From positions 1 to 64,000 of the forward strand of contig JALEZW010000030.1 in NCBI GenBank assembly GCA_022772675.1: 64,000 nucleotides of DNA, given 5' to 3'. The DNA comes from Agathobacter sp. Its GTDB lineage: Bacteria > Bacillota > Clostridia > Lachnospirales > Lachnospiraceae. This document shows, piece after piece, positions 1 through 64,000 of this stretch (position 1 is the first letter of the stretch; every line of letters starts with the position of its first letter). The notes under the pieces were generated by a model. That model was not told where the DNA came from. It saw only the letters and a list, made by a program, of their open reading frames with translations, and ran no database searches. A program made the position numbers and the translations under genes.

Positions 1-298
<298 letters not shown>

Positions 299-597
299 TG
301 AAGTTATTTCCGAAGAAAATGACTTCTCTGTGCGAGCCCATCCGCGTAGCAGATTTTAAATGCGAGCACATCCCGTTTTTTAACGGGCTTCCATCATCCT
401 TCGAATATCCTGTCCAGTTAAACTGGCTTTTCATTCAGACAGAATCTGAATTTACTGTTTTAAGGTTACTTCATTTCTGAAGCGTTCTTGAATTATTCTC
501 AAAATCTTTCAAGGTTTTTCACTGTTCAGTTTTCAATCTGCAATGAACATGTCCTATTTAAATCCATGTTCTTTTTCATTTCCGCTCTCGCGGTCAG
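299..597 (-). other. rRNA operon leader, no gene
   Basis: About 300 nt between the inferred transcription start and the mature 16S 5' end. It is AT-rich, with no convincing ribosome binding site or conserved frame. It should be the transcribed leader that carries processing and antitermination signals; I could not assign a specific boxA. Confidence 0.6.
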
Positions 598-604
598 CTT
601 GTTT

Positions 605-633
605 ATATTACCATGTTGTAAAAACTTTGTCAA
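605..633 (-). promoter_or_regulatory. rRNA operon promoter
   Basis: On the minus strand a perfect -35 box TTGACA (628-633) and a -10 box TAATAT (605-610) are separated by exactly 17 nt and point toward the 16S gene. This is a near-consensus housekeeping sigma promoter, as expected for an rrn operon. Transcription should start near 597. Confidence 0.85.
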
Positions 634-662
634 CACTTTTTTACAACTTTTTTCAAGCTGAG

Positions 663-752
663 CGGAGAAGGAGGGATTTGAACCCTCGCGCCGCTATTAA
701 CGACCTGCACCCTTTCCAGGGGTGTCCCTTCGGCCAGCTTGGGTACTTCTCC
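663..752 (-). tRNA. tRNA-Ser (GGA anticodon)
   Basis: The 90-nt minus-strand gene has acceptor arms GGAGAAG (746-752) and CTTCTCC (664-670), discriminator G, a T arm with GGTTCAAATCC, and a long variable arm typical of class II tRNAs. The anticodon loop CTGGAAA gives anticodon GGA, reading UCC/UCU serine codons. CCA is not encoded. It lies upstream of the rRNA operon and downstream of a second tRNA-Ser, probably in one transcript. Confidence 0.95.
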
Positions 753-846
753 ACAAAGCTGCTCTACTTAAAAACGAGCTGCTGTATTCTGTTTGACACA
801 GAAAAAGAATTCTTACGAATTCTTTTCAACCGGCTTCATTGCCGAA

Positions 847-932
847 CGGAGAGGGTGGGATTCGAACCCACGTGCCCTTGCGGACAAACGGTTTTCAAGA
901 CCGCCTCGTTATGACCACTTCGATACCTCTCC
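847..932 (-). tRNA. tRNA-Ser (TGA anticodon)
   Basis: The 86-nt minus-strand gene has acceptor arms GGAGAGG (926-932) and CCTCTCC (848-854), discriminator G, T arm GGTTCGAATCC and a long variable arm. The anticodon loop CTTGAAA gives anticodon TGA, reading UCA and other UCN serine codons. It is the first gene after a consensus promoter at 980-1008 and precedes the other tRNA-Ser. Confidence 0.95.
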
Positions 933-979
933 ATATTTTTGTTCCAAACCAAATATAGTTTCGAATCAGTGCAAGAGAT

Positions 980-1008
980 ATATTACCATCCTTCTTCCAT
1001 GATGTCAA
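980..1008 (-). promoter_or_regulatory. tRNA-Ser promoter
   Basis: The minus strand carries TTGACA (1003-1008), a 17-nt spacer and TAATAT (980-985), nearly the same arrangement as the rRNA promoter at 605-633. It is positioned to drive the two tRNA-Ser genes. Confidence 0.8.
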
Positions 1009-1042
1009 CACTAAATTTCTTTTTTTTTCAATTTTTCGGTTA

Positions 1043-1085
1043 CTAAGTCATCAACTACCAGTTCAACTGGTGGTTGATGACTTAG
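1043..1085. repeat. 43-bp near-perfect palindrome
   Basis: Two 21-nt arms (1043-1063 and 1065-1085) flank one central base and match with a single G/T-type mismatch. It lies between the tRNA-Ser promoter and the 3' end of ispD. Neither strand has the T-run after the stem expected of an intrinsic terminator; the nearby run of T at about 1020-1028 is on the wrong side for minus-strand transcripts. Its role is unknown. Confidence 0.8.
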
Positions 1086-1113
1086 GGAAGCCTAAAACTG
1101 CCTTATATCCCAT

Positions 1114-1824
1114 TTACCTTTCAAGAAACAGTTCAGCAATTTTAATATCTTCCGGTGTAGTCACCTTCAGATTTTCATATTTACCCAGCAATAATTTCAC
1201 CTTATGTCCGGTCATCTGTTCCACAAGCATGGCATCATCCGTAATAACAGGTAGACTTTCCCCCTTTTCCCTTGCGCAAAAATAGTTCTGGTACGCTTCC
1301 ATAATCAGTCTGTAGGAAAAATTCTGGGGTGTCTGTACCGACCACAGAGTGCTCCGATCCGGTGTTTCCACTGCATACCCGCTCTCACCTGATACCTTTA
1401 TGGTATCCTTGACCGGAACTGCAAAAACGCATGCCTGTTCTTTTTCAACAGCCTCAATGGCAGTCTCTATCATGGTAACATCTAACAGCGGCCTTGCTCC
1501 ATCGTGAATCAGAACGTAATCCGGCTCTTCTGCTGCTTTAAGCCCCTCATAAACGGATAAGTACCGTTCTGTTCCTCCGGCCACAACAGCCGTTACTTTT
1601 TTCAGATGATACTTTTTTATAATTTCCTGCACACAAAAAGTAATGTCTTTTTCTGCGGTAACTAAAATAACCTGATCCACTTTACTGTTTTCGAAAGCTT
1701 TCAGGCTGTAATAGACAAGAGGATATCCCCCAATCTGCATATACTGTTTGGGTACGGCACTGTGCATACGGCTCCCGGAGCCTGCCGCAAGGACAATTGC
1801 CGTATATTTCTTTCCATTGATCAT
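1114..1824 (-). CDS. ispD: 2-C-methyl-D-erythritol 4-phosphate cytidylyltransferase
   Basis: The 236-residue protein has the usual IspD length and fold signatures. The N-terminal LAAGSGSR loop (12-19) with Lys26 in PKQY binds CTP, and DGAR (108-111) is the conserved catalytic or metal-binding block. IspD joins CTP and methylerythritol phosphate in the third step of the non-mevalonate isoprenoid pathway, in the cytosol. The start codon overlaps the stop of tsaD by 4 nt (ATGA), so the two are translationally coupled. It is the last gene of the tsaE-tsaB-rimI-rnz-tsaD run. Other nucleotidyl transferases share the fold, but the overall sequence fits IspD best. Confidence 0.93.
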
Positions 1825-2864
1825 ATTGCAGATTCCCCCAGTTTTAGATTCGGAACCGCATTTAAATCCAATCCTGCACGTTTTCCGGCAATATAGTCAT
1901 AATAGGCTGCAGCACCAATCATTGCAGCATTATCAGTACATAGAATTGGAGACGGATGGTAAAACCGAACCCCCTCCTGCCTGCACATTTCTTCCATGGC
2001 ACCGCGGATAACCCCATTAGATGCCACACCGCCTGCAATGGCAAACGCATCCATACCGAATTCCCTGATAGCGTGTCTGGCATGTTCCACAAGAACATCT
2101 GTCACGGATTTTTGGAAAGATGCAGCAACGTCCGCCTGACAAATGGGTATATTTTTCATTCTGCATCCGTTTAAATAATTGAGAACGGCAGATTTCAAAC
2201 CACTGAAACTGAAATCATACACTCCATCGGTTATTTTCGCGCGAGGAAAGGCGATAGCATCAGGGTTTCCCTCATGGGACACCTTTTCGATTTTGGGTCC
2301 TCCGGGATATCCAAGTCCAATGGCTCTGGCAACCTTGTCAAAAGCTTCCCCTGCGGCATCATCCCGGGTACGTCCAAGAACCTCATACTTTCCGTAATCT
2401 ATGACTTTTACAAGATGCGTGTGGCCTCCCGAAACAACCAGACATAAAAATGGTGGTTTCAGATCCGGATTTTCTATATAATTGGCGCTGATATGGCCCT
2501 CAATATGGTGCACTCCCACCAATGGTATATTTGCCGCATAGCTGATGGCTTTCGCTTCTGCCACCCCCACAAGAAGTGCCCCCACAAGACCCGGACCATA
2601 GGTTACACCAATGGCATCTATATCCTGTAGAGTCATATCGGCATCCTTAAGTGCCTGTGTAATCACCTGATTTATTTTTTCAATATGCTTCCTGGAAGCA
2701 ATCTCCGGCACCACTCCCCCATACAGTGTATGCAGTGCAATCTGCGATGAAATCACATTAGAACGCATATCCCGCCCATTGACAACCACCGCCGCTGCCG
2801 TCTCATCGCAGGAGCTCTCTATTGCAAGTATTCTTACTTCCCGAGTCTTTTTACTGTCATTCAT
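1821..2864 (-). CDS. tsaD: tRNA N6-adenosine threonylcarbamoyltransferase TsaD
   Basis: TsaD transfers the threonylcarbamoyl group to A37 of ANN-decoding tRNAs, working with TsaB and TsaE, both encoded upstream in the same run. Visible signatures are the actin-like ATP-binding start [16 protein letters not shown], the metal-binding HHIEGH near residue 112, the SGGHTHL block and a C-terminal CTDNAAMIG segment. I chose the fourth Met codon (347 residues), because the ATG at 2873 sits directly against the AGAGG Shine-Dalgarno sequence, whereas the ATG at 2864 is 9 nt from it. Only 1 nt separates it from the preceding gene, and its stop overlaps the ispD start. Confidence 0.95.
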
Positions 2865-2865
2865 T

Positions 2866-3447
2866 TCACTCATCCTCTGTGGAATTTCCCTCTACTTTAT
2901 AGAATGTGAGTATCTTCCAGTTTCCCTCTGCATCTTTTCTTAAAACATACATCTGGTATGTTTTATCGAATTTCTTTTTTTCTTCTGTAAAATATGATGC
3001 CGTGACGTAGGCCAGCTGGTCTCCGTTCTTATCATCTGTAATATATTTCACATCACTGCTGTCACATACATCTGTCTGGCGGATTTTAAAATTTCTGCCG
3101 TTATAATTTGCAATACTGTCCTGCACTGCGCTCTTGTATTCCTCTTTTGTATTATTATCCGCCAGTTCCTTATCAAAAAGAATACGCGCCTGATCAATCA
3201 GCTTATCAAATTCTTCCTCTGTATAATTTCCCTCATAATAGCTGGTTATGATCTCATTATAAAGTTTTAACACAGCACGTGGTGTCTTGGGATAATCCTG
3301 CTCCAGATTTCTGGCATCAATTTTCTGAACCGTGGTCATATCTTTCGCCTCTTCCCCGGTTCCACTGTGATTTTTCAAATTGTAAAAACCCACGCACAGT
3401 AATAATGCACATGCGATAGCCGCTATCACAATTCCCGTTTTTTTCAT
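2866..3447 (-). CDS. Small membrane-anchored or exported protein of unknown function
   Basis: A 193-residue protein with a single N-terminal hydrophobic segment (about 4-20) after two lysines, then a polar body rich in charged residues. There is no lipobox, so it is probably signal-anchored with an extracellular domain. The body predicts alternating helix and strand and ends in a [11 protein letters not shown] segment, reminiscent of NTF2-like or DUF4829-type exported domains, but I cannot assign a family. A strong AGGAGG lies 7 nt before the ATG. It sits between rnz (3 nt gap) and tsaD (1 nt gap), so it is cotranscribed with the t6A genes, with no obvious functional link. Confidence 0.75.
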
Positions 3448-3450
3448 ACG

Positions 3451-4362
3451 CTAATCCTCCTCAAACGACAAATCCACGCTTTTCCCATCTTTTCCCAGAT
3501 GCGAATTTTCAAAAATCTCCCGGACCTTTGGCATATATTCCTTAGCATTCACTAAAGATGGGGAAAAATGAGTCAGCCACATTTCTGAAACCTCTGCACG
3601 CGCAGCCAGATCCGCAGCCTCATAAAAAGTCATATGTTTATACTGCTTTGCCTTGGCAAGCTTTTCTTTCTCCGCATACATGCCCTCACAAATAAACAGA
3701 TCCGACTTCCGGGCAGCCTCCACAATAGAATCCACCGGTCGGCTGTCGGTACAATAGGTTACCTTTAGTCCCTTCCTTGCCGGTCCTAAAACCATCTGCG
3801 GTTCATAAATCACTCCATCCATTTCAACGGTCTCCCCCTTCTGCAGGCGGCTCCAGAGAGAAAGCGGTACGTTCTGCTCTTTTGCCCGCTCCACGGAAAA
3901 ACGGCCTGCGCGGTGTATTTCCACAGAATAACCATAACAGACCACATTATGTCTGACACGAAATGCATGAATATGATATCCATTAATTTCCAGATACTCA
4001 TCCGGCTGCTCCAGTTCTATACAATTAATCTCAAAGGGCAGCTCCGGTGCGATGGTTCTCAGTGCCGATACTACCCTTGCAAGCCCTTTAGGGCCAATAA
4101 TGGTCAGTGGCTCCGTTCTCTCTGCATTTCCCATGGTAAGAAGCAGTCCCGGCAAACCACTGATATGGTCCGCGTGAAAATGGGTAACACACAAAATATC
4201 AATGGGTTTAAAACTTAGTCCCGCTTCTTTTATCGCAATCTGTGTACCCTCTCCGCAGTCAATCAAAAGACTGCTTCCATTATACCGAAGCATCAGGGAT
4301 GTCAGCCACCGGTATGGCAATGGCATCATTCCCGCTGTTCCAAGTAAACATACATCTAACAT
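3451..4362 (-). CDS. rnz: Ribonuclease Z
   Basis: A metallo-beta-lactamase-fold endonuclease that cleaves the 3' trailer from tRNA precursors. The zinc motif THFHADH lies near residue 59, with further metal ligands in the C-terminal WLTHFSPS region and the YCTDSRP loop. At 303 residues it has the length of the short bacterial RNase Z. I prefer the ATG at 4362: a GTG nine nt upstream is also in frame, but GGAG is 8 nt from the ATG and abuts the GTG. The start lies inside the 3' end of rimI (7-nt overlap). The CCA-less tRNA genes in this window are the kind of substrate that needs RNase Z. Confidence 0.94.
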   Translation of the reverse strand: MLDVCLLGTAGMMPLPYRWLTSLMLRYNGSSLLIDCGEGTQIAIKEAGLSFKPIDILCVTHFHADHISGLPGLLLTMGNAERTEPLTIIGPKGLARVVSALRTIAPELPFEINCIELEQPDEYLEINGYHIHAFRVRHNVVCYGYSVEIHRAGRFSVERAKEQNVPLSLWSRLQKGETVEMDGVIYEPQMVLGPARKGLKVTYCTDSRPVDSIVEAARKSDLFICEGMYAEKEKLAKAKQYKHMTFYEAADLAARAEVSEMWLTHFSPSLVNAKEYMPKVREIFENSHLGKDGKSVDLSFEED

Positions 4363-4787
4363 TTTTTCCACTCCATAATATCCGCATCCTCCTGGGGAAA
4401 CTGATAAAAATTTTTCCGGATGCCAAGCTTTACAAATCCATTTTTTTCATACACATGAATTGCTCCTGCATTACCGGAACGTACCTCTAAGACAATTCGC
4501 TCAATGCGGTGTTTTTGTGCCCATTGTTCCATTGCCTGTAACAGAAGATTCCCACAACCATTTCCCCTGCACTCCTCCCGCACGGCAACATTTGTAATTT
4601 CTCCCTCCGGCTCCATCACATACATTCCGATATATCCGGCTATCTGCTCATTCTCTTCCGCAATCAAAAATACAGCATCATTCATTGCCTCTTCAAAGCC
4701 ATGTTCACTCCAGGGCTGGGTAAAACACTGACTTTCAATGAATGCCACTTCCGGAATATCTTTCTTTTTCATTCTTCTAATGGTCAT
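4356..4787 (-). CDS. rimI: Ribosomal-protein-alanine N-acetyltransferase RimI
   Basis: A 143-residue GNAT acetyltransferase. The acetyl-CoA pyrophosphate loop is seen as RGNGCG near residue 83, followed by the amphipathic helix; the VRSGNAGAIHVYEKNGF motif is diagnostic of RimI-like proteins that acetylate the N terminus of ribosomal protein S18 (or other protein N termini). The gene overlaps tsaB by 4 nt. tsaB-rimI(-tsaD) is a common order in Firmicutes. The exact protein target in this organism is inferred from the family. Confidence 0.9.
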   Translation of the reverse strand: MTIRRMKKKDIPEVAFIESQCFTQPWSEHGFEEAMNDAVFLIAEENEQIAGYIGMYVMEPEGEITNVAVREECRGNGCGNLLLQAMEQWAQKHRIERIVLEVRSGNAGAIHVYEKNGFVKLGIRKNFYQFPQEDADIMEWKKC

Positions 4788-5497
4788 ATACGAAAATCCC
4801 GCACCTTTTCCTGTCTCTCCCGCTCCGCCTGGGAAAGTCTTAAGTATTCCGGCTTATGAGCGGCCGCATCCTCCGCAAGCCCCTTTTCATACAAAACAGC
4901 TCCCAGTGCCGCCACACTTGCAGCACGCTGCTTATTGCAATGGGCCGGTGCAAACAAGTACGGAACCTTTACATGCTCCTTTATATAATCTGCAAACACC
5001 GGTACCCCATCTCCCAGAAAAACGGTTCTTCTTCCAAGCTGATTGACTTTCTCCGTAATTTCGTCAATGCCGGCTGCACACTGTGCAAGCACCCTATTCA
5101 TCTGCCCCTCTGAAAACTCATACAGACCTGTGTATGCCTGCTGTCTTCTTGCATCCATCAGGGGACATACAAGATCAGCACTTCCCCACAAATTATAAGC
5201 CAGCGCATCCACGGTGGGAACCGAAACTATTTTCTTATCCAGTGCAAGTGCAAGTCCCTTTGCCGTTGCGGAACCGATTCTAAGGCCGGTAAAAGAACCG
5301 GGCCCTGCCGAAACCGCAATCACATCCACAGACTTAAGATCCAGTTCAATCATTTTAGCAACCTCATCCAGCATGGGGAGAAGTGTCTGCGAATGTGTTT
5401 TCTTATAATTAATTGTATATTCTCCAAGCAGGTTATCATCCTCAGTGACTGCAACGCTGGCCACCAGTCCTGAGCTTTCCAATGCAAGTATTTTCAT
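4784..5497 (-). CDS. tsaB: tRNA threonylcarbamoyladenosine biosynthesis protein TsaB
   Basis: TsaB (YeaZ) is an inactive ASKHA-fold paralogue of TsaD that scaffolds the TsaB-TsaD-TsaE complex for t6A37 synthesis. The 237-residue protein starts MKILALESSG and contains the SAGPGSFTGLRIG signature near residue 65, the hallmark of the family, and MDARRQQAYTGLY. A GGGAT Shine-Dalgarno sequence precedes the ATG. It follows tsaE by 24 nt and overlaps rimI by 4 nt. Confidence 0.95.
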   Translation of the reverse strand: MKILALESSGLVASVAVTEDDNLLGEYTINYKKTHSQTLLPMLDEVAKMIELDLKSVDVIAVSAGPGSFTGLRIGSATAKGLALALDKKIVSVPTVDALAYNLWGSADLVCPLMDARRQQAYTGLYEFSEGQMNRVLAQCAAGIDEITEKVNQLGRRTVFLGDGVPVFADYIKEHVKVPYLFAPAHCNKQRAASVAALGAVLYEKGLAEDAAAHKPEYLRLSQAERERQEKVRDFRI

Positions 5498-5521
5498 GAT
5501 TTATCCCTACACTCCAAATCT

Positions 5522-5968
5522 TCATTCTATCTCTGATATCATTATCTTACGATAGTCAAACCCTTTTTCCAAATTTTTTTCTATGGTAATCTGTCTGTAA
5601 TGTTCCGGAAGGATTTCCTCAATCAGATTCGCCCACTCAATCATAGTCAACCCATCGCCGTAAAAATAATCCTCATAACCAATTTCATCCATTTCCTCCA
5701 CATCACCAATCCGGTACACATCAAAATGATAGAAAGGCATTCGCCCCTCCTCATAAACCTGTACTATGGTAAACGTAGGGCTGCTGATAGGTTCCGTAAT
5801 ACCAAGTCCCTCCGCAATCCCCTGGGTCAGAACCGTTTTTCCCACACCCAGATCACCAATCAGGGTATAGACATCCCCCGGCTGCGCCTTATGCCCCAGC
5901 TGTCTGCCAAGTTCCAGAGTTTCCTCCGTGGAAAAAGTTTCTATTTCTTTAATCAAATGCTCCTGCAT
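5522..5968 (-). CDS. tsaE: tRNA threonylcarbamoyladenosine biosynthesis ATPase TsaE
   Basis: A 148-residue P-loop ATPase with Walker A GDLGVGKT (38-45), the switch-like SSPTFTIVQVYEEG block and the YHFDVYRI segment with Trp in IEWANLIEE, all typical of TsaE (YjeE). It drives turnover of the TsaB-TsaD complex in t6A synthesis. It is the first clear housekeeping gene in this minus-strand run and follows a small membrane protein gene by 4 nt. The fourth t6A enzyme, TsaC/Sua5, is not in the window. Confidence 0.95.
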   Translation of the reverse strand: MQEHLIKEIETFSTEETLELGRQLGHKAQPGDVYTLIGDLGVGKTVLTQGIAEGLGITEPISSPTFTIVQVYEEGRMPFYHFDVYRIGDVEEMDEIGYEDYFYGDGLTMIEWANLIEEILPEHYRQITIEKNLEKGFDYRKIMISEIE

Positions 5969-5972
5969 ATTC

Positions 5973-6476
5973 TTACTGCTCCCTCATTCGAACTCTGCAT
6001 TTTTCCAATTGTTCCATTGCCAGTTTTCTTAAATTGCTGTATTGCCGTCCAATCTGCTCTATTGGGAGAATATAGGCATTTACACGGTTTGTATAGATTA
6101 AAATGAGATTTTTTACAGTAATCATTTTATATATCTGATCCCACATAAGTTCCCCGGAATCCCCATTCTGGGATACGCGAATCCCCTCTTCCGATATATC
6201 AAAATGCAGAGTATTTGCCAATACCTGATTCTTCTTAAGGTTACTCTTAGACCGCATATAAAGAGCTCCCGGAACATACAAAAGAAATACCAGCCCGAAC
6301 ACTAAATACATCATAGTATTTGCCATATGACCACTCTTTGCGCTGATTCCGGCCATGATAAACCCTAAAATGCACAGGATAACTGATACAATTCCCTGCA
6401 TTCCAGTGTAAGCCTGATACATATAAAACCGGAACAAATGTCCTGAATTTAAATTAATGTCAAATGTAATTTTCAT
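5973..6476 (-). CDS. YcxB-like small membrane protein
   Basis: A 167-residue protein with two hydrophobic segments (about 26-46 and 55-75), followed by a soluble C-terminal region of beta character ending in a charged helix. The body (HFDISEEGIRVSQNG, then YKMITVKNLILIYT) resembles the YcxB-like C-terminal domain of Firmicute membrane proteins of unknown function. The ATG at 6476 is preceded 9 nt upstream by TAGGAGA; the longer in-frame extension starting at 6530 lacks this. It is 4 nt from tsaE and may be the first gene of that operon. Function unknown. Confidence 0.75.
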   Translation of the reverse strand: MKITFDINLNSGHLFRFYMYQAYTGMQGIVSVILCILGFIMAGISAKSGHMANTMMYLVFGLVFLLYVPGALYMRSKSNLKKNQVLANTLHFDISEEGIRVSQNGDSGELMWDQIYKMITVKNLILIYTNRVNAYILPIEQIGRQYSNLRKLAMEQLEKCRVRMREQ

Positions 6477-6642
6477 GAGAACTTCTCCTAAATGTAAATT
6501 TCTTTCAAGTACGATTCTACATACTCTCATAAATATCTATATAGTATGCATTATAGCAGTTTCCACCCAAAAAGAAAAGGGCAAAATCCCTGGTCCAATA
6601 AGCTGTACCAAAGATTCTGCCCACATTGTACTACAAATTATT

Positions 6643-7272
6643 CTATGCGTTGCGTCCCTTAAGGATTGGGGACAGCGGCTTGTAAATAAGCATACAGATT
6701 GCCACTGCGATTAGTCCCTTTGCAACCGTAAATGGAAGATTAAAGCAGATCAGACACTGAAAAATATTTTTCATGGATGGTACAATTGCCTGATACATCT
6801 GTAAAATAGCTTCTTCCGCCATTCCTGCCTTATAATATACCGGATATACCACAAAAAAGTTAGAGATAATGCTGCCGGCCCCCATCACAACTGCTGCTAT
6901 GACTCCGCTGACCAGTGCTGCCTTCTTCGTCTTTTTTCTCCGGTAAAGTCCACCGGCTACAGCAACAAAGATGGATCCCAGAATAAAATTCGATAATTCT
7001 CCCACAAACATACTGTTGGAAAATGCCAGATGCAGTACATTTTTAATCAGGCAGATCAAAATGCCGCATACCGGTCCTAATGCAAAACTTCCCAGAAGTG
7101 CCGGAAGGTCGGAAAAATCAAATTTAATAAAGGACGGAACGATTGGAATGGCAATTTCAAGATACATCAAAATAAATGCAACTGCCGACAGCATCGCAGT
7201 TACCGTAAGATAACGCACTCTGCTGTTTAATCCTCTGCTTTCTGTTACTGCTGTTTTTGTGTTCTGATTCAT
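6643..7272 (-). CDS. ribU: Riboflavin ECF transporter S component RibU
   Basis: A 209-residue integral membrane protein with about six hydrophobic segments. The FIKFDFSDLPALLGSFALGP region near residue 48 is typical of RibU-type substrate-binding components of energy-coupling-factor transporters. It captures riboflavin and relies on a shared EcfA-EcfA'-EcfT module encoded elsewhere. The FMN riboswitch and terminator directly upstream (7356-7552) make the substrate assignment secure. The start has AAAGGAG 7 nt upstream. The 166 nt between its stop and the next gene hold no clear terminator. Confidence 0.93.
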   Translation of the reverse strand: MNQNTKTAVTESRGLNSRVRYLTVTAMLSAVAFILMYLEIAIPIVPSFIKFDFSDLPALLGSFALGPVCGILICLIKNVLHLAFSNSMFVGELSNFILGSIFVAVAGGLYRRKKTKKAALVSGVIAAVVMGAGSIISNFFVVYPVYYKAGMAEEAILQMYQAIVPSMKNIFQCLICFNLPFTVAKGLIAVAICMLIYKPLSPILKGRNA

Positions 7273-7355
7273 GATTTTCTCCTTTCAATACGGAAAGGAA
7301 TTCCCCAGTCACTTTTTATTCGGTGTACCAGGTCGGGATGATGTGTACAAAGAAA

Positions 7356-7379
7356 CCCCGGCAGATTCTACTGCCGGGG
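7356..7379 (-). terminator. Riboswitch-controlled intrinsic terminator
   Basis: CCCCGGCAG/CTGCCGGGG form a 9-bp GC-rich stem, followed on the minus strand by TTTCTTT. It lies between the FMN aptamer and ribU and is the expression platform that stops transcription when FMN is bound. A CAGGGACATGCCCTG hairpin-like segment at 7390-7404 may form the competing fold. Confidence 0.85.
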
Positions 7380-7419
7380 CTCACGGTAACAGGGACATGC
7401 CCTGTCTAATGCATCTCAT

Positions 7420-7552
7420 CTCTTCTCTCATCCAGACTATACTGTCGGTACCGGAATCTCACCGGTTCGGCTGCCAAAGCAGTTCACGGACTATACCGTC
7501 GGTCGGGAATCTACAGTAATATTGCTTCTGTATCACCCTGCCCCGAAGAATT
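7420..7552 (-). ncRNA. FMN riboswitch (RFN element)
   Basis: On the minus strand the conserved aptamer blocks appear in order: CTTCGGGGCAGGGTGA, ATTCCCGACCGACGGTATAGTCC, GGTGAGATTCCGGTACCGACAGTATAGTCTGGATG and GAGAAGA closing the P1 stem. This is the six-stem FMN-binding fold. A loop in P2 is longer than usual. It controls ribU through the terminator downstream, so riboflavin uptake falls when FMN is plentiful. Confidence 0.95.
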
Positions 7553-7572
7553 CCTGTTCATTTTACGTTACT

Positions 7573-7601
7573 ATTGTATGCGTTTGGAGTGGGGATGTCA
7601 A
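7573..7601 (-). promoter_or_regulatory. Promoter of the FMN riboswitch-ribU transcript
   Basis: Minus-strand TTGACA (7596-7601), a 17-nt spacer and TACAAT (7573-7578) lie just upstream of the FMN aptamer. Confidence 0.8.
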
Positions 7602-7720
7602 CTGTTTTTTGCGATATTTTCGGGCTTTTTGGCATTTTTTCTCGTTTTCCCTAGTCAAATAGTTCTTGATGTGTTTTTACATCATTTTACATAAATTGTC
7701 ACCAAAAGTCACTAGATTTT

Positions 7721-8440
7721 TTATCGATACACCTCATTATAAAATTGGATGTGATTATGTTCTTCATAGCTGTAATAATCATAACCATCATTTGAACTCT
7801 CTACAGTAAGATCGTCGGACGTTAAAATTCTTAATCTATTATCGTCTCTGCTCAAGTATAATTGCCTAGGCACAACTGCTCTGGAGAAAATGCTGCACAA
7901 CAAGCTATTATCACATTTATCAAAAGACAACGTACTGGCTTTAAGCATTTCTTCATGCGTTGTGACAGACAGATCAAACGCATAGCCACATTCCAAACAG
8001 ACCAGTCTTGTAAATTCTCTTTGCGTTCTTCCGTTTCCTTCTCTAAATGGGTGAAGTGCATTTAAATCTCCATAGTTTTTCGCTAATGCCCTAACGAACT
8101 ATTCTCTATTATTCATTGCGTCACTGCACTGACGAAAGAATTTCCCAAAAACAGAATCTGCATAACTATGAATACACGGCGTTGTACAAAACAAATTTCG
8201 TTTTCCAATTTCAACAGACCTAACTTCTCCGGCCCACTCGTATATATCTTGAAAAATATATTTATGAATTTTTCTTAAATGATCAAAATTAAAATCTCCC
8301 TTTATGGGATTATCCTGTAATTCTTTTAAGCGAATGTAGGTTAGTTTCTTTTCAGCTTCAAACAAATCCCTACTGTCTTGAATGTTTAATTTATTGACTA
8401 GGACATCTGAATTGGGATAACAATACACTTTATCTGGCAT
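7721..8440 (-). pseudogene. Fic-family AMP-transferase toxin, interrupted by an in-frame amber stop
   Basis: The frame from ATG 8440 would encode about 239 residues, but codon 114 is TAG (8099-8101). The same frame continues without shift to the natural stop at 7721. The first part holds the Fic fold (HKYIFQDIYEWAGEVR); the second part, after the stop, carries the intact catalytic motif HPFREGNGRTQR. Fic enzymes transfer AMP from ATP to a protein hydroxyl. The stop splits the domain before the active site, so the truncated 113-residue product should be inactive unless the codon is read through or the second part is translated separately. An intact class I antitoxin gene overlaps the start by 11 nt, so toxin decay with retained antitoxin is the simplest reading. 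Confidence 0.85.
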
Positions 8441-8603
8441 ATTTTTTTATTACTTCCTGTCTAACTTCCTCTGAAGTCAATTCTCCATTGCCTACCGTTA
8501 TCATTTTATCCAGGAAGCTACGGCTAAAATACATTCCCTCGATTGCCATTGTTGCCGTTACATTTTGTATTTTAAGAAGGTTCTCTTTTTCTACTTGATT
8601 CAT
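8430..8603 (-). CDS. Small class I Fic antitoxin (VbhA/FicA-like)
   Basis: A 57-residue protein with a strong GGAGGTGG Shine-Dalgarno sequence. It contains TMAIEG at residues 18-23, matching the inhibitory (S/T)xxxE(G/N) motif of class I Fic antitoxins, whose glutamate blocks productive ATP binding in the Fic active site. The C-terminal part (GELTSEEVRQEVI) matches the antitoxin_VbhA-type helical region. The stop overlaps the fic start by 11 nt in another frame, so the pair is translationally coupled with the antitoxin first. Unlike its partner it is undamaged. Confidence 0.8.
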   Translation of the reverse strand: MNQVEKENLLKIQNVTATMAIEGMYFSRSFLDKMITVGNGELTSEEVRQEVIKKYAR

Positions 8604-8712
8604 AAGATTGCCACCTCCACATCAAATGCTTTCATATTTGAATTTTCAATTTATATTATAACCCAAATTCATTCATTTCTCAATCATTTCAGACTTACAA
8701 AAGAACAACAGG

Positions 8713-8746
8713 AAAAATGCCCTGAGGAAATCCCTGGGCATTTTTT
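8713..8746. terminator. Bidirectional intrinsic terminator
   Basis: AATGCCC and GGGCATT arms flank a 13-nt loop, with A-runs before and T-runs after. It lies just downstream of the minus-strand AAA-ATPase/nuclease gene ending at 8792 and upstream of the fic antitoxin gene, insulating the two. Confidence 0.75.
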
Positions 8747-8791
8747 ATATATCAAATAAATCAGTATGTGTACGCTGAAACTCTTAATGCA

Positions 8792-10375
8792 CTATTTTGT
8801 ATACTGCTCGATCAGGCACTGGTGCATTTTATCTTTCTTATCATAGCTTATGCCAACCAGCAAGATATTTCCCATGTACTGTTCCAAAGATACCGGGTAC
8901 TGTTTATCCTTAATCTGCTGCAGAGCAGTATTCGCATTTTGGTTCCATTTCAGTTCCACCAGAAGTGCAGGATAGTCTGCCCGGTATTCCGGCTTGGGAA
9001 TGTAGACAAAATCGGCAAAACCTCTTCCTGTTGGGAGTTCTCTGACAGGTTTAAAATAATAGCGTATCGAACTCAGATAGGCAATGGTCAGCACACTGCT
9101 GAGTGAATTTTCATCATTGTACCGGATAGTGGACGCATATTCCGTATGAATCTTTTCTATCCCTGCAGCAACCTCTTCCGCTTCCATATCTAGCGTCGCA
9201 TCCAGCAGTTCCTTTGACTGCAGCTCAAATTCAATCAGCTCATTCCACTCTTTATCCTGGGTAGCAGCCAGGAATTCCTGCCGGATTTCCTCATTGGGAA
9301 TAAATGCAGTCTTTTTTTCCTGATCGTATGCCAGATACCCCAGATGAATCAGAAGCGTCAGTACATCGTCTCGCTTCTGAAAACTCACCATATCATTTTG
9401 GAACGTGTTTGTGTTAACTTCCACCACATTGCCGGAAATCATTTCAATGATAGCCGCTTTCAAACCGTCAAAATTCATATTGATAAATGGTCTGATGGAC
9501 TCAAAGGTCCCTGTCTGTGACCAATAACTCTGGAAAGTTCCCCTTAGCATTACGCTGACAACTGCTTTGGGATTATAAATATGCCGACCTGACAGCCAGT
9601 ATCCATCATACCAACGTACCACCTCGGAAAAGTTTCTACCATATTTCTCACTTAATTTTCTTACCTCTTCCTCAGTGAATCCCATATAAGGAGCCAATGC
9701 TCCTGCATCAAGCATGGTATATTCATCAAAGTTATTCAGAGTCGACTGGGTCTTCAGCTTTTTAACAGGCAGAATACCTGTCAGATACGCAAGGCTGATA
9801 AATCTGGTTGGTTCTGTTCCTTTAAACATCCCCCGAAGGAAATCAATGTACGTATCCTGTACCGCATGATTTGTTTCATCTCGAATAAGGACGTCCCACT
9901 CATCAATGATTACAATAAACTTATTTCCGTTCTTTGCATGAATTTGGGACATGGCACCGGGCAGGGAAACTGCTGTATCATCAAGTATCCCCGGATACTC
10001 CATCCTTAACTCTTCAATGATACTTTTCTCTATAAACGAAACTACATTTTCCGGTCCCCTGGCAGGGGTAAGGCACCACTGCACATCAAAATGAATCACA
10101 TCGTGTTTGTTCAGTTGTGTACGGAAAGAATCCATGCTGCCAATTTTCAGTCCGGCAAACATATCCTCTGCATCACATCCCTTACTGTAATATGCAGCAA
10201 GCATATCTGCTGTAATTGATTTTCCAAAACGACGGGGACGGCTATTGCAAATAAAGGCCTGTTTTGTATTGATTACCCGATTGGTATAATCAATGAGTCC
10301 CGTTTTGTCCACATAAATTTCAGAGTTTAACGCAGTCTGAAATGCACTATTATCCGGATTCAAAAATCTTCCCAT
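8792..10375 (-). CDS. AAA-ATPase-like / PD-(D/E)XK nuclease-like protein
   Basis: A 527-residue protein of the large AAA-ATPase-like family common in gut anaerobes (an AAA_ATPase-like N-terminal domain with a C-terminal PD-(D/E)XK domain). The N-terminal block CNSRPRRFGKSITADML holds the P-loop-like motif; FIVIIDEWDVLI near residue 155 is Walker B. At the C terminus, FADFVYIP and LLVELKW supply the D and ExK of the nuclease-type core. The biological role of the family is unknown; paralogues are often numerous and variable, suggesting a selfish or defence role, but this is inference. A -10/-35 promoter lies at 10452-10480. It is a single-gene unit. Confidence 0.85.
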   Translation of the reverse strand: MGRFLNPDNSAFQTALNSEIYVDKTGLIDYTNRVINTKQAFICNSRPRRFGKSITADMLAAYYSKGCDAEDMFAGLKIGSMDSFRTQLNKHDVIHFDVQWCLTPARGPENVVSFIEKSIIEELRMEYPGILDDTAVSLPGAMSQIHAKNGNKFIVIIDEWDVLIRDETNHAVQDTYIDFLRGMFKGTEPTRFISLAYLTGILPVKKLKTQSTLNNFDEYTMLDAGALAPYMGFTEEEVRKLSEKYGRNFSEVVRWYDGYWLSGRHIYNPKAVVSVMLRGTFQSYWSQTGTFESIRPFINMNFDGLKAAIIEMISGNVVEVNTNTFQNDMVSFQKRDDVLTLLIHLGYLAYDQEKKTAFIPNEEIRQEFLAATQDKEWNELIEFELQSKELLDATLDMEAEEVAAGIEKIHTEYASTIRYNDENSLSSVLTIAYLSSIRYYFKPVRELPTGRGFADFVYIPKPEYRADYPALLVELKWNQNANTALQQIKDKQYPVSLEQYMGNILLVGISYDKKDKMHQCLIEQYTK

Positions 10376-10451
10376 CCGTCAAACGCTCCCTCTCTTACAT
10401 TGAACTGTCCATTTTAAAATCCTACCATAAATTTTCTTATTCATCATAATT

Positions 10452-10480
10452 ATTATATTCCCATTCTTTCTCTTTTACAA
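10452..10480 (-). promoter_or_regulatory. Promoter of the AAA-ATPase-like gene
   Basis: Minus-strand TTGTAA (10475-10480), a 17-nt spacer and a consensus TATAAT (10452-10457) lie about 80 nt upstream of the start codon at 10375. Confidence 0.65.
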
Positions 10481-10515
10481 GCAAAACGGACTCATCTGCA
10501 TAAAGCAAAGAACTG

Positions 10516-12648
10516 CTATTTTTTCAACTTGATTTTACATGCTGCCTTTTTCCTACTTCCATCCTTTGCAGTTGCAGAAATCGTAACCGTATGTCCAATT
10601 CCAGCCTTTTTGACCTTAACTACACCTTTACTGCTTACTGTTGCATATTTGGTATTGCTCGACTTCCATGTTACCGCTTTATTCGTGGCATAAGAAGGAG
10701 ACAGCTGTGCCTTCAGCGTTAGTGATTTGCCATATCGCAGCGTCGCACTCTTTTTGTTAAGCGTGACCTTCGTGGACAATGTCACAAATTTGGAGGCATC
10801 CTGGACTCCCCCTGTGATACATTTATCGGAAAGACTATTTACTTTCCGGACACTCTTTAAAAGCAGTTTCCTAAGTTCTGCTGCGGAAAGGGAAGGATTT
10901 GCAGCACCAAGGGTTGCTACAGCTCCGCTGACAACCGGTGCTGCCATAGATGTTCCGGAAAAATAAGCATATTCCCCAAACTCCTCCTCTGGCGGATTTG
11001 CTTTTGAAATTGCAATATCATCCAGATACCAGGTATTAACCATTCCGGTCATCTGCATGGAAATCTGCAGTCCCACAATCCTCATATAAGTTTTCCCATT
11101 AGAAAAAACAAAACGGGACTTTGCTGGGCTGCTGACCATATTTTCTCCCTCCCAGCAGATATCGCCATTCATTTTCACACCGGTTAGAAAAGAAACATAA
11201 TAAGTCGCATTCTGATCCAGATTTAAATCGGTCACATCTACATAGATAGATCCGGCTATTTCACTTTCCTCAGAAGTCCAGTATTTATTTTTTTTAACAT
11301 CCAGCTTTAAAAAACCATTTTTCCCATCACTCATCCGGGTAATCTGCACTGTATAATCTGTAGAAATTCCCAGGTCACTGGCGGTATAATAATCTTTCCA
11401 CGTCTGATTCTGTGGCAGAATATTCTCTGTTGTGTCACTAAAGCGGTTAAAATATGCAGTCAGATTTTTTTGCCTGTCACTGTCATAGATTCCCGGAAGA
11501 TACAGATTTTTATGATAGGTGGACAACATATCACTTCCCGGTGCAAAAATATCCACGGATTTTGCACCATAATCTGAATATCCGGCTGCCTGCTCCTTTT
11601 CATTAGATGCACCGACAATCACCGTATATTTGCTGTCTAAGCAATATGGTATTCCACTCTGGTTTATGGTTTTATCTCTGTTTACATGATCATTTCCCGC
11701 TGCAAATACAGAGAGGGCACCAAGTTTTCCCACTCTGTTAACAGCCTCCTCAATCATATTGCCGGAATCAGAATTTCCTCCCCAGGAACAGTTCACTGCC
11801 TTTATATTTACTCCTGCTTTCAACGCCTCATAAATATAATCATATGCCTCAATAATCGCTGCGTTTGTAATCTCATCATCACTGTCACTGATTATTTTAA
11901 GTGCCATGATCTTTGCATCTGAAACCCCGGTAATGCCAATTCCATTATCTGTCTGTGCTGCTGCAATCCCTGCCACGTGGGTTCCATGACCATTTTGATC
12001 CATTGGATCTGCATCGTCGTCGCCAAAATCATAGCCACAGGTTCCGGGTAGTTTATCCGGATACGGATTTTGCCACATACTTCCTGTAAGATCCGGATGA
12101 TTATAATTGACACCGGTATCAATTACCGCAATTACAGGCGAACTTTTCCCTGTTACTTTCTGCCCCAGGAGATTAATTCCTGTGCTGGAAGCGCCCTCTC
12201 CATCCAGGTACCACTGTGCTTTCCGGTATGGATCCGCTGAACAAAGCTGTTGACACTGATTTGCGCTGACCCCATCTACGTAGAACTGTTCCAAAGCCAG
12301 TTCCATCAATTCTTCCGTCGTATATTGATCGGATGTCAGATGAACCAGAAACAGATTCTTCCCTGTCTGCTGATTTGTTCCAAAATCACTCACCGATTCT
12401 ATGTTTACATTTTTATCAAACCGATAAGTGCCTTCCTGTGCCAGTGCTGTTGCCTTTGTTGCCTCCATGGAAACCAGTGCCTCGCCTTCCACATAGTTTC
12501 CTTCCTGCATGTCATCAACCGCTTCCGACAGCACTTCTTTCGTCTCCTCCTGCCGTACCTGGGCAGCCTGTATAATCTGCACCGACTGAGTCTGCAGACT
12601 TAAAACAAACGCTGCCGCAAGAATAACCGTTAAAATCTTCTGTTTCAT
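10516..12648 (-). CDS. Secreted subtilisin-like serine protease (S8) with C-terminal Big2-like domain
   Basis: A 710-residue exported protease. Residues 1-29 are a signal peptide, followed by a propeptide of about 100 residues. The S8 triad is complete: Asp177 (AVIDTG), His221 (HGTHVAG) and Ser567 (SGTSMAAP), with oxyanion Asn319 (AAGND). A segment of about 170 residues (380-555) is inserted between the oxyanion and Ser blocks and looks like a beta-sandwich module. The C terminus (about 635-710, VTWKSSNTKYATVSSKGVVKVKKAG) is a bacterial Ig-like Big2 domain, a likely wall or substrate-binding module. There is no sorting signal. It is divergent from the DUF2752 gene at 12747. The substrate is unknown. 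Confidence 0.92.
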   Translation of the reverse strand: MKQKILTVILAAAFVLSLQTQSVQIIQAAQVRQEETKEVLSEAVDDMQEGNYVEGEALVSMEATKATALAQEGTYRFDKNVNIESVSDFGTNQQTGKNLFLVHLTSDQYTTEELMELALEQFYVDGVSANQCQQLCSADPYRKAQWYLDGEGASSTGINLLGQKVTGKSSPVIAVIDTGVNYNHPDLTGSMWQNPYPDKLPGTCGYDFGDDDADPMDQNGHGTHVAGIAAAQTDNGIGITGVSDAKIMALKIISDSDDEITNAAIIEAYDYIYEALKAGVNIKAVNCSWGGNSDSGNMIEEAVNRVGKLGALSVFAAGNDHVNRDKTINQSGIPYCLDSKYTVIVGASNEKEQAAGYSDYGAKSVDIFAPGSDMLSTYHKNLYLPGIYDSDRQKNLTAYFNRFSDTTENILPQNQTWKDYYTASDLGISTDYTVQITRMSDGKNGFLKLDVKKNKYWTSEESEIAGSIYVDVTDLNLDQNATYYVSFLTGVKMNGDICWEGENMVSSPAKSRFVFSNGKTYMRIVGLQISMQMTGMVNTWYLDDIAISKANPPEEEFGEYAYFSGTSMAAPVVSGAVATLGAANPSLSAAELRKLLLKSVRKVNSLSDKCITGGVQDASKFVTLSTKVTLNKKSATLRYGKSLTLKAQLSPSYATNKAVTWKSSNTKYATVSSKGVVKVKKAGIGHTVTISATAKDGSRKKAACKIKLKK

Positions 12649-12746
12649 CCTCTACCTCTCTATTTCCACTTTTGCTGCTTGTGATGCTTTTCTCTTTCTG
12701 TTATACTTACACCTGTATCGCATAACCAAAAGGATATTTACCGTTT

Positions 12747-13193
12747 ATGAAAAACTTTCAGATATTAAGAACAGACAAAAAAATTGATCTCTGCTTTTAC
12801 ATAGCAGGCTGGGTGTGTATCGCACTGGCAGTCTTTTTTGCCATCGCTGTAAAATGCGGGCTGTTCCGGTTCCTGGATCCGGTTCCACCATGCTCTCTGC
12901 ACACACTGACCGGTTACTACTGCCCGGGCTGCGGCGGGACACGTGCCGTGATTGCTCTTTTTCACGGGCATCCCCTCCGCTCTCTGTATTACCACCCGAT
13001 TGTAATCTATACGGCCCTGGTGGGTGGCTGGTTTATGATTTCCCAGACAATAGAAAGAGCATCCCGTGGAAAAATTGCCATCGGGATGCACTACCGGGAT
13101 CTCTATATGTGGATTGCGCTCCTGATCATCGTCTTAAACTGTCTCATCAAAAACCTTATCCTTGCCCTGACGGGAGTTGCCCTGCTGGGATAA
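12747..13193 (+). CDS. DUF2752 membrane protein
   Basis: A 148-residue membrane protein with three or four hydrophobic segments. The DUF2752 signature YYCPGCGGTRA near residue 58 is followed by HGHPLRSLYYHP. The family's function is unknown; the CPGCGGTR block suggests a metal- or redox-active loop at the membrane. AAAGGA lies 12 nt before the ATG. It is transcribed alone on the plus strand and converges with the minus-strand DUF975 gene (11-nt gap). Confidence 0.85.
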   Translation: MKNFQILRTDKKIDLCFYIAGWVCIALAVFFAIAVKCGLFRFLDPVPPCSLHTLTGYYCPGCGGTRAVIALFHGHPLRSLYYHPIVIYTALVGGWFMISQTIERASRGKIAIGMHYRDLYMWIALLIIVLNCLIKNLILALTGVALLG

Positions 13194-13204
13194 TTTCACA
13201 TCTA

Positions 13205-13933
13205 TCATTCTCTCTGATGCGGCAATTCTCCGATAACATCCATATAAAACACTGCCATGGTCTGTGACTGATATGGAAAAACCCAAAGTTCCCCGATTCC
13301 AAAGGAAAGCAGGGTAAGAAGCTGCATCCCCAGGAAACTGAAAAACATATAAACAAGTCTCCCTTTATTTCCTTTCATGATACCATGACTGATCTTATAA
13401 GCCTCACAGGTACGCATCTCATGATGATCCAAAACCAGATAGAATACCAGCGCATACCAAAGCTGCATCATGATTAGAAGAATCAGACTGATAATAATCG
13501 TAATTACCATAACGGCAATCGAAATCACCGACTGCTCCAACGTATACATAATCACAATTCCGATTCCCATCGGGATACAGCAGACTATGGTTGCTAAAAA
13601 AAACAGCAGCCCTGCAACTACATATCTGTCCGGATGATTCTTAAAGGGATAAAAAACCTGTCCGATACTTATTTCTTTATTACGTGCCATGGATAGGTGT
13701 ACCTGCATTATTCCTGCCGAAAGCACAATAGAAATCAGTGTAATCAAAAAATCTGCCAGATAAAACATCACCGTCATCTGCAGGGGCTGGTGCTCCTTCT
13801 GAAGCATGGAAAATGGAAGCTCTGCTACCATAGGAATCAGGGATGCCACTAAGAATGCTCCCATCGGGACTTTGTAATTTCCGTTCAAATTCTCTCTTGC
13901 GATCCGTTTCAACTCTTTGCAAGCTCGTTTCAT
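13205..13933 (-). CDS. DUF975 family membrane protein
   Basis: A 242-residue polytopic membrane protein starting MKRACKELKRIARENLNGNY, the typical DUF975 opening, with about five hydrophobic segments (the longest at about 125-150). The ATG at 13933 has AAGGAG 11 nt upstream; the upstream in-frame ATG at 13957 overlaps that Shine-Dalgarno region and the end of the preceding gene. The stop of the HExxH-protein gene lies 16 nt upstream, so they are likely cotranscribed. Function unknown. Confidence 0.82.
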   Translation of the reverse strand: MKRACKELKRIARENLNGNYKVPMGAFLVASLIPMVAELPFSMLQKEHQPLQMTVMFYLADFLITLISIVLSAGIMQVHLSMARNKEISIGQVFYPFKNHPDRYVVAGLLFFLATIVCCIPMGIGIVIMYTLEQSVISIAVMVITIIISLILLIMMQLWYALVFYLVLDHHEMRTCEAYKISHGIMKGNKGRLVYMFFSFLGMQLLTLLSFGIGELWVFPYQSQTMAVFYMDVIGELPHQRE

Positions 13934-13949
13934 AATGTGTGTAACTCCT

Positions 13950-14444
13950 TTATGCAATCAAATCGACATTTGCTCCACGAAGCCGGATGGAGTCCGTGCT
14001 TTTAAGCTCTTTCTGATATGGATTGCTTTCATTTGTGTATTTAATCATGGTATTGGTGGTGCCCCCGGAGACATAACTTCTCCCACACTCCGGACAGACT
14101 GCAGTGTGGATGGATACCGTAGCTGAAACCACCTCTCCGTTTCCTTTTGCCGCTTTCGCATAGGCATTATTTACATGTTCATTCTCATGGGAGCGGACTG
14201 CCGCCCCGGCTGCCTGCGGAGAAATGTGAGCTGCCGTCTTAAAGGACACATTGCCCTCATTGGAGCCATCCTGGTACTTTCTGCGCTTACAGGTCTCACA
14301 CTCTTCAGGAGAAGAGCGATGTCCGGCCTTCTTCTGCCTGTCCGGATCCACGCTCAACGCATCTTCCGTTTCTTTCCCATATATCTGATTCGTCAGACGG
14401 TAATCTTCATAACCTATTCCCTGATATGTGGTCCCTATTGTCAT
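13950..14444 (-). CDS. SprA-like putative zinc metalloprotease
   Basis: A 164-residue protein without a signal peptide. RSHENEHVNNA near residue 84 contains HENEH, an HExxH zinc-protease motif in a predicted helix. Two Cys pairs (CETC near 50, CPECG near 118) may bind a structural metal. The arrangement resembles the SprA-related putative metallopeptidase family, but without a search this is tentative. The N-terminal region (TIGTTYQGIGYEDYRL) is unusual and polar. A strong GGAGG precedes the start. It sits between two small membrane protein genes, and its target is unknown. Confidence 0.65.
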   Translation of the reverse strand: MTIGTTYQGIGYEDYRLTNQIYGKETEDALSVDPDRQKKAGHRSSPEECETCKRRKYQDGSNEGNVSFKTAAHISPQAAGAAVRSHENEHVNNAYAKAAKGNGEVVSATVSIHTAVCPECGRSYVSGGTTNTMIKYTNESNPYQKELKSTDSIRLRGANVDLIA

Positions 14445-14482
14445 ATGATTTCCTCCCTTCCCTTAAAATCGGTTCATGAAAC

Positions 14483-14866
14483 CTATTTTGGCATAAGTTC
14501 CTGCATCAATTCATTATAATCCATGCCCTGCAAATCCGAATATGCTTTCAGGATACCCTCAATACTTCCGTATTGATGCAGCATAAGAAGAAATGTCAGG
14601 GTGTAAATCGTAATTGTAAGAACCAGTGCTAAAATTCCAAAAATCATACCCAGCTGTGCCCGTGAAGTGTAGGACATCATTCCGCCTCTGGAAAGGGAGG
14701 CAAAAATAATCGCAAGTGCCCCACAGGGAATCGACACATACAGGCAGGTACAACTTAAAATTGCCAGCACTCCAAGCACTAACGATGCGGTCTCCATGCC
14801 GGCGGAGCGTTTACCCGGATAAGGGTGATTTTGGCCTGACTGGTATGACTGTTCATACATATCCAT
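14483..14866 (-). CDS. DUF4190-like small membrane protein
   Basis: A 127-residue protein with a short Tyr/Gln/Pro-rich N-terminal tail and two long hydrophobic segments (about 25-60 and 70-100), the layout of DUF4190 proteins. The ATG at 14866 has AAAGGAG 8 nt upstream; the longer in-frame extension beginning at 14917 lacks a site. The C-terminal DLQGMDYNELMQELMPK tail is predicted helical. Function unknown; it may be cotranscribed with the two genes downstream. Confidence 0.75.
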   Translation of the reverse strand: MDMYEQSYQSGQNHPYPGKRSAGMETASLVLGVLAILSCTCLYVSIPCGALAIIFASLSRGGMMSYTSRAQLGMIFGILALVLTITIYTLTFLLMLHQYGSIEGILKAYSDLQGMDYNELMQELMPK

Positions 14867-14968
14867 ATAAGATTCTCCTTTCCCTCTTTTAGGATTGCTT
14901 TTATTGTACCATTTCATTTATAATAGGGAAAGACAAAATTTACAGGAAAGGAAATTTTTAGTGTTTTT

Positions 14969-17110
14969 ATGGATATTCATGCAAAGATTGCGGAGGAACT
15001 AAATATTCGCACCGGGCAGGTAGAAGCTGCCGTAAAACTGATTGACGAGGGATGCACGATTCCTTTTATAGCCAGATATCGAAAAGAAGCAACCGGCGCA
15101 TTAAGTGACGAAGTTTTGCGAAATCTCTATGACCGGCTGGTATATTTAAGAAATCTTGAGGATAAGAAAAACACGGTTCTTACCTCTATTGAAGAACAGG
15201 GGAAGCTGACGGAGGAGCTTAAAGCACAGATTCTTGCAGCCGAAACCCAGGTAGCGGTTGACGATCTGTACCGCCCATACCGCCCGAAACGTCGTACCCG
15301 GGCTACCATTGCAAAGGAAAAGGGATTAGAGCCTCTGGCAAACCTGATACTTCTGCAGAAGATGAACAAATCCCCACTGGAAGAGGCACAAAACTATATT
15401 GATTCTGAAAAAGAGGTTTTAAGTGCTGAAGATGCCTTAAATGGCGCAAAGGATATTATAGCAGAAAATATTTCCGACAACGCCGACTACCGGAAACATA
15501 TCCGGGACCTTACTATGAAGCATGGTCTTTTAATTTCCACTGCAAAGGACCCGGAGGCGGAATCAGTCTATGAAATGTATTACGATTTTTCGGAGGGTCT
15601 CTCCAAACTGGCCGGTCACCGCGTACTTGCCATAAACCGTGGAGAAAAGGAAAAATTTCTTACAGTCAAAATCGAGGCCCCAACCGATCAGATCATTGCC
15701 TGGCTTGCCAAAAAAATCATCACGGACCCGCAAAAATCCACAGCACCGGTGCTGAAGGAAGCCTTAGAGGATGCTTATGACCGCCTGATTGCCCCAGCCA
15801 TAGAGCGGGAAATTCGAAACGATCTGTTTGAAAAGGCGGAGGATGGTGCTATCCGTGTCTTCGGGAAAAATTTAGAGCAGCTTTTAATGCAGCCGCCAAT
15901 TGCCGGTCAGGTGGTTCTTGGCTGGGACCCTGCATTCCGTACCGGATGCAAGCTGGCTGTAGTAGATCCCACCGGCAAGGTTCTGGACACCACCGTCATT
16001 TATCCCACTGCCCCGCAGAACCGTGTGGATGAGGCAAAAACCGTCTTAAAAAAATTGATAACCAAGTATCATATCACCTTAATTTCTCTGGGAAATGGCA
16101 CGGCTTCCAGAGAATCGGAACAGATTATTGTGGACCTTTTAAAGGAGATTCCGGAACCGGTGCAGTACATTATTGTAAATGAAGCCGGTGCCTCCGTATA
16201 TTCTGCCAGCAAGCTGGCAACCGAGGAGTTTCCACAGTTTGATGTAGGGCAGCGAAGTGCCGCTTCCATGGCCCGCCGCCTGCAGGATCCTCTGGCAGAG
16301 CTTGTAAAAATCGATCCAAAGTCCATTGGTGTTGGGCAGTACCAGCACGATATGAACCAGAAAAAACTTTCGGAAGCTCTGGACGGAGTTGTAGAAGACT
16401 GCGTAAACCGGGTGGGTGTGGACTTAAACACCGCCTCCGCCTCCCTGTTGGAATATGTTTCCGGTGTCAGCAAAACTATAGCCAGAAATATCGTGACTTA
16501 CCGGGAAGAAAATGGAAGCTTTGTCTCCCGATCCCAGCTCCTTAAAGTTGCCAAACTTGGACCGAAGGCTTACGAGCAGTGTGCAGGATTTATGCGGATC
16601 AGTGGCGGGAAAAATCCCTTAGATGCCACCGGCGTCCACCCGGAGTCCTATGATGCTACAAAGAGACTGCTGGAAAAGCTGGATTATACCATGGAGGATG
16701 TGACAAACCGCACTGTTGCAGGGATTTCCAAAAAAATACGGGATTATAAAAAACTTGCAGAAGAATTGGAGATCGGCGAACTGACACTGCGGGATATTGT
16801 AAAAGAACTGGAGACCCCGGCAAGGGATCCAAGAGATGACATGTCAAAACCTATTTTGCGCAGTGATGTCCTGGAAATTAAGGATCTTACCCCCGGAATG
16901 GTATTAAAGGGAACGGTAAGAAATGTGATTGATTTCGGTGCATTTGTTGATATCGGTGTCCATCAGGACGGACTGGTTCACATCTCCCAGATGTGCGACC
17001 ACTATATCAAGCATCCGCTGGAGGTTGTCAGTGTGGGCGACATTGTGGAAGTAAAGGTTCTCAGCGTAGATGTGAAAAAACAGAGGATTCAGTTGACCAT
17101 GAAACTGTAG
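14969..17110 (+). CDS. tex: Tex family RNA-binding protein
   Basis: A 713-residue protein with the complete Tex layout: N-terminal helical domain, YqgF-like RNase H fold (VVLGWDPAFRTGCKLAVVDPTG near 325), helix-hairpin-helix region (LNTASASLLEYVSGVSKTIA near 490), and a C-terminal S1 RNA-binding domain (about 640-712, with GAFVDIGVHQDGLVHISQM). Tex is a conserved nucleic-acid-binding factor linked to transcription and RNA handling. The gene is alone on the plus strand. Its stop abuts a structured repeat (17111) rather than a classic terminator. Confidence 0.95.
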   Translation: MDIHAKIAEELNIRTGQVEAAVKLIDEGCTIPFIARYRKEATGALSDEVLRNLYDRLVYLRNLEDKKNTVLTSIEEQGKLTEELKAQILAAETQVAVDDLYRPYRPKRRTRATIAKEKGLEPLANLILLQKMNKSPLEEAQNYIDSEKEVLSAEDALNGAKDIIAENISDNADYRKHIRDLTMKHGLLISTAKDPEAESVYEMYYDFSEGLSKLAGHRVLAINRGEKEKFLTVKIEAPTDQIIAWLAKKIITDPQKSTAPVLKEALEDAYDRLIAPAIEREIRNDLFEKAEDGAIRVFGKNLEQLLMQPPIAGQVVLGWDPAFRTGCKLAVVDPTGKVLDTTVIYPTAPQNRVDEAKTVLKKLITKYHITLISLGNGTASRESEQIIVDLLKEIPEPVQYIIVNEAGASVYSASKLATEEFPQFDVGQRSAASMARRLQDPLAELVKIDPKSIGVGQYQHDMNQKKLSEALDGVVEDCVNRVGVDLNTASASLLEYVSGVSKTIARNIVTYREENGSFVSRSQLLKVAKLGPKAYEQCAGFMRISGGKNPLDATGVHPESYDATKRLLEKLDYTMEDVTNRTVAGISKKIRDYKKLAEELEIGELTLRDIVKELETPARDPRDDMSKPILRSDVLEIKDLTPGMVLKGTVRNVIDFGAFVDIGVHQDGLVHISQMCDHYIKHPLEVVSVGDIVEVKVLSVDVKKQRIQLTMKL

Positions 17111-17174
17111 CATATATGGAGAGGTGGCTCTATTCGAGCCACCTTACGAATTAGATAATCAGCTTCTTACATGT
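17111..17174 (-). repeat. Dispersed structured repeat, shorter copy
   Basis: Read on the minus strand, this 64-bp stretch matches 60287-60350 at 57 of 64 positions by hand alignment. It holds the AGGTGGCTC/GAGCCACCT hairpin (9-bp stem) directly after the tex stop codon. Weaker similarity continues to about 17195. No T-run follows the stem, so it is not a standard terminator. Confidence 0.8.
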
Positions 17175-17206
17175 TATATGGAGTTCTGAATAATTATTTT
17201 GATGAT

Positions 17207-17701
17207 TTATTTACCATCAATCATGTCGTTAAATGCTTTACGAATGTCATTATTGTGGTCACTGATAATTAAAACTGCATACTGTCCCTTCGTAAAAATC
17301 AAACCATCGTCCACACGCACCACTTCCTCCGGCTTATACTGTTCTAAAAGCTTGTGCCTGTCGTTCTGATGGGCCGTAAGGCTCTCCTTTGCTTCCTGCA
17401 CATCAGCCGGATTCTTTACAGCAATGACTGCTATTTCATCCGCCGTACCTTCCTTTGCATAACTGACAAAGTAACTGTCCACCTTTTTATAATCCATATC
17501 AGAAATATAGGAAAAATTTTCTTCCGCTTTCTTCTCTGCACTGCTTGCGTTAAGCATTTCCGGATGATCTGTGTCTGCAGCCTCCATTGCCATACGCAAT
17601 TCGTACATACTTACCGTTTTTCCCGCCTGTGCTCCCGCCCCGCAGCCTGTGCACAGAATAAGCGCTGCGGCTATAAGTACCGTAGAAATTACCTTTTTCA
17701 T
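17207..17701 (-). CDS. DUF4358 lipoprotein
   Basis: A 164-residue lipoprotein: the N-terminal hydrophobic segment ends in LCTGCG, where the second Cys (residue 21) fits the lipobox. The body (ELRMAMEAADT, DYKKVDSYFVSYAKEG, ADEIAVIAVKN, then a long helix and VVRVDDGLIFTKGQYAVLIISD) matches DUF4358, an extracytoplasmic family of unknown function frequent in Clostridia. The GGAGATATAATAA leader supplies the ribosome binding site. It is flanked by repeats on both sides. Confidence 0.82.
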   Translation of the reverse strand: MKKVISTVLIAAALILCTGCGAGAQAGKTVSMYELRMAMEAADTDHPEMLNASSAEKKAEENFSYISDMDYKKVDSYFVSYAKEGTADEIAVIAVKNPADVQEAKESLTAHQNDRHKLLEQYKPEEVVRVDDGLIFTKGQYAVLIISDHNNDIRKAFNDMIDGK

Positions 17702-17822
17702 TTATTATATCTCCATCAAAACCTTCATAATACTATGATAAGATACAGGGGACAAAAGATCATAATCCGTTCCTGCTCAGGATAAGAATTATAACTTGTT
17801 GACCCCCACACACATGAGTACT

Positions 17823-17936
17823 GTCGTCAATCTTTGATTGATGACCCATGGATTTTCCTTGGAAAATCAACAGATTGCGAATGTGTATAGAATAGCTTCG
17901 TTGCGCTGCAAGTCTACGCTCCCCTCCGGTCGGCGC
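17823..17936. repeat. Intergenic repeat region with palindrome and dispersed repeat copy
   Basis: Between two minus-strand genes. GTCGTCAATC (17823-17832) and GATTGATGAC (17836-17845) form a palindrome that recalls the core of the 1043-1085 palindrome (GTCATCAAC/GTTGATGAC). GATTTTCC/GGAAAATC follows as a short hairpin. 17890-17936 matches the reverse complement of 55066-55112 at 40 of 47 positions. No open frame with a ribosome binding site is seen. Confidence 0.75.
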
Positions 17937-17952
17937 AAAGCAATTCTACATA

Positions 17953-19167
17953 CTATTCGCCTGAGCCTGACGAATCTTTCTCCGTGACAGTCTCATTTCC
18001 CTCACCTATCTTCTCTTTTTCACCTGTCATACCCATTCCATTTGAATCCACAGGCTTTAAACCATCAAAAGCTTTCTGTACCAGTTTGTCAACCTTTTCC
18101 TGCTGCTTTTCCGTAAGTCCCTCTGAACCATTTGTGGTATTGTACTGACCAATCGCTACATTAAACAGATATTTTCCATTATCCGGATCTTTCACCCAAT
18201 TATAACTTCCAACGCTGTACGGCATATTCTCATAAGTCTGAGACATCAGAATATTGTCAATGGAAGAAGCAATGGCTGTTGCAATTTGTGCATCCTCATC
18301 TTTGATATCCTGTTTAAATCCCACCATAACACATCCGAGCTTTTCATCCATTGCCTCGCGAAGTGCTTTTGCAAGGTCATAAACAGTGTCAACCGTCTTC
18401 TTATTCCGGTAAGCCATGTTGTACTTAAGAGAATCTGCAGCGGGGAAATAATCATGATCCCACTGCTGTTCCTGGCCAAACATATTATCCGTCAGATTAA
18501 AGTGTGCATAATTGCCGGTTCCTGCGTCAGAATAAATATCGGTAATATACCAGTCTCCATCCAGCTTCACAAGATCCCAGCTGTGATATTTATCTGTATT
18601 GTGCTCAACCATACAGTCAATTCCCATCATCTGCATGAACATACGGAAGGTGGTTGCGTAACCGACACATACTGCATTGTGGTATTTCAGCACACCATAA
18701 GGATTGTCACAATCCTCCTGGGTATTCGGGATAACCGTCAACGCTCCCTGATCCTGCTGCAGTGAGGAAGTCATCCAGTCATATACCGCTTTCTCTTTAT
18801 CAAAGTCAGACATATCATCCTTAATTTTCATTTCTTTAAGGGCAGACTTTGCCAGGTCGAGAGTTTCTTTCTCTTTATCGGAAAGCTTTGAGGTATCTCC
18901 GGATATATAGGCATCGGAAATGTTGGTTGTAGGTTTTATCTCATAGTTTTCCGCAATCTTGACATAATCCTCTGTCGTCTCAGGATTTTTTTCTTTCTCC
19001 ACCTTTGCTATGTAAGATTTTAACGTCACAAGATTAAACACAGATACAGTTGTGCTTCCTGCCACTCCTGCAATCAGCACAGCAGCCACAACAGCTTTCC
19101 ATGCTCCTCTCTTCTTCTTGGGCGCCGGTGCCTCCGGAACCTCTTTTACAGTTTCATAAGTTTCCAT
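17953..19167 (-). CDS. Membrane-anchored transglutaminase-like protein
   Basis: A 404-residue protein with a short cytoplasmic N-terminal tail rich in Glu/Pro/Lys, one transmembrane segment (about 22-44), and a large extracellular part. The transglutaminase-like core carries Cys in CVGYATTFRMFM, His in YHSWDLV and Asp in WYITDIYSD, a complete Cys-His-Asp triad. The C-terminal tail is low-complexity and charged. Such proteins are papain-fold peptidases or cross-linkers at the envelope. The ATG at 19167 has GAAAGGA 9 nt upstream; an ATG 24 nt earlier overlaps that site. A second secreted paralogue lies at 26951-27919. Confidence 0.85.
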   Translation of the reverse strand: METYETVKEVPEAPAPKKKRGAWKAVVAAVLIAGVAGSTTVSVFNLVTLKSYIAKVEKEKNPETTEDYVKIAENYEIKPTTNISDAYISGDTSKLSDKEKETLDLAKSALKEMKIKDDMSDFDKEKAVYDWMTSSLQQDQGALTVIPNTQEDCDNPYGVLKYHNAVCVGYATTFRMFMQMMGIDCMVEHNTDKYHSWDLVKLDGDWYITDIYSDAGTGNYAHFNLTDNMFGQEQQWDHDYFPAADSLKYNMAYRNKKTVDTVYDLAKALREAMDEKLGCVMVGFKQDIKDEDAQIATAIASSIDNILMSQTYENMPYSVGSYNWVKDPDNGKYLFNVAIGQYNTTNGSEGLTEKQQEKVDKLVQKAFDGLKPVDSNGMGMTGEKEKIGEGNETVTEKDSSGSGE

Positions 19168-19275
19168 ATGATTCGTCCTTTCTTTTTTCATGATTGTTTT
19201 TACATCTGATATGATTATAACAGTTATTTGACAAAAAGTACGAATCTTTAAAAAAACTTAAATAATCCTTAAGGA

Positions 19276-19650
19276 TTAGAAATTGTCCTCTTCAATATGT
19301 TCCCGTCCCTGTGCGATAATACTGCGTACATGATCGTCGGCCAAAGAATAAAAAACGGATTTCCCCTCTCTGCGGCTTTTTACCAGCTTATTCTGCTTTA
19401 AAATACGAAGCTGATGGGAAATCGCGGACTGGGTCATGTGAAGGGCAGCTGCCAGGTCGCATACACATACCTCCGCCTCAAACAAAACAAACAGAATCCG
19501 GATTCGCGTGGAATCCCCAAATACCTTAAAGAGCTCCGCCAGATCATAAAGTTCCGTCTCCTCCGGCATCATCTCATTTACAATTTTAAGCAGTTCCTCA
19601 TGAACCACTACTTCACTGCAGCAATCATCCTGCGTATTTTGATTTTTCAT
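19276..19650 (-). CDS. ArsR/SmtB-family metal-responsive repressor
   Basis: A 124-residue winged-helix repressor. AEVCVCDL (60-66) supplies the CxC thiolate ligands of the alpha3N site (Cd/Pb/Zn, CadC-type), and Asp105, His107, His118 and Glu121 fit the DxH-x10-HxxE alpha5 zinc site (SmtB/CzrA-type). The recognition helix is TQSAISHQLRIL. It is the third gene of the HMA protein-P-type ATPase-repressor run, 10 nt after the ATPase, and probably represses the operon through the palindrome at 21944-21963; metal binding would release it. Metal specificity (Zn versus Cd/Pb) cannot be settled by sequence. Confidence 0.9.
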   Translation of the reverse strand: MKNQNTQDDCCSEVVVHEELLKIVNEMMPEETELYDLAELFKVFGDSTRIRILFVLFEAEVCVCDLAAALHMTQSAISHQLRILKQNKLVKSRREGKSVFYSLADDHVRSIIAQGREHIEEDNF

Positions 19651-19660
19651 GGCTCCTCCT

Positions 19661-21589
19661 TTACAGTTTTTTCACAAACAGTGCCCGGATTGCATTGAGT
19701 ACTGCAATCACCATCACGCCCACATCCGCAAAAATTGCCATCCACATATTTGCGATGCCAAACATGCCAAGAATCAGACAGATAAATTTGATGCCAATTG
19801 CAAAATAAATATTCTCATAGACGATCCTCATGCATTTTTCTGCAATCCGCACCGCTTTTGCAATTTTAAGAGGATCATCATCCATCAAAACAACATCTGC
19901 AGCTTCAATCGCCGCATCCGATCCCAATGCTCCCATGGCAATCCCGATATCCGCCCGGGAAAGCACCGGCGCATCGTTAATTCCATCCCCAACAAATGCA
20001 ACCACTGATTTAGGGCTTTTTTCTTCCAGAAGTTTTTCCACCTCTGCCACCTTATCACCAGGTAGCAGCCTGCTGTGTACTTCCGTAATTCCAACTTCTG
20101 CCGCAACCTGGTTGGCCACGGACTTTTCATCTCCTGTCAGCATCACAAGTCTGTGGATTCCAGCTTTTTTTAATGCTTCCATAGCCGCAGCGGCATGAGG
20201 CTTCACCACGTCGGAAATCAAAATATGTCCCGCATAATTTCCATCCACCGCAATATGGACGATTGTTCCTGTGCAGCTGCAGCTTCTGTAAGAAATCCCC
20301 AATTTGTTCATGAGTTTGTCGTTTCCGGCAGCAATTTTATGACCGTCAACAACTGCCACAACACCGTGACCGCTGATTTCCTCTACCTCTGTCACCCGGC
20401 TCATATCCAGCTTTTTCCCGTATGCTTTCTGCAAACTGATACTGATGGGATGTGTGCTGTGGGATTCCGCCAGTGTAGCGTATTCCAAAAGTTTTTCCTC
20501 TTTTTCGGAGTACAGGGGATGCCCAGACACAGCCGGACAGCTGGCAGAATCGCAGTTCTCTCCGTGAATCCCGCAGACTTCAAAAACACCCTGGGTAATG
20601 GTCCCGGTCTTATCAAACACAACCGTCCCTGTCTTAGACAGTGCCTCTAAATAATTAGAGCCCTTGACCAGTACTCCCTGGGCACCGGCACCACCGATTC
20701 CCGCAAAAAAGCTTAAAGGAATGCTGATTACCAAAGCACATGGACAGCTGATTACCAGGAATGTCAGTGCACGGTAAATCCAATCCCCCCAGTTGCCGGG
20801 AGCTCCAAAAATCAAGATCCGCACCAAAGGGGGCAGAAATGCCAGAATCAGCGCTCCATAGCAGACAGCCGGTGTGTAATAACGGGCAAATCTCGAAATA
20901 AAATTTTCTGATTTTGATTTTCTGGAGCTTGCATTTTCCACCAGATCCAGAATTTTTGAGACAGTGGATTCCCCAAAGTCACGGGTAGTGCGAATCTTTA
21001 AAAGTCCGGACAGATTAATACAGCCGCTTATGATTTCCTCGCCCTCAGCTGCCTCACGGGGAACACTTTCCCCTGTCAGTGCGCTGGTGTTTAATGTGGA
21101 ATGTCCCTCTATGATCACCCCGTCAATGGGCACCTTTTCTCCCGGCTGTACTACTATGACCGTACCGGGTTTCACCTCATCCGGGTCCACTTTTACCAGC
21201 TGCCCGTCTTTTTCCACATTTGCGTAATCCGGACGGATATCCATAAGGGCACTGATATTCCTCCGGCTTTTCCCTACTGCGTAGCTCTGAAACAGTTCCC
21301 CGATCTGGTAGAACAGCATAACGGCAACGCCCTCCCGGTACTCTCCCAGCGCAACAGCACCCAGAGTTGCAACCGCCATCAGGAAATTTTCATCAAATAC
21401 CTGCCGGTTCCTAATCCCCTTCCACGCTTTCCGCAGAATGTCGTAACCAATAACCAGATAGGGAATCAGATACAGCAGAAGCTCTGCAGGCCACGGCATC
21501 TTAAAGCTTTCTGACAATACCGAAACTCCAATCAGAAATAACGTTGCAATAATGATACGGACCAGTACCTTTTTTTGTTTTTTATTCAT
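19661..21589 (-). CDS. Zn/Cd/Pb-type P1B heavy-metal efflux ATPase
   Basis: A 642-residue P1B ATPase with actuator TGES, the transmembrane SCPCALV metal site, phosphorylation site DKTGT, the HP motif (ESHSTHPIS) and GDGINDAP hinge. The CPC motif and the repressor favour Zn/Cd/Pb export (ZntA/CadA) over copper. There is no N-terminal HMA domain; a stand-alone HMA protein is encoded just upstream. A Cys/His-containing insert (HGENCDSASCPAVSGH) follows the phosphorylation site and is unusual. The ATG at 21589 has AGGAG 6 nt upstream; the upstream in-frame start at 21658 has no site. Confidence 0.92.
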   Translation of the reverse strand: MNKKQKKVLVRIIIATLFLIGVSVLSESFKMPWPAELLLYLIPYLVIGYDILRKAWKGIRNRQVFDENFLMAVATLGAVALGEYREGVAVMLFYQIGELFQSYAVGKSRRNISALMDIRPDYANVEKDGQLVKVDPDEVKPGTVIVVQPGEKVPIDGVIIEGHSTLNTSALTGESVPREAAEGEEIISGCINLSGLLKIRTTRDFGESTVSKILDLVENASSRKSKSENFISRFARYYTPAVCYGALILAFLPPLVRILIFGAPGNWGDWIYRALTFLVISCPCALVISIPLSFFAGIGGAGAQGVLVKGSNYLEALSKTGTVVFDKTGTITQGVFEVCGIHGENCDSASCPAVSGHPLYSEKEEKLLEYATLAESHSTHPISISLQKAYGKKLDMSRVTEVEEISGHGVVAVVDGHKIAAGNDKLMNKLGISYRSCSCTGTIVHIAVDGNYAGHILISDVVKPHAAAAMEALKKAGIHRLVMLTGDEKSVANQVAAEVGITEVHSRLLPGDKVAEVEKLLEEKSPKSVVAFVGDGINDAPVLSRADIGIAMGALGSDAAIEAADVVLMDDDPLKIAKAVRIAEKCMRIVYENIYFAIGIKFICLILGMFGIANMWMAIFADVGVMVIAVLNAIRALFVKKL

Positions 21590-21690
21590 AACGGACTCCT
21601 CTCCACCGACCTGAAACGTTAGTGCAAATGAAATGATTAACTGCTCAATTTGTAACAAATCAGGTGTCTATTCAGTTCACCATCCGGGAA

Positions 21691-21909
21691 TTACAGAAAA
21701 ATCTCACAGTCATCCTCAACTTTCTTACAATTCTTCTTCACTTCTTTCATCACGGCTTTTACATCTGCGCCATCTTCAAATTCCACATTCATCTTTAATG
21801 TCATAAAATTGACTGTTGCATCCTTAACTCCGGCTGTTTTCTTAGCTGCATCTTCCATCTTATTGGCACAGTTTGCACAGTCCACTTCAATTTCATATGT
21901 TTTCTTCAT
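21691..21909 (-). CDS. Stand-alone heavy-metal-associated (HMA) domain protein
   Basis: A 72-residue ferredoxin-like HMA domain with CANC (10-13: CxxC) after MKKTYEIEVD, and the usual ATVNFMTLKMNVEF strands. It has no other domain. It precedes the P1B ATPase, which itself lacks an HMA domain, so it probably delivers metal to the pump or replaces its regulatory domain in trans. It is the first gene after the operator/promoter at 21944-22001. Confidence 0.88.
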   Translation of the reverse strand: MKKTYEIEVDCANCANKMEDAAKKTAGVKDATVNFMTLKMNVEFEDGADVKAVMKEVKKNCKKVEDDCEIFL

Positions 21910-21943
21910 ATCCTTTCCTCCATCTTAAATATTCCATGTTTTT

Positions 21944-22001
21944 ATATGAATAATTGTTCATATGTTTAAATATATTATAACAGATATCTTTCTGTTGTCA
22001 A
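21944..22001 (-). promoter_or_regulatory. Promoter and ArsR-type operator of the metal-efflux operon
   Basis: On the minus strand a perfect TTGACA (21996-22001), a 16-nt spacer and a perfect TATAAT (21974-21979) are followed by the palindrome ATATGAACAATTATTCATAT (21944-21963) around the start of transcription. This matches the TGAA-N-TTCA type of 12-2-12 operator bound by CadC/SmtB repressors, so blocking RNA polymerase is the likely mechanism. Confidence 0.85.
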
Positions 22002-22096
22002 TCTTTTATGTAAAAACAAACCGGTGTATATGCCCTTTCCTGCAGAAATCTGCGGGAAAACATACACGCCGGTCTGTTTAACTGATTTTTTCGATT

Positions 22097-22555
22097 TTAT
22101 GCCATTCCGTTCACTGTCTTATATTTATAGAGCATCTCCGCATGGTTCTGCTCCTCAATCTGGATATCCGCAAGAAGTTTGCGCACACCGGTATCTCCGA
22201 ATACAAAGACATTGCTGTTGTATTCTCCTGATACCATCTTTTCCGTACCGATACAGTCTGTTGCCAGAAAGCAGTCGTTTTTCTTATCCTCGGAATTGGT
22301 AAGGGAGTCATAGGCAGCCTTCGGCTCATATTTTGCACCATCCCTGTCATTGCAGTTGCAGGAAGGAACGGTTCCGCTTAACACCTGTCCTAAGGACTCA
22401 TAGTGCTTCTGCTCTTCTTTCTCCAGTCTACCGAACAAATCACGAAGCACCGGATCCTTTGCCTCCTGACCGTAACGCTTATACTTCTCCATGCAGGACT
22501 GCTCCTGTGTGCGGAGATCTTCGATTGTTGTCTGTTCCTTTTCTGTTAAAACCAT
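22097..22555 (-). CDS. CotF-like spore coat / ferritin-like protein
   Basis: A 152-residue soluble protein made of long helices. KEEQKHYESLG near 48 and EEQNHAEMLYKYK near 137 are paired E-E-x-x-H helices as in ferritin-like or CotF domains; the sequence between them holds CNCND and an FLATDCIGTEKM block. Spore-coat proteins with this layout occur in many Clostridia. An alternative is an iron-binding ferritin-like protein, since the ExxH motifs look able to bind metal. A GAGGTG site precedes the ATG. It is transcribed apart from the metal operon. Confidence 0.7.
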   Translation of the reverse strand: MVLTEKEQTTIEDLRTQEQSCMEKYKRYGQEAKDPVLRDLFGRLEKEEQKHYESLGQVLSGTVPSCNCNDRDGAKYEPKAAYDSLTNSEDKKNDCFLATDCIGTEKMVSGEYNSNVFVFGDTGVRKLLADIQIEEQNHAEMLYKYKTVNGMA

Positions 22556-22656
22556 AATTGCACCTCTTTCATTGAAAATTTCCTACCTTAGTATGTCTGA
22601 ATCATCGGTAATTATGCGAAACTTTATGTAATATTTAAGAGGTTTTGTTATTTACA

Positions 22657-23007
22657 TTACTGCTTTTCTTGACGGACATGCTCTAAAATTTTGTCATACT
22701 GTATGTACATCTTCTGGGTTTCATTTTCCAGAAGATAGTAATGCATGATATATGGTATTAAAAGTAAAAGAAATAAAAGGGTAAGAGCTAAAAGTACAGG
22801 AGAAGCCAACACCAGACCTGCAATCACAACTGCCATGGTTAAAACCGCAAATGCCAGCGTAACCATAAGGTGAACCAGCCTCTCATGCTGGAAAAATCCA
22901 ATCTGCACCAGATGCTCTGAAAGGACATCCTCCCAGTCGGTATCAGGAGCATTCTTTTCCAGAAGTGTATCGATTCGTTTCCGGTAATTCAAAATCCTTT
23001 TTCTCAT
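22657..23007 (-). CDS. Small membrane protein of unknown function
   Basis: A 116-residue protein with a basic N-terminal tail, then two close hydrophobic segments (about 45-65 and 68-88), and a charged helical C-terminal tail. No motif is recognised. GAAGGA lies 6 nt before the ATG. It is 13 nt downstream of the glycerol-1-phosphate dehydrogenase gene and probably cotranscribed with it. Confidence 0.7.
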   Translation of the reverse strand: MRKRILNYRKRIDTLLEKNAPDTDWEDVLSEHLVQIGFFQHERLVHLMVTLAFAVLTMAVVIAGLVLASPVLLALTLLFLLLLIPYIMHYYLLENETQKMYIQYDKILEHVRQEKQ

Positions 23008-23020
23008 ATGTGTTCCTTCT

Positions 23021-24076
23021 TTACTTTAAAACCTCTTTGAGCCTGGCATCGGTGCGAAGCACCTCTTTCGCCTTTTCTCTGTACTGTTCTTCATGGAGGT
23101 ACGTATAGCGAAAGGGTTTGATGGAGGGTGCAATGTCAATTGCCCGCTCATAATCCTCCCGTTTCATCCCAAGGGTCCCCACATAATCCCAGAAGCCGGT
23201 CTGTGTAAAAATCGTATCCACTCTGCGGTAACGGTGATCCTGTACCACACTCATGAGATACGTTGCAATGCCCACCTGAATCCCATGCAGCTGTGGATGT
23301 TCTGACATCTTGTCCAGTGCATGGGAAATCAGATGTTCACTGCCGCTTGTGGGGGCACTGCTTCCTGCAATTTCATTGGCAATTCCGCTCATGGCAAGAG
23401 AATCCAGAAGTTCCTTTAGAAAAAGTTCATCATGAATGGAGGTAAACGGAGTCCGGACAAAGCTGTTGACCGCCTTTTTTGCAATCATCACTGCAAAATC
23501 GTTGACTTTTCCACATCCATGCTCCTCCTCAAAAATCCAGTCATAGAGGGCAGTAATCTTGGAAACCATATCTCCAATACCGGAATAGAGGAATTTCTCC
23601 GGTGCACTGCGGATAATCTTCGTATCCACCACAATTCCGTATGCCAGACAGGCCGGAACGGATTTTCTCCTTCCTTCCACCAGAAGGGATGCACTTGCAC
23701 TGGAAAACCCATCGCTGGAGGCAGAGGTAGGAATACTGATAAAGGGAAGACCTCTTAAAAATCCGCAATACTTTGCCCCATCGATTACTTTTCCACCACC
23801 GATTCCGATAACTGCCTGTGTTTTCGCAGACATGGAAAAAGCAAGGCTGCTTAAATCCTCCAGTCTCACCGTATCCAGTTCCTGATATTCTAATACCTCA
23901 ATTTCTGCATCATGCAGGGAGTCCAGTACCAGAGAACCGAACATATCGATAAGCCCGTTGCCGAAAAAAACCACAACTTTCTGAAATCCTAACTCTTTTA
24001 AATAAATTCCTAAATGATCCAAAACCCCTGCTCCGATTTTAAGCAGAGCCGGAATTGCAATGTGCTTTCCTTCCAT
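23021..24076 (-). CDS. sn-glycerol-1-phosphate dehydrogenase-like (AraM/EgsA family)
   Basis: A 351-residue dehydrogenase of the iron-containing/DHQS-like superfamily. IGIGGGKVIDGAKY near 90 and ISIPTSASSDGFSSASAS near 116 match the AraM/EgsA family, which reduces dihydroxyacetone phosphate to glycerol-1-phosphate with NAD(P)H and a metal ion. Metal-binding candidates are in GIGDMVSK, and His in SEHLISHALD and LHGIQVG. I prefer the ATG at 24076, with GAGGAG 10 nt upstream; the ATG at 24094 is part of that site. Downstream of ktrAB. Substrate is a family-level inference. Confidence 0.85.
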   Translation of the reverse strand: MEGKHIAIPALLKIGAGVLDHLGIYLKELGFQKVVVFFGNGLIDMFGSLVLDSLHDAEIEVLEYQELDTVRLEDLSSLAFSMSAKTQAVIGIGGGKVIDGAKYCGFLRGLPFISIPTSASSDGFSSASASLLVEGRRKSVPACLAYGIVVDTKIIRSAPEKFLYSGIGDMVSKITALYDWIFEEEHGCGKVNDFAVMIAKKAVNSFVRTPFTSIHDELFLKELLDSLAMSGIANEIAGSSAPTSGSEHLISHALDKMSEHPQLHGIQVGIATYLMSVVQDHRYRRVDTIFTQTGFWDYVGTLGMKREDYERAIDIAPSIKPFRYTYLHEEQYREKAKEVLRTDARLKEVLK

Positions 24077-24116
24077 ATCGTCAAATCTCCTCATATTCTA
24101 CTAAATTCACTGCCGG

Positions 24117-24776
24117 TCAAATATGAAAACATTTCTGGATATCCTTATTTCTTCCTAAAACCAGCATGGCGTCGTTTTCCCTGAACCCGGTCTCCGGTGT
24201 AATGGTCAGATCAAGCTTTCCGTCTCTCTTTATCGCCATAATATTGATGTTGTATTTCTTACGGATGTTGATTTCCCCTACCGTTCTGCCCAGCCAGGAT
24301 TTTGGAATCTCCACCTCAAAGATTGCAAATTCATTATCCAGCTCAATATAATCAAAGATATGGTCCGAAGTATAGCGGATTGCGGTCCAGGCTGCCAGCT
24401 GTTTCTCCGGATAAACAATCTCATCTGCTCCGTTTCGCAGCAGGAACTTAGCCTGCACATCCCTCGCTGCCCTTGATACAACAAGCTTTGCCCCCAATTC
24501 CTTTAAAAGGGATGTGGTCTCAAGAGAACCCTGAAAATCATTTCCAATTGCCACAAAGCAGACATCATAGTTTCTAATGCCAAGAGAACGTAAAAATGCT
24601 TCATTCATACTGTCCCCAATCTGTGCATTGGTAACATAGGGCAGAACTTCCGCAACGCGGTCCTCTCTCTTATCTATTGCCATAACCTCATGATTTAATT
24701 CATGCAGCTTTAAGGCAATGTGCTTTCCAAATCGTCCCAGTCCAATCAGTAAAATTGACTTCATCTCTGTATTCAT
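24117..24776 (-). CDS. ktrA: KtrA/TrkA potassium uptake regulatory protein
   Basis: A 219-residue RCK protein. The N-terminal Rossmann nucleotide-binding domain has IGLGRFGKHIA (6-16) and an acidic end of strand 2 (AIDKRED), followed by a C-terminal TrkA-C domain (about 140-219). It forms the cytosolic gating ring that binds ATP/ADP or NAD and opens the KtrB/TrkH channel. The gene follows ktrB by 20 nt. Confidence 0.93.
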   Translation of the reverse strand: MNTEMKSILLIGLGRFGKHIALKLHELNHEVMAIDKREDRVAEVLPYVTNAQIGDSMNEAFLRSLGIRNYDVCFVAIGNDFQGSLETTSLLKELGAKLVVSRAARDVQAKFLLRNGADEIVYPEKQLAAWTAIRYTSDHIFDYIELDNEFAIFEVEIPKSWLGRTVGEINIRKKYNINIMAIKRDGKLDLTITPETGFRENDAMLVLGRNKDIQKCFHI

Positions 24777-24796
24777 CCTTTCTAAAACTGAAAATC

Positions 24797-26146
24797 CTAG
24801 CCTACCGTAATTTTTTCCTCCGGAAGCTTTGACAGAACCTGTTCTTTGTCCGAATAAGCAGCAAAGATAATGGTAAGTCCTCCTACACGCCCGAAAAACA
24901 TAAGCAGAATCAATATAATCCTTGAAAGATTTCCAAGCCCCGGTGTCACTCCCAGTGTCAGTCCTACCGTACCAATGGCAGACGCCGTCTCAAACAGGCA
25001 CTCCATCATGGGAATTTTCTCTACGCAGCTGATAACAATTCCTCCTGCAAGAAACAGGGTCAGATACATCATAAGAATTGCCATAGCATATCGGATCGTA
25101 CCCTCTTCCACTCTTCTTCCCAGACATTCCGTATCTTTTTTTCTACGGAACACCGCAAACATTGTCAGCAAAAAGACAGCAACCGTGGTGGTCTTCATAC
25201 CACCGGCAGTCGATCCCGGTGAACCTCCTGTCAGCATCAGGATAATCATAATGGCCTTTCCTGCATCTGTAAACTTCGACAGGTCAACCGTATTAAAGCC
25301 TGCAGTTCTCGGTGTCACCGCCTGAAACAGCGCAGATAAAACTCTCTCGCCCAAAGGCAGATTCCATTCCGGTCTTCCAAACTCATAAAAAAAGTAAAAC
25401 AGAAACGGCAGCAGGATTAAAATCACTGTTGTAATTAAAATGATTTTACTCTGTAAGCGGTAGCGTTTAAAATGAAACCGGTTTTGTTTGATATCCTCCC
25501 AGGTCAGAAATCCGATTCCTCCGATAATGATAAGTACCATCACAACCAGGTTGAGCAGCCCGTTTGCGGCAAATGCTGTAAGAGAGGAATAATGCTCCCG
25601 TACTCCCATCAGATCAAATCCCGCATTGCAGAATGCTGAAATGGAGTGAAAAACGGAATACCAGATTCCTTTTAACAGACCAAACTCCCCGCCGAATACC
25701 GGAAGCATCAGAATTGCTCCCACCAGTTCAATCAAAAAAGTTGCCTTTAAAATAAAACTCGTAAGCCGCACGATTCCGCCCACACTGGGGGCTGCAATTG
25801 CCTCCTGCATAGTACTCCTCTGCATCAGACCTATTTTTCTTCCGGAGATAACGGCAAGGGCCACGGCAATGGTTACAACTCCCATTCCGCCAATCTGAAT
25901 CAACAGTAATATCACAGCCTGTCCGAAATCTGACCAGTAGGTTGCCGTGTCATGCACCACCAGCCCCGTCACGCAGGTAGCAGAGGTGGAAGTAAATAAA
26001 GCCTCTAAAAACGGTGTCGCCCTGCCACTCTTTGTAGAAAACGGAAGCATCAAAAGGAAACTTCCTATTAAAATCACAAGTATAAAACCCAGTATAATAA
26101 GCTGGAAAGACGACAGTTTTCTCTTTCCCAAATGTTGTTTTTTCAT
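24797..26146 (-). CDS. ktrB: KtrB/TrkH potassium uptake channel
   Basis: A 449-residue membrane protein of the Trk/Ktr superfamily with four M1-P-M2 repeats. The selectivity-filter turns can be seen as TCVTGLVV, FCNAGFDL, TAGFNTVD and TVGLTLG, each with the key Gly, and the conserved TSTSATC block lies ahead of the first. It carries K+ (possibly with Na+) under control of KtrA. The divergent gene is nth, with a 160-nt AT-rich gap that should hold both promoters. Confidence 0.94.
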   Translation of the reverse strand: MKKQHLGKRKLSSFQLIILGFILVILIGSFLLMLPFSTKSGRATPFLEALFTSTSATCVTGLVVHDTATYWSDFGQAVILLLIQIGGMGVVTIAVALAVISGRKIGLMQRSTMQEAIAAPSVGGIVRLTSFILKATFLIELVGAILMLPVFGGEFGLLKGIWYSVFHSISAFCNAGFDLMGVREHYSSLTAFAANGLLNLVVMVLIIIGGIGFLTWEDIKQNRFHFKRYRLQSKIILITTVILILLPFLFYFFYEFGRPEWNLPLGERVLSALFQAVTPRTAGFNTVDLSKFTDAGKAIMIILMLTGGSPGSTAGGMKTTTVAVFLLTMFAVFRRKKDTECLGRRVEEGTIRYAMAILMMYLTLFLAGGIVISCVEKIPMMECLFETASAIGTVGLTLGVTPGLGNLSRIILILLMFFGRVGGLTIIFAAYSDKEQVLSKLPEEKITVG

Positions 26147-26306
26147 TTTTGTCCCCGTTCTTTATCTCAATAGTCCACAAAAAGACCATTCATATCCTAA
26201 CAAAGTATAAAGTTTTCTCTTCCAAATATCAAGTCTTGTTTTCTAAATATAAATATCATACACTACATATAGCTACTGTACAAAGAAAAATAAGGAAACC
26301 TGATTT

Positions 26307-26939
26307 ATGAATAAAAAAAATCTCGCTATGGAAGTCATAGCACGCTTAAAAAAAGCCTATCCGGATGCCGGATGCACTTTAGATTACAACGAAGCCTGGA
26401 AGCTTTTAGTCAGTGTACGGCTCGCTGCCCAGTGTACAGATGCCAGGGTCAACACCGTGGTTCCGAAGCTTTACGAAAAATTCCCGGACGTCAATGCACT
26501 TGCCGATGCTCCGGTGGAGGAAATTGAAGAAATCATCCATCCCTGCGGTTTCTGGCGGAGCAAGGCCAAAGACATCAGTGCCTGTATGAAAATGCTGCGT
26601 GACAAATATGACGGTCAGGTCCCGGAGGATTTTGATGCCCTTCTTTCCCTGCCGGGCGTGGGACGGAAAAGTGCCAATCTGATCATGGGCGATGTCTTCG
26701 GCAAACCCGCCATTGTCACCGATACCCACTGTATCAGACTCTGCAACCGGATTGGTCTCGTAGACCAGATCCGGGAACCCAAAAAAGTAGAAATGGCATT
26801 ATGGAAAATTGTACCTCCCCAGGAAGGAAATGATCTCTGCCACCGGTTTGTTCTCCACGGACGTGAAGTCTGTACTGCCCGCACTTCGCCCCACTGCGAA
26901 AACTGCTGCCTTGCGGAAATCTGTGGAAAAAACCTGTAA
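26307..26939 (+). CDS. nth: Endonuclease III
   Basis: A 210-residue DNA glycosylase/AP lyase for oxidised pyrimidines. LPGVGRKSANLIMGDVF near 112 is the helix-hairpin-helix with the catalytic Lys (in GRKSAN), and VTDTHCIRLCNRIGL has the catalytic Asp. Four C-terminal Cys (C-x7-C-x2-C-x5-C, about 190-207) bind a [4Fe-4S] cluster; the first spacing is one residue longer than in the E. coli enzyme. AAGGAAA lies before the ATG. Converges with the transglutaminase gene (11-nt gap). Confidence 0.95.
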   Translation: MNKKNLAMEVIARLKKAYPDAGCTLDYNEAWKLLVSVRLAAQCTDARVNTVVPKLYEKFPDVNALADAPVEEIEEIIHPCGFWRSKAKDISACMKMLRDKYDGQVPEDFDALLSLPGVGRKSANLIMGDVFGKPAIVTDTHCIRLCNRIGLVDQIREPKKVEMALWKIVPPQEGNDLCHRFVLHGREVCTARTSPHCENCCLAEICGKNL

Positions 26940-26950
26940 GATTATCTTAT

Positions 26951-27919
26951 TCAGTCACCATTTACAAACTGAAAAATATTATACTGTCCATATTCCGTGG
27001 TATAGACATAATCCGGCAGGTGAATACTTGTCTTTTCCTCCACAGACCACTTATAGGGATAAATTTTCTCATAATCACTGACAAAACTTTTCGGCACAAT
27101 CACCATATAATTATTCGTTTTCTTCTGATATGCCGACCAAAGCTCATTTTCAATCTCCTCCCCGGAATTGCAGACATGACCTATCAGTGAGATAAAGGCA
27201 TTATTATCTGCAATACACGCAGGGTATTCCCCCGCATCCCACCAATGATTCCGGGAAATGACAGAATCCGGCACCAGAAAATAATTATAGCTGATCATTC
27301 CCTTTCTGTCCGGAACCGGATCATCAAATGTCACGTCCACATGATACCAGCAATTATCCAGACAGACAATATTCCAGGCATGATTTTCCGTATCCTCCTC
27401 ATCATTCCCTTTCTGCCCTGCGGAATTGTCCGCTTTGTCCGCTTTTCCCGCTCCCTCAATATTTTCCATTTCCTCCTGTTCTCCTGCCGTACCTACCATA
27501 ACCTTGCAGGGAATATCCAGCTCATCCATAAAAGCCTTAAAAGCCGCAGCATATCCCTCACACACTGCGATATGATTTACCAGTACACCTCTGGGGGTAA
27601 AGGATTCACTGGGGATGGTATCCTTCCGGTAATTCTCATAGTCATAGGCACAGTTTAAAACAATGTAATCGTGGATTACCTTTACTTTCTGTGCATCGGA
27701 CATGTCTGCCGTGATACTCTTTGCAATTACGTCCTGCACTGCCTGTTTCACTTCCTTGTCTGCGGACGCAGCATGATCCACGTTCCAGATCAGATCATCC
27801 GGATCATAATCTCCCGTCTCACTGCTGCCGTATTTATGCCATGAAAAGGCTGCGGCACACAGACATATACACAGTATGAACATTAACGTCTTTGCGCCGG
27901 AATGTTGATTTCTTCCCAT
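26951..27919 (-). CDS. Secreted transglutaminase-like protein
   Basis: A 322-residue protein with an N-terminal hydrophobic segment (about 11-28) serving as signal or anchor. The core has Cys in VCEGYAAAFKAFMDEL, His in NHAWNIVCL and Asp in YHVDVTFDD, the transglutaminase/papain-like triad. A Glu/Asp/Lys-rich insert of about 25 residues separates Cys and His blocks. The ATG at 27919 has AAAGGA 6 nt upstream; in-frame ATGs at 27958 and 27934 lack it. An intrinsic terminator (27937-27979) ends just before its ribosome binding site, so its own promoter must lie close by or readthrough is used. Substrate unknown. Confidence 0.82.
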   Translation of the reverse strand: MGRNQHSGAKTLMFILCICLCAAAFSWHKYGSSETGDYDPDDLIWNVDHAASADKEVKQAVQDVIAKSITADMSDAQKVKVIHDYIVLNCAYDYENYRKDTIPSESFTPRGVLVNHIAVCEGYAAAFKAFMDELDIPCKVMVGTAGEQEEMENIEGAGKADKADNSAGQKGNDEEDTENHAWNIVCLDNCWYHVDVTFDDPVPDRKGMISYNYFLVPDSVISRNHWWDAGEYPACIADNNAFISLIGHVCNSGEEIENELWSAYQKKTNNYMVIVPKSFVSDYEKIYPYKWSVEEKTSIHLPDYVYTTEYGQYNIFQFVNGD

Positions 27920-27936
27920 TTTTATTCCTTTCATAA

Positions 27937-27979
27937 CCAAAAAAGAGAGAAATAACAACTTTGTGCTATATTCTCTCTT
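27937..27979 (-). terminator. Intrinsic terminator after the C39-like gene
   Basis: On the minus strand AGAGAGAA (27971-27978 complement) pairs with TTCTCTCT (27944-27951 complement) and is followed by TTTTTT. It lies 33 nt after the stop at 28012 and directly upstream of the ribosome binding site of the next gene. Confidence 0.7.
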
Positions 27980-28011
27980 CTACCTGCTGTTTTCAATCCT
28001 GCACTGATAAA

Positions 28012-28857
28012 TTATATCCCCAAAATATCCATAGCAGCAATATTCATACCTGCTTCATTCAAATCCAAATCTCCGAAGGCATTCTCCCCTACCAGAGAAA
28101 CATAATCTCCCAGCAAAATATTCTCCAGGTATTCGCAGTCCGCAAAAGCATTTTCCGCAATACGGGTCACCCTGTATGTTTTTCCTCTATAAGTAACCGT
28201 TGTGGGAACATCCAGACTGTCCGCCTGTGTATTCACCATTCCGGTAACCTGAACCGTATCCTTTCCGCTTCCGGAATCAATTACCTGATATTTCAGGTTG
28301 TCTGCAGTAAAACTGTCTCTGTCTATGTACCAGACCGCTCTCGCTCTTTCCATTTTTACTCCATAAGCACTGCTCAAAGGCACTCTGCCTTTCCGGACAC
28401 AATTTGCAGGATCGGCACAGTAAAATCTCCCATCCGTGTAATCCGTAAGCAATACCGCATGGGGAACCGTTTTATCATACAGCACAATTCCCTCCGGATG
28501 CTGGGACAATAATGTCTTTAACCGGTTCTTGTTGGCACTTCCTCCCGGCAGTGAACCGTGTTTTACTGACATCCCCCCATAGGTAAAATTCCACTTAAGT
28601 CCCCCTGCCCATGCAGTCTTTCGAACAGTGGACTCCTTAATATCAGACCAGTTCTCATTTCCGTCATAGATAGCAGCCCGACGCAGCATCATTGCCGCAG
28701 AGCTTAAGGTACAGGTCCCCCTCTGGTTCTGTTTCTGATAAACTTCCGGTCTGTCAACGCTTCCGGTTTCTGCTGCCTGTACCGATACCGGAAGCATCAA
28801 TGTCAAAATCATACTGACTGTTGCTAACAAACTCACCCATTTTCTTTTCTTCTGCAT
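28012..28857 (-). CDS. Secreted C39-like cysteine peptidase with BspA-type leucine-rich tail
   Basis: A 281-residue exported protein. Residues 1-28 are a signal peptide ending in VQA. QRGTCTLSSAAMMLRRA has the Cys expected of a C39-like papain fold, VPHAVLLTDY the His, and YCADPAN the Asp/Asn. The C-terminal third (RVTRIAENAFADCEYLENILL) is a single BspA-type LRR_5 unit, a surface-adhesion-like module. The best start is the ATG at 28857 (GGGGTATTTT leader); an ATG 12 nt earlier is less likely. The gene ends in a terminator (27937). The combination of fold and LRR suggests an extracellular peptidase or toxin-like protein; targets unknown. Confidence 0.78.
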   Translation of the reverse strand: MQKKRKWVSLLATVSMILTLMLPVSVQAAETGSVDRPEVYQKQNQRGTCTLSSAAMMLRRAAIYDGNENWSDIKESTVRKTAWAGGLKWNFTYGGMSVKHGSLPGGSANKNRLKTLLSQHPEGIVLYDKTVPHAVLLTDYTDGRFYCADPANCVRKGRVPLSSAYGVKMERARAVWYIDRDSFTADNLKYQVIDSGSGKDTVQVTGMVNTQADSLDVPTTVTYRGKTYRVTRIAENAFADCEYLENILLGDYVSLVGENAFGDLDLNEAGMNIAAMDILGI

Positions 28858-28974
28858 AAAATACCCCATTTTGTAAATGTTACAATTTTTTATCGAAAAT
28901 CTTGACCTTTTTCCTTGTGACCGGTTTATTATAACACATTTAATTTGGAATTTGTTAACTTTTTTAAAATTTTA

Positions 28975-30147
28975 TTAAGATTTTTTTACGTTTTTACTCA
29001 ATGCCACAACATTTTCGACATGACGGGTGAAGGGAAACATATCATATGGCGTACACTCCGTCATCCGGTATCCGTGCCCCGTCAGATATTTAAGGTCCCG
29101 GGCAAGTGTATCCGGTCCGCAGGAAACATACACAATCCTTTTCGGGGAAAGTTTTATAATCGAGGACAGAAAAGCCTCATCACTTCCGGTACGGGGCGGA
29201 TCCATGATAACCACATCTGCCTTCTCCCCTTTTTCTGCCATATTTACCATGAACTCACCGGCATCCCCGTGATAAAACCGGATATTATGGATATCGTTTC
29301 TCTTTGCATTTGTGATGGCATCCTTTATGGCATCCTGGTTTAACTCCACTCCCATCACGTTCTTCGCAAAGCGGCTTGCAATCAGTCCAATGGTACCGGT
29401 TCCACAATAGGCATCGATTACCGTTTCTTTTCCGGTCAGCCCGGCACAGGCAATGGCTTTTTGATAAAGCAGTTCGGTCTGCTCCGGATTCACCTGATAA
29501 AAAGATGATGGGGAAATGCGAAAGGTGCACCCACACAGTTTGTCCTCTATATATCCCTTTCCGTATACCGTAATATTACGGTCTCCCAGCACCATGCTGG
29601 TACGCCTGTCATTTACATTGATCACGACGGTACTGATTTCGGGATGGTTTTTGCGAAGGGCTTTCACAAAATTATTTTTTGAGGGCAGAATCGGGGAGGC
29701 AAGCACTAATACCACCATAATCTGACCGCTGTGATACCCTTTCCGCACAAGCACATGCCGGAGCAGACCGTAACCGGTGTCCTCATCATAAGTTTTGATC
29801 CGGAAGGAACGGAGCAGATTTTTGATATCCCTGATAATGGCATCCGCCTCTTCGTTTTCAATCAGACATTTCTCAATATCCACCACATCATGAGAATTCT
29901 TCTCATACACCCCCGCAACAACCTGCCCCTTTCGCGTACAGTCAAATGCCGCCTGTACCTTATGCCGGTAATGCAGTGGGTCCTTCATTCCCACAATAGG
30001 ATTCACCTTACCAAAGGGCTTCATGAGTTTTTTCATATATGCCTGTTTTTTCGCCAGCTGCTCCTCGTAGGGGACTCCCTGATAATCACAGCCGCCGCAT
30101 TTTTTGGCGTATGGACATGTCTTACTGTTTTCCTGTTTGTTCTGCAT
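28975..30147 (-). CDS. 23S rRNA (uracil-5-)-methyltransferase, RumA/RlmCD type
   Basis: A 390-residue SAM-dependent RNA methyltransferase. CPYAKKCGGCDYQGV near residue 11 provides Cys ligands for a [4Fe-4S] cluster. DAYCGTGTIGL near 246 is the SAM motif I, MDPPRTG near 317 the catalytic motif, and YVSCGPDTLARDL carries the nucleophilic Cys. It lacks the N-terminal TRAM domain of the longer homologues (about 450 residues). It methylates U at 23S positions equivalent to 747 or 1939; which one is not decidable here. GGGAGAG precedes the start. Confidence 0.9.
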   Translation of the reverse strand: MQNKQENSKTCPYAKKCGGCDYQGVPYEEQLAKKQAYMKKLMKPFGKVNPIVGMKDPLHYRHKVQAAFDCTRKGQVVAGVYEKNSHDVVDIEKCLIENEEADAIIRDIKNLLRSFRIKTYDEDTGYGLLRHVLVRKGYHSGQIMVVLVLASPILPSKNNFVKALRKNHPEISTVVINVNDRRTSMVLGDRNITVYGKGYIEDKLCGCTFRISPSSFYQVNPEQTELLYQKAIACAGLTGKETVIDAYCGTGTIGLIASRFAKNVMGVELNQDAIKDAITNAKRNDIHNIRFYHGDAGEFMVNMAEKGEKADVVIMDPPRTGSDEAFLSSIIKLSPKRIVYVSCGPDTLARDLKYLTGHGYRMTECTPYDMFPFTRHVENVVALSKNVKKS

Positions 30148-30273
30148 AATCTCTCCCTGATATTTTCATTATTTGCTCATGCATTGCATGAAGCTATTGG
30201 TGCGATACTGATTATACATCATATTCTGCAGAAATTCATCTTAAAATCCATATATCCCCCAAATGTAGAAGGA

Positions 30274-30307
30274 GCACCGCTGCATAGACCAGTTTGTGCA
30301 GTGGTGC
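30274..30307. repeat. Intergenic 11-bp hairpin and partial repeat
   Basis: GCACCGCTGCA (30274-30284) and TGCAGTGGTGC (30297-30307) form an 11-bp stem with one G-U pair and a 12-nt loop. Downstream, GATGATATGGAGGCTGCCCCTCAT (about 30317-30340) resembles the dispersed ATGATATGAGGG hairpin family. It lies between the minus-strand rumA promoter region and the end of the choice-of-anchor gene. No T-run follows, so a termination role is uncertain. Confidence 0.6.
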
Positions 30308-30345
30308 CCCCTGTTAGATGATATGGAGGCTGCCCCTCATTTTAT

Positions 30346-32085
30346 CTATTTGACTTTTACCATTACGTTAAGTACCTTTGTTTTTCCGTTTTTCAGTGTA
30401 ACCGTAACTGTAATTGATGCATTTCCGGACTTTTGGGCTGTAATCTTACCGGATTGGCTAACAGTTGCCACGGACTGCTTAGCAGAGGTATAGGTGATCT
30501 TTCCATTCTGGTTTTCCACAAAGCACAGTCCCTCCGGGGAGACATCTCCCTGTATCTCACTTGCAAACTCACGGCTGTTGATGTAGTTGACAAACTCTGC
30601 CTTGGCAGGATCCGTGATATCGTAGACCATAATGCCGCCGATTCGCTCAATGGCGATAAAGGCATAGGTCTTTCCGTTTACTGTGCCGATGGTCACATTC
30701 TCCGGCTCCGGCCCCTTTTTGCCGCTTCTGTCGTCCTTATCAATGTTATCATTAGAGCAGTTGAAATGGTCCGGAATGTACTCTGCGGTAATGCGCTCGA
30801 AATCATCTTTGCTGTCGTAAACCTCATTAAGACCGTCAGCATTCACCTCAAATATGGTGAAACTTCTGCCACCGTAGAGAACCTTTTCATTTTCTTTATC
30901 ATTCGGAAGTCCGGCGCATTTTTCCGGATCCAGAAAGGTAATCTTTTTGCCGGTTATAGTTGCATCTTTTGTCTCGTTAGAATATTCATTTGGCGTCTTT
31001 TCTGCCCAAACTCTGGAATCCCCCTCGTTTGCCGTTACCAGATAGGTTTTTCCGGCATTCTCATAGAGAGCAATTCCATCGGGCATTCTGGCACCCACGA
31101 TGTCTGCATAGATTTTCGCCTCATATTGCGTATCTTTGCTATTTTTGTCTACAGGTACCTGACTGTAATCTTCAAAGCCCACGGAGTAAATCCCGGTGAA
31201 CTTCTTTTCTGCAATGTTAAGAACCGCTACGGCATTTGCCTCCTGAAGGGAGACGTAGGCGGTTTTGTCATCGGAGGATACGGCGATATATTCCGGCTCC
31301 AGATCCGCTTCCGGTGAAAGGATTTCTCCGTTCACTTTGCCGATCAGGATGTTTTTCGCGGTCAGTTCCTCTGCGGTAAATCCGTTAAAATACACCTGCT
31401 GTGAGGTTTTCCCGGTAAGACTGATGACGGAGACACTTCCCTTCGGATCCTGGGTATCCGTTCCAAAGCCATTTCTCGGTTCTCCCTCATCCGCAGATAA
31501 AATCGTATCATTATTTGCAAAGGTCACCATATCCGGCTGTACCCCGACGGTGAAATACTGTGGATTCTCCAGAGAGCCATCGTCTTTGCAGTCAAACACT
31601 GCCACGATACCTGCAGTTGCGTAGTCTGCATGCTGCACAGCTGCCGCAAGCTTCGTTCCGTCTGGAGAAATATCGCTCTCTGCCTTATCAGCCTCTGGGA
31701 GATCATAAGTTAACTTTGTCTCGTCTATCGAATTTTCCTGAAGTGTAATCAGGTAAGATTGTTTGGAGCCAATTACTGTTTCCCCGGTAAAATCAATTGT
31801 TTTATCAATCACGTTGTCCGACTGATTGTCCAGCTCAAGCTGATACCCCTCCAGCGAAACATTCTCCTTCGTGGGATTATAAAGCTCAATAAAACTTTTA
31901 GCAATTGGTGCATCTGAATTAGTTCCCCTGCCATACACCTGATTGATAATCAGATGATCTACTACTGCCTCATCCAGCCCATCCTGCCCTGCCTGCGCCT
32001 CAGCGGTAACCGGAATTCCTGCTGCTGCAAGGGCTGCCGCCATCAAAACGGCTGTCTTACGTGTCCATTTGTTGTATTTTTTCAT
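30346..32085 (-). CDS. Secreted choice-of-anchor I protein with lamin-tail and Big2-like domains
   Basis: A 579-residue exported protein. A signal peptide (about 1-31) is followed by a lamin-tail domain (about 36-110; VYGRGTNSDAPIAKSFIELYNPT), a beta-propeller-like choice-of-anchor I region (about 130-510; many DGT, YIAVSSDDKTAYVSLQEANAVAV type blades), and a partial Big2-like tail (VATVSQSGKITAQKSGNASITV). The ATG at 32085 follows GTAAAGGAGA; the much longer in-frame reading upstream to 32427 is antisense to the gene at 32321 and lacks a site. No catalytic residue is evident. Probably a cell-surface binding or phytase-like protein. Confidence 0.82.
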   Translation of the reverse strand: MKKYNKWTRKTAVLMAAALAAAGIPVTAEAQAGQDGLDEAVVDHLIINQVYGRGTNSDAPIAKSFIELYNPTKENVSLEGYQLELDNQSDNVIDKTIDFTGETVIGSKQSYLITLQENSIDETKLTYDLPEADKAESDISPDGTKLAAAVQHADYATAGIVAVFDCKDDGSLENPQYFTVGVQPDMVTFANNDTILSADEGEPRNGFGTDTQDPKGSVSVISLTGKTSQQVYFNGFTAEELTAKNILIGKVNGEILSPEADLEPEYIAVSSDDKTAYVSLQEANAVAVLNIAEKKFTGIYSVGFEDYSQVPVDKNSKDTQYEAKIYADIVGARMPDGIALYENAGKTYLVTANEGDSRVWAEKTPNEYSNETKDATITGKKITFLDPEKCAGLPNDKENEKVLYGGRSFTIFEVNADGLNEVYDSKDDFERITAEYIPDHFNCSNDNIDKDDRSGKKGPEPENVTIGTVNGKTYAFIAIERIGGIMVYDITDPAKAEFVNYINSREFASEIQGDVSPEGLCFVENQNGKITYTSAKQSVATVSQSGKITAQKSGNASITVTVTLKNGKTKVLNVMVKVK

Positions 32086-32320
32086 ACTGCTCTCCTTTAC
32101 AATGATTTTGCTACCATCATAGTAAAGGATTGTAAAATCCACTATACCCTCTTTGTAAATTTGCCGTAATTGCAGATTTTTACTACAATCAACAATACAT
32201 TGACAAGTCATCCCCATAAACATATAGTTAATATTAAGAGAAAACAATAAGACGGATACAACAGGAGATACAGCATCTGCCTGATTAAAACAGTTATTAA
32301 ATAAGGAGATATGCATTGCT

Positions 32321-32812
32321 ATGACAAGAAGAGAACGTGAGGTAACAGACCCAAAGGAAATTATCAGGATTTTAGACAAGTGTAAAGTTGTACATATAGG
32401 GCTTGTGGATAAAGACCAGCCATACATCGTGCCAATGAATTACGGCTATGAGATGGAAAAGGAGCGATTGACCCTCTATCTCCACGGTGCCGCACAGGGC
32501 TACAAACTGGATGTGATGCGTGCAAATCCCAAGGTCTGCTTCGAAATGGAATGCGATGTTGCCCCATTCGAGGGAGAGGTGGCATGCCAGTACGGCACCA
32601 GCTACTCCTCCATCATCGGAAGGGGTACTGCTGAAATTGTGGATGATGCAGAGGAAAAAAAGCATGCACTATCCATTCTCATGAAAACACAGACCGGAAA
32701 GGATTTCACCTTTGATAACAGGATGGTTTCCATCGTCAGTGTCATTAAGATTCATGTGACAGAGTATACTGCAAAATGCCGCCCGCTGCCGGAAGGACTT
32801 CGACGCTTATAA
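32321..32812 (+). CDS. Pyridoxamine 5'-phosphate oxidase family (NimA-like) flavoprotein
   Basis: A 163-residue split-barrel flavoprotein. MTRREREVTDPKEIIRIL then VVHIGLVDKDQPYIVPMNYGY and LYLHGAAQGYKLDVMRANPKVCFE match NimA-like members, which bind FMN or haem and reduce small substrates. An AAGGAGATATG leader with the ATG 12 nt downstream of the site. It is a single plus-strand gene with no clear operon partner. The exact reaction is unknown. Confidence 0.88.
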   Translation: MTRREREVTDPKEIIRILDKCKVVHIGLVDKDQPYIVPMNYGYEMEKERLTLYLHGAAQGYKLDVMRANPKVCFEMECDVAPFEGEVACQYGTSYSSIIGRGTAEIVDDAEEKKHALSILMKTQTGKDFTFDNRMVSIVSVIKIHVTEYTAKCRPLPEGLRRL

Positions 32813-32880
32813 AGCAAATTTCCCAGATCCAGGTCCTTAAGCTCCACAGAACACCAGGTCTTATATCGTCAAAGAGCACC

Positions 32881-33900
32881 TCATTTTCTTACTTTAACGA
32901 CAAAGCCGGTTACCACAAGAACAACTGCATACAGATTCAGCCCTAAAGCAGTAAGATATAGTTTCACCGGAAGCGGAAGAGGCTTCAGATTAATGCTCTG
33001 CAGGGCACCGGTTTCCCTGATTTTTTCACGGATGTGCGAAAGCGAAGTACGGAAACTGCGTTTAAAACGCACTTCGTGAAAAATAGCAATGATAAGCCAG
33101 TTTGCTCTGCAGGCATTGAGCTGAATGTCGATGCGCGGATCTTTTCCTCCCAGATGTTCCTTTAGATAATCAGACAGATACTGATTATGATAAAAATAAT
33201 TACTGTCATAGCAGCTCATAATAGAGGACATATTGCAACGGTTATAGTGATAAAGAACATCATCGGAAAAATAGACGGAATCTGCATAGTACAGGCATTC
33301 AAATACAAACCCCTGCTCCTCCCGCTGCCGAAGCCGTTCGTCCCGGCAATAGTGCTCCTGCAGCAGCTCTCGCTTATATGCCTTGTTATAGGCCTGAGGA
33401 GAAACCAACGGAGTACAGAAAGACTGCCGGCTGTCATACATCATATATGGATAAATGTCGGTATCAAGCTTCTGCTTCTGATAAAGTCCCGGTGTCACAT
33501 GGGAGACCGGAACATAATTGTGGTCAGAATACTCGTAAGAAATATTCCAGATAACCATATCCGGCTGATTATTTTCTGAAATATGCGCGTAAATACGCTG
33601 TAAAGCATCAGGTACAATCCAGTCATCGCTGTCAACATAACAGATATATTTGCCGCAGGCAGTCTTCACACCGGTATTTCTGGCACTGACAATGCCGCCG
33701 TTTTTTTTATGAATCAGGCGGATACGACTGTCCTTTTCTGCATAGGAAGCGCATATATCAGGGCTTATGTCTGTGGAACCGTCATTGATTAATAAAAGTT
33801 CAAAATCGGAAAAGCTTTGGGATATAATACTGTCAAGACAATGCGGCAGATAATCAGCGGTATTATATACGGGTACAATCACGGAAAAATAAGGTTGCAT
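32881..33900 (-). CDS. Family 2 glycosyltransferase
   Basis: A 339-residue GT-A enzyme. YFSVIVPVYNTADYLPHCL at the N terminus, NDGSTD near 38, and the DxD-type CYVDSDDW near 85 give the nucleotide-sugar binding site and metal ligands. The C-terminal part is basic and includes a hydrophobic stretch (about 305-330), perhaps a membrane contact. The ATG at 33900 has AGAAAGGA 7 nt upstream, better than the upstream ATG at 33921 which lies in the end of the preceding gene. It is tandem with a second GT2. The product is likely a surface glycan; the sugar is unknown. Confidence 0.88.
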   Translation of the reverse strand: MQPYFSVIVPVYNTADYLPHCLDSIISQSFSDFELLLINDGSTDISPDICASYAEKDSRIRLIHKKNGGIVSARNTGVKTACGKYICYVDSDDWIVPDALQRIYAHISENNQPDMVIWNISYEYSDHNYVPVSHVTPGLYQKQKLDTDIYPYMMYDSRQSFCTPLVSPQAYNKAYKRELLQEHYCRDERLRQREEQGFVFECLYYADSVYFSDDVLYHYNRCNMSSIMSCYDSNYFYHNQYLSDYLKEHLGGKDPRIDIQLNACRANWLIIAIFHEVRFKRSFRTSLSHIREKIRETGALQSINLKPLPLPVKLYLTALGLNLYAVVLVVTGFVVKVRK

Positions 33901-33917
33901 AGGAAATCCTTTCTCTG

Positions 33918-34952
33918 TCAAATTTGTGGAAATAAATGTGACTTTATTGCAAAATGAAGAAGCAGCATACAGGTAGAAGGCATATGGTCAAATAGCCACA
34001 GTCTGGATTTTATGCCAATACCGGAACCTGACACAAATGGATGCCAGTCATGGTAGGACTGGTGGAAACGTGTCATCAGCTGTCTTTGGTAATCCGGTAA
34101 TCTTTTGACATAGCGGCACTTATAGGCACAGCTCATGATTTTAGTCAGGTAACGGCAGACAGCTTTTCCCAGATATTCCTCTTCATGATTCTGCAGCCAG
34201 AAGGAACATTGTTCCTCTAATGCATCCAGAGTATCCAGATTTTTCGGAGAAAAAGTCTGCATAATACTGCCGGAGCGTTTTCGGTATGCATAGACAGGGG
34301 CAGGAATATATGCAACTCTTTCCTGTTCATAAAGAACCCGATAGGTAACAAATTCATCTTCATGGTACCTTTGTTCCGGATAGCGGTAATGAAAATGATC
34401 GGTTTGATAAAGCTTTGCCCAGGCCGTAGTAAAATTAATATAATATGAATCTGAATAAATCCTGCCGCAAGCCCTAGGTCCGGTAAGAATCTGAACCGGA
34501 CCAGCCTCCACGGACGGGGCTGGAAGTTTTTCACTAAACGTTAGGTAACTGCCAATCGCAACAGAAGCTGCGGAGGAAACTGCAGCATGATATAATTGTT
34601 CAATCGACTGTGGAAACAGACAGTCATCTCCATCCAGAAAGCACAGCCAGGTACCGTTGGCATTTGAAATGCCGGTGTTTCTTGCCTCTGACAAACCTCC
34701 ATTCTTCTTGTGAATAATATGAATGCGTTCATCCAGAAGACTGAGTTCGTCACAGAGATCAGCGGTTTTGTCAGTGGAACCATCATCTATTATGAGAATT
34801 TCAAGCTGTTGATAGCTTTGACATAAAACAGAGAGGACACATTCCTTTAAATAATCCTGAATATTGTATGCCGGAATAATAATACTGATCAATTCCTGAT
34901 TCAGCTTTTCTCCTGACTGTACTTTTTGACAGCTGTTCTTCGTATTAACCAT
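33918..34952 (-). CDS. Family 2 glycosyltransferase
   Basis: A 344-residue GT-A enzyme with LISIIIPAYNIQDYLKEC, IIDDGSTDKTADLC and CFLDGDDCLFP (the metal-binding DGDD). It is about 25-30% like its neighbour by eye and begins the pair; the next gene begins 17 nt after its stop. GGAGGAG lies before the ATG. There is no visible polymerase, flippase or sugar-nucleotide gene nearby, so this is a small, orphan glycan unit. Confidence 0.87.
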   Translation of the reverse strand: MVNTKNSCQKVQSGEKLNQELISIIIPAYNIQDYLKECVLSVLCQSYQQLEILIIDDGSTDKTADLCDELSLLDERIHIIHKKNGGLSEARNTGISNANGTWLCFLDGDDCLFPQSIEQLYHAAVSSAASVAIGSYLTFSEKLPAPSVEAGPVQILTGPRACGRIYSDSYYINFTTAWAKLYQTDHFHYRYPEQRYHEDEFVTYRVLYEQERVAYIPAPVYAYRKRSGSIMQTFSPKNLDTLDALEEQCSFWLQNHEEEYLGKAVCRYLTKIMSCAYKCRYVKRLPDYQRQLMTRFHQSYHDWHPFVSGSGIGIKSRLWLFDHMPSTCMLLLHFAIKSHLFPQI

Positions 34953-35011
34953 AGCCAGATTCTCCTCCGCCTGTCATGAAAATCTATTGCATTTACACTA
35001 TTATTGAGGTA

Positions 35012-36229
35012 TTACTTCTCCTCGCACACTTGAAAGATGAAGAACTTGAGATAGTAGCTCTCATCCGCCGCCCACAAAATCGGATGATCCGGAGCCTGAG
35101 TCCGAAATTCCACCTGACGAAGGCGCTTGTGTGTTGATCTTGCGGCCTCGCGGATAGTTTTGGTGAAAAGCTCCTGGGTCATAAAGTGAGAGCAGGAGCA
35201 GGTAGCAAGATAACCGCCATCCTTCACCAGCTTTAACCCCTTCATGTTAATCTCACGATAACCCTTGATAGCATTCTTTGTGGCTTCCCGGGATTTGGTA
35301 AAAGCCGGCGGATCCAGGATTACCACATCATATTTCTCTCCTGCGGCTGCCAGCTTCGGAAGCTCATCCAGCACATTTGCGCAGCGGAAATGAACCGTAT
35401 CCTGCAGGTTATTGCGTCTGGCATTTTCTGTGGCCTGCTCCAGCGCATACTCGGAGATATCCAGTCCTGTGACATCCACTGCCCCGGCGATTCCTGCATT
35501 CAATGCAAAGGTTCCCATATGGGTAAAGCAGTCTAACACCTTTTTCCCACGGCAGATTCTCTGCATCGCCAGACGGTTGTACTTCTGGTCCAAGAAAAAT
35601 CCGGTTTTCTGGCCGTTTACCACATCCACCAGATAGTGAACTTTGTTTTCCACAATCTCCACACTGGTATCAAAGGGCTCTCCAATAAAGTCCTTCACTT
35701 TAGGCAGTCCTTCCTTCTTCCGCTCGTTGGCATCGCTTCGCTCGTACACCCCACGAATTGAAATTCCATCTGCAGACAGAATCTCCTTTAATAATGAAAC
35801 GATTGTCGCCTTATAGGCTTCCATTCCAAGGGCAAGACACTGGACCACCAGCACATCCGCATATTTATCCACCACAAGGCCCGGCAGGAAATCTGCTTCC
35901 CCGAAGATGATCCGGCAGGCATTCAGATCTTTCGGTTTTTCCATAACTGTTTTCCGGTAATCCCAGGCATTCTGCACCCGCATCCGCAGGAATTCCTCAT
36001 TGATTTCCTGATTGCCGTGACGGGTCATCAGCCGTATGCGTATTTTGGAATTCTGGTTGATAAATCCACGCCCCATGGGATAACCGTCAAAATCATGTAC
36101 CGTTACAACCTGTCCGTTTTGGAAAGTCCCTGTAATAGTTTCGATTTCATTGTCAAAAATCCATAAGCCTCCAGCTTTAATCGTACGGCCCTCACCCTTT
36201 TTTAATGTAACAATTGTATGATTCTCCAT
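35012..36229 (-). CDS. RlmI-like 23S rRNA cytosine-C5 methyltransferase
   Basis: A 405-residue protein with an N-terminal PUA domain (about 1-80; LKKGEGRTIKAGGLWIFDNEI) and a Rossmann SAM domain. DCFTHMGTFALNAG near 222 is motif I; DVVILDPPAFTKS near 290 motif IV; SCSHFMTQELF near 344 contains the expected Cys. Related to RlmI/YccW, which methylates C1962 of 23S rRNA. The ATG at 36229 has AAGGAG 8 nt upstream. No terminator was recognised after it. Confidence 0.88.
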   Translation of the reverse strand: MENHTIVTLKKGEGRTIKAGGLWIFDNEIETITGTFQNGQVVTVHDFDGYPMGRGFINQNSKIRIRLMTRHGNQEINEEFLRMRVQNAWDYRKTVMEKPKDLNACRIIFGEADFLPGLVVDKYADVLVVQCLALGMEAYKATIVSLLKEILSADGISIRGVYERSDANERKKEGLPKVKDFIGEPFDTSVEIVENKVHYLVDVVNGQKTGFFLDQKYNRLAMQRICRGKKVLDCFTHMGTFALNAGIAGAVDVTGLDISEYALEQATENARRNNLQDTVHFRCANVLDELPKLAAAGEKYDVVILDPPAFTKSREATKNAIKGYREINMKGLKLVKDGGYLATCSCSHFMTQELFTKTIREAARSTHKRLRQVEFRTQAPDHPILWAADESYYLKFFIFQVCEEK

Positions 36230-36432
36230 ATCCGATTCTCCTTCATCCCACATAACCCATCTTTCAAAGCTACCATAAATTATACCTGAAATTCATTCAG
36301 ATACAAGAGTCAAATTTCACTCAGATTATAGCTATAATAACTATTTGCTATAATAAAAATGGCCAACGCATAAAGCGGTTGTATTCTTAAAATAAAAATG
36401 ATAAAATACCTTGTGAAAAGGTGACAGCCTTG

Positions 36433-36456
36433 GAACCCTGTTGTATAACAGGGTTC
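36433..36456 (+). promoter_or_regulatory. Perfect 10-bp hairpin in the but mRNA leader
   Basis: GAACCCTGTT (36433-36442) and AACAGGGTTC (36447-36456) form a perfect stem with a GTAT loop, about 48 nt upstream of the but start codon. No T-run follows, so it is not a terminator; mRNA stabilisation or a regulator-binding palindrome are possible. Candidate -10 boxes TATAAT lie upstream at 36333-36338 and 36349-36354 without strong -35 boxes. Confidence 0.6.
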
Positions 36457-36503
36457 TAAGTAGTTGTACACATACGATTTTACCAGAAGGAGGTCATTAT
36501 CAA

Positions 36504-37844
36504 ATGGATTTTACGGAAGAATACAGACAGAAGCTCGTCTCCGCAGACGAAGCTGTGAAGGTCATCAAATCCGGTGACTGGGTAGATTACGGCTGGTGTA
36601 CCAACACAGTTGATGCACTGGACAAAGCATTGGCAAAGCGTACGGATGAATTAAAGGATGTGAACTTAAGAGGCGGTATCCTCTTAAAGCCGCTTGCCGT
36701 ATTTGAACGGGAGGATGCCGGTGAGCACTTTACCTGGAACTCCTGGCATATGGGCGGCTATGAGAGAAAACTGATCAGCCGCGGCTGTTCTTTCTATGCA
36801 CCAATCCGTTATTCCGAGCTCCCGAGATACTACCGCGATCTTGACTGCCCGGATGATGTGGCAATGTTTCAGGTAGCCCCCATGGACAAGCACGGCTACT
36901 TTAACTTCGGGCCAAGTGCTTCCCATCTGGGTGCTATGTGCGAGACCGCAAAACATATTATCGTAGAGGTTAATGAAAACATGCCCCGTTGTCTCGGCGG
37001 AACCGAAACCGGTATCCATATTTCCCAGGTAGATGCCATTGTAGAAGGAGACAATCCTCCCATCGGCGAACTGGGTGCCGGCGGACCTGCCACAGAGGTG
37101 GACAAGAAGGTTGCACAGCTGATCGTGGAACAGATTCCAAACGGTGCCTGCTTACAGCTTGGTATCGGTGGTATGCCTAACGCTGTCGGCTCCCTGATTG
37201 CAGAATCTGACCTTAAGGATCTGGGCGTCCACACCGAGATGTATGTCGATGCCTTCGTAGATATTGCAAAGGCCGGCAAGATCACCGGAGCCCACAAGAG
37301 TATCGACCGTTACCGCCAGGTATACGGATTTGCAGCCGGAACCAAGAAACTGTACGATTATATCGATGACAACCCGGAGCTCATGAGTGCACCGGTCAGC
37401 TACACCAATGATATCCGTTCCATCGCTGCATTAGATAACTTTATCTCCATCAACAACTGTGTGGACATTGATTTGTTCGGTCAGGTCAGCTCAGAATCCT
37501 CCGGTATCAAGCAGATCAGCGGCGCCGGCGGACAGCTTGACTTTGTTCTGGGAGCTTATCTGTCTAACGGCGGCAAGAGCTTCATCTGCTGTTCCTCTAC
37601 CTTTACCGATAAGCAGGGACAGGTACATTCCAGAATCCGTCCTACCCTGACAGAAGGTTCCATTGTCACTGACACCCGTGCCAATACCCATTATGTGGTA
37701 ACTGAGTACGGAATGGTAAATCTCAAGGGATTATCCACCTGGCAGAAGGCAGAGGCACTGATTTCCATCGCTCATCCGGATTTCAGGGACGAACTGATTG
37801 CAGAGGCTGAAAAGATGCATATCTGGAGACGTTCCAACAAGTAA
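36504..37844 (+). CDS. but: Butyryl-CoA:acetate CoA-transferase
   Basis: A 446-residue enzyme that moves CoA from butyryl-CoA to acetate, the last step of butyrate formation in many gut Lachnospiraceae. [16 protein letters not shown] near 74 and AFVDIAKAG near 251 are the blocks targeted by the usual degenerate but primers. [10 protein letters not shown] near 330 holds the catalytic Glu, and GIGGMPNA and [12 protein letters not shown] are CoA-site glycine loops. The ATG at 36504 has AGAAGGAGG at 8-10 nt; an upstream in-frame ATG at 36441 lies within the leader hairpin and is unlikely. Highly related 4-hydroxybutyrate CoA-transferases cannot be ruled out fully. Single gene with its own terminator. 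Confidence 0.9.
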
Positions 37845-37875
37845 TTCACCTATTGTTCACAATTTATTCATTATG

Positions 37876-37907
37876 CAAAAAAACCTCGGCTTTGCCGGGG
37901 TTTTTTT
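37876..37907 (+). terminator. Intrinsic terminator of but
   Basis: AACCTCGGC/GCCGGGGTT stem with a TTT loop, followed by seven T and preceded by an A-run, 32 nt after the but stop codon. Confidence 0.88.
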
Positions 37908-37976
37908 ATAAATTTTACCTCTTGTCTTCCCATAATATTTTTAGTAATCTATAGTTCGGGTAAAGGAGAGGTAAAA

Positions 37977-40112
37977 ATGAAGAAATTATTCGGTATAATA
38001 AAAGCAAAATTATTCACGCAAGCGGAAAAAGAACACTCCGAAGCATACCAGCGGAGAATTGCATTTTTAAATAAATATTCATTATTATGGCACGCACTGA
38101 TTTCCTGCGGAATCGTCTTTCTGGTGGAACTGATTTCCCGAAGGAATTTCCTTTCTGCCTGTTCCTTTGTAGGAAAACACACCGGTGCTTATTTCTACAA
38201 TGCATTCATTGTGTTTGCATCTTTAAGCCTGGTATATCTGTTCCGCAGAAGGGCATTTTTCCGGGTGATCATCAGCGGTTTCTGGATTCTTCTGGGAATT
38301 ATTAATGGATGTATCCTTTCAAACCGTGTCACACCTTTCGGATTTACGGATCTGAAATGCCTGAGTGACCTGTTTGCCATGAATAACACCAACTATTTCA
38401 CGGCCGAGGAAGCCACTGTTGTTGTAATAGGTCTCTGCTTATTCTTACTGATGTGCGCAGCCCTCTTTATCAAGGGACCTCGTTTTCAGGGAAAAATCCA
38501 TAAAGTAGTGGTCTTTGCATCCGTTGTATCGGTCCTGTTTATTGGGCTGCCGGTTACCACCTCTGCTGCGCAGAATGCCAATGTTGTGGCAAGTTATTTT
38601 TCAAATATCGCACAGGGTTATGAGAATTACGGCTTTATCTACGGTTTTTCTTCCAGCGTAGTGGACCGCGGCATGAGTAAGCCGGACGATTACGACGAAG
38701 AACATATCGCCTCTATTGAAGCTGAGGTAAACCAGGGAAAAAAGGAAACCACTGTTACAAAGAAGGATGCACCAAATATCATCTGCGTTCTTTTGGAATC
38801 TTTCTGTGATCCGGATGAGATTAACTTCCTTGATTACAATAAGGATCCGATTCCAACCTTCCACAAGCTGGAAAAGAAATACACCAGCGGTTATCTGACC
38901 GTTCCGGTTGTGGGTGCAGGTACTGCCAACACTGAGTTTGAGGTATTATCCGGTATGAGTATGCAGTATTTTGGAACCGGTGAATACCCTTACAAAACAA
39001 TTTTGAAAAAGACCGACTGTGAGAGTACAGCTTCTGATCTGGCATCCATCGGCTACGGAACCCATGCCGTACATAACAACGGCGGTAACTTCTACAGCCG
39101 GGTCAATGCCTTTTCCATGATGGGCTTTGACACCTTTACCAGCAAGGAGCTTATGAATATTCAGAGCTACACCCCTAACGGCAGCTGGGCTACAGATGAT
39201 ATTCTTGTAAATGAAACCATAAAAACACTGGATGCAACACCAAACCAGCCGGATTTCACCTATACCATTACCGTCGGAACACACGGTGATTACCCGAAGG
39301 AGCCGGTTATTGCCAATCCCCCTTACACAGTAAGCGGCATCAGCGATGAGGAGACGAGAAATCAGTGGATCTACTACGTAAATCAGTTAAATGAGGTGGA
39401 TACCTTTATTTCAAGCCTCATCAAACAGCTCTCCAGACGTGATGAGGATACCATTGTTGTTTTCTTCGGAGATCATCTCCCTACCATGGGACTGGAAGAC
39501 TCCGATATGAAATCCAATGATATTTACAAGACCAAGTACGTTACCTGGAACAATATGGGACTGGAAAAGAAAGATGCTGATTTATATGCCTACCAGCTCA
39601 TGGCAAGCATTACGGATTCTGTTGGAATCCATGAAGGTACGATTCTCTCTTACCACCAGACACAGGCAGGAAAAGCGGATACAGCTGCTTATCTGGACGG
39701 ATTGAATAATTTGCAGTACGATATTCTATATGGAGACCGTTACTGCTATAACGGTGAGGATCTTTATCCTGCAACCGATATTGTCATGGGTATTGATGAC
39801 GTAAAGCTAAACAGCGTCACTAATTCCTACGGTGGATCCAATGTATATCTCTATGGAAGCAACTTCACGAAATGGAGCCGTGTATTTGTAAACGGAAAAA
39901 AAATTGATACCTCCTTTATGAATTCCGGATGTATTTATATTTCCAAAGACAGCATCAAAGACGGCGATACCGTTAAGATCTGCCAGCTGGGTTCCAACAG
40001 TACTGTATTCCGGGAATCCAATGAGCTGACCTACTCGGATCCGGTCATACCTCTTGGAACCGAGATTAACAGTTTTTCTACGGAAACTACAGAGGCAGAT
40101 ACACAAAAATAA
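37977..40112 (+). CDS. LTA-synthase-like membrane sulfatase
   Basis: A 711-residue protein with about five N-terminal transmembrane segments (to about 205) and an extracellular sulfatase-fold domain (about 260-560). Visible active-site parts are LLESFCDP (Glu metal ligand), GAGTANTEFEVLSG (Thr nucleophile region), VHNNGG, and FFGDHLPTMG (Asp-His metal ligands). These match LtaS/phosphoglycerol transferase enzymes that polymerise or attach glycerol phosphate. A C-terminal extension of about 100 residues (about 600-700; VYLYGSNFTKWSRVFVNGKKI) looks like an IPT/TIG-type beta-sandwich. An AAAGGAGAGG leader precedes the ATG. Followed by a terminator at 40173. Confidence 0.88.
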   Translation: MKKLFGIIKAKLFTQAEKEHSEAYQRRIAFLNKYSLLWHALISCGIVFLVELISRRNFLSACSFVGKHTGAYFYNAFIVFASLSLVYLFRRRAFFRVIISGFWILLGIINGCILSNRVTPFGFTDLKCLSDLFAMNNTNYFTAEEATVVVIGLCLFLLMCAALFIKGPRFQGKIHKVVVFASVVSVLFIGLPVTTSAAQNANVVASYFSNIAQGYENYGFIYGFSSSVVDRGMSKPDDYDEEHIASIEAEVNQGKKETTVTKKDAPNIICVLLESFCDPDEINFLDYNKDPIPTFHKLEKKYTSGYLTVPVVGAGTANTEFEVLSGMSMQYFGTGEYPYKTILKKTDCESTASDLASIGYGTHAVHNNGGNFYSRVNAFSMMGFDTFTSKELMNIQSYTPNGSWATDDILVNETIKTLDATPNQPDFTYTITVGTHGDYPKEPVIANPPYTVSGISDEETRNQWIYYVNQLNEVDTFISSLIKQLSRRDEDTIVVFFGDHLPTMGLEDSDMKSNDIYKTKYVTWNNMGLEKKDADLYAYQLMASITDSVGIHEGTILSYHQTQAGKADTAAYLDGLNNLQYDILYGDRYCYNGEDLYPATDIVMGIDDVKLNSVTNSYGGSNVYLYGSNFTKWSRVFVNGKKIDTSFMNSGCIYISKDSIKDGDTVKICQLGSNSTVFRESNELTYSDPVIPLGTEINSFSTETTEADTQK

Positions 40113-40172
40113 TTCCAGGATTTTTTCCGAATGTACGGGGACGGATTTTAAATCCTTTCCCCATAACTACAA

Positions 40173-40212
40173 AGAGCCTGGTGAACGTGATTCGCTCACC
40201 GGGCTCTTTTTC
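40173..40212 (+). terminator. Intrinsic terminator of the LTA-synthase-like gene
   Basis: GAGCCTGGTGA and TCACCGGGCTC form an 11-bp stem with one internal mismatch, followed by TTTTT on the plus strand, about 60 nt after the stop codon. Confidence 0.85.
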
Positions 40213-40295
40213 CATAACCCATTAATGTTCCCTCATGATATACCCCCTCATATCCTGTGTTCTGTCCACGTGATACCCGGTCAAATTGCATGATA

Positions 40296-40325
40296 TGAGG
40301 GTCAAGAGGAATTTTGTCCCTCATT
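40296..40325. repeat. ATGAGGG/CCCTCAT dispersed hairpin
   Basis: ATGAGGG (40297-40303 area) and CCCTCAT pair around a 16-nt loop and are preceded by ATGAT. Fragments of the same motif (CCCTCATGATAT and CCCTCATATC) lie at 40231-40256. Related hairpins occur at 55122-55151 and 60506-60536, so this is an intergenic repeat family. Confidence 0.65.
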
Positions 40326-40358
40326 TAATATTCAGGACAGCAGTACAATAAATCCGTC

Positions 40359-41195
40359 TTAAATCGCCTTCAGCGCGCTCACAGCGGCATCCAGATCTTT
40401 ATTATCTATTTCGTAGAATTTTCCCTCATCTGCAGCCTTTGCATAAGCCGGATCCAGTGGCAGTTTTCCAAGCACCTTCGTCCCTGCAGATGCAGCAACC
40501 TCATCAATCTTACTTTCTCCAAATAAAGCAATTTTCTTTCCGCAGTCCGGACACTTCAAATAGCTGAAGTTTTCTACCACTCCCAGTACCGGAATATGCA
40601 TCATATCTGCCATGTGGAATGCCTTCTTAACAATCATCTGCACCAGTTCCTGTGGAGATGTCACAATGACGATTCCATTTACCGGCAGCGACTGAAATAC
40701 GGTAAGGGGTACATCCCCGGTTCCCGGCGGCATATCCACGAAAAGATAATCAATCTCTCCCCATACCACTTCATTCCAGAACTGCTTGACTGCACCGGCA
40801 ATCACCGGTCCCCGCCATACAACAGGAGCCTCCTCATCTTCCATCATGAGATTGATGGAAACAATTTTAATTCCCTCTTGGGTTACAAAAGGGTACATTC
40901 CCTTCTCATCACCCACAATCTGTCCATGAGCCCCAAACATCTTTGGGATAGATGGTCCCGTAATATCAGCATCCAGTATTCCTACCTTATATCCTGCCTT
41001 TGCCATTAACACAGCAAGGGATGAGGTAATAAATGATTTTCCAACCCCTCCTTTTCCGCTGACTACTCCAATGACATGCTTGATATCTGAATAGGGATTC
41101 ATCTCTTCCAGCATGCTCTGTGGATTGTGGGAACAACCCTCACAGCTTTCTTTCGAGCAGGATGACGCCCCGCTGCAATTTGAATTTTCCGGCAT
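40359..41195 (-). CDS. Mrp/ApbC-type Fe-S carrier P-loop ATPase
   Basis: A 278-residue MinD-like ATPase. The deviant Walker A VSGKGGVGKS lies near 45; ILDADITGPSIPK is switch I, and FVDMPPGTGD near 151 the Mrp hallmark. The N-terminal 24 residues carry several Cys (CSGASSC, CEGC), and CPDCGK near 215 provides the CxxC of the Mrp/NBP35 family, which assembles or carries iron-sulfur clusters. A strong GGAGGG precedes the start. Its upstream gene (lepB) ends 137 nt away. Confidence 0.92.
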   Translation of the reverse strand: MPENSNCSGASSCSKESCEGCSHNPQSMLEEMNPYSDIKHVIGVVSGKGGVGKSFITSSLAVLMAKAGYKVGILDADITGPSIPKMFGAHGQIVGDEKGMYPFVTQEGIKIVSINLMMEDEEAPVVWRGPVIAGAVKQFWNEVVWGEIDYLFVDMPPGTGDVPLTVFQSLPVNGIVIVTSPQELVQMIVKKAFHMADMMHIPVLGVVENFSYLKCPDCGKKIALFGESKIDEVAASAGTKVLGKLPLDPAYAKAADEGKFYEIDNKDLDAAVSALKAI

Positions 41196-41332
41196 GATAA
41201 CAGCCCTCCTTTTTTATTTATATATTCGGTTTTCCCAGCCTCTTATATACATAAAGTAAACAATAAGAAAAGAGAACCGAATTATTATCTGTTTTGTTAG
41301 CGGATATTCTAAATCCTGTACAAACAATCCGG

Positions 41333-42037
41333 TTACTTATATAAACTGCCTATCCTGGAAAACGGATAGTAAATGTAATATGCTTTTCCAATTATCTCAT
41401 CTTTGGTGACATAGGTATTGTCCCAGTAACGGGCATCAAAAGAGTCGTTTCTGTTATCTCCCATCACAAGGTAACTGTCACTGGGCACCTGAAACTCAAA
41501 GGGTCCCGTGGCCTCTGTCCAGGTTTCCTTCAGGTAGTCCTCTTTCAGAGGTGTTTCCGAGTCATTGATATAGATTTTTCCCTCTGTAATGGTAACCTTT
41601 TCCCCCGGAAGCCCGATCACACGCTTTACATATTTCTGTGTCTCATCATCGGGAAAACGGAAAATAATAATATCGCCCCGCTCCGGCTCAGAAAACCTGT
41701 AGGCAAGCCGCAGACCGAACAGATCATCTCCCGGCTCAATGGTATGCTCCATAGAGCCGGTCGGCACTGTTGCATTAATGATCACATAATTTTTTAACAC
41801 CATGGCAAGGCCAATGGCAACCACAAAGGTCAGAATCCAGCTTAAAGCCTCTAACATCGGAGAGGACTTTTTTTCTTTGTTTTCATCCGTTTCTTTATCT
41901 CCCTCTTCCTGATACAAAGAACCTTTCCGGTCCTCTTCTGTCTCCACAACTTCTTCCACAAGCATTCCCTCTTCCCCGCTTAACAGTTCTTCCTCCGGCA
42001 TGCTTTCCTCAAATCCGTTTTTTGTATTTTCTTCCAT
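41333..42037 (-). CDS. lepB: Signal peptidase I
   Basis: A 234-residue type I signal peptidase. An acidic N-terminal tail (about 1-58, rich in Glu) precedes one transmembrane segment (about 64-83), then the catalytic Ser in VPTGSMEHTI and Lys in YVKRVIGLPGE, and the GDNRNDSFDARYW box. The long acidic cytoplasmic tail is unusual for a signal peptidase. The gene starts 6 nt after the HSP90-like gene, so it belongs to the same transcript as the sortase; it may process the SPKTG protein. Confidence 0.92.
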   Translation of the reverse strand: MEENTKNGFEESMPEEELLSGEEGMLVEEVVETEEDRKGSLYQEEGDKETDENKEKKSSPMLEALSWILTFVVAIGLAMVLKNYVIINATVPTGSMEHTIEPGDDLFGLRLAYRFSEPERGDIIIFRFPDDETQKYVKRVIGLPGEKVTITEGKIYINDSETPLKEDYLKETWTEATGPFEFQVPSDSYLVMGDNRNDSFDARYWDNTYVTKDEIIGKAYYIYYPFSRIGSLYK

Positions 42038-42043
42038 TTTAAC

Positions 42044-43948
42044 CTACTTTCTTGGTGTAAACCACCAACTGATAAAATCCTCTCTGTGGAAGGTAAATCC
42101 CACCAGTCCGAGTTTTACACGTTCCTTTTTGGTAAGACACTGATCAATATAGTCATTTACCAGATCCACAAAATCATATTCCAGACACCAGATGCAGCTG
42201 ACGGTAGCTACCTTTTTCGGGTCCCAGTCATCTACAAAGGAACCTCCAAAATCCACCATCTTATTCCATCTGTTTTTTGCATTGATAATACGCTGCTTAA
42301 TATTTTCGTAAATCACTTCCATCATCCTGTGGACTTTCGGATGATACAGAACCGGTGCCAGCATTTTGGAAAGCTGGTGTTCCTCATTGATCAGAAGTTC
42401 CAGCGTCCCGGTCTGGGTATTGGTCACCATACAGAAAATACTGTTATCTCCGAACCGCTCTGGTCTGAGCCGGTACTGGAACCGGTATGGCACCACACTT
42501 TTTATCATGGTAAAATCTGCAACCATATCGTCATAGATGATTCCCGGATTATCGCTGATCACATAGTGCTGGGATCTCCGGTACGGTGCCAGAAGCTGAC
42601 AGAACAGATCCCTGTTTTTCTCAAACACGATCAGCTGGTTTTCCTCCTGAAAGTGCTTGAAATCCATAAAATAATTCAGCCGGTAATAATCAAACATTCC
42701 CCTGGTAAGAAAGGCTATCCGGATGGTTTTTCCGGCATAGCCGTGAATCACCGTGTCTACCGGCAGCTCAATCTGGCGCCCTTTTAAGAATACCTCAATA
42801 GTAACAGCCTTGGAAAGCAGCTTCATTTCCTCCTCATACTCAGTCAGAACCGGATTCCTGCCGTCTGCCAGATACTGGTTTAAGCCTAGTTCATTTCCCA
42901 CAAAATGTTCTGCGATTTTGTGTCCGATCAGTCTCCTGAGTTCCATCAGCCTGTCATCATCTGCCACCCCATCCCTTGCAAGTCTTAGGGTTAAAAACCT
43001 TTTTTTCAAGTGCAGATGATAGGTCATGTGACGCAGCCACTCTGGTTTCAGACCAAGATTCTTCCTCTCATCGGCAATCAGAAATCCCTGTTGGTAAAGA
43101 CAGGATTTTCCCACCATATCCTTGTGCTTGGAGTTATAAATCCAGATACAGCCCTCCATCAGTTCATCCACAATCCGGATGGAGATAATTCCAATCACAT
43201 CTGCAAAGGGATTATCCGAAATATGGTTGGGTTCCTGCAGCGTCACACTGTTGGAATCATAGGAAACCGTTATGGGAAATGGCTGATAGAGCATATACCG
43301 CTTCACAGCCTCCACCATCCGGTGCATGGTCAGCTGCATGGCATATTTAGGCCGAAGCACCAGTGTCATTCTCGTTCCGGACTCCTCCCGGTTCGAGGTG
43401 ATATACTCTATCGTCTCTGCCCCTTCAATCCACTTTGCCGTAACTGGCTGTAAATCCTGCCTGGCTGTAACGTTAAAGGCGGTATTTACGCACTTATCTT
43501 TGCGGGACTCAATAAGAAGTGCCCTGGCTGCCATAAAGCCCGACAAAAGCCCGATTCCAAACTGTCCGATGGGTTCATAATGAAGCTGCTGACTGGCAAA
43601 CTCATCACTGTTATAGTAGCTGACTCCGATTTTCGCCACATACTCTTCGATGTCCTTGGCATTCATGCCAATTCCATTATCTTCAAATACAAGCCGCTGG
43701 GTGGTGGAATTATAGCTGATTGAAATACGAGGAACAAAAGGATCCCGCATGGAATTCAGGGCATCCGCTTCCTCTGCCTCCAGAAATTCAGTTCCCCAGC
43801 TCCATTCAAAGGCTGCCCTTGTATTGCAGGCATCTATGGCATTCTGCAGATACTCCCGGATAAACGCATCGGGGTCTCCATAAAACTGTGTACTCGCAAA
43901 GGTTGATATGATATTTTCCTCATCCATATCCACTCTGCATTGTATCAT
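42044..43948 (-). CDS. HSP90-like GHKL ATPase
   Basis: A 634-residue cytosolic protein with a GHKL (Bergerat) ATP-binding domain in residues about 1-210: FIREYLQNAIDAC (Glu and Asn of the N box), EDNGIGM (DxGxG) and GQFGIGLLSGF (lid and G3 box). The order and spacing resemble HtpG/HSP90, but the rest (about 230-634) has no recognised HtpG middle or MEEVD-like end. Housekeeping HtpG is expected elsewhere. Its start overlaps the sortase stop by 4 nt, and the lepB start follows by 6 nt, so it is embedded between them. It may be a dedicated chaperone-like ATPase for the surface pathway; this is inference. Confidence 0.75.
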   Translation of the reverse strand: MIQCRVDMDEENIISTFASTQFYGDPDAFIREYLQNAIDACNTRAAFEWSWGTEFLEAEEADALNSMRDPFVPRISISYNSTTQRLVFEDNGIGMNAKDIEEYVAKIGVSYYNSDEFASQQLHYEPIGQFGIGLLSGFMAARALLIESRKDKCVNTAFNVTARQDLQPVTAKWIEGAETIEYITSNREESGTRMTLVLRPKYAMQLTMHRMVEAVKRYMLYQPFPITVSYDSNSVTLQEPNHISDNPFADVIGIISIRIVDELMEGCIWIYNSKHKDMVGKSCLYQQGFLIADERKNLGLKPEWLRHMTYHLHLKKRFLTLRLARDGVADDDRLMELRRLIGHKIAEHFVGNELGLNQYLADGRNPVLTEYEEEMKLLSKAVTIEVFLKGRQIELPVDTVIHGYAGKTIRIAFLTRGMFDYYRLNYFMDFKHFQEENQLIVFEKNRDLFCQLLAPYRRSQHYVISDNPGIIYDDMVADFTMIKSVVPYRFQYRLRPERFGDNSIFCMVTNTQTGTLELLINEEHQLSKMLAPVLYHPKVHRMMEVIYENIKQRIINAKNRWNKMVDFGGSFVDDWDPKKVATVSCIWCLEYDFVDLVNDYIDQCLTKKERVKLGLVGFTFHREDFISWWFTPRK

Positions 43949-44823
43949 AACTCATCCTCATTCAAAAGAACAGCCTGTACCAGAAAACGCTTATGGGATT
44001 TTCCTTTTACACAGGTGGAAAGTGTCAGAAGGTGACTTTCTACAGAAAGTTCTACCGGTATTTTCACTTTCTGGCTGTTATTCGTATTTTTTACTATTTT
44101 TTCTAAATAAACAAGTTTTCCTTCCGTAGTGGAAAAATCGTTTGTATGAAGGATATGGGCATTGTCTGACTGATATGCCGCATAAATCTCATACACAAGT
44201 ACTTTATTTTCCTCCGTGTAAATATAAACGTACGGGTAGTTTGCAAAAAAAGCAGAATCTTCATAGTTGTGAAGGGATGCAAACATGGAAGAGTTCCGCA
44301 TATTGTGGCCATACACTACGGTATCAAAATCCGTAAAATCTTTGCTGTTTGCACGCTCTGTATATATACATCCCGGATATCCCCGGGTTCCATTCAAATT
44401 ATAATTCAAATAATAGGAGTCGTCTGTGGGATGCTGCAAAAGCGGATAGTCCACTTCTGTCCCGGGAATATAAATCCATGCATAAATGTCTCCGTTTACA
44501 TGATGAAGTTTATTCCAATCAAGATTTTTCTTTGGGATAGTGGCTCCTTGCAATGTGGATTCTGAATTCTGGGACTCCATGCCTTCTGTTAGCTTTTCCG
44601 CCGCATCAGAACCGGTTTCCCCGTTGGTCAGGATAGCATTGTCATTCATCTGCCCCTGAAGTTCGTTTACCTGGGAAGAAAGCTTCTCATATTCCTTTTC
44701 TGCCTGATGCTGCACAAACCAGTTTCTCCCCAGCACAATAAGAACAGCAATTAAGACAGCCGCAAAAACCACTGTTAAAATTTTATAAATATCAATTGCC
44801 TGCTTCTTTTCTTTTTTTTCCAT
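43945..44823 (-). CDS. srtB: Class B sortase
   Basis: A 292-residue sortase with one N-terminal membrane anchor (about 11-33), a coiled-coil-like spacer (about 40-70), and the sortase beta-barrel. YGHNMRNSSMF holds the catalytic His, LTLSTC the nucleophilic Cys, and SHKRFLVQ the Arg. The extra N-terminal helix region and motif order fit class B. Class B sortases of Clostridium difficile cut (S/P)PxTG motifs, and the upstream gene product ends in SPKTG. The ATG at 44823 has AAGGAAA 10 nt upstream; an in-frame ATG at 44877 lies inside the terminator hairpin. Overlaps the HSP90-like gene by 4 nt. Confidence 0.92.
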   Translation of the reverse strand: MEKKEKKQAIDIYKILTVVFAAVLIAVLIVLGRNWFVQHQAEKEYEKLSSQVNELQGQMNDNAILTNGETGSDAAEKLTEGMESQNSESTLQGATIPKKNLDWNKLHHVNGDIYAWIYIPGTEVDYPLLQHPTDDSYYLNYNLNGTRGYPGCIYTERANSKDFTDFDTVVYGHNMRNSSMFASLHNYEDSAFFANYPYVYIYTEENKVLVYEIYAAYQSDNAHILHTNDFSTTEGKLVYLEKIVKNTNNSQKVKIPVELSVESHLLTLSTCVKGKSHKRFLVQAVLLNEDEL

Positions 44824-44847
44824 AAATTTTTCTTTCCTTAAACTGAG

Positions 44848-44880
44848 ATAAAAGGGTGGCGGACTCCATTCCACCACCCT
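44848..44880 (-). terminator. Intrinsic terminator or attenuator between the SPKTG gene and sortase
   Basis: On the minus strand GGGTGGTGGA pairs with TCCGCCACCC (one mismatch) and is followed by TTTTAT. It lies 60 nt after the SPKTG gene stop and just before the sortase gene, so most transcripts should end here and only part reads into srtB. Confidence 0.7.
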
Positions 44881-44942
44881 GTCATCTTTTTACATCCGAA
44901 GATGTACTGACCAGATTTTCATAAAAAATGTATCCAGTGAAA

Positions 44943-45881
44943 TTAGTTGCTGCGTGTCTTTCTATGACATACAACGGTGCCTGCAAAAGCGAATACTGCA
45001 ACAATCGGAAGTGCCGGCAGTGCAGCACCTGTCTTCGGTGATGTCACATAAGGTGCTGAATTTTTGTCACCTGCGGAACTGACCTTTACAGAGCTTGCCC
45101 CATCTGTATAACCATCGTTATAACCTTTATCATAGTTTTCATTTTTATTAGAATCCGGATACTTAACTGTCACATTCTGATTTACATTAACCGGATTGTT
45201 CTGGTTATTCGTCTGTGAATTACTCTGATTGTTGTTGTTCGTCTGCGGATTACTCTGGCTGTTATTCTGTGAGCCTGTAGAATTCGAATTTGAATTCGTA
45301 TTGCTATTCTCATTATTGTTTGATTTATCCGAATCCGTACCTGCATTCTCATCCTTAGACGGATCTCCCGTAAGAGCCGGAGTCACACCCGGAGTATATT
45401 TTACAACCGCAACCGGGGAGAACGAATATAACGTTACCGTAACACTTCCTGATGCAATACTATCCGGCTTAAGTGTCTGCCATGCACCACTTGATAACTG
45501 ATGCAATACATATACATTATCACCAGACTTGATCCCATTAGCCCTAATTGTTACCTTGATTCCCTTCTTTGCATTTGTGCCTTCCGGAACAGAAATATTC
45601 TTCATCGCAACCACTGTTGCCCCTGAATCCTGTCCCTTTGCGACAGTGTTTGCTGCAGAATACTGATCTTTGGTAACCGCTGTTGCCGTTACTTTAATAA
45701 TTTCATTATTTGAATTTACAGCATTGGAATCAACACTTGTTGCTTTGTTAATCTCATCCGTTTTCTGCTGTAATACCACATCACTGTCCGGCGATGGTGC
45801 CGCAAAAACGGTAGTTCCCATTGTAAGAACAAGCATCATGGCTGTCAGAACACCTGCAAAGATTTTCTTTTTTATTTTCAT
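44943..45881 (-). CDS. SPKTG-type sortase-anchored surface protein
   Basis: A 312-residue exported protein. It has a signal peptide (about 1-28, ending FAA), an Ig-like or jelly-roll body (about 30-165; VTIRANGIKSGDNVYVLHQLSSGAW), a long Asn/Ser/Gln-rich linker (about 175-235), and a wall-sorting tail: SPKTG, a hydrophobic stretch (about 290-307) and CHRKTRSN. This is the classic sortase substrate layout. Given the linked class B sortase it is the likely substrate. The ATG at 45881 has AGGAGG 9 nt upstream. AGTGCGCGCGCACT, a 14-nt palindrome, lies upstream at 45936-45949. Confidence 0.88.
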   Translation of the reverse strand: MKIKKKIFAGVLTAMMLVLTMGTTVFAAPSPDSDVVLQQKTDEINKATSVDSNAVNSNNEIIKVTATAVTKDQYSAANTVAKGQDSGATVVAMKNISVPEGTNAKKGIKVTIRANGIKSGDNVYVLHQLSSGAWQTLKPDSIASGSVTVTLYSFSPVAVVKYTPGVTPALTGDPSKDENAGTDSDKSNNNENSNTNSNSNSTGSQNNSQSNPQTNNNNQSNSQTNNQNNPVNVNQNVTVKYPDSNKNENYDKGYNDGYTDGASSVKVSSAGDKNSAPYVTSPKTGAALPALPIVAVFAFAGTVVCHRKTRSN

Positions 45882-45960
45882 CGCAATCAACCTCCTTTCC
45901 CAATAATAATTTAGTATGTAACCTGGTCTATATCAAGTGCGCGCGCACTGGATACCTTTG

Positions 45961-47052
45961 TTAATCCTGCTCTGCCTCTTCATAGAAAATCTGTATGATC
46001 AAATCCTGCATAGCATCCTCATCCACATGATACTCTTCATAGGAGACCCCGTCAACCGGTTTCCCCTTTACTGTTTCCCCCGGAACCGTATACATCTGAT
46101 TCTGAGAAAACTCATAATTCATCAGTTCCTCAATAAGACTGGTAAAATCAACGCTGGATACCATATAATCCGCAATGGAATCATATACATGAGTTACTTT
46201 ATCCGGATCTCCTGCAGACACCTTCTTTAATTTTTCCATGTAGGCAATGATATACTGTTCTTCCCTGCGGAGCCGCTTCGTTGCACTGCCAAATTCCCTG
46301 GTGTCCCTTCCCCTGAGATAATAGTAAGCCTCTGTACCATCTAAAGTTACTGTTTCCCCTTTTTTGAGCTTAACACCTTTCTCCGGAATTGACATATCCT
46401 GCATCACAGTAAGTTCCACTCCTCCCACAGCGTCATTCATCTGTGGAATAGCCCCCATATTCATGGAAAAATATCCACTGATAGGAATATTTCCAAACAA
46501 TTTCGAAACTGCATCAACCGTTCTGGAACAGCTTATCTTTTTCCCATCTCCAAAGGCGTGCTGTACACAGATCTGTGCGTTAAATGCTCCTAAATCATTT
46601 CCCTTTTCATCACACAGCTCAATTTCAGTCATGGTATTCCGGTTAATGGAAATCACCTGCAGCTTCTGTGTACGGTTGTTAACCACAAGAAGGAACAGGG
46701 CATCCGACTGTCCGCCTTTCGTATAATCTGATGCCTTATGAACCTTATCCTCTACATCCACGCCCATCATCAGATATGTTTTAACATCCATATTATACTG
46801 GTAATTCTGTCCCTTATAACTTATGATTCCCTCCTGCCACTTTTCCTGTTCTGTGGAATCCTCCGGTATTGCTGCCTTACTGACTGTCTGCGGCTCATAA
46901 GCCTGTGATACCGGCACATTCCGGTTCCCTGCATTCTCCGCCTTTGTTTTCACCCCTATGGCAATAACAAATACAAGAACTGCTGCCATCACACCTGAAA
47001 TAAAACACAGCATATTATGAACTTTTGTTGATGATTCCCGTATTCTCCTCAT
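45961..47052 (-). CDS. LytR-CpsA-Psr (LCP) family glycopolymer transferase
   Basis: A 363-residue protein with an N-terminal transmembrane segment (about 12-35) and an extracellular LCP domain (about 75-300). Visible LCP elements are MMGVDVED, GGQSDALFLLVVNN (Asp metal ligand), SINRNTM (Arg pyrophosphate contact) and DAVGGVEL, LRGRDTREFGSATKRLRREEQ. LCP enzymes transfer undecaprenyl-linked glycopolymers to peptidoglycan. It follows the BY-kinase module by 11 nt. The next gene is the SPKTG protein, not a glycan-synthesis gene. Confidence 0.9.
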   Translation of the reverse strand: MRRIRESSTKVHNMLCFISGVMAAVLVFVIAIGVKTKAENAGNRNVPVSQAYEPQTVSKAAIPEDSTEQEKWQEGIISYKGQNYQYNMDVKTYLMMGVDVEDKVHKASDYTKGGQSDALFLLVVNNRTQKLQVISINRNTMTEIELCDEKGNDLGAFNAQICVQHAFGDGKKISCSRTVDAVSKLFGNIPISGYFSMNMGAIPQMNDAVGGVELTVMQDMSIPEKGVKLKKGETVTLDGTEAYYYLRGRDTREFGSATKRLRREEQYIIAYMEKLKKVSAGDPDKVTHVYDSIADYMVSSVDFTSLIEELMNYEFSQNQMYTVPGETVKGKPVDGVSYEEYHVDEDAMQDLIIQIFYEEAEQD

Positions 47053-47063
47053 AAATCTTCCTC

Positions 47064-47813
47064 TTAATCTACTGACTTTTTATCTCCGGAGTTTTCCTCG
47101 GCTCTTCCATAATAGTTTCCATAATAGCTTCCGTAGTAGCCGCCATAATAGCCGCCCTCATAGCCTTTTTTCTTCATTTTAACTTTATTAAGAACAGCAC
47201 CCAGCACCCGCACACCCGATGCCTCCATCTGCTTTTTTACAGTCTGAATCAAGCGGCCGCTTGCCATTCCCTGAGCGATAACAAGAATCGCCCCGTCACA
47301 GTACTTTGCAATCACTGCTGCATCAATCGCAGCACCAATGGGCGCACAGTCCAGAAGGACATAATCAAAATGCTCCTTTGCAAACTCTAACAACTCTGTG
47401 AAATATTTCTTCTCCAGAATTTCTGTAGGATTCGGAACCGAGGGGCCTGCAAAAATCATGAACATTCCCGGAATCATGGTTCCATACAGCACATCCTCCA
47501 GTTTCTTCTGACCGGAAAGGAAATGGGACAGTCCGTAAATCTCTCCGCCATCTGCTGCCACGGCACGCATACGCCCCACATAAACGGATTTACGCATATC
47601 AGTATCAATCAGCAGTACCCGCTTGCCCGACTCTGAAAAAGAACGTGCCAGATCCATTGTTACAGTGCTTTTCCCCTCATTCGGAAGAGCAGATGTCACA
47701 ACAATCGTACAGATATCATCACCACAGAACTGGATATTTGTTTTCAGTGCTCTGAGGGATTCCTTCATGGTATAATTCTGTTCTTTTAAATTTCCAAATT
47801 TAACTGATTTCAT
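47064..47813 (-). CDS. CpsD/CapB-type bacterial tyrosine kinase
   Basis: A 249-residue BY-kinase with Walker A ALPNEGKST near 42, Walker A' VLLIDTDMR and Walker B VLLDCAPIG. The C-terminal tail (about 220-240) is a tyrosine cluster with nine Tyr in GYY/SYY/NYY repeats, the autophosphorylation zone. It pairs with the CpsC-type membrane adaptor (stop 5 nt upstream) and is reset by the PHP phosphatase CpsB encoded two genes upstream. Such modules set chain length and export of capsular polysaccharide. Confidence 0.93.
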   Translation of the reverse strand: MKSVKFGNLKEQNYTMKESLRALKTNIQFCGDDICTIVVTSALPNEGKSTVTMDLARSFSESGKRVLLIDTDMRKSVYVGRMRAVAADGGEIYGLSHFLSGQKKLEDVLYGTMIPGMFMIFAGPSVPNPTEILEKKYFTELLEFAKEHFDYVLLDCAPIGAAIDAAVIAKYCDGAILVIAQGMASGRLIQTVKKQMEASGVRVLGAVLNKVKMKKKGYEGGYYGGYYGSYYGNYYGRAEENSGDKKSVD

Positions 47814-47818
47814 CTGCT

Positions 47819-48583
47819 TTACTTCTTTCTCTTTTTCGTTCTGTTCACTTTGGTTTTCTTCTCGCCATCATACTCAGCCTCCTCTAACGGAAGGGTTCCA
47901 AGTACATTCAGTCCGAGTTTCTTCTGCACATCCTCGGCATTCATAATGGTATCGTTAAACAGATACGAAATAACAATTACTGCAACGGCAAGAAACATTC
48001 CGAGAATACCGCCAATTGCCGTATTCTTTAAAATATTCGGGCTTACCGGTTCCCCGTCCGAATAACCTTTCTGAATAATGCTTGGCGCATCCTGATCCAT
48101 TTTCTGGGAAATAAATGCCACACTCACCCTTGCAATTTCATCTGCAATCGTCTTTGCCATAGACGGATTTTCATCCCTGACCGTAATTTCCAGAATCCGG
48201 GAATTGGCAGGATTGTTCAGTGTCACTTTTCTCTTCAGGGAAGCATAGGTCTTCTGCAGATTTAAATTGGCAATCACCTGTTCCAGAACCGGTCGTCCCT
48301 CTACCACAACCATATAGTCATTTGTCAGATTTGTTCCCGTCTGAATATCTGCCAGACTGGTAATGGAAGTACTCTTTGACAGAACATAAAACTGTGCCGT
48401 GGATTCATACTGGGGCACCATTAAAAATTTACTGATACAGTATGCAATTACTGCCCCCATAATAAGGGCCGCTGCCACCCACTTCCAGTAGGATAAAATT
48501 TCCAAAAACAAGTCTTTTAAATCAATTTCAATTTCGTCATCATTTTCAACAATAATGCGTTCCTGCTGAACCTGCTGATCCAT
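47819..48583 (-). CDS. CpsC/YveK-type chain-length determinant (Wzz)
   Basis: A 254-residue protein with two transmembrane segments (about 35-55 and 186-208) around an extracellular domain, as in Wzz/CpsC adaptors, which activate the BY-kinase. The stretch around FILKNTAIGGILG marks the second segment, and PVSPNILKN precedes it with the Pro-rich motif of the family. The C terminus is basic (KKTKVNRTKKRKK). It lies 5 nt upstream of cpsD and 23 nt downstream of cpsB. Confidence 0.9.
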   Translation of the reverse strand: MDQQVQQERIIVENDDEIEIDLKDLFLEILSYWKWVAAALIMGAVIAYCISKFLMVPQYESTAQFYVLSKSTSITSLADIQTGTNLTNDYMVVVEGRPVLEQVIANLNLQKTYASLKRKVTLNNPANSRILEITVRDENPSMAKTIADEIARVSVAFISQKMDQDAPSIIQKGYSDGEPVSPNILKNTAIGGILGMFLAVAVIVISYLFNDTIMNAEDVQKKLGLNVLGTLPLEEAEYDGEKKTKVNRTKKRKK

Positions 48584-48606
48584 ATTGTCTCTCCAATATC
48601 TTTATA

Positions 48607-49314
48607 TTACTGTATCTCCCCCATCAGAATTTTCGACGGATTTGAGATAAACAGTCTGTCTGCTAAATCATCATCAAATTTCTTTGAAACCATCTCAAAA
48701 CATTTTAACATATGACAGGCACGGTTTTTGATTCCATGGCTGTCCGATGCAATCACATCTACATAATCTTCCTTTAACATTTTTTTACAGTAACGTTTCG
48801 ATGCACTGCCCTCTAAACCAAGCACGGCATCTGCGTTGACTGTAATCCACACTCCAAGGTTTTTCAATTCCTCTGCTGCTGCCAAATCATAAAGAGCCTG
48901 ATACCTTTCCACATGAGCAAGAACCGGAATATAACCATGAAAAATCAGCTCCTGTGACATCTGGTAAATGTAGGAATATTCACTGTCATGGGAATACTCG
49001 CAAAGCACGTAGCGTGTTCCTGCAAGAGTCCTGCACCTGCCGCGGTCAAAGGCTTCCACAATATGGCTGTTCACATGGTACTCTGTTCCCAGGGTAATCT
49101 TTATACCAAGTCCTTTCGCCACCCCGGAAAGTCTCATAAAGTGTTCTTCTATTTCTTCCTTTGGATACGCAAAAAAACCATGTCTGTAATGAGGTGTCAG
49201 GATTATTGCTGATATCCCCTGATTTTTTGCCTCCTGCAGCATCGCTGCGGATTCCTCTATTGTTTTTGCACCATCATCCACACCATATAAAAGATGGCAG
49301 TGTATGTCTACCAT
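48607..49314 (-). CDS. CpsB/YwqE-type PHP tyrosine phosphatase
   Basis: A 235-residue PHP-domain metal-dependent phosphatase. MVDIHCHLLYGVDDGAKT gives the HxH and Asp ligands, LTPHYRHG further His, AHVERY and SDSHG complete the site. It dephosphorylates the Tyr cluster of the cognate kinase. It is the first gene of the cps-type run under the 49388-49416 promoter. The ATG at 49314 has AGGAGA 9 nt upstream; the longer reading from 49359 has no site. Confidence 0.93.
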   Translation of the reverse strand: MVDIHCHLLYGVDDGAKTIEESAAMLQEAKNQGISAIILTPHYRHGFFAYPKEEIEEHFMRLSGVAKGLGIKITLGTEYHVNSHIVEAFDRGRCRTLAGTRYVLCEYSHDSEYSYIYQMSQELIFHGYIPVLAHVERYQALYDLAAAEELKNLGVWITVNADAVLGLEGSASKRYCKKMLKEDYVDVIASDSHGIKNRACHMLKCFEMVSKKFDDDLADRLFISNPSKILMGEIQ

Positions 49315-49387
49315 GTAAAGTTCTCCTGAATTTGATACCTGATTATACAGGTAACACATCGATTCAACCGAAAATAGTTACATATGT

Positions 49388-49416
49388 ATTATACTATATC
49401 GGCACTTTTTGTGCAA
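49388..49416 (-). promoter_or_regulatory. Promoter of the CpsB-CpsC-CpsD-LCP run
   Basis: Minus-strand TTGCAC (49411-49416), a 17-nt spacer and a perfect TATAAT (49388-49393), about 75 nt before the start of cpsB. It is divergent from the plus-strand promoter at 49463-49491, and the two -10 boxes are about 93 bp apart. Confidence 0.75.
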
Positions 49417-49462
49417 TCTTTGATAAAATTTTACATTTCCTAATTTTTCCTGTCATCAACAA

Positions 49463-49491
49463 TTGATTTCATGACTCAAATGACGTATAAT
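49463..49491 (+). promoter_or_regulatory. Promoter of a candidate plus-strand RNA
   Basis: TTGATT (49463-49468), 17-nt spacer and a perfect TATAAT (49486-49491) point away from the cps run into a stretch with no gene. Confidence 0.75.
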
Positions 49492-49497
49492 GTGTTT

Positions 49498-49992
49498 GTG
49501 AGCGAGAATAATACTTGACAAACTTCGGTTTTCGGGTTACGCTTATGTGAGTCCAAATATGGACGGTACAATATTGACCATCAGGCACAGGCGGTGAGAG
49601 TACCGCACGCACAAACAGATGGATTACTATTACCGGATTGCCGGACTACAGAAGATATATGATAGAATTCAGTTTTTTGTTTTCAGCAAGCGCGATTGTC
49701 CAGCGTAGAAACTGTTTTCCGTACATGGTATGTTTTCTGCCGAAGGCATGACAGGATATAAACCATTTGCGATTGAAGAATTCCTGCGGAGGGTTCTGAT
49801 ATTCGTCGAGTGCTCGATCCCCTGCCGGAGAGGTTAAGCTCCGGATAATGCCTAGTTAGTCCGAATACAACGGAACAAAACACAGCAGTTGTTGTCATTG
49901 TTCGGTATGACGGCGATGTATTGTGGAGAATGAAAAGTAACATATAATGATTGAGTGAATGAAAAACCTGTGTCATTTGACACAGGTTTTTT
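49498..49992 (+). ncRNA. Candidate long structured noncoding RNA (~495 nt), unidentified
   Basis: The stretch from the promoter at 49463-49491 to the intrinsic terminator at 49962-49992 has no plus-strand open frame with a ribosome binding site. It contains several short helices: GTCC/GGAC at 49551-49564; CCATC/GATGG (49578-49582 and 49618-49622) enclosing GCGGT/ACCGC (49591-49606); CCGG-ATTG-CCGG at 49633-49644; TCGAG-TG-CTCGA at 49806-49817; CCGGAG/CTCCGG at 49825-49844. I do not see the conserved blocks of tmRNA, 6S, RNase P or SRP RNA. Large structured RNAs of unknown role are known in Firmicutes; membership in one of those classes needs a covariance search. It is convergent with the response-regulator gene and divergent from the cps run. 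Confidence 0.6.
49962..49992. terminator. Bidirectional intrinsic terminator
   Basis: CCTGTGTC and GACACAGG form a perfect 8-bp stem with an ATTT loop (49967-49986), with AAAAA before and TTTTTT after. It ends the candidate RNA on the plus strand and can end the HK/RR transcript on the minus strand, 16 nt after the stop at 50002. Confidence 0.9.
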
Positions 49993-50001
49993 GACAGCTT
50001 C

Positions 50002-50691
50002 TTAAAGTTTAAACCGATAGCCTACTCCCCAAATGGTTTCAATGTACTGTGGCTTATTGGTATTCATCTCAATCTTCTCACGGATTTTCTTTATATGAAC
50101 CGTAACTGTGGCAATATCCCCGATGGATTCCATATCCCAGATTTCCCGAAACAGTTCCTCTTTCGTAAATACATGATTCGGATTCTCCGCAAGAAAAGTT
50201 AAAAGATCGAATTCTTTCGTCGTAAACTGTTTTTCCTCACCATTTACCCATACCCTGCGGGCTGTTTTATCGATCTTGATTCCCCGAATTTCTATCATAT
50301 CATTTTTGGGCATTCCGCTTCCGATCAGGCGCTCATATCTTGCCAGATGTGCTTTCACACGCGCCACCAGCTCACTGGGAGAGAAAGGCTTCGTCACATA
50401 GTCGTCTGCCCCAAGTCCCAGCCCCCTGATCTTGTCAATGTCGTCCTTTTTTGCCGACACCATGAGAATTGGTGTATTTTTCTTTTCCCGTATCTGTCTG
50501 CAGATTTCAAATCCATCCACCTCCGGAAGCATGAGATCCAGAATATACAGATCAAAATTCTCATTCAGGGCACGCTCAAGTCCGGTCTTTCCATCGTTTT
50601 CAATCTCAACCTCAAAGCCGCTCAGCTCCAGATAATCCTTCTCCAGATCTGCAATCGCAGTCTCATCTTCAACAATCAGTATTCTGCTCAT
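50002..50691 (-). CDS. OmpR-family response regulator
   Basis: A 229-residue regulator: receiver domain (about 1-115) with phosphoacceptor Asp in LYILDLMLPEVDG and Lys in YVTKPFSP, and a winged-helix DNA-binding domain (about 130-229). It overlaps the histidine kinase gene by 23 nt, which is upstream in transcription. The order HK then RR is less common than RR then HK. The stimulus and regulon are unknown; the cps run and candidate RNA lie downstream. Confidence 0.93.
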   Translation of the reverse strand: MSRILIVEDETAIADLEKDYLELSGFEVEIENDGKTGLERALNENFDLYILDLMLPEVDGFEICRQIREKKNTPILMVSAKKDDIDKIRGLGLGADDYVTKPFSPSELVARVKAHLARYERLIGSGMPKNDMIEIRGIKIDKTARRVWVNGEEKQFTTKEFDLLTFLAENPNHVFTKEELFREIWDMESIGDIATVTVHIKKIREKIEMNTNKPQYIETIWGVGYRFKL

Positions 50692-52174
50692 TCTTTATTA
50701 CCTCCTGATATTTGCGTATTACAAAGTACATAGTGGTTCCACATCCCTCTTTACTGGTGGCCCAGATTTTGCCGCCATGGTCCTCGATAATCTTCTTTAC
50801 AATGGAAAGTCCGATACCGCTTCCTCCCGTGGCGGAATTTCTCGATGCATCCGTCCTGTAAAACCGGTCGAAAATATAGGGCAGATCCTTTTGGGCAATT
50901 CCGCGGCCGTTGTCTTCAATTTCCACCTGGATAAAATCCCCCACATCCTTAATCCGGATGTTAATAAACTTTTCTGTCTTATCCATATATTTCACGGAAT
51001 TTCCGATAATATTGTTAATAACGCGGCGAAGCTGCTCCGGATCTGCAATAATGAGCGTATCCATCGTGGCATAATTAAAGTAGGACAGCCCGATTCCCTT
51101 CGCCTCCAAATCCAGTCCGATTTCCTCCACGCAGTCCTTAAAATACTCTGCTACATTCAGTTTTGCGAAATCATAGGGAATGCGGTTCGTATCGATCTTG
51201 GAATACAACGTCAGTTCGTTAATCAGTGTATCCATTTCGTTAGCCTTATTATAAATGGTGCGGACATATTTGTCCACCTTCTCCGGTGTGTTAGCCACAC
51301 CGTCCATGATACCCTCTGCATAGCCTTTAACAGCCGTAATCGGTGTTTTTAAGTCGTGGGCAATGTTACTGATAAGTGCCCGGTTTTCTTTCTCATTACT
51401 GAGTTTTTCCTCCGCATTGTCCTTGAGCCTCTGTCTCATCTGTTCAAAAGTCACGCAGAGCTCACCAATCTCATCATCCCCACTGGTATCGATGGAAAAA
51501 TCCAGATTGCCCTCCTTAATATTCTCCGCCGCCGTCTGAAGCTTTCTGAGAGGTGTGATCATGCTCCGGTAGATCCAGATCACCATCATAAAAGCTGTGA
51601 GAAGCAAAATAATGAGAATACTGGCAATTCCCCCTGTTATAAACTCCTTGAGTTCCGGTCCGCTGCCCTTAAAGGAGGTCACGATATAGGCACTTCCCAT
51701 TTTTCCTGCTGTCAGCTCAAAATCCGCCTGCTTCACAAGGATGGCATCATCCCTGTCAATATAGGTTCCCGTACCCTGCTTAGAGCCGGTAGTTCCATAA
51801 TCCGGAAGTTCCTGTATTACCCGTTCGTTATCCTGTCCTCCGTTAAATACAATATTTTCCCCCATTCGGACAACAAGATAGGAATATTTCTGTTCCAGAT
51901 CTTCATTTAACGTTTTCTGATAGCTGTCCTCCATCAATTTAGAGGGCATAAATTTTGCTGTCCTTTTCAGTTCCTCAAAATCTGCTGTCGTATAACGGTT
52001 CAACACCTGGACGGAGCTGATAATGCTGTATGCATCCGCATTTTTGATTCCATAAGTTTCCTCCATGGCATGCGCCTGAAAATTACAGAACGCTCCGATG
52101 GTTGCAGCAGCTAAAAACATCGGAACAAAAATAATAATACAGAATGAAATAATAAGCTTTGTCTTAATCTTCAT
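50669..52174 (-). CDS. Sensor histidine kinase
   Basis: A 501-residue membrane kinase: N-terminal transmembrane segment (about 8-30), an extracellular sensor domain (about 35-160), second transmembrane segment (about 166-190), HAMP (about 195-245), a dimerisation domain with SNIAHDLKTPITAVKGY, and a HATPase domain with NIIGNSVKY, DNGRGIA and GGSGIGLSIVKKI. It should phosphorylate the adjacent regulator. The ATG at 52174 has CAGG 8 nt upstream; the longer reading from 52231 runs through a hairpin and has no site. Confidence 0.92.
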   Translation of the reverse strand: MKIKTKLIISFCIIIFVPMFLAAATIGAFCNFQAHAMEETYGIKNADAYSIISSVQVLNRYTTADFEELKRTAKFMPSKLMEDSYQKTLNEDLEQKYSYLVVRMGENIVFNGGQDNERVIQELPDYGTTGSKQGTGTYIDRDDAILVKQADFELTAGKMGSAYIVTSFKGSGPELKEFITGGIASILIILLLTAFMMVIWIYRSMITPLRKLQTAAENIKEGNLDFSIDTSGDDEIGELCVTFEQMRQRLKDNAEEKLSNEKENRALISNIAHDLKTPITAVKGYAEGIMDGVANTPEKVDKYVRTIYNKANEMDTLINELTLYSKIDTNRIPYDFAKLNVAEYFKDCVEEIGLDLEAKGIGLSYFNYATMDTLIIADPEQLRRVINNIIGNSVKYMDKTEKFINIRIKDVGDFIQVEIEDNGRGIAQKDLPYIFDRFYRTDASRNSATGGSGIGLSIVKKIIEDHGGKIWATSKEGCGTTMYFVIRKYQEVIKNEQNTDC

Positions 52175-52200
52175 AGTAATTACCTGTTTTCTAATAAAGT

Positions 52201-52232
52201 AATGGGACACAGAAACGGTTCCGTGTCCCATT
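52201..52232 (-). promoter_or_regulatory. Hairpin at the start of the histidine kinase transcript
   Basis: AATGGGACAC and GTGTCCCATT form a perfect 10-bp stem around a 12-nt loop. On the minus strand a TGTTATAAT extended -10-like motif lies directly before it (about 52229-52238), so the hairpin would form the very 5' end of the HK-RR mRNA. It may also act as the metK terminator, though no T-run follows. Confidence 0.5.
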
Positions 52233-52279
52233 ATAACATTCTTTGCAAAAAATTTTGTTAATTTTTTATGAAAGATATT

Positions 52280-53461
52280 TTACAGATACTTTTTTAAGGT
52301 TTCTGCTTTGTCGGTGACCTCCCAGGGAAGGTTTAAATCCGGGCGTCCAAAATGCCCGTATGCTGCAGTCTGACGGTAAATCGGACGGCGCAGATCAAGC
52401 ATCTTAATGATTCCTGCCGGACGAAGATCAAAATTCTCTCTGACAATTTCAACCAGCTTATTATCAGAAATCTTTCCGGTACCGAAGGTATCCACCATAA
52501 CAGAGGTAGGCTCTGCCACACCGATTGCATAGGAAAGCTGGATCTCACACTTCTCTGCCAGGCCTGCTGCCACAATATTTTTTGCCACATAGCGGGCTGC
52601 ATAAGCTGCAGAACGGTCAACCTTGGTGCAGTCCTTTCCGGAGAAGGCCCCGCCGCCGTGACGGGCATATCCGCCGTAGGTATCTACGATAATCTTACGA
52701 CCGGTAAGACCGGCATCTCCGTGGGGTCCTCCGATGACAAAACGACCGGTGGGGTTGATAAAGAATTTGGTATCTGAATCAATCATTTCCTTTGGAAGAA
52801 CCGGGTCAAATACATACTTTTTAATATCCTCGTGAATCTGCTCCTGTGTCACATCCTCATCATGCTGTGTGGATAATACCACAGCTTCCAGTCTCTTGGG
52901 CTTTCCACTCTCATCATACTCAACAGAAACCTGTGTCTTGCCATCCGGACGGAGATACTTTAAGGTTCCGTCCTTGCGGACCTTAGTGAGCTGCAGTGCC
53001 AGCTTGTGTGCCAGTGAAATCGGATATGGCATAAGTTCCGGTGTCTCGTTGACAGCATATCCGAACATCATACCCTGATCCCCGGCTCCGGTATCCAGAT
53101 CATCCGCCAGGGAGCCTTCCTTTGCCTCTAATGCCCTGTCAACGCCCATGGCAATATCTGCAGACTGCTGATCCAGTGCTACCATAACCGCACAGGTATG
53201 TCCATCAAATCCCGTCTTTGCATCATTATATCCGATCTCTTTTACCGTCTCTCTTACAATTGCAGGAATATCCAGCTGTGCTTTGGTGGTAATCTCTCCG
53301 GTAACCAGCACAAATCCCGTACAGCTGGCTGCCTCACATGCCACACGGCTCATAGGATCCTGTTCCATGCAGGCATCCAGTATCGCATCGGAAATGGCAT
53401 CACACATTTTGTCCGGATGTCCTTCGGTAACGGACTCGGAAGTGAATAACAATTTTTCCAT
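52280..53461 (-). CDS. metK: S-adenosylmethionine synthetase
   Basis: A 393-residue enzyme that makes SAM from methionine and ATP. Family signatures [16 protein letters not shown] at 15-30, [15 protein letters not shown] near 120 and [19 protein letters not shown] near 262 are complete. The start has AAAGGAG 7 nt upstream. A SAM-I riboswitch and terminator lie in its leader, giving direct feedback by the product. Confidence 0.97.
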
Positions 53462-53528
53462 TTGAATCTCCTTTCGTAAATTGAAATACTCAGTCTTGAA
53501 ACGTAACTATTCAGTTGCTTTGAAACAA

Positions 53529-53552
53529 TAAAAAAATCCGCTCGAAAGCGGA
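53529..53552 (-). terminator. Riboswitch-controlled terminator of metK
   Basis: TCCGCTTTCGAGCGGA hairpin on the minus strand (53537-53552) followed by TTTTTTTATT. It lies between the SAM aptamer and metK and would form when SAM is bound. Confidence 0.9.
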
Positions 53553-53577
53553 CCGAATTATTTTAAGATAATCAAAT

Positions 53578-53676
53578 CCCCTTATTGTTCGATTAACTCG
53601 CTCAGGTTGGCACCTTCCATACCGGGGTTGCCGTGACTTCACAGATCCTATGTATCTCCATCACTCTGAATAAGAG
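53578..53676 (-). ncRNA. SAM-I riboswitch (S box)
   Basis: On the minus strand the S-box blocks appear in order: CTTATTCAGAGTGATGGAG, GTGAAGTCACGGCAACC, GGTATGGAAGGTGCCAACCTGAGCGAG, then closing GAACAATAAG pairing with the 5' CTTATT. This is the four-stem SAM-I aptamer. It controls metK through the terminator at 53529-53552. Confidence 0.95.
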
Positions 53677-53812
53677 AAAGCTTACAATATTCAATTTAAC
53701 TATCCATCCGATACCATACTCCAATTTCTTACGGATGTCAAGCCTGAAATATTGACATTTTTCTAAAAAAATTCTATACTTCTTCATATATGTGACAAAC
53801 GGAGAAAACACT

Positions 53813-54964
53813 ATGCGAAAAATTGAGACAAGACAACTGGAAGAGGGAATGATTACCGTAGAACCGGTGGTCACACCGCTGGGGCAGCCGCTGGCACCGG
53901 CCGGTTCCATAATCACCCGGCAGCTGATCAACCGGATGAAGCTGTACCGCGTAGAATATGCAGCCGTAGAGGGAGAGGAGCCGCCGGCACCGGCACCGGA
54001 ACCAAAAGTAGAAACCAAACCGGTTAAAGAACCTGCAGAGCCGCCGAAGAAAGAGGCAAAGACCCATGCACAGGAAAGCAAGACCCACTCTCAGAAGGTC
54101 GCCGCTTCCGATGAATTCCACACATTTCAGATTGAATATGTACAGATTGTAGGACTGATGAAGCAGACGTTTACTGCTGCGGTCCAAGAAAATCACCCGA
54201 TTGATACCCAATTACTGTTAAGTCAGGTTGCGGATCTGTTCCAGTCAAGGAAAACAATTGTCGAGATGTTTGACATGCTCTACAATATGCGTACAGTGAC
54301 GGATTCCGTCTATGCCCACTGCCTGAACGTGGCTCTGATTTCCAGAATGATTGGCAGGTGGCTCCACTTTGAGCGGCATGAGCTGGATGTACTTACCATT
54401 GCAGGACTTCTGCACGACATCGGAAAACTCTTAATTCCCGATGAGGTACTAAACAAACCGGGGGCATTAACCGATGAGGAATTTGCCCTGATCAAGAAGC
54501 ATCCGAAACTTGGCTATGACATATTAAAACGCCAGACAGAACTGGATTCCCGTATTGCAAAGGCAGCACTTATGCACCACGAGCGCTGTGACGGCAGTGG
54601 ATATCCAACCGGTCTGACAGAGGATTTTATTGATAATTTCGCCATGATTGTGGGCATTGCAGATGTTTACGATGCCATGACGGCAGCCCGCTCCTATCGT
54701 GCCCCGCTGTGCCCGTTCCAGGTAATCAGCAACTTCGAGAAGGACGGCTTCCAGAAATACCACACGAAATATATTCTTGTCTTTTTAAAGCAGATTGCCT
54801 CTGCTTATCAGAGCAACCGTGCCATTTTAAGTGACGGAAGAGGCTGTACCATTGTGATGCTGAACCAGAATTCTCTCTCTCGGCCCATCGTACAGTTTGA
54901 TGACAATTCGTGTCTGGATTTGTCTACGGCAAGTAAGGATTTGTATATAAAAGCTGTACTGTAA
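53813..54964 (+). CDS. HD-GYP-domain c-di-GMP phosphodiesterase
   Basis: A 383-residue protein. The N-terminal region (about 1-100) includes a short domain and a Pro/Glu/Ala-rich linker. The HD-GYP domain (about 150-320) has LHDIGKLLIPDEVLNKPG (HD pair), HPKLGYDIL, MHHERCDGSGYP (GYP motif) and DVYDAMTAARSYR, all intact. Such proteins hydrolyse c-di-GMP. No receiver or membrane segment is present. The ATG at 53813 has CGGAGA 8 nt upstream. An EAL protein is encoded at 62816, so the window has two c-di-GMP enzymes. Transcribed divergently from metK. Confidence 0.9.
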   Translation: MRKIETRQLEEGMITVEPVVTPLGQPLAPAGSIITRQLINRMKLYRVEYAAVEGEEPPAPAPEPKVETKPVKEPAEPPKKEAKTHAQESKTHSQKVAASDEFHTFQIEYVQIVGLMKQTFTAAVQENHPIDTQLLLSQVADLFQSRKTIVEMFDMLYNMRTVTDSVYAHCLNVALISRMIGRWLHFERHELDVLTIAGLLHDIGKLLIPDEVLNKPGALTDEEFALIKKHPKLGYDILKRQTELDSRIAKAALMHHERCDGSGYPTGLTEDFIDNFAMIVGIADVYDAMTAARSYRAPLCPFQVISNFEKDGFQKYHTKYILVFLKQIASAYQSNRAILSDGRGCTIVMLNQNSLSRPIVQFDDNSCLDLSTASKDLYIKAVL

Positions 54965-55065
54965 TTGTATCTTGGGACATTTGGAATAAACATCAACTTA
55001 TTTGGTTTATATATTATGCTTCGCCCCTGCCGGTACAGAACAGACATCCGGTGGATGTCTGCTCT

Positions 55066-55151
55066 GCGCCGACCGGAGCGAAGCGTAGACTTGCGTAGCA
55101 ACGGAGCAATTCGTGTATCAAATGAGGGGCAAAATACCTTTTGGCCCTCAT
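55066..55151. repeat. Intergenic repeat copies (GCGCCGACCGGAG and ATGAGGG families)
   Basis: 55066-55112 matches the reverse complement of 17890-17936 at 40 of 47 positions. Immediately after, ATGAGGGGCAAAA...TTTTGGCCCTCAT (55122-55151) is a hairpin of the ATGAGGG family. A second short hairpin CAGACATCC/GGATGTCTG lies at about 55042-55060. This is the only content between the HD-GYP gene and the ABC genes; the roughly 290-bp gap holds no clear gene. Confidence 0.75.
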
Positions 55152-55252
55152 ATCATTATATACGATAATAAAGAAAAGACCAATAATTTTTCTTTATTTT
55201 TTGCAAGATTACCTTTATATAACGCCCACATACCCCAACTTTCTGTAAAAAC

Positions 55253-55912
55253 TCAATAACTGGTATAACGTTTATTTAAAATTCCGCCTAATGCAAAAAA
55301 CAACACTCCCATCAGGATAAACCAGACATATTTAGTTCCAAACATAAAGGCGGACATCCCCTCAGGTTCATAAAACGACCATACCGGTGCCTTTGATCCA
55401 CTCCCGACAATGGCAAGGAAGGAATAACATAATGTTGGAATCATCGCAACTGAAATACTCCTCAAAAGATAACTCAAAAAATATGCCATTCCTGCCATAA
55501 AAAAATAAATAATCACCAGATGAAGCCATTCCCAAATTAATGACGGGTATAACGTGACATACCACACAAAAAATATTGTGTTGGTTATGGAATACAGGAT
55601 ATAGAAAAAGCAGATCTCACCGATTTTCATTCGATTGGTTACATAAAAGACCTCATTTCCCTTTACATCTATATTTTGGATCAAATGCAGATAAATCCAA
55701 AATGTAGACAAAAAGGGAGACAACATCTGCACATTATATACAATACCGGAATATGTATGTTCATCTGCCCCATAATGCACATAACTCATGCAGGCCACTG
55801 ACGGTATGATTGTATCGTTGACAAGAAATGGCACCCAAAACAAAATTCCAAGGGATCGGATCATGCATCTCCAATGACTGATTTTTCTACTTATACTTCT
55901 CTTGTTATCCAT
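55253..55912 (-). CDS. ABC-2-like membrane protein
   Basis: A 219-residue polytopic membrane protein with about six hydrophobic segments and no soluble domain. It overlaps the ATP-binding protein gene by 22 nt and is the last gene of the sigma-anti-sigma-ABC run. It is likely a permease subunit of that transporter; sequence similarity to known permeases is not obvious, and substrate is unknown. Confidence 0.72.
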   Translation of the reverse strand: MDNKRSISRKISHWRCMIRSLGILFWVPFLVNDTIIPSVACMSYVHYGADEHTYSGIVYNVQMLSPFLSTFWIYLHLIQNIDVKGNEVFYVTNRMKIGEICFFYILYSITNTIFFVWYVTLYPSLIWEWLHLVIIYFFMAGMAYFLSYLLRSISVAMIPTLCYSFLAIVGSGSKAPVWSFYEPEGMSAFMFGTKYVWFILMGVLFFALGGILNKRYTSY

Positions 55913-56739
55913 ATATATCCATCCTCAACGGTAGACTCGGTCAACTTCCCATCCAGCATCTCTTCGGATACTACTCTGATCAGTTTTTGATTTTTTTCCT
56001 GCGTTTTGGTAATCATAATGCAGTGGCTCTTCTGTTGTTCATACTGGTTTTCTGTCAGTTGATATACTTTTCCGCCAGCCTCATCTGCCAGTTGTTCCGG
56101 AGAATACACCCCAATTATTTTTCCCGATTTCATTACCAGAATATAATCGCATAATGCTTCGATATCAGACACAATGTGCGTAGAGATCAGCACAATTCTG
56201 TTGGACTGCCGATTATCCAAAATCAGATTTTGGAATCTTAATCGTTCTTTGGGATCGAGCCCGGCTGTGGGCTCATCAAACAAGAGTACCTGAGGATGAT
56301 TGAGAAGCGCCTGTGCAATTCCCAGTCTTCTGCGCATTCCGCCGGATAGAGTTCGCACCTTATCCTCTTTTTTCTCTGACAAATTTACTGCCGCCAGCAC
56401 CGAATCTATCATTTCAGGCAGCTCCTTTTGTGATACATTCTTTAAATCCCCAAAATATTCCAGGAATTCTCTTACCTTTAATTCTTTTAACCCCTCAAAT
56501 TCCTGCGGAAGATATCCGAGAATACTCTGGTATTCTTTCGAAGTCATGACATCTTTCTGATTCCAGCATATTTTTCCTTTCGTCGGCTGGTATAACCCCG
56601 CAATACAACGGAGAAGGGTAGTCTTTCCTGCCCCATTATCCCCCAGCACTCCATAAATTCCCTGCTTCAGCTGCAGATTTACGGAACTCAGTGCCTCCTT
56701 CTTTCGAAACTTTTTGCTTACTGACCTAATCTCCAACAT
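55891..56739 (-). CDS. ABC transporter ATP-binding protein
   Basis: A 282-residue ATPase: Walker A GDNGAGKTT near 33, Q loop YLPQEFEG near 76, signature LSGGMRRRLGIAQ near 133, Walker B VLLFDEPTAGLDP near 153 and the H loop ISTHIV. A C-terminal extension of about 70 residues looks like the accessory domain of ABC-2 exporters (lantibiotic, antibiotic or lipid). It lies between two membrane-protein genes, 21 nt after the upstream one. A GGAGGG site precedes the ATG. Confidence 0.93.
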   Translation of the reverse strand: MLEIRSVSKKFRKKEALSSVNLQLKQGIYGVLGDNGAGKTTLLRCIAGLYQPTKGKICWNQKDVMTSKEYQSILGYLPQEFEGLKELKVREFLEYFGDLKNVSQKELPEMIDSVLAAVNLSEKKEDKVRTLSGGMRRRLGIAQALLNHPQVLLFDEPTAGLDPKERLRFQNLILDNRQSNRIVLISTHIVSDIEALCDYILVMKSGKIIGVYSPEQLADEAGGKVYQLTENQYEQQKSHCIMITKTQEKNQKLIRVVSEEMLDGKLTESTVEDGYIWITREV

Positions 56740-56760
56740 TGTTCAGTCCTCCCTGTATCA

Positions 56761-58404
56761 TCATATCGCAATCGAACGTGTAATAATCTGATTTTTTCCA
56801 TCGTGCTGGTTAACCACCTGATTTACGTTCGGAACACAAAATACGATGGTATTTTTCCGTCCCAGGTCAGTCAAGCGATTCTCCATCATTTCGTAATATT
56901 TCGTCAAACCTTTCTCGCCCATTACTTGTCCATCATATATATTTACTCCATATAAATATGGATAAACAATGCTATTTCCATTACTTAAGACTTTTCTGCA
57001 ATAGAAACCACTCAGTATCGTGACTCCATCGCTTTTTCCGTGATACCACTTTCCGTTCTTTTCCAAATTGGTATACAAGGTCTGATCTGTATTCACCTTC
57101 ACAGCAAACTCCGTATTCGGATTCACGAAACACTCTTTAAAGTCATAAGTCTCACGATCAAACAGAGGGACAAATCCGGTCCTGGGGTAATACGCAAAAT
57201 ATCCCGGTAGAAAAATTCCCTGTATATTGGAATAATAAGCCGGACTACATCCACTGTATACCAGACGAATCTTTTGGATATTCAGATTCTCCGTGTTCTT
57301 CACTGTTATATAATCCCCCTCCTGAGATACTTTTAACGGGTGATTATTTCCATCGGAGACGGATTTTACCTTGTATCCATGATACAGAGTCATCTTATAT
57401 TCCGGCAGAGATTCATCTACCTCCATTAACACATCTGCCGTCAGCCTAAGCCCCACCGACAACTCCATCCGGTATGACCGAATATGGTAACCGCCTTCCT
57501 CGTCTCTTAGCTTTGCATTCTGAATGGAATAATAATACTGATCATGGGCCAATGTATTTGCAGGATTCCCATTCATAATCACTTTCGAAGACGGCACCAG
57601 GTAGACCAGAAGACATACACAACTAAGCAAAGCGCTCAGTTTCCCCCACTTCCTTGTTCTTGGGACGCTCAGAAAAATTCCCGTCAATACAGCTGCGCAC
57701 CAAAATAAAATTAACGCAACCCGGTATGGCAGTAAAGATTCCCCAAAAGAATAATTTGGTGCAAATTTTGTATATACAAGGGGCATAATATTAAACAATT
57801 CCACAAAGCGGTATACCGGTGATTTTCCATCTGTAGACTGACTGATCTGTCCCGCCAGCTCCTCCGAATAGGGTGACACAAGGTAAGCTGCCAGGATCAT
57901 GGTAAAGTAAGGAACAAACCTGTTTCGAAATCTTGACAAAAAAGAACCGATCAATAATCCTAATTCCATAATCAGGAAAATATTTAATAACATATTCCAA
58001 ATGATATGTTTTATGTACTCACCATTTGGATCTTTGATATGATAAAAGGAATAGCAACAAATGACACATAAAATTAAAAACAGTGTAACCATGCATATCC
58101 ATATGGAAAGCACAATACCTGCGCTCCAAAATGGCTGCCCGTTTTTTCCTTCCGGTGTCGCGGCGGCGGCTTCTGCAATCCCCGTTGCTTTCAATTTTTT
58201 ATGGTATTCATATGATAAAAACATCGTAATGATAAATAAATACAGGGATAGACTTAATGCCTGCTGTAACTGGGCAGGAATCATTCCGATTCCTGTCCTG
58301 CCATAATAACGAAATGCATAGCATCCGCAAAAAGGTAGAGTGAGAAGAGCAATCCCTATCAATAACTTCGATCTGTAAAATACTCTTGCAGCATCTTTTA
58401 TCAT
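56761..58404 (-). CDS. Large ABC-2-like membrane protein with extracellular domain
   Basis: A 547-residue protein with about six hydrophobic segments in the first 275 residues, then a large soluble domain (about 285-547) of beta type (ELSVGLRLTADVLMEVDES, YKVKSVSDGNNHPLKVSQ). This resembles permeases joined to an extracytoplasmic domain. The start overlaps the DUF4179 stop in TAATG, so the genes are coupled. The substrate is unknown; envelope stress or antimicrobial resistance is possible given the sigma factor upstream. Confidence 0.7.
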   Translation of the reverse strand: MIKDAARVFYRSKLLIGIALLTLPFCGCYAFRYYGRTGIGMIPAQLQQALSLSLYLFIITMFLSYEYHKKLKATGIAEAAAATPEGKNGQPFWSAGIVLSIWICMVTLFLILCVICCYSFYHIKDPNGEYIKHIIWNMLLNIFLIMELGLLIGSFLSRFRNRFVPYFTMILAAYLVSPYSEELAGQISQSTDGKSPVYRFVELFNIMPLVYTKFAPNYSFGESLLPYRVALILFWCAAVLTGIFLSVPRTRKWGKLSALLSCVCLLVYLVPSSKVIMNGNPANTLAHDQYYYSIQNAKLRDEEGGYHIRSYRMELSVGLRLTADVLMEVDESLPEYKMTLYHGYKVKSVSDGNNHPLKVSQEGDYITVKNTENLNIQKIRLVYSGCSPAYYSNIQGIFLPGYFAYYPRTGFVPLFDRETYDFKECFVNPNTEFAVKVNTDQTLYTNLEKNGKWYHGKSDGVTILSGFYCRKVLSNGNSIVYPYLYGVNIYDGQVMGEKGLTKYYEMMENRLTDLGRKNTIVFCVPNVNQVVNQHDGKNQIITRSIAI

Positions 58405-59579
58405 TATTGATACCCTCTCTTTCCGTGATTCTCTCCTGCTTTTTCCGCTTTCAGTATTTGTTTCCCGTCTCCGATGGACAGATAGATTTCCTCCGGAAGG
58501 CCGAGATCTTCGTAGCAGTTTTCACAGGTAAAGCTGTGGTCACCATTTTCTTTACAGGTGCCTCCGGCTATGACATTCCCGGGAATCACATTACCATTTT
58601 TGTCACACAGATCGATAAAGGTTCCGGTGGCATCATCGGATGAACCTGCGCTTTCATAGGTAACAGTCAGATAGGTTCCCACCTCCGTGGACTTTAAAGT
58701 AATCCCTTTGATCTGTTGAATTAAGGTGTCAGACAGTTTTGCAGCTTCTTCGGAAGAGATACGGTAGTCGGCGCTCTGTGCAGTACTTTTATCCGTGACA
58801 CGGATTTTTAAGGTGCTGTCGTTACACACTGTTGTATTTTTGCTTCCGGCATGAAATACAAGGGATGGCTGCAAATGAACTGTAAACATTTTATCCCTTG
58901 TCAGACGCTTGCCGGCAACAATCACAGATAATTCTCCGGAACCGGTCTGCTTGCTGTCCGACATTGTTTTATGAATCGTACTTTCCGACGAGCTGTCAAA
59001 ATCCATATATACAGATACGGGTGTCAGATGCCGTATCCTGCAGTAGTCCTCGATAGACTGGCTGCTGCCTTTTCCTTCTGCTATTCCGGACACCGGATCT
59101 GTGACATCTGTTGTTTCAGGAAGAAGTAAATACTCCTCCGGATTTTTTAGCGAAATACGGAGTGTGGCAACCATATAATCACTGTCACATAATACTTCCT
59201 GCACCTGATAGTCCAGAATCTCTTTGCCGGTATTTTTGTTCTGCACAGTTACGGAGGGATCTTTATCAATCAGGCTTTCCATTTGTTTGTCGATGCCCCG
59301 GCCGCCGGATTGCTTTGTAAAATAGTCCAGTCCAAAATATCTGACTGCCGCAAAGGTGACGGTGGAGCCAACCAGGAGCGTGACTGCAAATGCAGCGGCA
59401 ATCTGTGCCGGCTTCCAGTAATAGGGCTTAAGTTTGTTCTTTCTGTTGCCATTCTTTACACATTGTTTTGTATTTTCATCTCTCTTTACTTTCTTTAAAA
59501 TTTCCTGATTCAGAGCGGCGGTTGGTATTTCACCTTCGTGTAATGCCTTTTTCAGCAATTCTTCTATATTATCTTTCAT
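58404..59579 (-). CDS. DUF4179 membrane anti-sigma factor
   Basis: A 391-residue protein: a short cytoplasmic N-terminal region (about 1-53; MKDNIEELLKKALHEGE), one transmembrane segment (about 54-77), and an extracellular DUF4179 domain. It is encoded next to an ECF sigma factor whose end it overlaps by 11 nt, the usual sigma/anti-sigma arrangement. It should hold the sigma factor until a surface signal is sensed. The ATG at 59579 has GGAGGAAA 9 nt upstream; the longer reading from 59696 is inside the sigma gene and has no site. Confidence 0.85.
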   Translation of the reverse strand: MKDNIEELLKKALHEGEIPTAALNQEILKKVKRDENTKQCVKNGNRKNKLKPYYWKPAQIAAAFAVTLLVGSTVTFAAVRYFGLDYFTKQSGGRGIDKQMESLIDKDPSVTVQNKNTGKEILDYQVQEVLCDSDYMVATLRISLKNPEEYLLLPETTDVTDPVSGIAEGKGSSQSIEDYCRIRHLTPVSVYMDFDSSSESTIHKTMSDSKQTGSGELSVIVAGKRLTRDKMFTVHLQPSLVFHAGSKNTTVCNDSTLKIRVTDKSTAQSADYRISSEEAAKLSDTLIQQIKGITLKSTEVGTYLTVTYESAGSSDDATGTFIDLCDKNGNVIPGNVIAGGTCKENGDHSFTCENCYEDLGLPEEIYLSIGDGKQILKAEKAGENHGKRGYQ

Positions 59580-60108
59580 ATCCCATTTCCTCCAGTTTTT
59601 CTTTGATTTTTTCTCTTGACCGCTGCAGTCTGCTGGTAACAGTCCCTTTGCTGATATGTAATTGTTCGGCGATTTCTTTCGTGGAAAGATCAACACTGTA
59701 ATACATCAGAACAATGACCCGGTATTTTTCCGGCAGGTCATGAATCGCTGCTCTTAGCATTGCACTTGTTTCCCTGTGGATACAGGAAGTAAGCAGATCC
59801 GGTGTGGTAGCCGCAGAGTATTCCGAAGGGGAATCGGATAAATCTTCCTCTTTTAACACGTGGGAGGGTGCGATTTTCTGCCTTCGTTTTTCTTTGCGCC
59901 ACTGATTTTTCCACAGATTTGCTGTAATCCCGATAAGATATTTTTTTGCCTCCTCGACTGCAATGGTTTTGTCAATTTCCAGTGCTTTTAAAAAGGTGTC
60001 CTGGTACAAATCATCCGCAAGAGTTCTGCTTCCTGTGAGAAAACAGCAGAATCGGTATATATCCGTTCCGTATTTTTCTATGCATACTTCAATCTCCTCT
60101 GCATTCAT
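59569..60108 (-). CDS. ECF-type RNA polymerase sigma factor
   Basis: A 179-residue sigma-70-family factor with region 2 (about 10-75; DLYQDTFLKALE, YLIGITANLWKNQWRKEKRRQ) and region 4 (about 118-172; LPEKYRVIVLMYYSVDLSTKEIAEQL and KGTVTSRLQRSREKIKEKL, the helix-turn-helix). The first gene of the sigma-DUF4179-ABC operon. AAGGAGA precedes the ATG. It probably directs its own operon, whose promoter was not identified with certainty. Confidence 0.93.
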   Translation of the reverse strand: MNAEEIEVCIEKYGTDIYRFCCFLTGSRTLADDLYQDTFLKALEIDKTIAVEEAKKYLIGITANLWKNQWRKEKRRQKIAPSHVLKEEDLSDSPSEYSAATTPDLLTSCIHRETSAMLRAAIHDLPEKYRVIVLMYYSVDLSTKEIAEQLHISKGTVTSRLQRSREKIKEKLEEMGYER

Positions 60109-60258
60109 GTGAATCTCCTTTGTAATGAAAAGCTTTTCGTTTCATCGATGAACGATTACCCTTACAACTATATCATGTCGTCACTTCCATATTGATTGCA
60201 AGTTAATGAATCTTTATGATAGATTTTATCAATTTTTGTAACTATTCAGAACCCCTTA

Positions 60259-60418
60259 GAATAAGATAAGTAGATTCGTCATGCCTGCATGTAAGAAGCT
60301 ACTTATCTTATTCGTAAGGGGGCTCGAATAGAGCCACCTCCCCATGTATGAGCAAAATTAGCTGCGAAGCAGCGAGAAAGCACGACTTGTCGTGCGTTTT
60401 TGCAAATGCATGGGGAGG
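60259..60418 (+). repeat. Multi-stem structured intergenic repeat
   Basis: Arms 60259-60273 and 60299-60313 form a perfect 15-bp stem (GAATAAGATAAGTAG/CTACTTATCTTATTC). A GGCTC/GAGCC hairpin follows (60321-60335). CCTCCCCATG (60337-60346) pairs perfectly with CATGGGGAGG (60409-60418) around two further hairpins: GCTGC-GAA-GCAGC (60361-60373) and GCACGAC-TT-GTCGTGC (60380-60395), the latter followed by GTTTTT. 60287-60350 is shared with 17111-17174 in inverse orientation. No gene is seen here. Confidence 0.8.
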
Positions 60419-60505
60419 GGTTTTGAATAGACACTTTTTTATTTTTGAAAGAGAAATACATGTTGGAAAAGCCATCTGTCTGAATAGACCGGCATTTTCA
60501 TCATA

Positions 60506-60536
60506 TGATATAAGGGTCAAAAGGACCCTCATATCA
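60506..60536. repeat. ATGAGGG/CCCTCAT dispersed hairpin
   Basis: TGATATAAGGGTC (60506-60518) and GACCCTCATATCA (60524-60536) form a 13-bp stem with one mismatch around AAAAG. Members of the same family lie at 40296-40325 and 55122-55151. Confidence 0.75.
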
Positions 60537-60600
60537 TCATATGGAACATCGTAACTAATGAAATTAAGCATAGCTGGAAGGATTTATGAGGTTGTTTATA

Positions 60601-61045
60601 AATTTGACATACGCTGGTACGGGTGGAATTGAGGAATTAGAAGAAACACCCGTATAATGAACCGATACTGTACGGGTGAATTTGAACTTTTAAAAAAAAA
60701 CCGTACAATCAGCCGATACTGTACGGGTGAGTTTGAATTTTATGAAAAACACCCGTACAATCAGCCGATACTGTACGGGTGAAATCGAACTTTATGAAAA
60801 AACCCCGTACAATCAGTCGATACTGTACGGGTGAATTTGAGCGTTTTGAAAAAAAACCGTACAACCAGTCAAACTGTATGCGTGAAATCGAACTTTATGA
60901 AAAACACCCGTACAATCAGTCAAACTGTACGGGTGAGTTTGAGAAATATAAATAACACCTGTACAATAGACCGAAACTGTCCGGGCGAATTTACTCATTT
61001 TGAAAAAACGTCCGTACAGCGTGCCGAGACTGTACGGCTGAATTA
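60601..61045. repeat. Tandem array of ~52-bp terminator-like repeats
   Basis: Eight full units and one half unit repeat with a spacing of 51-54 bp; the equivalent G of CTG falls at about 60616, 60670, 60721, 60773, 60825, 60876, 60927, 60979 and 61032. Each unit has a CACCCGTACA/TGTACGGGTG stem around a 10-12-nt loop. On the minus strand the stem is followed by TTTTTCAT or a longer T-run, the signature of an intrinsic terminator. Central units are nearly identical and the outer ones diverge. Spacers are conserved too, so this is not a CRISPR. It lies directly after the minus-strand lysozyme gene ending at 61112. Confidence 0.9.
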
Positions 61046-61111
61046 GAGAATCGCGACAAGACCCTGTCCAATCCCTTATAAGAGCCCAACAATACTCTAA
61101 TTTCCAGTAAA

Positions 61112-61948
61112 TCAGACCGACAACACCATGGGTTTGGAATCAGGGACAACCACTTTCTTGTTTGAGGAGCTGAACCTGACAGTATCCGTGCAACCACCCG
61201 GGCTAAGCTTTACCTTTACAGTGGCAGTTGTTCCCTTTTTCATGGAAAGGGAGCTTTTCACAAACTTCACACCGGATGCTTCCATATAGGAATAGTTCAG
61301 ATCACAGAATCCTTTATCCGTGTTAGCACCCTCTAAACTTCCTTCGTTTGTGTACTGCCAGATATCCACTGCTGCCGGAAGTTTCGGTCTGCTTTCCCCG
61401 TAAGAGGCTGCCCACACCCTATAGCCCTTCAGCTTTGACCAGTCAAAATAATCCTTGAGATAAGAAGCGCTGGAATAAATCATCGGTGTATATCCGGCAT
61501 CCGCGATGACATCGCAGAAGGCTTTTGCTATAGCTGTGGTATTGCTTTTCCCGTCTGCAAAGCAGCCCTGCTTCTCGATATCGTATGCAAGAGGATAGTC
61601 CAGCTTCCTTCCATCCAGAATCTCCAGACAATACTCTGCCTCCTTCACGGCAGCTTCCGGCGTGCGGACACAGCAGACGTGATAGGCACCGACCTTTAAG
61701 CCGGCAGCCTTTGCCCCCTCATAATTGGCTTCAAACTGGGCATCCACATCCGGTGCCTGTCCCTCCCCGGTGCGCAGCATGACAAAATCCATATCACTTT
61801 CTGCCACCATTTCCCAGTCAACCACGCCATTCTTAGATGATACATCGAAGCCTTTCTGTAATGATAATGCCTGCACCTGTGTGACAGGTAATGCCGCCAG
61901 CAAAAGTGAGACCGCTATGCAGCATATAAAAAACTTTTTCATTCTCAT
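61112..61948 (-). CDS. Secreted GH25 lysozyme-like muramidase with truncated Big2-like tail
   Basis: A 278-residue exported protein. A signal peptide (about 1-28) precedes a GH25 domain (about 30-225): GFDVSSKNG, WEMVAESDMDFVMLRTGEG, VGAYHVC, and YDIEKQGC with the catalytic acidic pair. GH25 enzymes cut the bond between MurNAc and GlcNAc. The final 50 residues begin like a Big2/Ig-like domain (SMKKGTTATVKVKLSPGG, VRFSSSNKKVV) but stop after roughly half, just before the tandem array. The ATG overlaps the HepT stop (TAAATG), with AGGAGG 10 nt upstream. Confidence 0.9.
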   Translation of the reverse strand: MRMKKFFICCIAVSLLLAALPVTQVQALSLQKGFDVSSKNGVVDWEMVAESDMDFVMLRTGEGQAPDVDAQFEANYEGAKAAGLKVGAYHVCCVRTPEAAVKEAEYCLEILDGRKLDYPLAYDIEKQGCFADGKSNTTAIAKAFCDVIADAGYTPMIYSSASYLKDYFDWSKLKGYRVWAASYGESRPKLPAAVDIWQYTNEGSLEGANTDKGFCDLNYSYMEASGVKFVKSSLSMKKGTTATVKVKLSPGGCTDTVRFSSSNKKVVVPDSKPMVLSV

Positions 61949-62361
61949 TTATTCCAATCCTCCTGATCTGCTTCTTCCATTTTTTCCTTCAGCGTCTTTG
62001 CCAGTTCGTCAAACACAGGAATAAAACTGTCGCGGATCAGAAGAATCAACTCATCAATTTCTTCCTCATTGTAAATGTGTACGGAGGAATTTCTTTTTTT
62101 CAGCATTGTGAGCCATACGTCGTCATTTTGTATGAATCCGGTTTTGTATGCCAGCTTTAGAATCTCACGAGGCGATCCGGTTTCTGCATTGGCGACGGAG
62201 TGAAGCTGCAATACTGCCTGCAGGGCTTTCCATGCCAATTCAAATGCCAGATTAAACTGCCCGACAATTCCCGTCCTGTAAATTTCATCTTCACCGGCTT
62301 TAGAAAAATCAGCCCTTTTCAAAATATCTAAGCTGGAAAGAAAATTGTCATATTTTTTCAT
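61945..62361 (-). CDS. hepT: HepT-like HEPN ribonuclease toxin
   Basis: A 138-residue all-helical HEPN protein of the HI0074/HepT family. RNSSVHIY (90-97) fits RX4HXY exactly: Arg90 and His95 form the RNase site, and Tyr97 is the residue that MntA AMPylates. The IVGQFNLAFELAWKALQAVL helix is typical. It follows MntA with a 14-nt overlap and is upstream of the GH25 gene. The ATG at 62361 has GGATGG 11 nt upstream; an ATG at 62376 is also in frame but abuts AAAGG. In the known systems the toxin degrades tRNA or mRNA. Confidence 0.88.
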   Translation of the reverse strand: MKKYDNFLSSLDILKRADFSKAGEDEIYRTGIVGQFNLAFELAWKALQAVLQLHSVANAETGSPREILKLAYKTGFIQNDDVWLTMLKKRNSSVHIYNEEEIDELILLIRDSFIPVFDELAKTLKEKMEEADQEDWNK

Positions 62362-62638
62362 ATATCGTAATTCCATCCTTTTCGATTTCTTTTTTCAATT
62401 CACCAGAAATATTTTCATCATATTCCACAATGTCAAAAGAGAGAAGCGTCCACGCGTTCTCCCTGACATCCCAATAAAAATCGTCAAAATCCCCTCCGCA
62501 GACCGCAAGATCCACATCACTGCGTTCCCGGTGATCTCCTCTCGCCCTGGACCCGAATAATATCAATTTTCGAATATGATGTTTGTCTGCCATTCGAACA
62601 ATGTCATGATAGAGCCTGTCCGGAAGATGATATGTCAT
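62348..62638 (-). CDS. mntA: MntA-like minimal nucleotidyltransferase antitoxin
   Basis: A 96-residue nucleotidyltransferase. GS at 29-30 followed by ten residues and DxD at 41-43 (GSRARGDHRERSDVD) matches the GSX10DXD motif of MntA. Type VII MntA adds AMP to the Tyr of HepT and silences it. The catalytic third Asp is likely in SFDIVEYDE. GAAGGA precedes the ATG. It overlaps hepT by 14 nt, so production is coupled. Confidence 0.88.
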   Translation of the reverse strand: MTYHLPDRLYHDIVRMADKHHIRKLILFGSRARGDHRERSDVDLAVCGGDFDDFYWDVRENAWTLLSFDIVEYDENISGELKKEIEKDGITIYEKI

Positions 62639-62815
62639 AGTGGATTCCTTCTTTCTATATGATTCACATTATATCCCCCCGGATTACAAAAATCAACAGC
62701 CTGAATCATGCCCTGTTTGCGCATCTTTTATTTACATTTTACAAACCCCTGATAACAAATTTTACAACCCCCCTTTATCTTTGATTACAAGACGGAAGGT
62801 ATAGGAGGTTCAGTA

Positions 62816-64000
62816 TTGAGTAATCGTTCAGCCATTAAAAAACAACTGGAGAACATCATAGAAGAGAAAAAAATATATCCCGTTTACCAGCCCATCGTGT
62901 CTCTGAAAAACGGAGAACTGTTAGGCTATGAGGCTCTGTCCCGCATTTCCCTAAAGCCCTGCAGCTTTAATGTAGAGGAAATGTTTACCTATGCGGAGGA
63001 ATTTCAGTGCCTGTGGAATCTGGAGTATATCTGCCGGAAAAAGGCCCTGAAGGAAGCCAAAGACAGCATCGGACAGAAAAAACTGTTCCTGAATGTGGAC
63101 CCTAACGTCTTCAATGATGAACGCTTTAAGGCAGGAATGACCCTAAACTACCTGAAACGTTATAATATATCCCCCGGCAACATTGTCTTCGAGGTGTGTG
63201 AGCGGTCGGACATTAAAGAGATCAACCTTTTTCAGCGGGCAGTCAATCACTACGAAAAACAGAATTATCAAATTGCCATCGATGATTTTGGTAAGGGTTA
63301 TGCGAATTTTAACCGTATTTTTTTCCTAGGACCCAAATATGTAAAAATAGATATTTCCCTGATCAGCAATATAGGTAACGACTCTGTCAAAAGTTCTACG
63401 GTGGAAGGTCTGGTGAAATTCTGCCACAGCGAGAATATCTGTCTGATCGCAGAGGGGATTGAAACCATAGAAGAGCTGATCACCCTGGTTCGTCTGGGTG
63501 TGGATTACGGTCAGGGATATTTTATCGCAAAACCGGCAAAGGAGCTTCAGGAAATTCCCGATGCCATCCGGGAGCTGATTGTGAGCGAAAACAAGACTGC
63601 TGAGACGAAGCCGGCAGCGCCCACCTTCTTCGGAAATATCGGAAGTATCTGTCAGAGGCTTGGGACTACCACCTGCGACACCAAAGCAGTTACGGTTTTC
63701 GAGTTTATGCAACGCCAGCCTGAAATTACGGAGATCTGCGTGGTGGACAGGGATCAGAAAGTATGCGGTCTTGTGACCAAGCAGCACATCGATGAGTGCT
63801 TCGGTGGCAGATACGGCTACTCCCTGTACAGCAAATACACGGTTGGAGAGCTGCTGAATTCCGATTATCTTGAGGTGGACTGCCGGATGCCCATCGAGAT
63901 GGTCTCGCGGCTGGCGCTGATTCGTCCCAAACATATGCTTTACGATGCCATTATCGTCTCTGACAACGGAACCTACATGGGAATTGTTACAGTAAAGGAT
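62816..64000 (+). CDS. EAL-domain c-di-GMP phosphodiesterase with CBS domains, incomplete at the window end
   Basis: The frame starts at TTG 62816 after AGGAGG 7 nt upstream; no ATG is in frame nearby. The visible 395 residues hold an EAL domain (about 15-255) with all key residues: EAL at 39-41, Asn93, Glu126, Asp156-Asp157 in DDFGKGY, Lys177, Glu213 and Gln233. It should hydrolyse c-di-GMP to pGpG. A linker and a CBS pair (about 275-395; VTVFEFMQRQPEITEICVVD, MLYDAIIVSDNG) follow, likely binding nucleotides. The gene runs past the window; EAL-CBS-GGDEF is a common layout, so a cyclase domain may follow. Reverse-strand frames here are shadows. Confidence 0.9.
   Translation, partial: MSNRSAIKKQLENIIEEKKIYPVYQPIVSLKNGELLGYEALSRISLKPCSFNVEEMFTYAEEFQCLWNLEYICRKKALKEAKDSIGQKKLFLNVDPNVFNDERFKAGMTLNYLKRYNISPGNIVFEVCERSDIKEINLFQRAVNHYEKQNYQIAIDDFGKGYANFNRIFFLGPKYVKIDISLISNIGNDSVKSSTVEGLVKFCHSENICLIAEGIETIEELITLVRLGVDYGQGYFIAKPAKELQEIPDAIRELIVSENKTAETKPAAPTFFGNIGSICQRLGTTTCDTKAVTVFEFMQRQPEITEICVVDRDQKVCGLVTKQHIDECFGGRYGYSLYSKYTVGELLNSDYLEVDCRMPIEMVSRLALIRPKHMLYDAIIVSDNGTYMGIVTVKD

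Follow-up and report, generated by a model that had tools for sequence, protein, structure and literature searches.

A tandem array of alternating inverted arms near the end of the window (by which we mean the whole 64,000-nucleotide stretch of Agathobacter sp. DNA that was analysed) is best read as a dispersed copy of a protein-bound DNA array. We put the probability of this reading at roughly 0.6; the likely partner would be the RSKSE-family protein encoded at C72:79877-80671, outside the window and 19 kb away on the same contig. At the level of sequence, the analysis established a pairing between genes of this family and tandem arrays, an arm core common to the dispersed arrays of one genome, a quantisation of array periods, a fixed polarity, and a difference in copy number between orthologous arrays.

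Structure of the array and its neighbourhood

By TRF, 60644-61044 holds 7.8 copies with a period of 52 bp, and 60617-60989 repeats as a double unit of 103 bp; an arm-chain script found 17 alternating arms separated by spacers of 19-21 bp (s1) and 15-16 bp (s2), as summarized in Table 1. The arm motif of arrays of this type is TACGGGYG/CRCCCGTA. These results bear out the initial annotation, which had described about eight units of 51-54 bp with CACCCGTACA/TGTACGGGTG stems behind a lysozyme gene and had seen the ends as degenerate and the middle as most uniform; the ends were indeed more degenerate than the middle. The neighbours at higher coordinates, all on the minus strand, encode a GH25 protein (PF01183, E 3e-31), a HepT-like protein (PF08780) and a MntA-like protein (PF18765), and the neighbour at lower coordinates, also on the minus strand, encodes a sigma-70-type factor. 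In an Rfam scan of the array all matches stayed below gathering scores and were mostly to miRNA families.

Table 1. Features of the tandem array in the window (positions are those of the window).
Feature	Position	Strand	Remarks
Whole array	60617..61045	.	17 alternating arms, ~8 units of 51-53 bp; dispersed copy, without an adjoining RSKSE gene
First '>' arm, TACGGGTG	60618..60625	+	start of the unit conserved as left end elsewhere
First s1 spacer	60626..60646	.	21 bp
First '<' arm, CACCCGTA	60647..60654	-
First s2 spacer	60655..60670	.	16 bp
Central units	60718..60855	.	neighbouring copies most alike: 85% over 86 nt
Hairpin and T-run sites	60701..61037	-	60726-60701, 60781-60750, 60831-60804, 60935-60905, 61037-61012; weak: 60984-60971
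Degenerate right end, TACGGCTG arm	61033..61045	.

The array has an ortholog on contig C36 of the sister genome G018. The best two flanking stretches were 95% and 98% identical (others 83-94%), and the arrays themselves about 78%. Copy number, which the initial annotation had proposed to compare between relatives, differed between the two loci, with 17 arms in the window and 13 in G018. The left-end unit that starts at 60618 was kept at this orthologous locus, at C7 of the host genome (G000) and at C20 of G018, and was truncated at C63 of G000. Two further differences between the orthologous loci lie near the array. A 194-bp palindrome-rich, MITE-like insertion at 60241-60434 is absent from the G018 locus; in the host genome it recurs on C64 (98% over 190 nt) and on C31 (88%), and a 63-nt piece of it lies at 17111-17173 of the window. 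In addition, a 36-bp indel at about 60498-60533, beside a ATCATATGA/TCATATGAT repeat, distinguishes the two loci.

Dispersed arrays in the host genome and in relatives

BLAST of the array against its own genome found additional places, and the host genome holds 11 arrays of the TACGG type in all: one each on C7, C31, C40, C42, C63 and C64, two on C53, and three on C72, the array at 60.6 kb among them. A single half-unit relic lies at C63:49687. The TACGG core is common to all 11 and the GYG extension to most; the C31 array pairs TACGGACT with CGCCCGTA, and the C40 array also has TCTCCCGTA and AACCGTA. The pattern CGGGYGN{18,24}CRCCCG matched 27 times in the host genome against 3 for the reversed control, and 64 times in G018 against 2. 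A named scan with the same pattern returned 70 stretches, with multiple matches in five Lachnospiraceae MAGs (CAMFDG01, CAMKQH01, JAFZNO01, CALWMW01 and JAILLF01, the last an Acetatifactor sp.); the remaining records had one match each, mostly in presumed GC-rich organisms, and are probably chance matches.

The stricter pattern TACGGGYGN{20,22}CRCCCGTA occurred 16 times in the host genome and not once in 396 other genomes of the family (a set excluding G018). When the 62 genomes of the genus were searched with a sequence-only model (R1), 6 had matches, namely G000, G018, G073, G079, G010 and G012. The arms varied by species, with GTACGGACTA in G079, TACGGATG with ATAACCGTA in G073, and TACGTATA with CATCCGTA in G012. 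TRF gave a period of 53 in three of the four stretches examined (L163, L164 and L170) and no array in the fourth (L168 of G010). Of the 397 family genomes 25, from 22 of 334 genera, contained the core pattern TACGGN{26,27}CCGTAN{15,16}TACGG, spaced at about 53 bp; 14 genomes had at least five forward matches, and among the matches listed the reversed control gave at most one per strand. The search of related genomes for the unit, which the initial annotation had suggested, recovered arrays in relatives, with arms that differ between species.

Because several arrays begin or stop at contig ends (L049, L074, L081, L082, L101, L115 and L123 among them), the lengths measured in these draft genomes are minimum values, and this class of repeat seems to break assemblies of gut bacteria. 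Another recurrent palindrome with different arms, CGGGTGTA...TACACCCG, was found in G066 (for example at C5:48692-48917; 9 matches against 1 for the control). No four-arm array was found in the viral contigs that were scanned.

The anatomy of the arrays was determined on 36 arrays from six genomes, after five weak chains had been dropped. Of 162 s1 spacers in this set 156 were 20-21 bp long, and of 159 s2 spacers 151 were 15-16 bp long. The arms were near-constant across arrays and species of the set, and the spacers were similar inside an array and different between arrays. Within s1, columns 2-4, 10-11 and 17-19 (numbered along the T-rich strand, with 0 as the first) were 93-100% A/T as array averages over 34 arrays, and with six linkage clusters these tract columns averaged 97% A/T, against 49% in the other columns. 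On the T-rich strand only 20% of the A/T in the tracts was A, and T stood almost without exception in columns 2, 3 and 11. Since the first two tracts are nearly always T on that strand, the constraint on s1 is not plain exchangeability of A and T. The spacing between the A/T tracts inside s1 is about 7.5 bp.

Pairing with the RSKSE gene family

The partner family emerged when 785 ORFs at 82 array loci in 25 genomes were clustered. An RSKSE gene lay directly behind the array in 10 of these 25 genomes, with the array on its 5' side in all 10 at a distance of 1-175 bp. Other ORF clusters at array loci covered 15 genomes (with an ABC-transporter-like representative), 8 genomes and 6 genomes. An early reading of the RSKSE link as that of an ordinary multi-copy family was reversed by the clustering.

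The pairing was then counted from the side of the gene. The sample of 70 RSKSE loci combined 30 best matches, part of which were known beforehand to follow an array, with 40 loci hand-picked for other genera and for flank length, whose flanks were unknown at the time of choice; four loci without a frame under the motif rule and two with too little flank were dropped, which left 64. By TRF, a tandem array lay within 900 bp upstream of 44 of the 64 genes, compared with 10 of 369 control windows, which came from the stretches of the second set (Fisher p 7e-35); the first set contributed 18 of 27 and the second 26 of 37. The other 20 of the 64 genes had no upstream array by TRF. Downstream arrays were seen at 9 of 66 RSKSE genes. 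A hand count in the first six genomes put an upstream array, with various arms and periods, at 17 of 20 RSKSE loci. The orientation was also fixed: in 49 of 51 arrays the gene-sense strand carried more A than T. Finally, RSKSE genes were present in 13 of the 14 genomes with at least five forward TACGG-array matches, against 113 of the 383 others (p 2e-6). G137 had 11 array matches and no RSKSE match at 1e-10. The sequences thus lend good support to a pairing of RSKSE genes and arrays.

Only 3 of 32 protein pairs at 55-65% identity had an arm 6-mer in common, and neither Mantel test of arms against RSKSE protein was significant. Since the arms turn over faster than the protein and the Mantel tests were non-significant, co-evolution of protein and arms is not demonstrated.

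The pairing may extend to arrays away from the gene. In the host genome the RSKSE gene on C72 lies directly behind a TACGGGYG array at 80.7-81.3 kb, and it is at this one array of the 11 that an RSKSE gene of matching type adjoins; the second RSKSE gene of the genome lies on C20 and is accompanied by a 73-bp array of a different kind. G018, which is about 80% complete, has the 64 sites mentioned above and three distant RSKSE paralogues on contigs without a listed array. A second arm type, AGGCAAGT/ACTTGCCT, was searched for in six genomes with controls that gave 0 matches. It matched 58 times at no fewer than nine places in G484, 77 times at three or more places in G481, and 10 times in G482, there always at the genome's own RSKSE gene; G000, G018 and G483 had 0 matches. 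Dispersal, as seen in G484 and G481, is therefore not special to one arm type, nor is it universal, as G482 shows.

The RSKSE protein

RSKSE proteins are about 265 aa long and share invariant RSKSE, PDF and YxEH residues, with E162, P192-D193 and E208-H209 as invariant positions and no K in the third motif as read. Based on these motifs and on PADLOC candidate models, they may be PD-(D/E)XK-nuclease-like. The C-terminal part of the PADLOC model PDC-S68 matched all 24 aligned proteins, PDC-S69 matched 21 of 24, and HEAT_CxxC_PD-DEXK matched 12 of 24. No Pfam or NCBIfam cut-off was reached (six proteins for NCBIfam), and no PDB chain matched. Among the Pfam families for the 24 proteins there was no Y1-type model (25 of 32 weak matches listed), and neither NCBIfam (6 proteins) nor Pfam gave a ToxN/CptN/TenpN-type match. 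By alignment search, RSKSE genes occur in 126 of 397 family genomes, or 113 of 334 genera.

Structure models and one weak domain match give leads only. Two structure models had a mean pLDDT of 40 and 43, which is too poor to use; the order of helices and strands in the first resembles a PD-(D/E)XK core, and the second has three strands and a helix. One of the 24 proteins had a weak Arm-DNA-bind_2 match (E 0.016). Relatives also occur on viral contigs and plasmids: in four viral-contig relatives (L226-L229) the domain sits on a RecD-like helicase and no tandem repeat was seen upstream, six of seven plasmid relatives (H1-H7, from unrelated bacteria) are annotated as AAA ATPases or RecD-like helicase, and an unverified 4.2-kb faecal 'phage' scaffold, without a tandem repeat, has a relative covering 95% of the RSKSE protein.

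Array periods follow the turns of the DNA helix

Among 88 distinct RSKSE genes, 52 had an array within 350 bp, and the 50 arrays with an autocorrelation of at least 0.55 were kept. Their periods fell into four classes, of 42 bp (1 array), 52-54 bp (31), 62-64 bp (10) and 73-75 bp (8), which correspond to 4-7 helical turns. The phase concentration R was 0.93 near 10.5 bp, a broad maximum that stayed at 0.92 or above from 10.25 to 10.75. The two weakly periodic arrays that were dropped had periods of 45 and 83 bp, outside these classes. Some arrays of the pairing sample lie far from the RSKSE gene and have periods such as 29, and 12 gene-distant tandem repeats in the stretches of the second set had periods of 30, 35, 36, 36, 39, 39, 45, 52, 56, 62, 77 and 104. 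In longer units one arm distance stays near 30 bp and the other grows: clear units measured 28/34 (L144), 29/33 (L149), 32/41 (L265) and 30/43 (L267), compared with about 29/24 at 53 bp, with a noisy consensus and several unreadable units. The RSKSE paralogues L133 (G481), L135 (G018) and L140 (G000) have 42-bp and 73-bp upstream arrays, the 42-bp array being the sole four-turn case. We infer that spacing by whole turns is a requirement of a protein that lies on one face of duplex DNA; we know of no RNA reason for it. Of the roles that the initial annotation had listed for the array, the gene pairing and the phasing of periods favour that of a protein-binding array.

A model of array function, and alternative explanations

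In the model that we propose, the RSKSE protein would bind each arm-s1-arm palindrome as duplex DNA, probably as a dimer, and neighbouring proteins would touch on one face of the DNA, which would restrict the period to whole turns. The RSKSE gene would be controlled through binding at its upstream array. Least certain is a further step, in which cutting or nicking at or near arrays would lead through repair to array expansion and, occasionally, to copying to new places. That the protein drives the spread of the arrays is a guess from the analogy with REPIN/RAYT and from the nuclease-like motifs. Several findings speak against the model: the 20 of 64 genes with no upstream array by TRF, the arrays of G137 with no RSKSE match in that genome, the many sites of G018 beside distant paralogues only, the two dropped arrays with periods outside the classes, the confinement of the second arm type to its own gene in G482, and the lack of a significant correlation between arms and protein.

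A narrower version of this model, which we regard as unlikely, would make the RSKSE protein a regulator or tamed nuclease that sets its own level, with the dispersed arrays acting as decoys or chromosome-structuring sites that spread by ordinary recombination without the protein. The position of the array 5' of the gene with fixed polarity and the helical phasing suit an operator, and the catalytic-looking residues, invariant as they are, mark a putative activity only. Taken alone, however, this explanation does not account for the arrival of arrays at 9-11 or more places per genome.

A role for the array as RNA appears less probable still. Here the array would give rise to a transcript whose processing yields repeat RNAs, and these would neutralise the RSKSE enzyme, as in type III toxin-antitoxin systems, and the orphan arrays would supply extra antitoxin. 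Type III systems have the same layout of a tandem array immediately in front of a nuclease-like gene (PMC5086642), and the units form hairpins with an A-rich sense strand. When the s2 hairpin was extended by two pairs, 89.0% of its cells in alignment A1 were paired and its covariation score was 0.198, a value that none of 500 shuffles reached. Much of this covariation came from the arm-adjacent base, which changes on both sides between species; it fits an RNA stem and a symmetric protein site equally and counts mildly for RNA. The s1 hairpin, on the other hand, showed no notable excess over shuffles. Within arrays we found no compensation between arms, with 1068 Watson-Crick cells across s2 (shuffled 1073.7 ± 4.1) and 1121 across s1 (shuffled 1120.0 ± 3.9). 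On the T-rich strand, the variable position of the arms had more G-U than A-C pairs (s2, 54 against 19; s1, 47 against 19), but within-array shuffles that included G-U gave p values of 0.79 (s2) and 0.71 (s1), against 0.94 and 0.44 for Watson-Crick pairs alone. Complementarity between the two arms does not reach past TACG or TACGG in some of the related species. This slight complementarity, the lack of within-array compensation and of a notable excess across s1, the quantisation of the period in DNA turns, the occurrence of orphan arrays in either orientation to genes, and the lack of a ToxN-type match in Pfam or NCBIfam all argue against an RNA antitoxin.

The initial annotation had favoured tandem intrinsic terminators that insulate genes, which now seems very improbable as a general function. 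Its observation of T-runs behind the hairpins on the minus strand was correct. A scan of 60100-61200 gave 8 terminator-like sites against 0.8 ± 0.9 in shuffles, and six of the eight, one of them weak, fell within the array, where all were on the minus strand and matched the gene direction. Under tighter criteria, which asked for 7 of 8 arm pairs and 5 T in 8, three of the eight hairpins passed on the minus strand and not one on the plus strand. Across the 36 arrays of the six genomes, at least half of the hairpins were terminator-like on one strand in 20 arrays, but 11 arrays had no such hairpin. Called genes flanked 19 arrays on both sides, and these genes were co-directional in 10 cases, convergent in 6 and divergent in 3 (the calls were greedy ORF calls, and some neighbours may be spurious); the T-rich strand agreed with the gene direction at 4 of the 10 co-directional loci and ran against it at 6, as combined by hand. 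A GC-rich hairpin with a T-run on the transcribed strand, the mark of an intrinsic terminator, was found in part at this locus of the window but not across the arrays as a whole, and termination would need no fixed helical-turn spacing. No better placed are neutral satellite-like repeats that lie beside a common gene by chance, which would fit the fast turnover of units and the change in copy number but not the conservation of arms and spacing between differing spacers, nor the association and period statistics.

Returning to the protein-bound array, its interest lies first in the fact that dispersed bacterial repeats are often without a known partner, and that here a simple genomic statistic links tandem arrays to a gene family. 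If binding is confirmed, the family would offer many natural protein-site pairs with quickly changing specificity, a route by which satellite-like DNA spreads in bacteria, and a testable reason for the spacing of arrays by whole helical turns.

Comparison with known systems

The pairing of arrays with RSKSE genes was not found in the open-access literature searched (PMC), and an earlier description elsewhere is possible. CRISPR arrays have constant repeats and unique spacers; here the spacers are alike within an array, in line with the initial annotation, which had set CRISPR aside. The BIMEs of enterobacteria consist of alternating inverted motifs with two spacer types, a layout that the present arrays share with a different motif, and we know of no RSKSE gene paired with them. 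The type III toxin-antitoxin systems ToxIN, CptIN and TenpIN likewise have a tandem array directly upstream of a nuclease gene, and an array lies upstream of 44 of 64 RSKSE genes. In these systems RNA from the array folds into pseudoknots to which the toxin binds, and the toxin is an endoribonuclease of the ToxN/CptN/TenpN type. Their toxins belong to another family, whereas RSKSE array periods follow DNA turns and many arrays have no adjoining gene. The PADLOC candidates PDC-S68 and PDC-S69 share a homologous C-terminal domain with RSKSE proteins, and the PDC-S68 models are about 1200 aa long, compared with about 265 aa for RSKSE proteins.

Among dispersed repeats, the STAR elements of Staphylococcus have a GC-rich motif, T(G/A/T)TGTTG(G/T)GGCCC(C/A), with a locus-specific spacer of 40-44 bp, are intergenic, and expand and contract; no paired gene is described in the available part of the source (PMC3532100). 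The arrays analysed here resemble them in having a short conserved motif between spacers, an intergenic position and a changing copy number. They differ in the motif, TACGGGYG/CRCCCGTA, and in having alternating inverted arms where STAR elements are direct repeats. The BOX elements of Streptococcus have conserved ends around a variable number of middle modules, and the accessible portion of that report describes no nuclease gene (PMC3049150); conserved ends and a variable middle are found here as well, with other modules.

The closest parallel is with RAYT (TnpA-REP) genes and their REP/REPIN sequences. These are palindromic repeats that lie both beside the gene and in intergenic positions, with several types per genome and tandem clusters next to the gene (PMC3116915). 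RSKSE arrays are likewise palindromic and occur both beside the gene and dispersed. REPIN palindromes have a GTAG or CGTC tag at one end (PMC3733652); some RSKSE-associated arms contain CCGTAG and many do not, the arms varying between genes. The two systems differ in that the RSKSE enzyme is putatively PD-(D/E)XK-like and matched no Y1/HUH transposase model among the Pfam families listed, and in that RSKSE arrays are long, strictly phased tandem blocks upstream, with arms that differ from gene to gene. We advance, tentatively and at somewhat less than even odds, a broader proposal: RSKSE proteins may form a large undescribed class of nuclease-like factors with sequence specificity, present in about one third of the sampled family genomes and in some with several specificities per cell, in which each member would be locked to its own fast-changing palindromic array, bound in helix register and spread through the genome, as a second and independent solution of the RAYT-REPIN kind.
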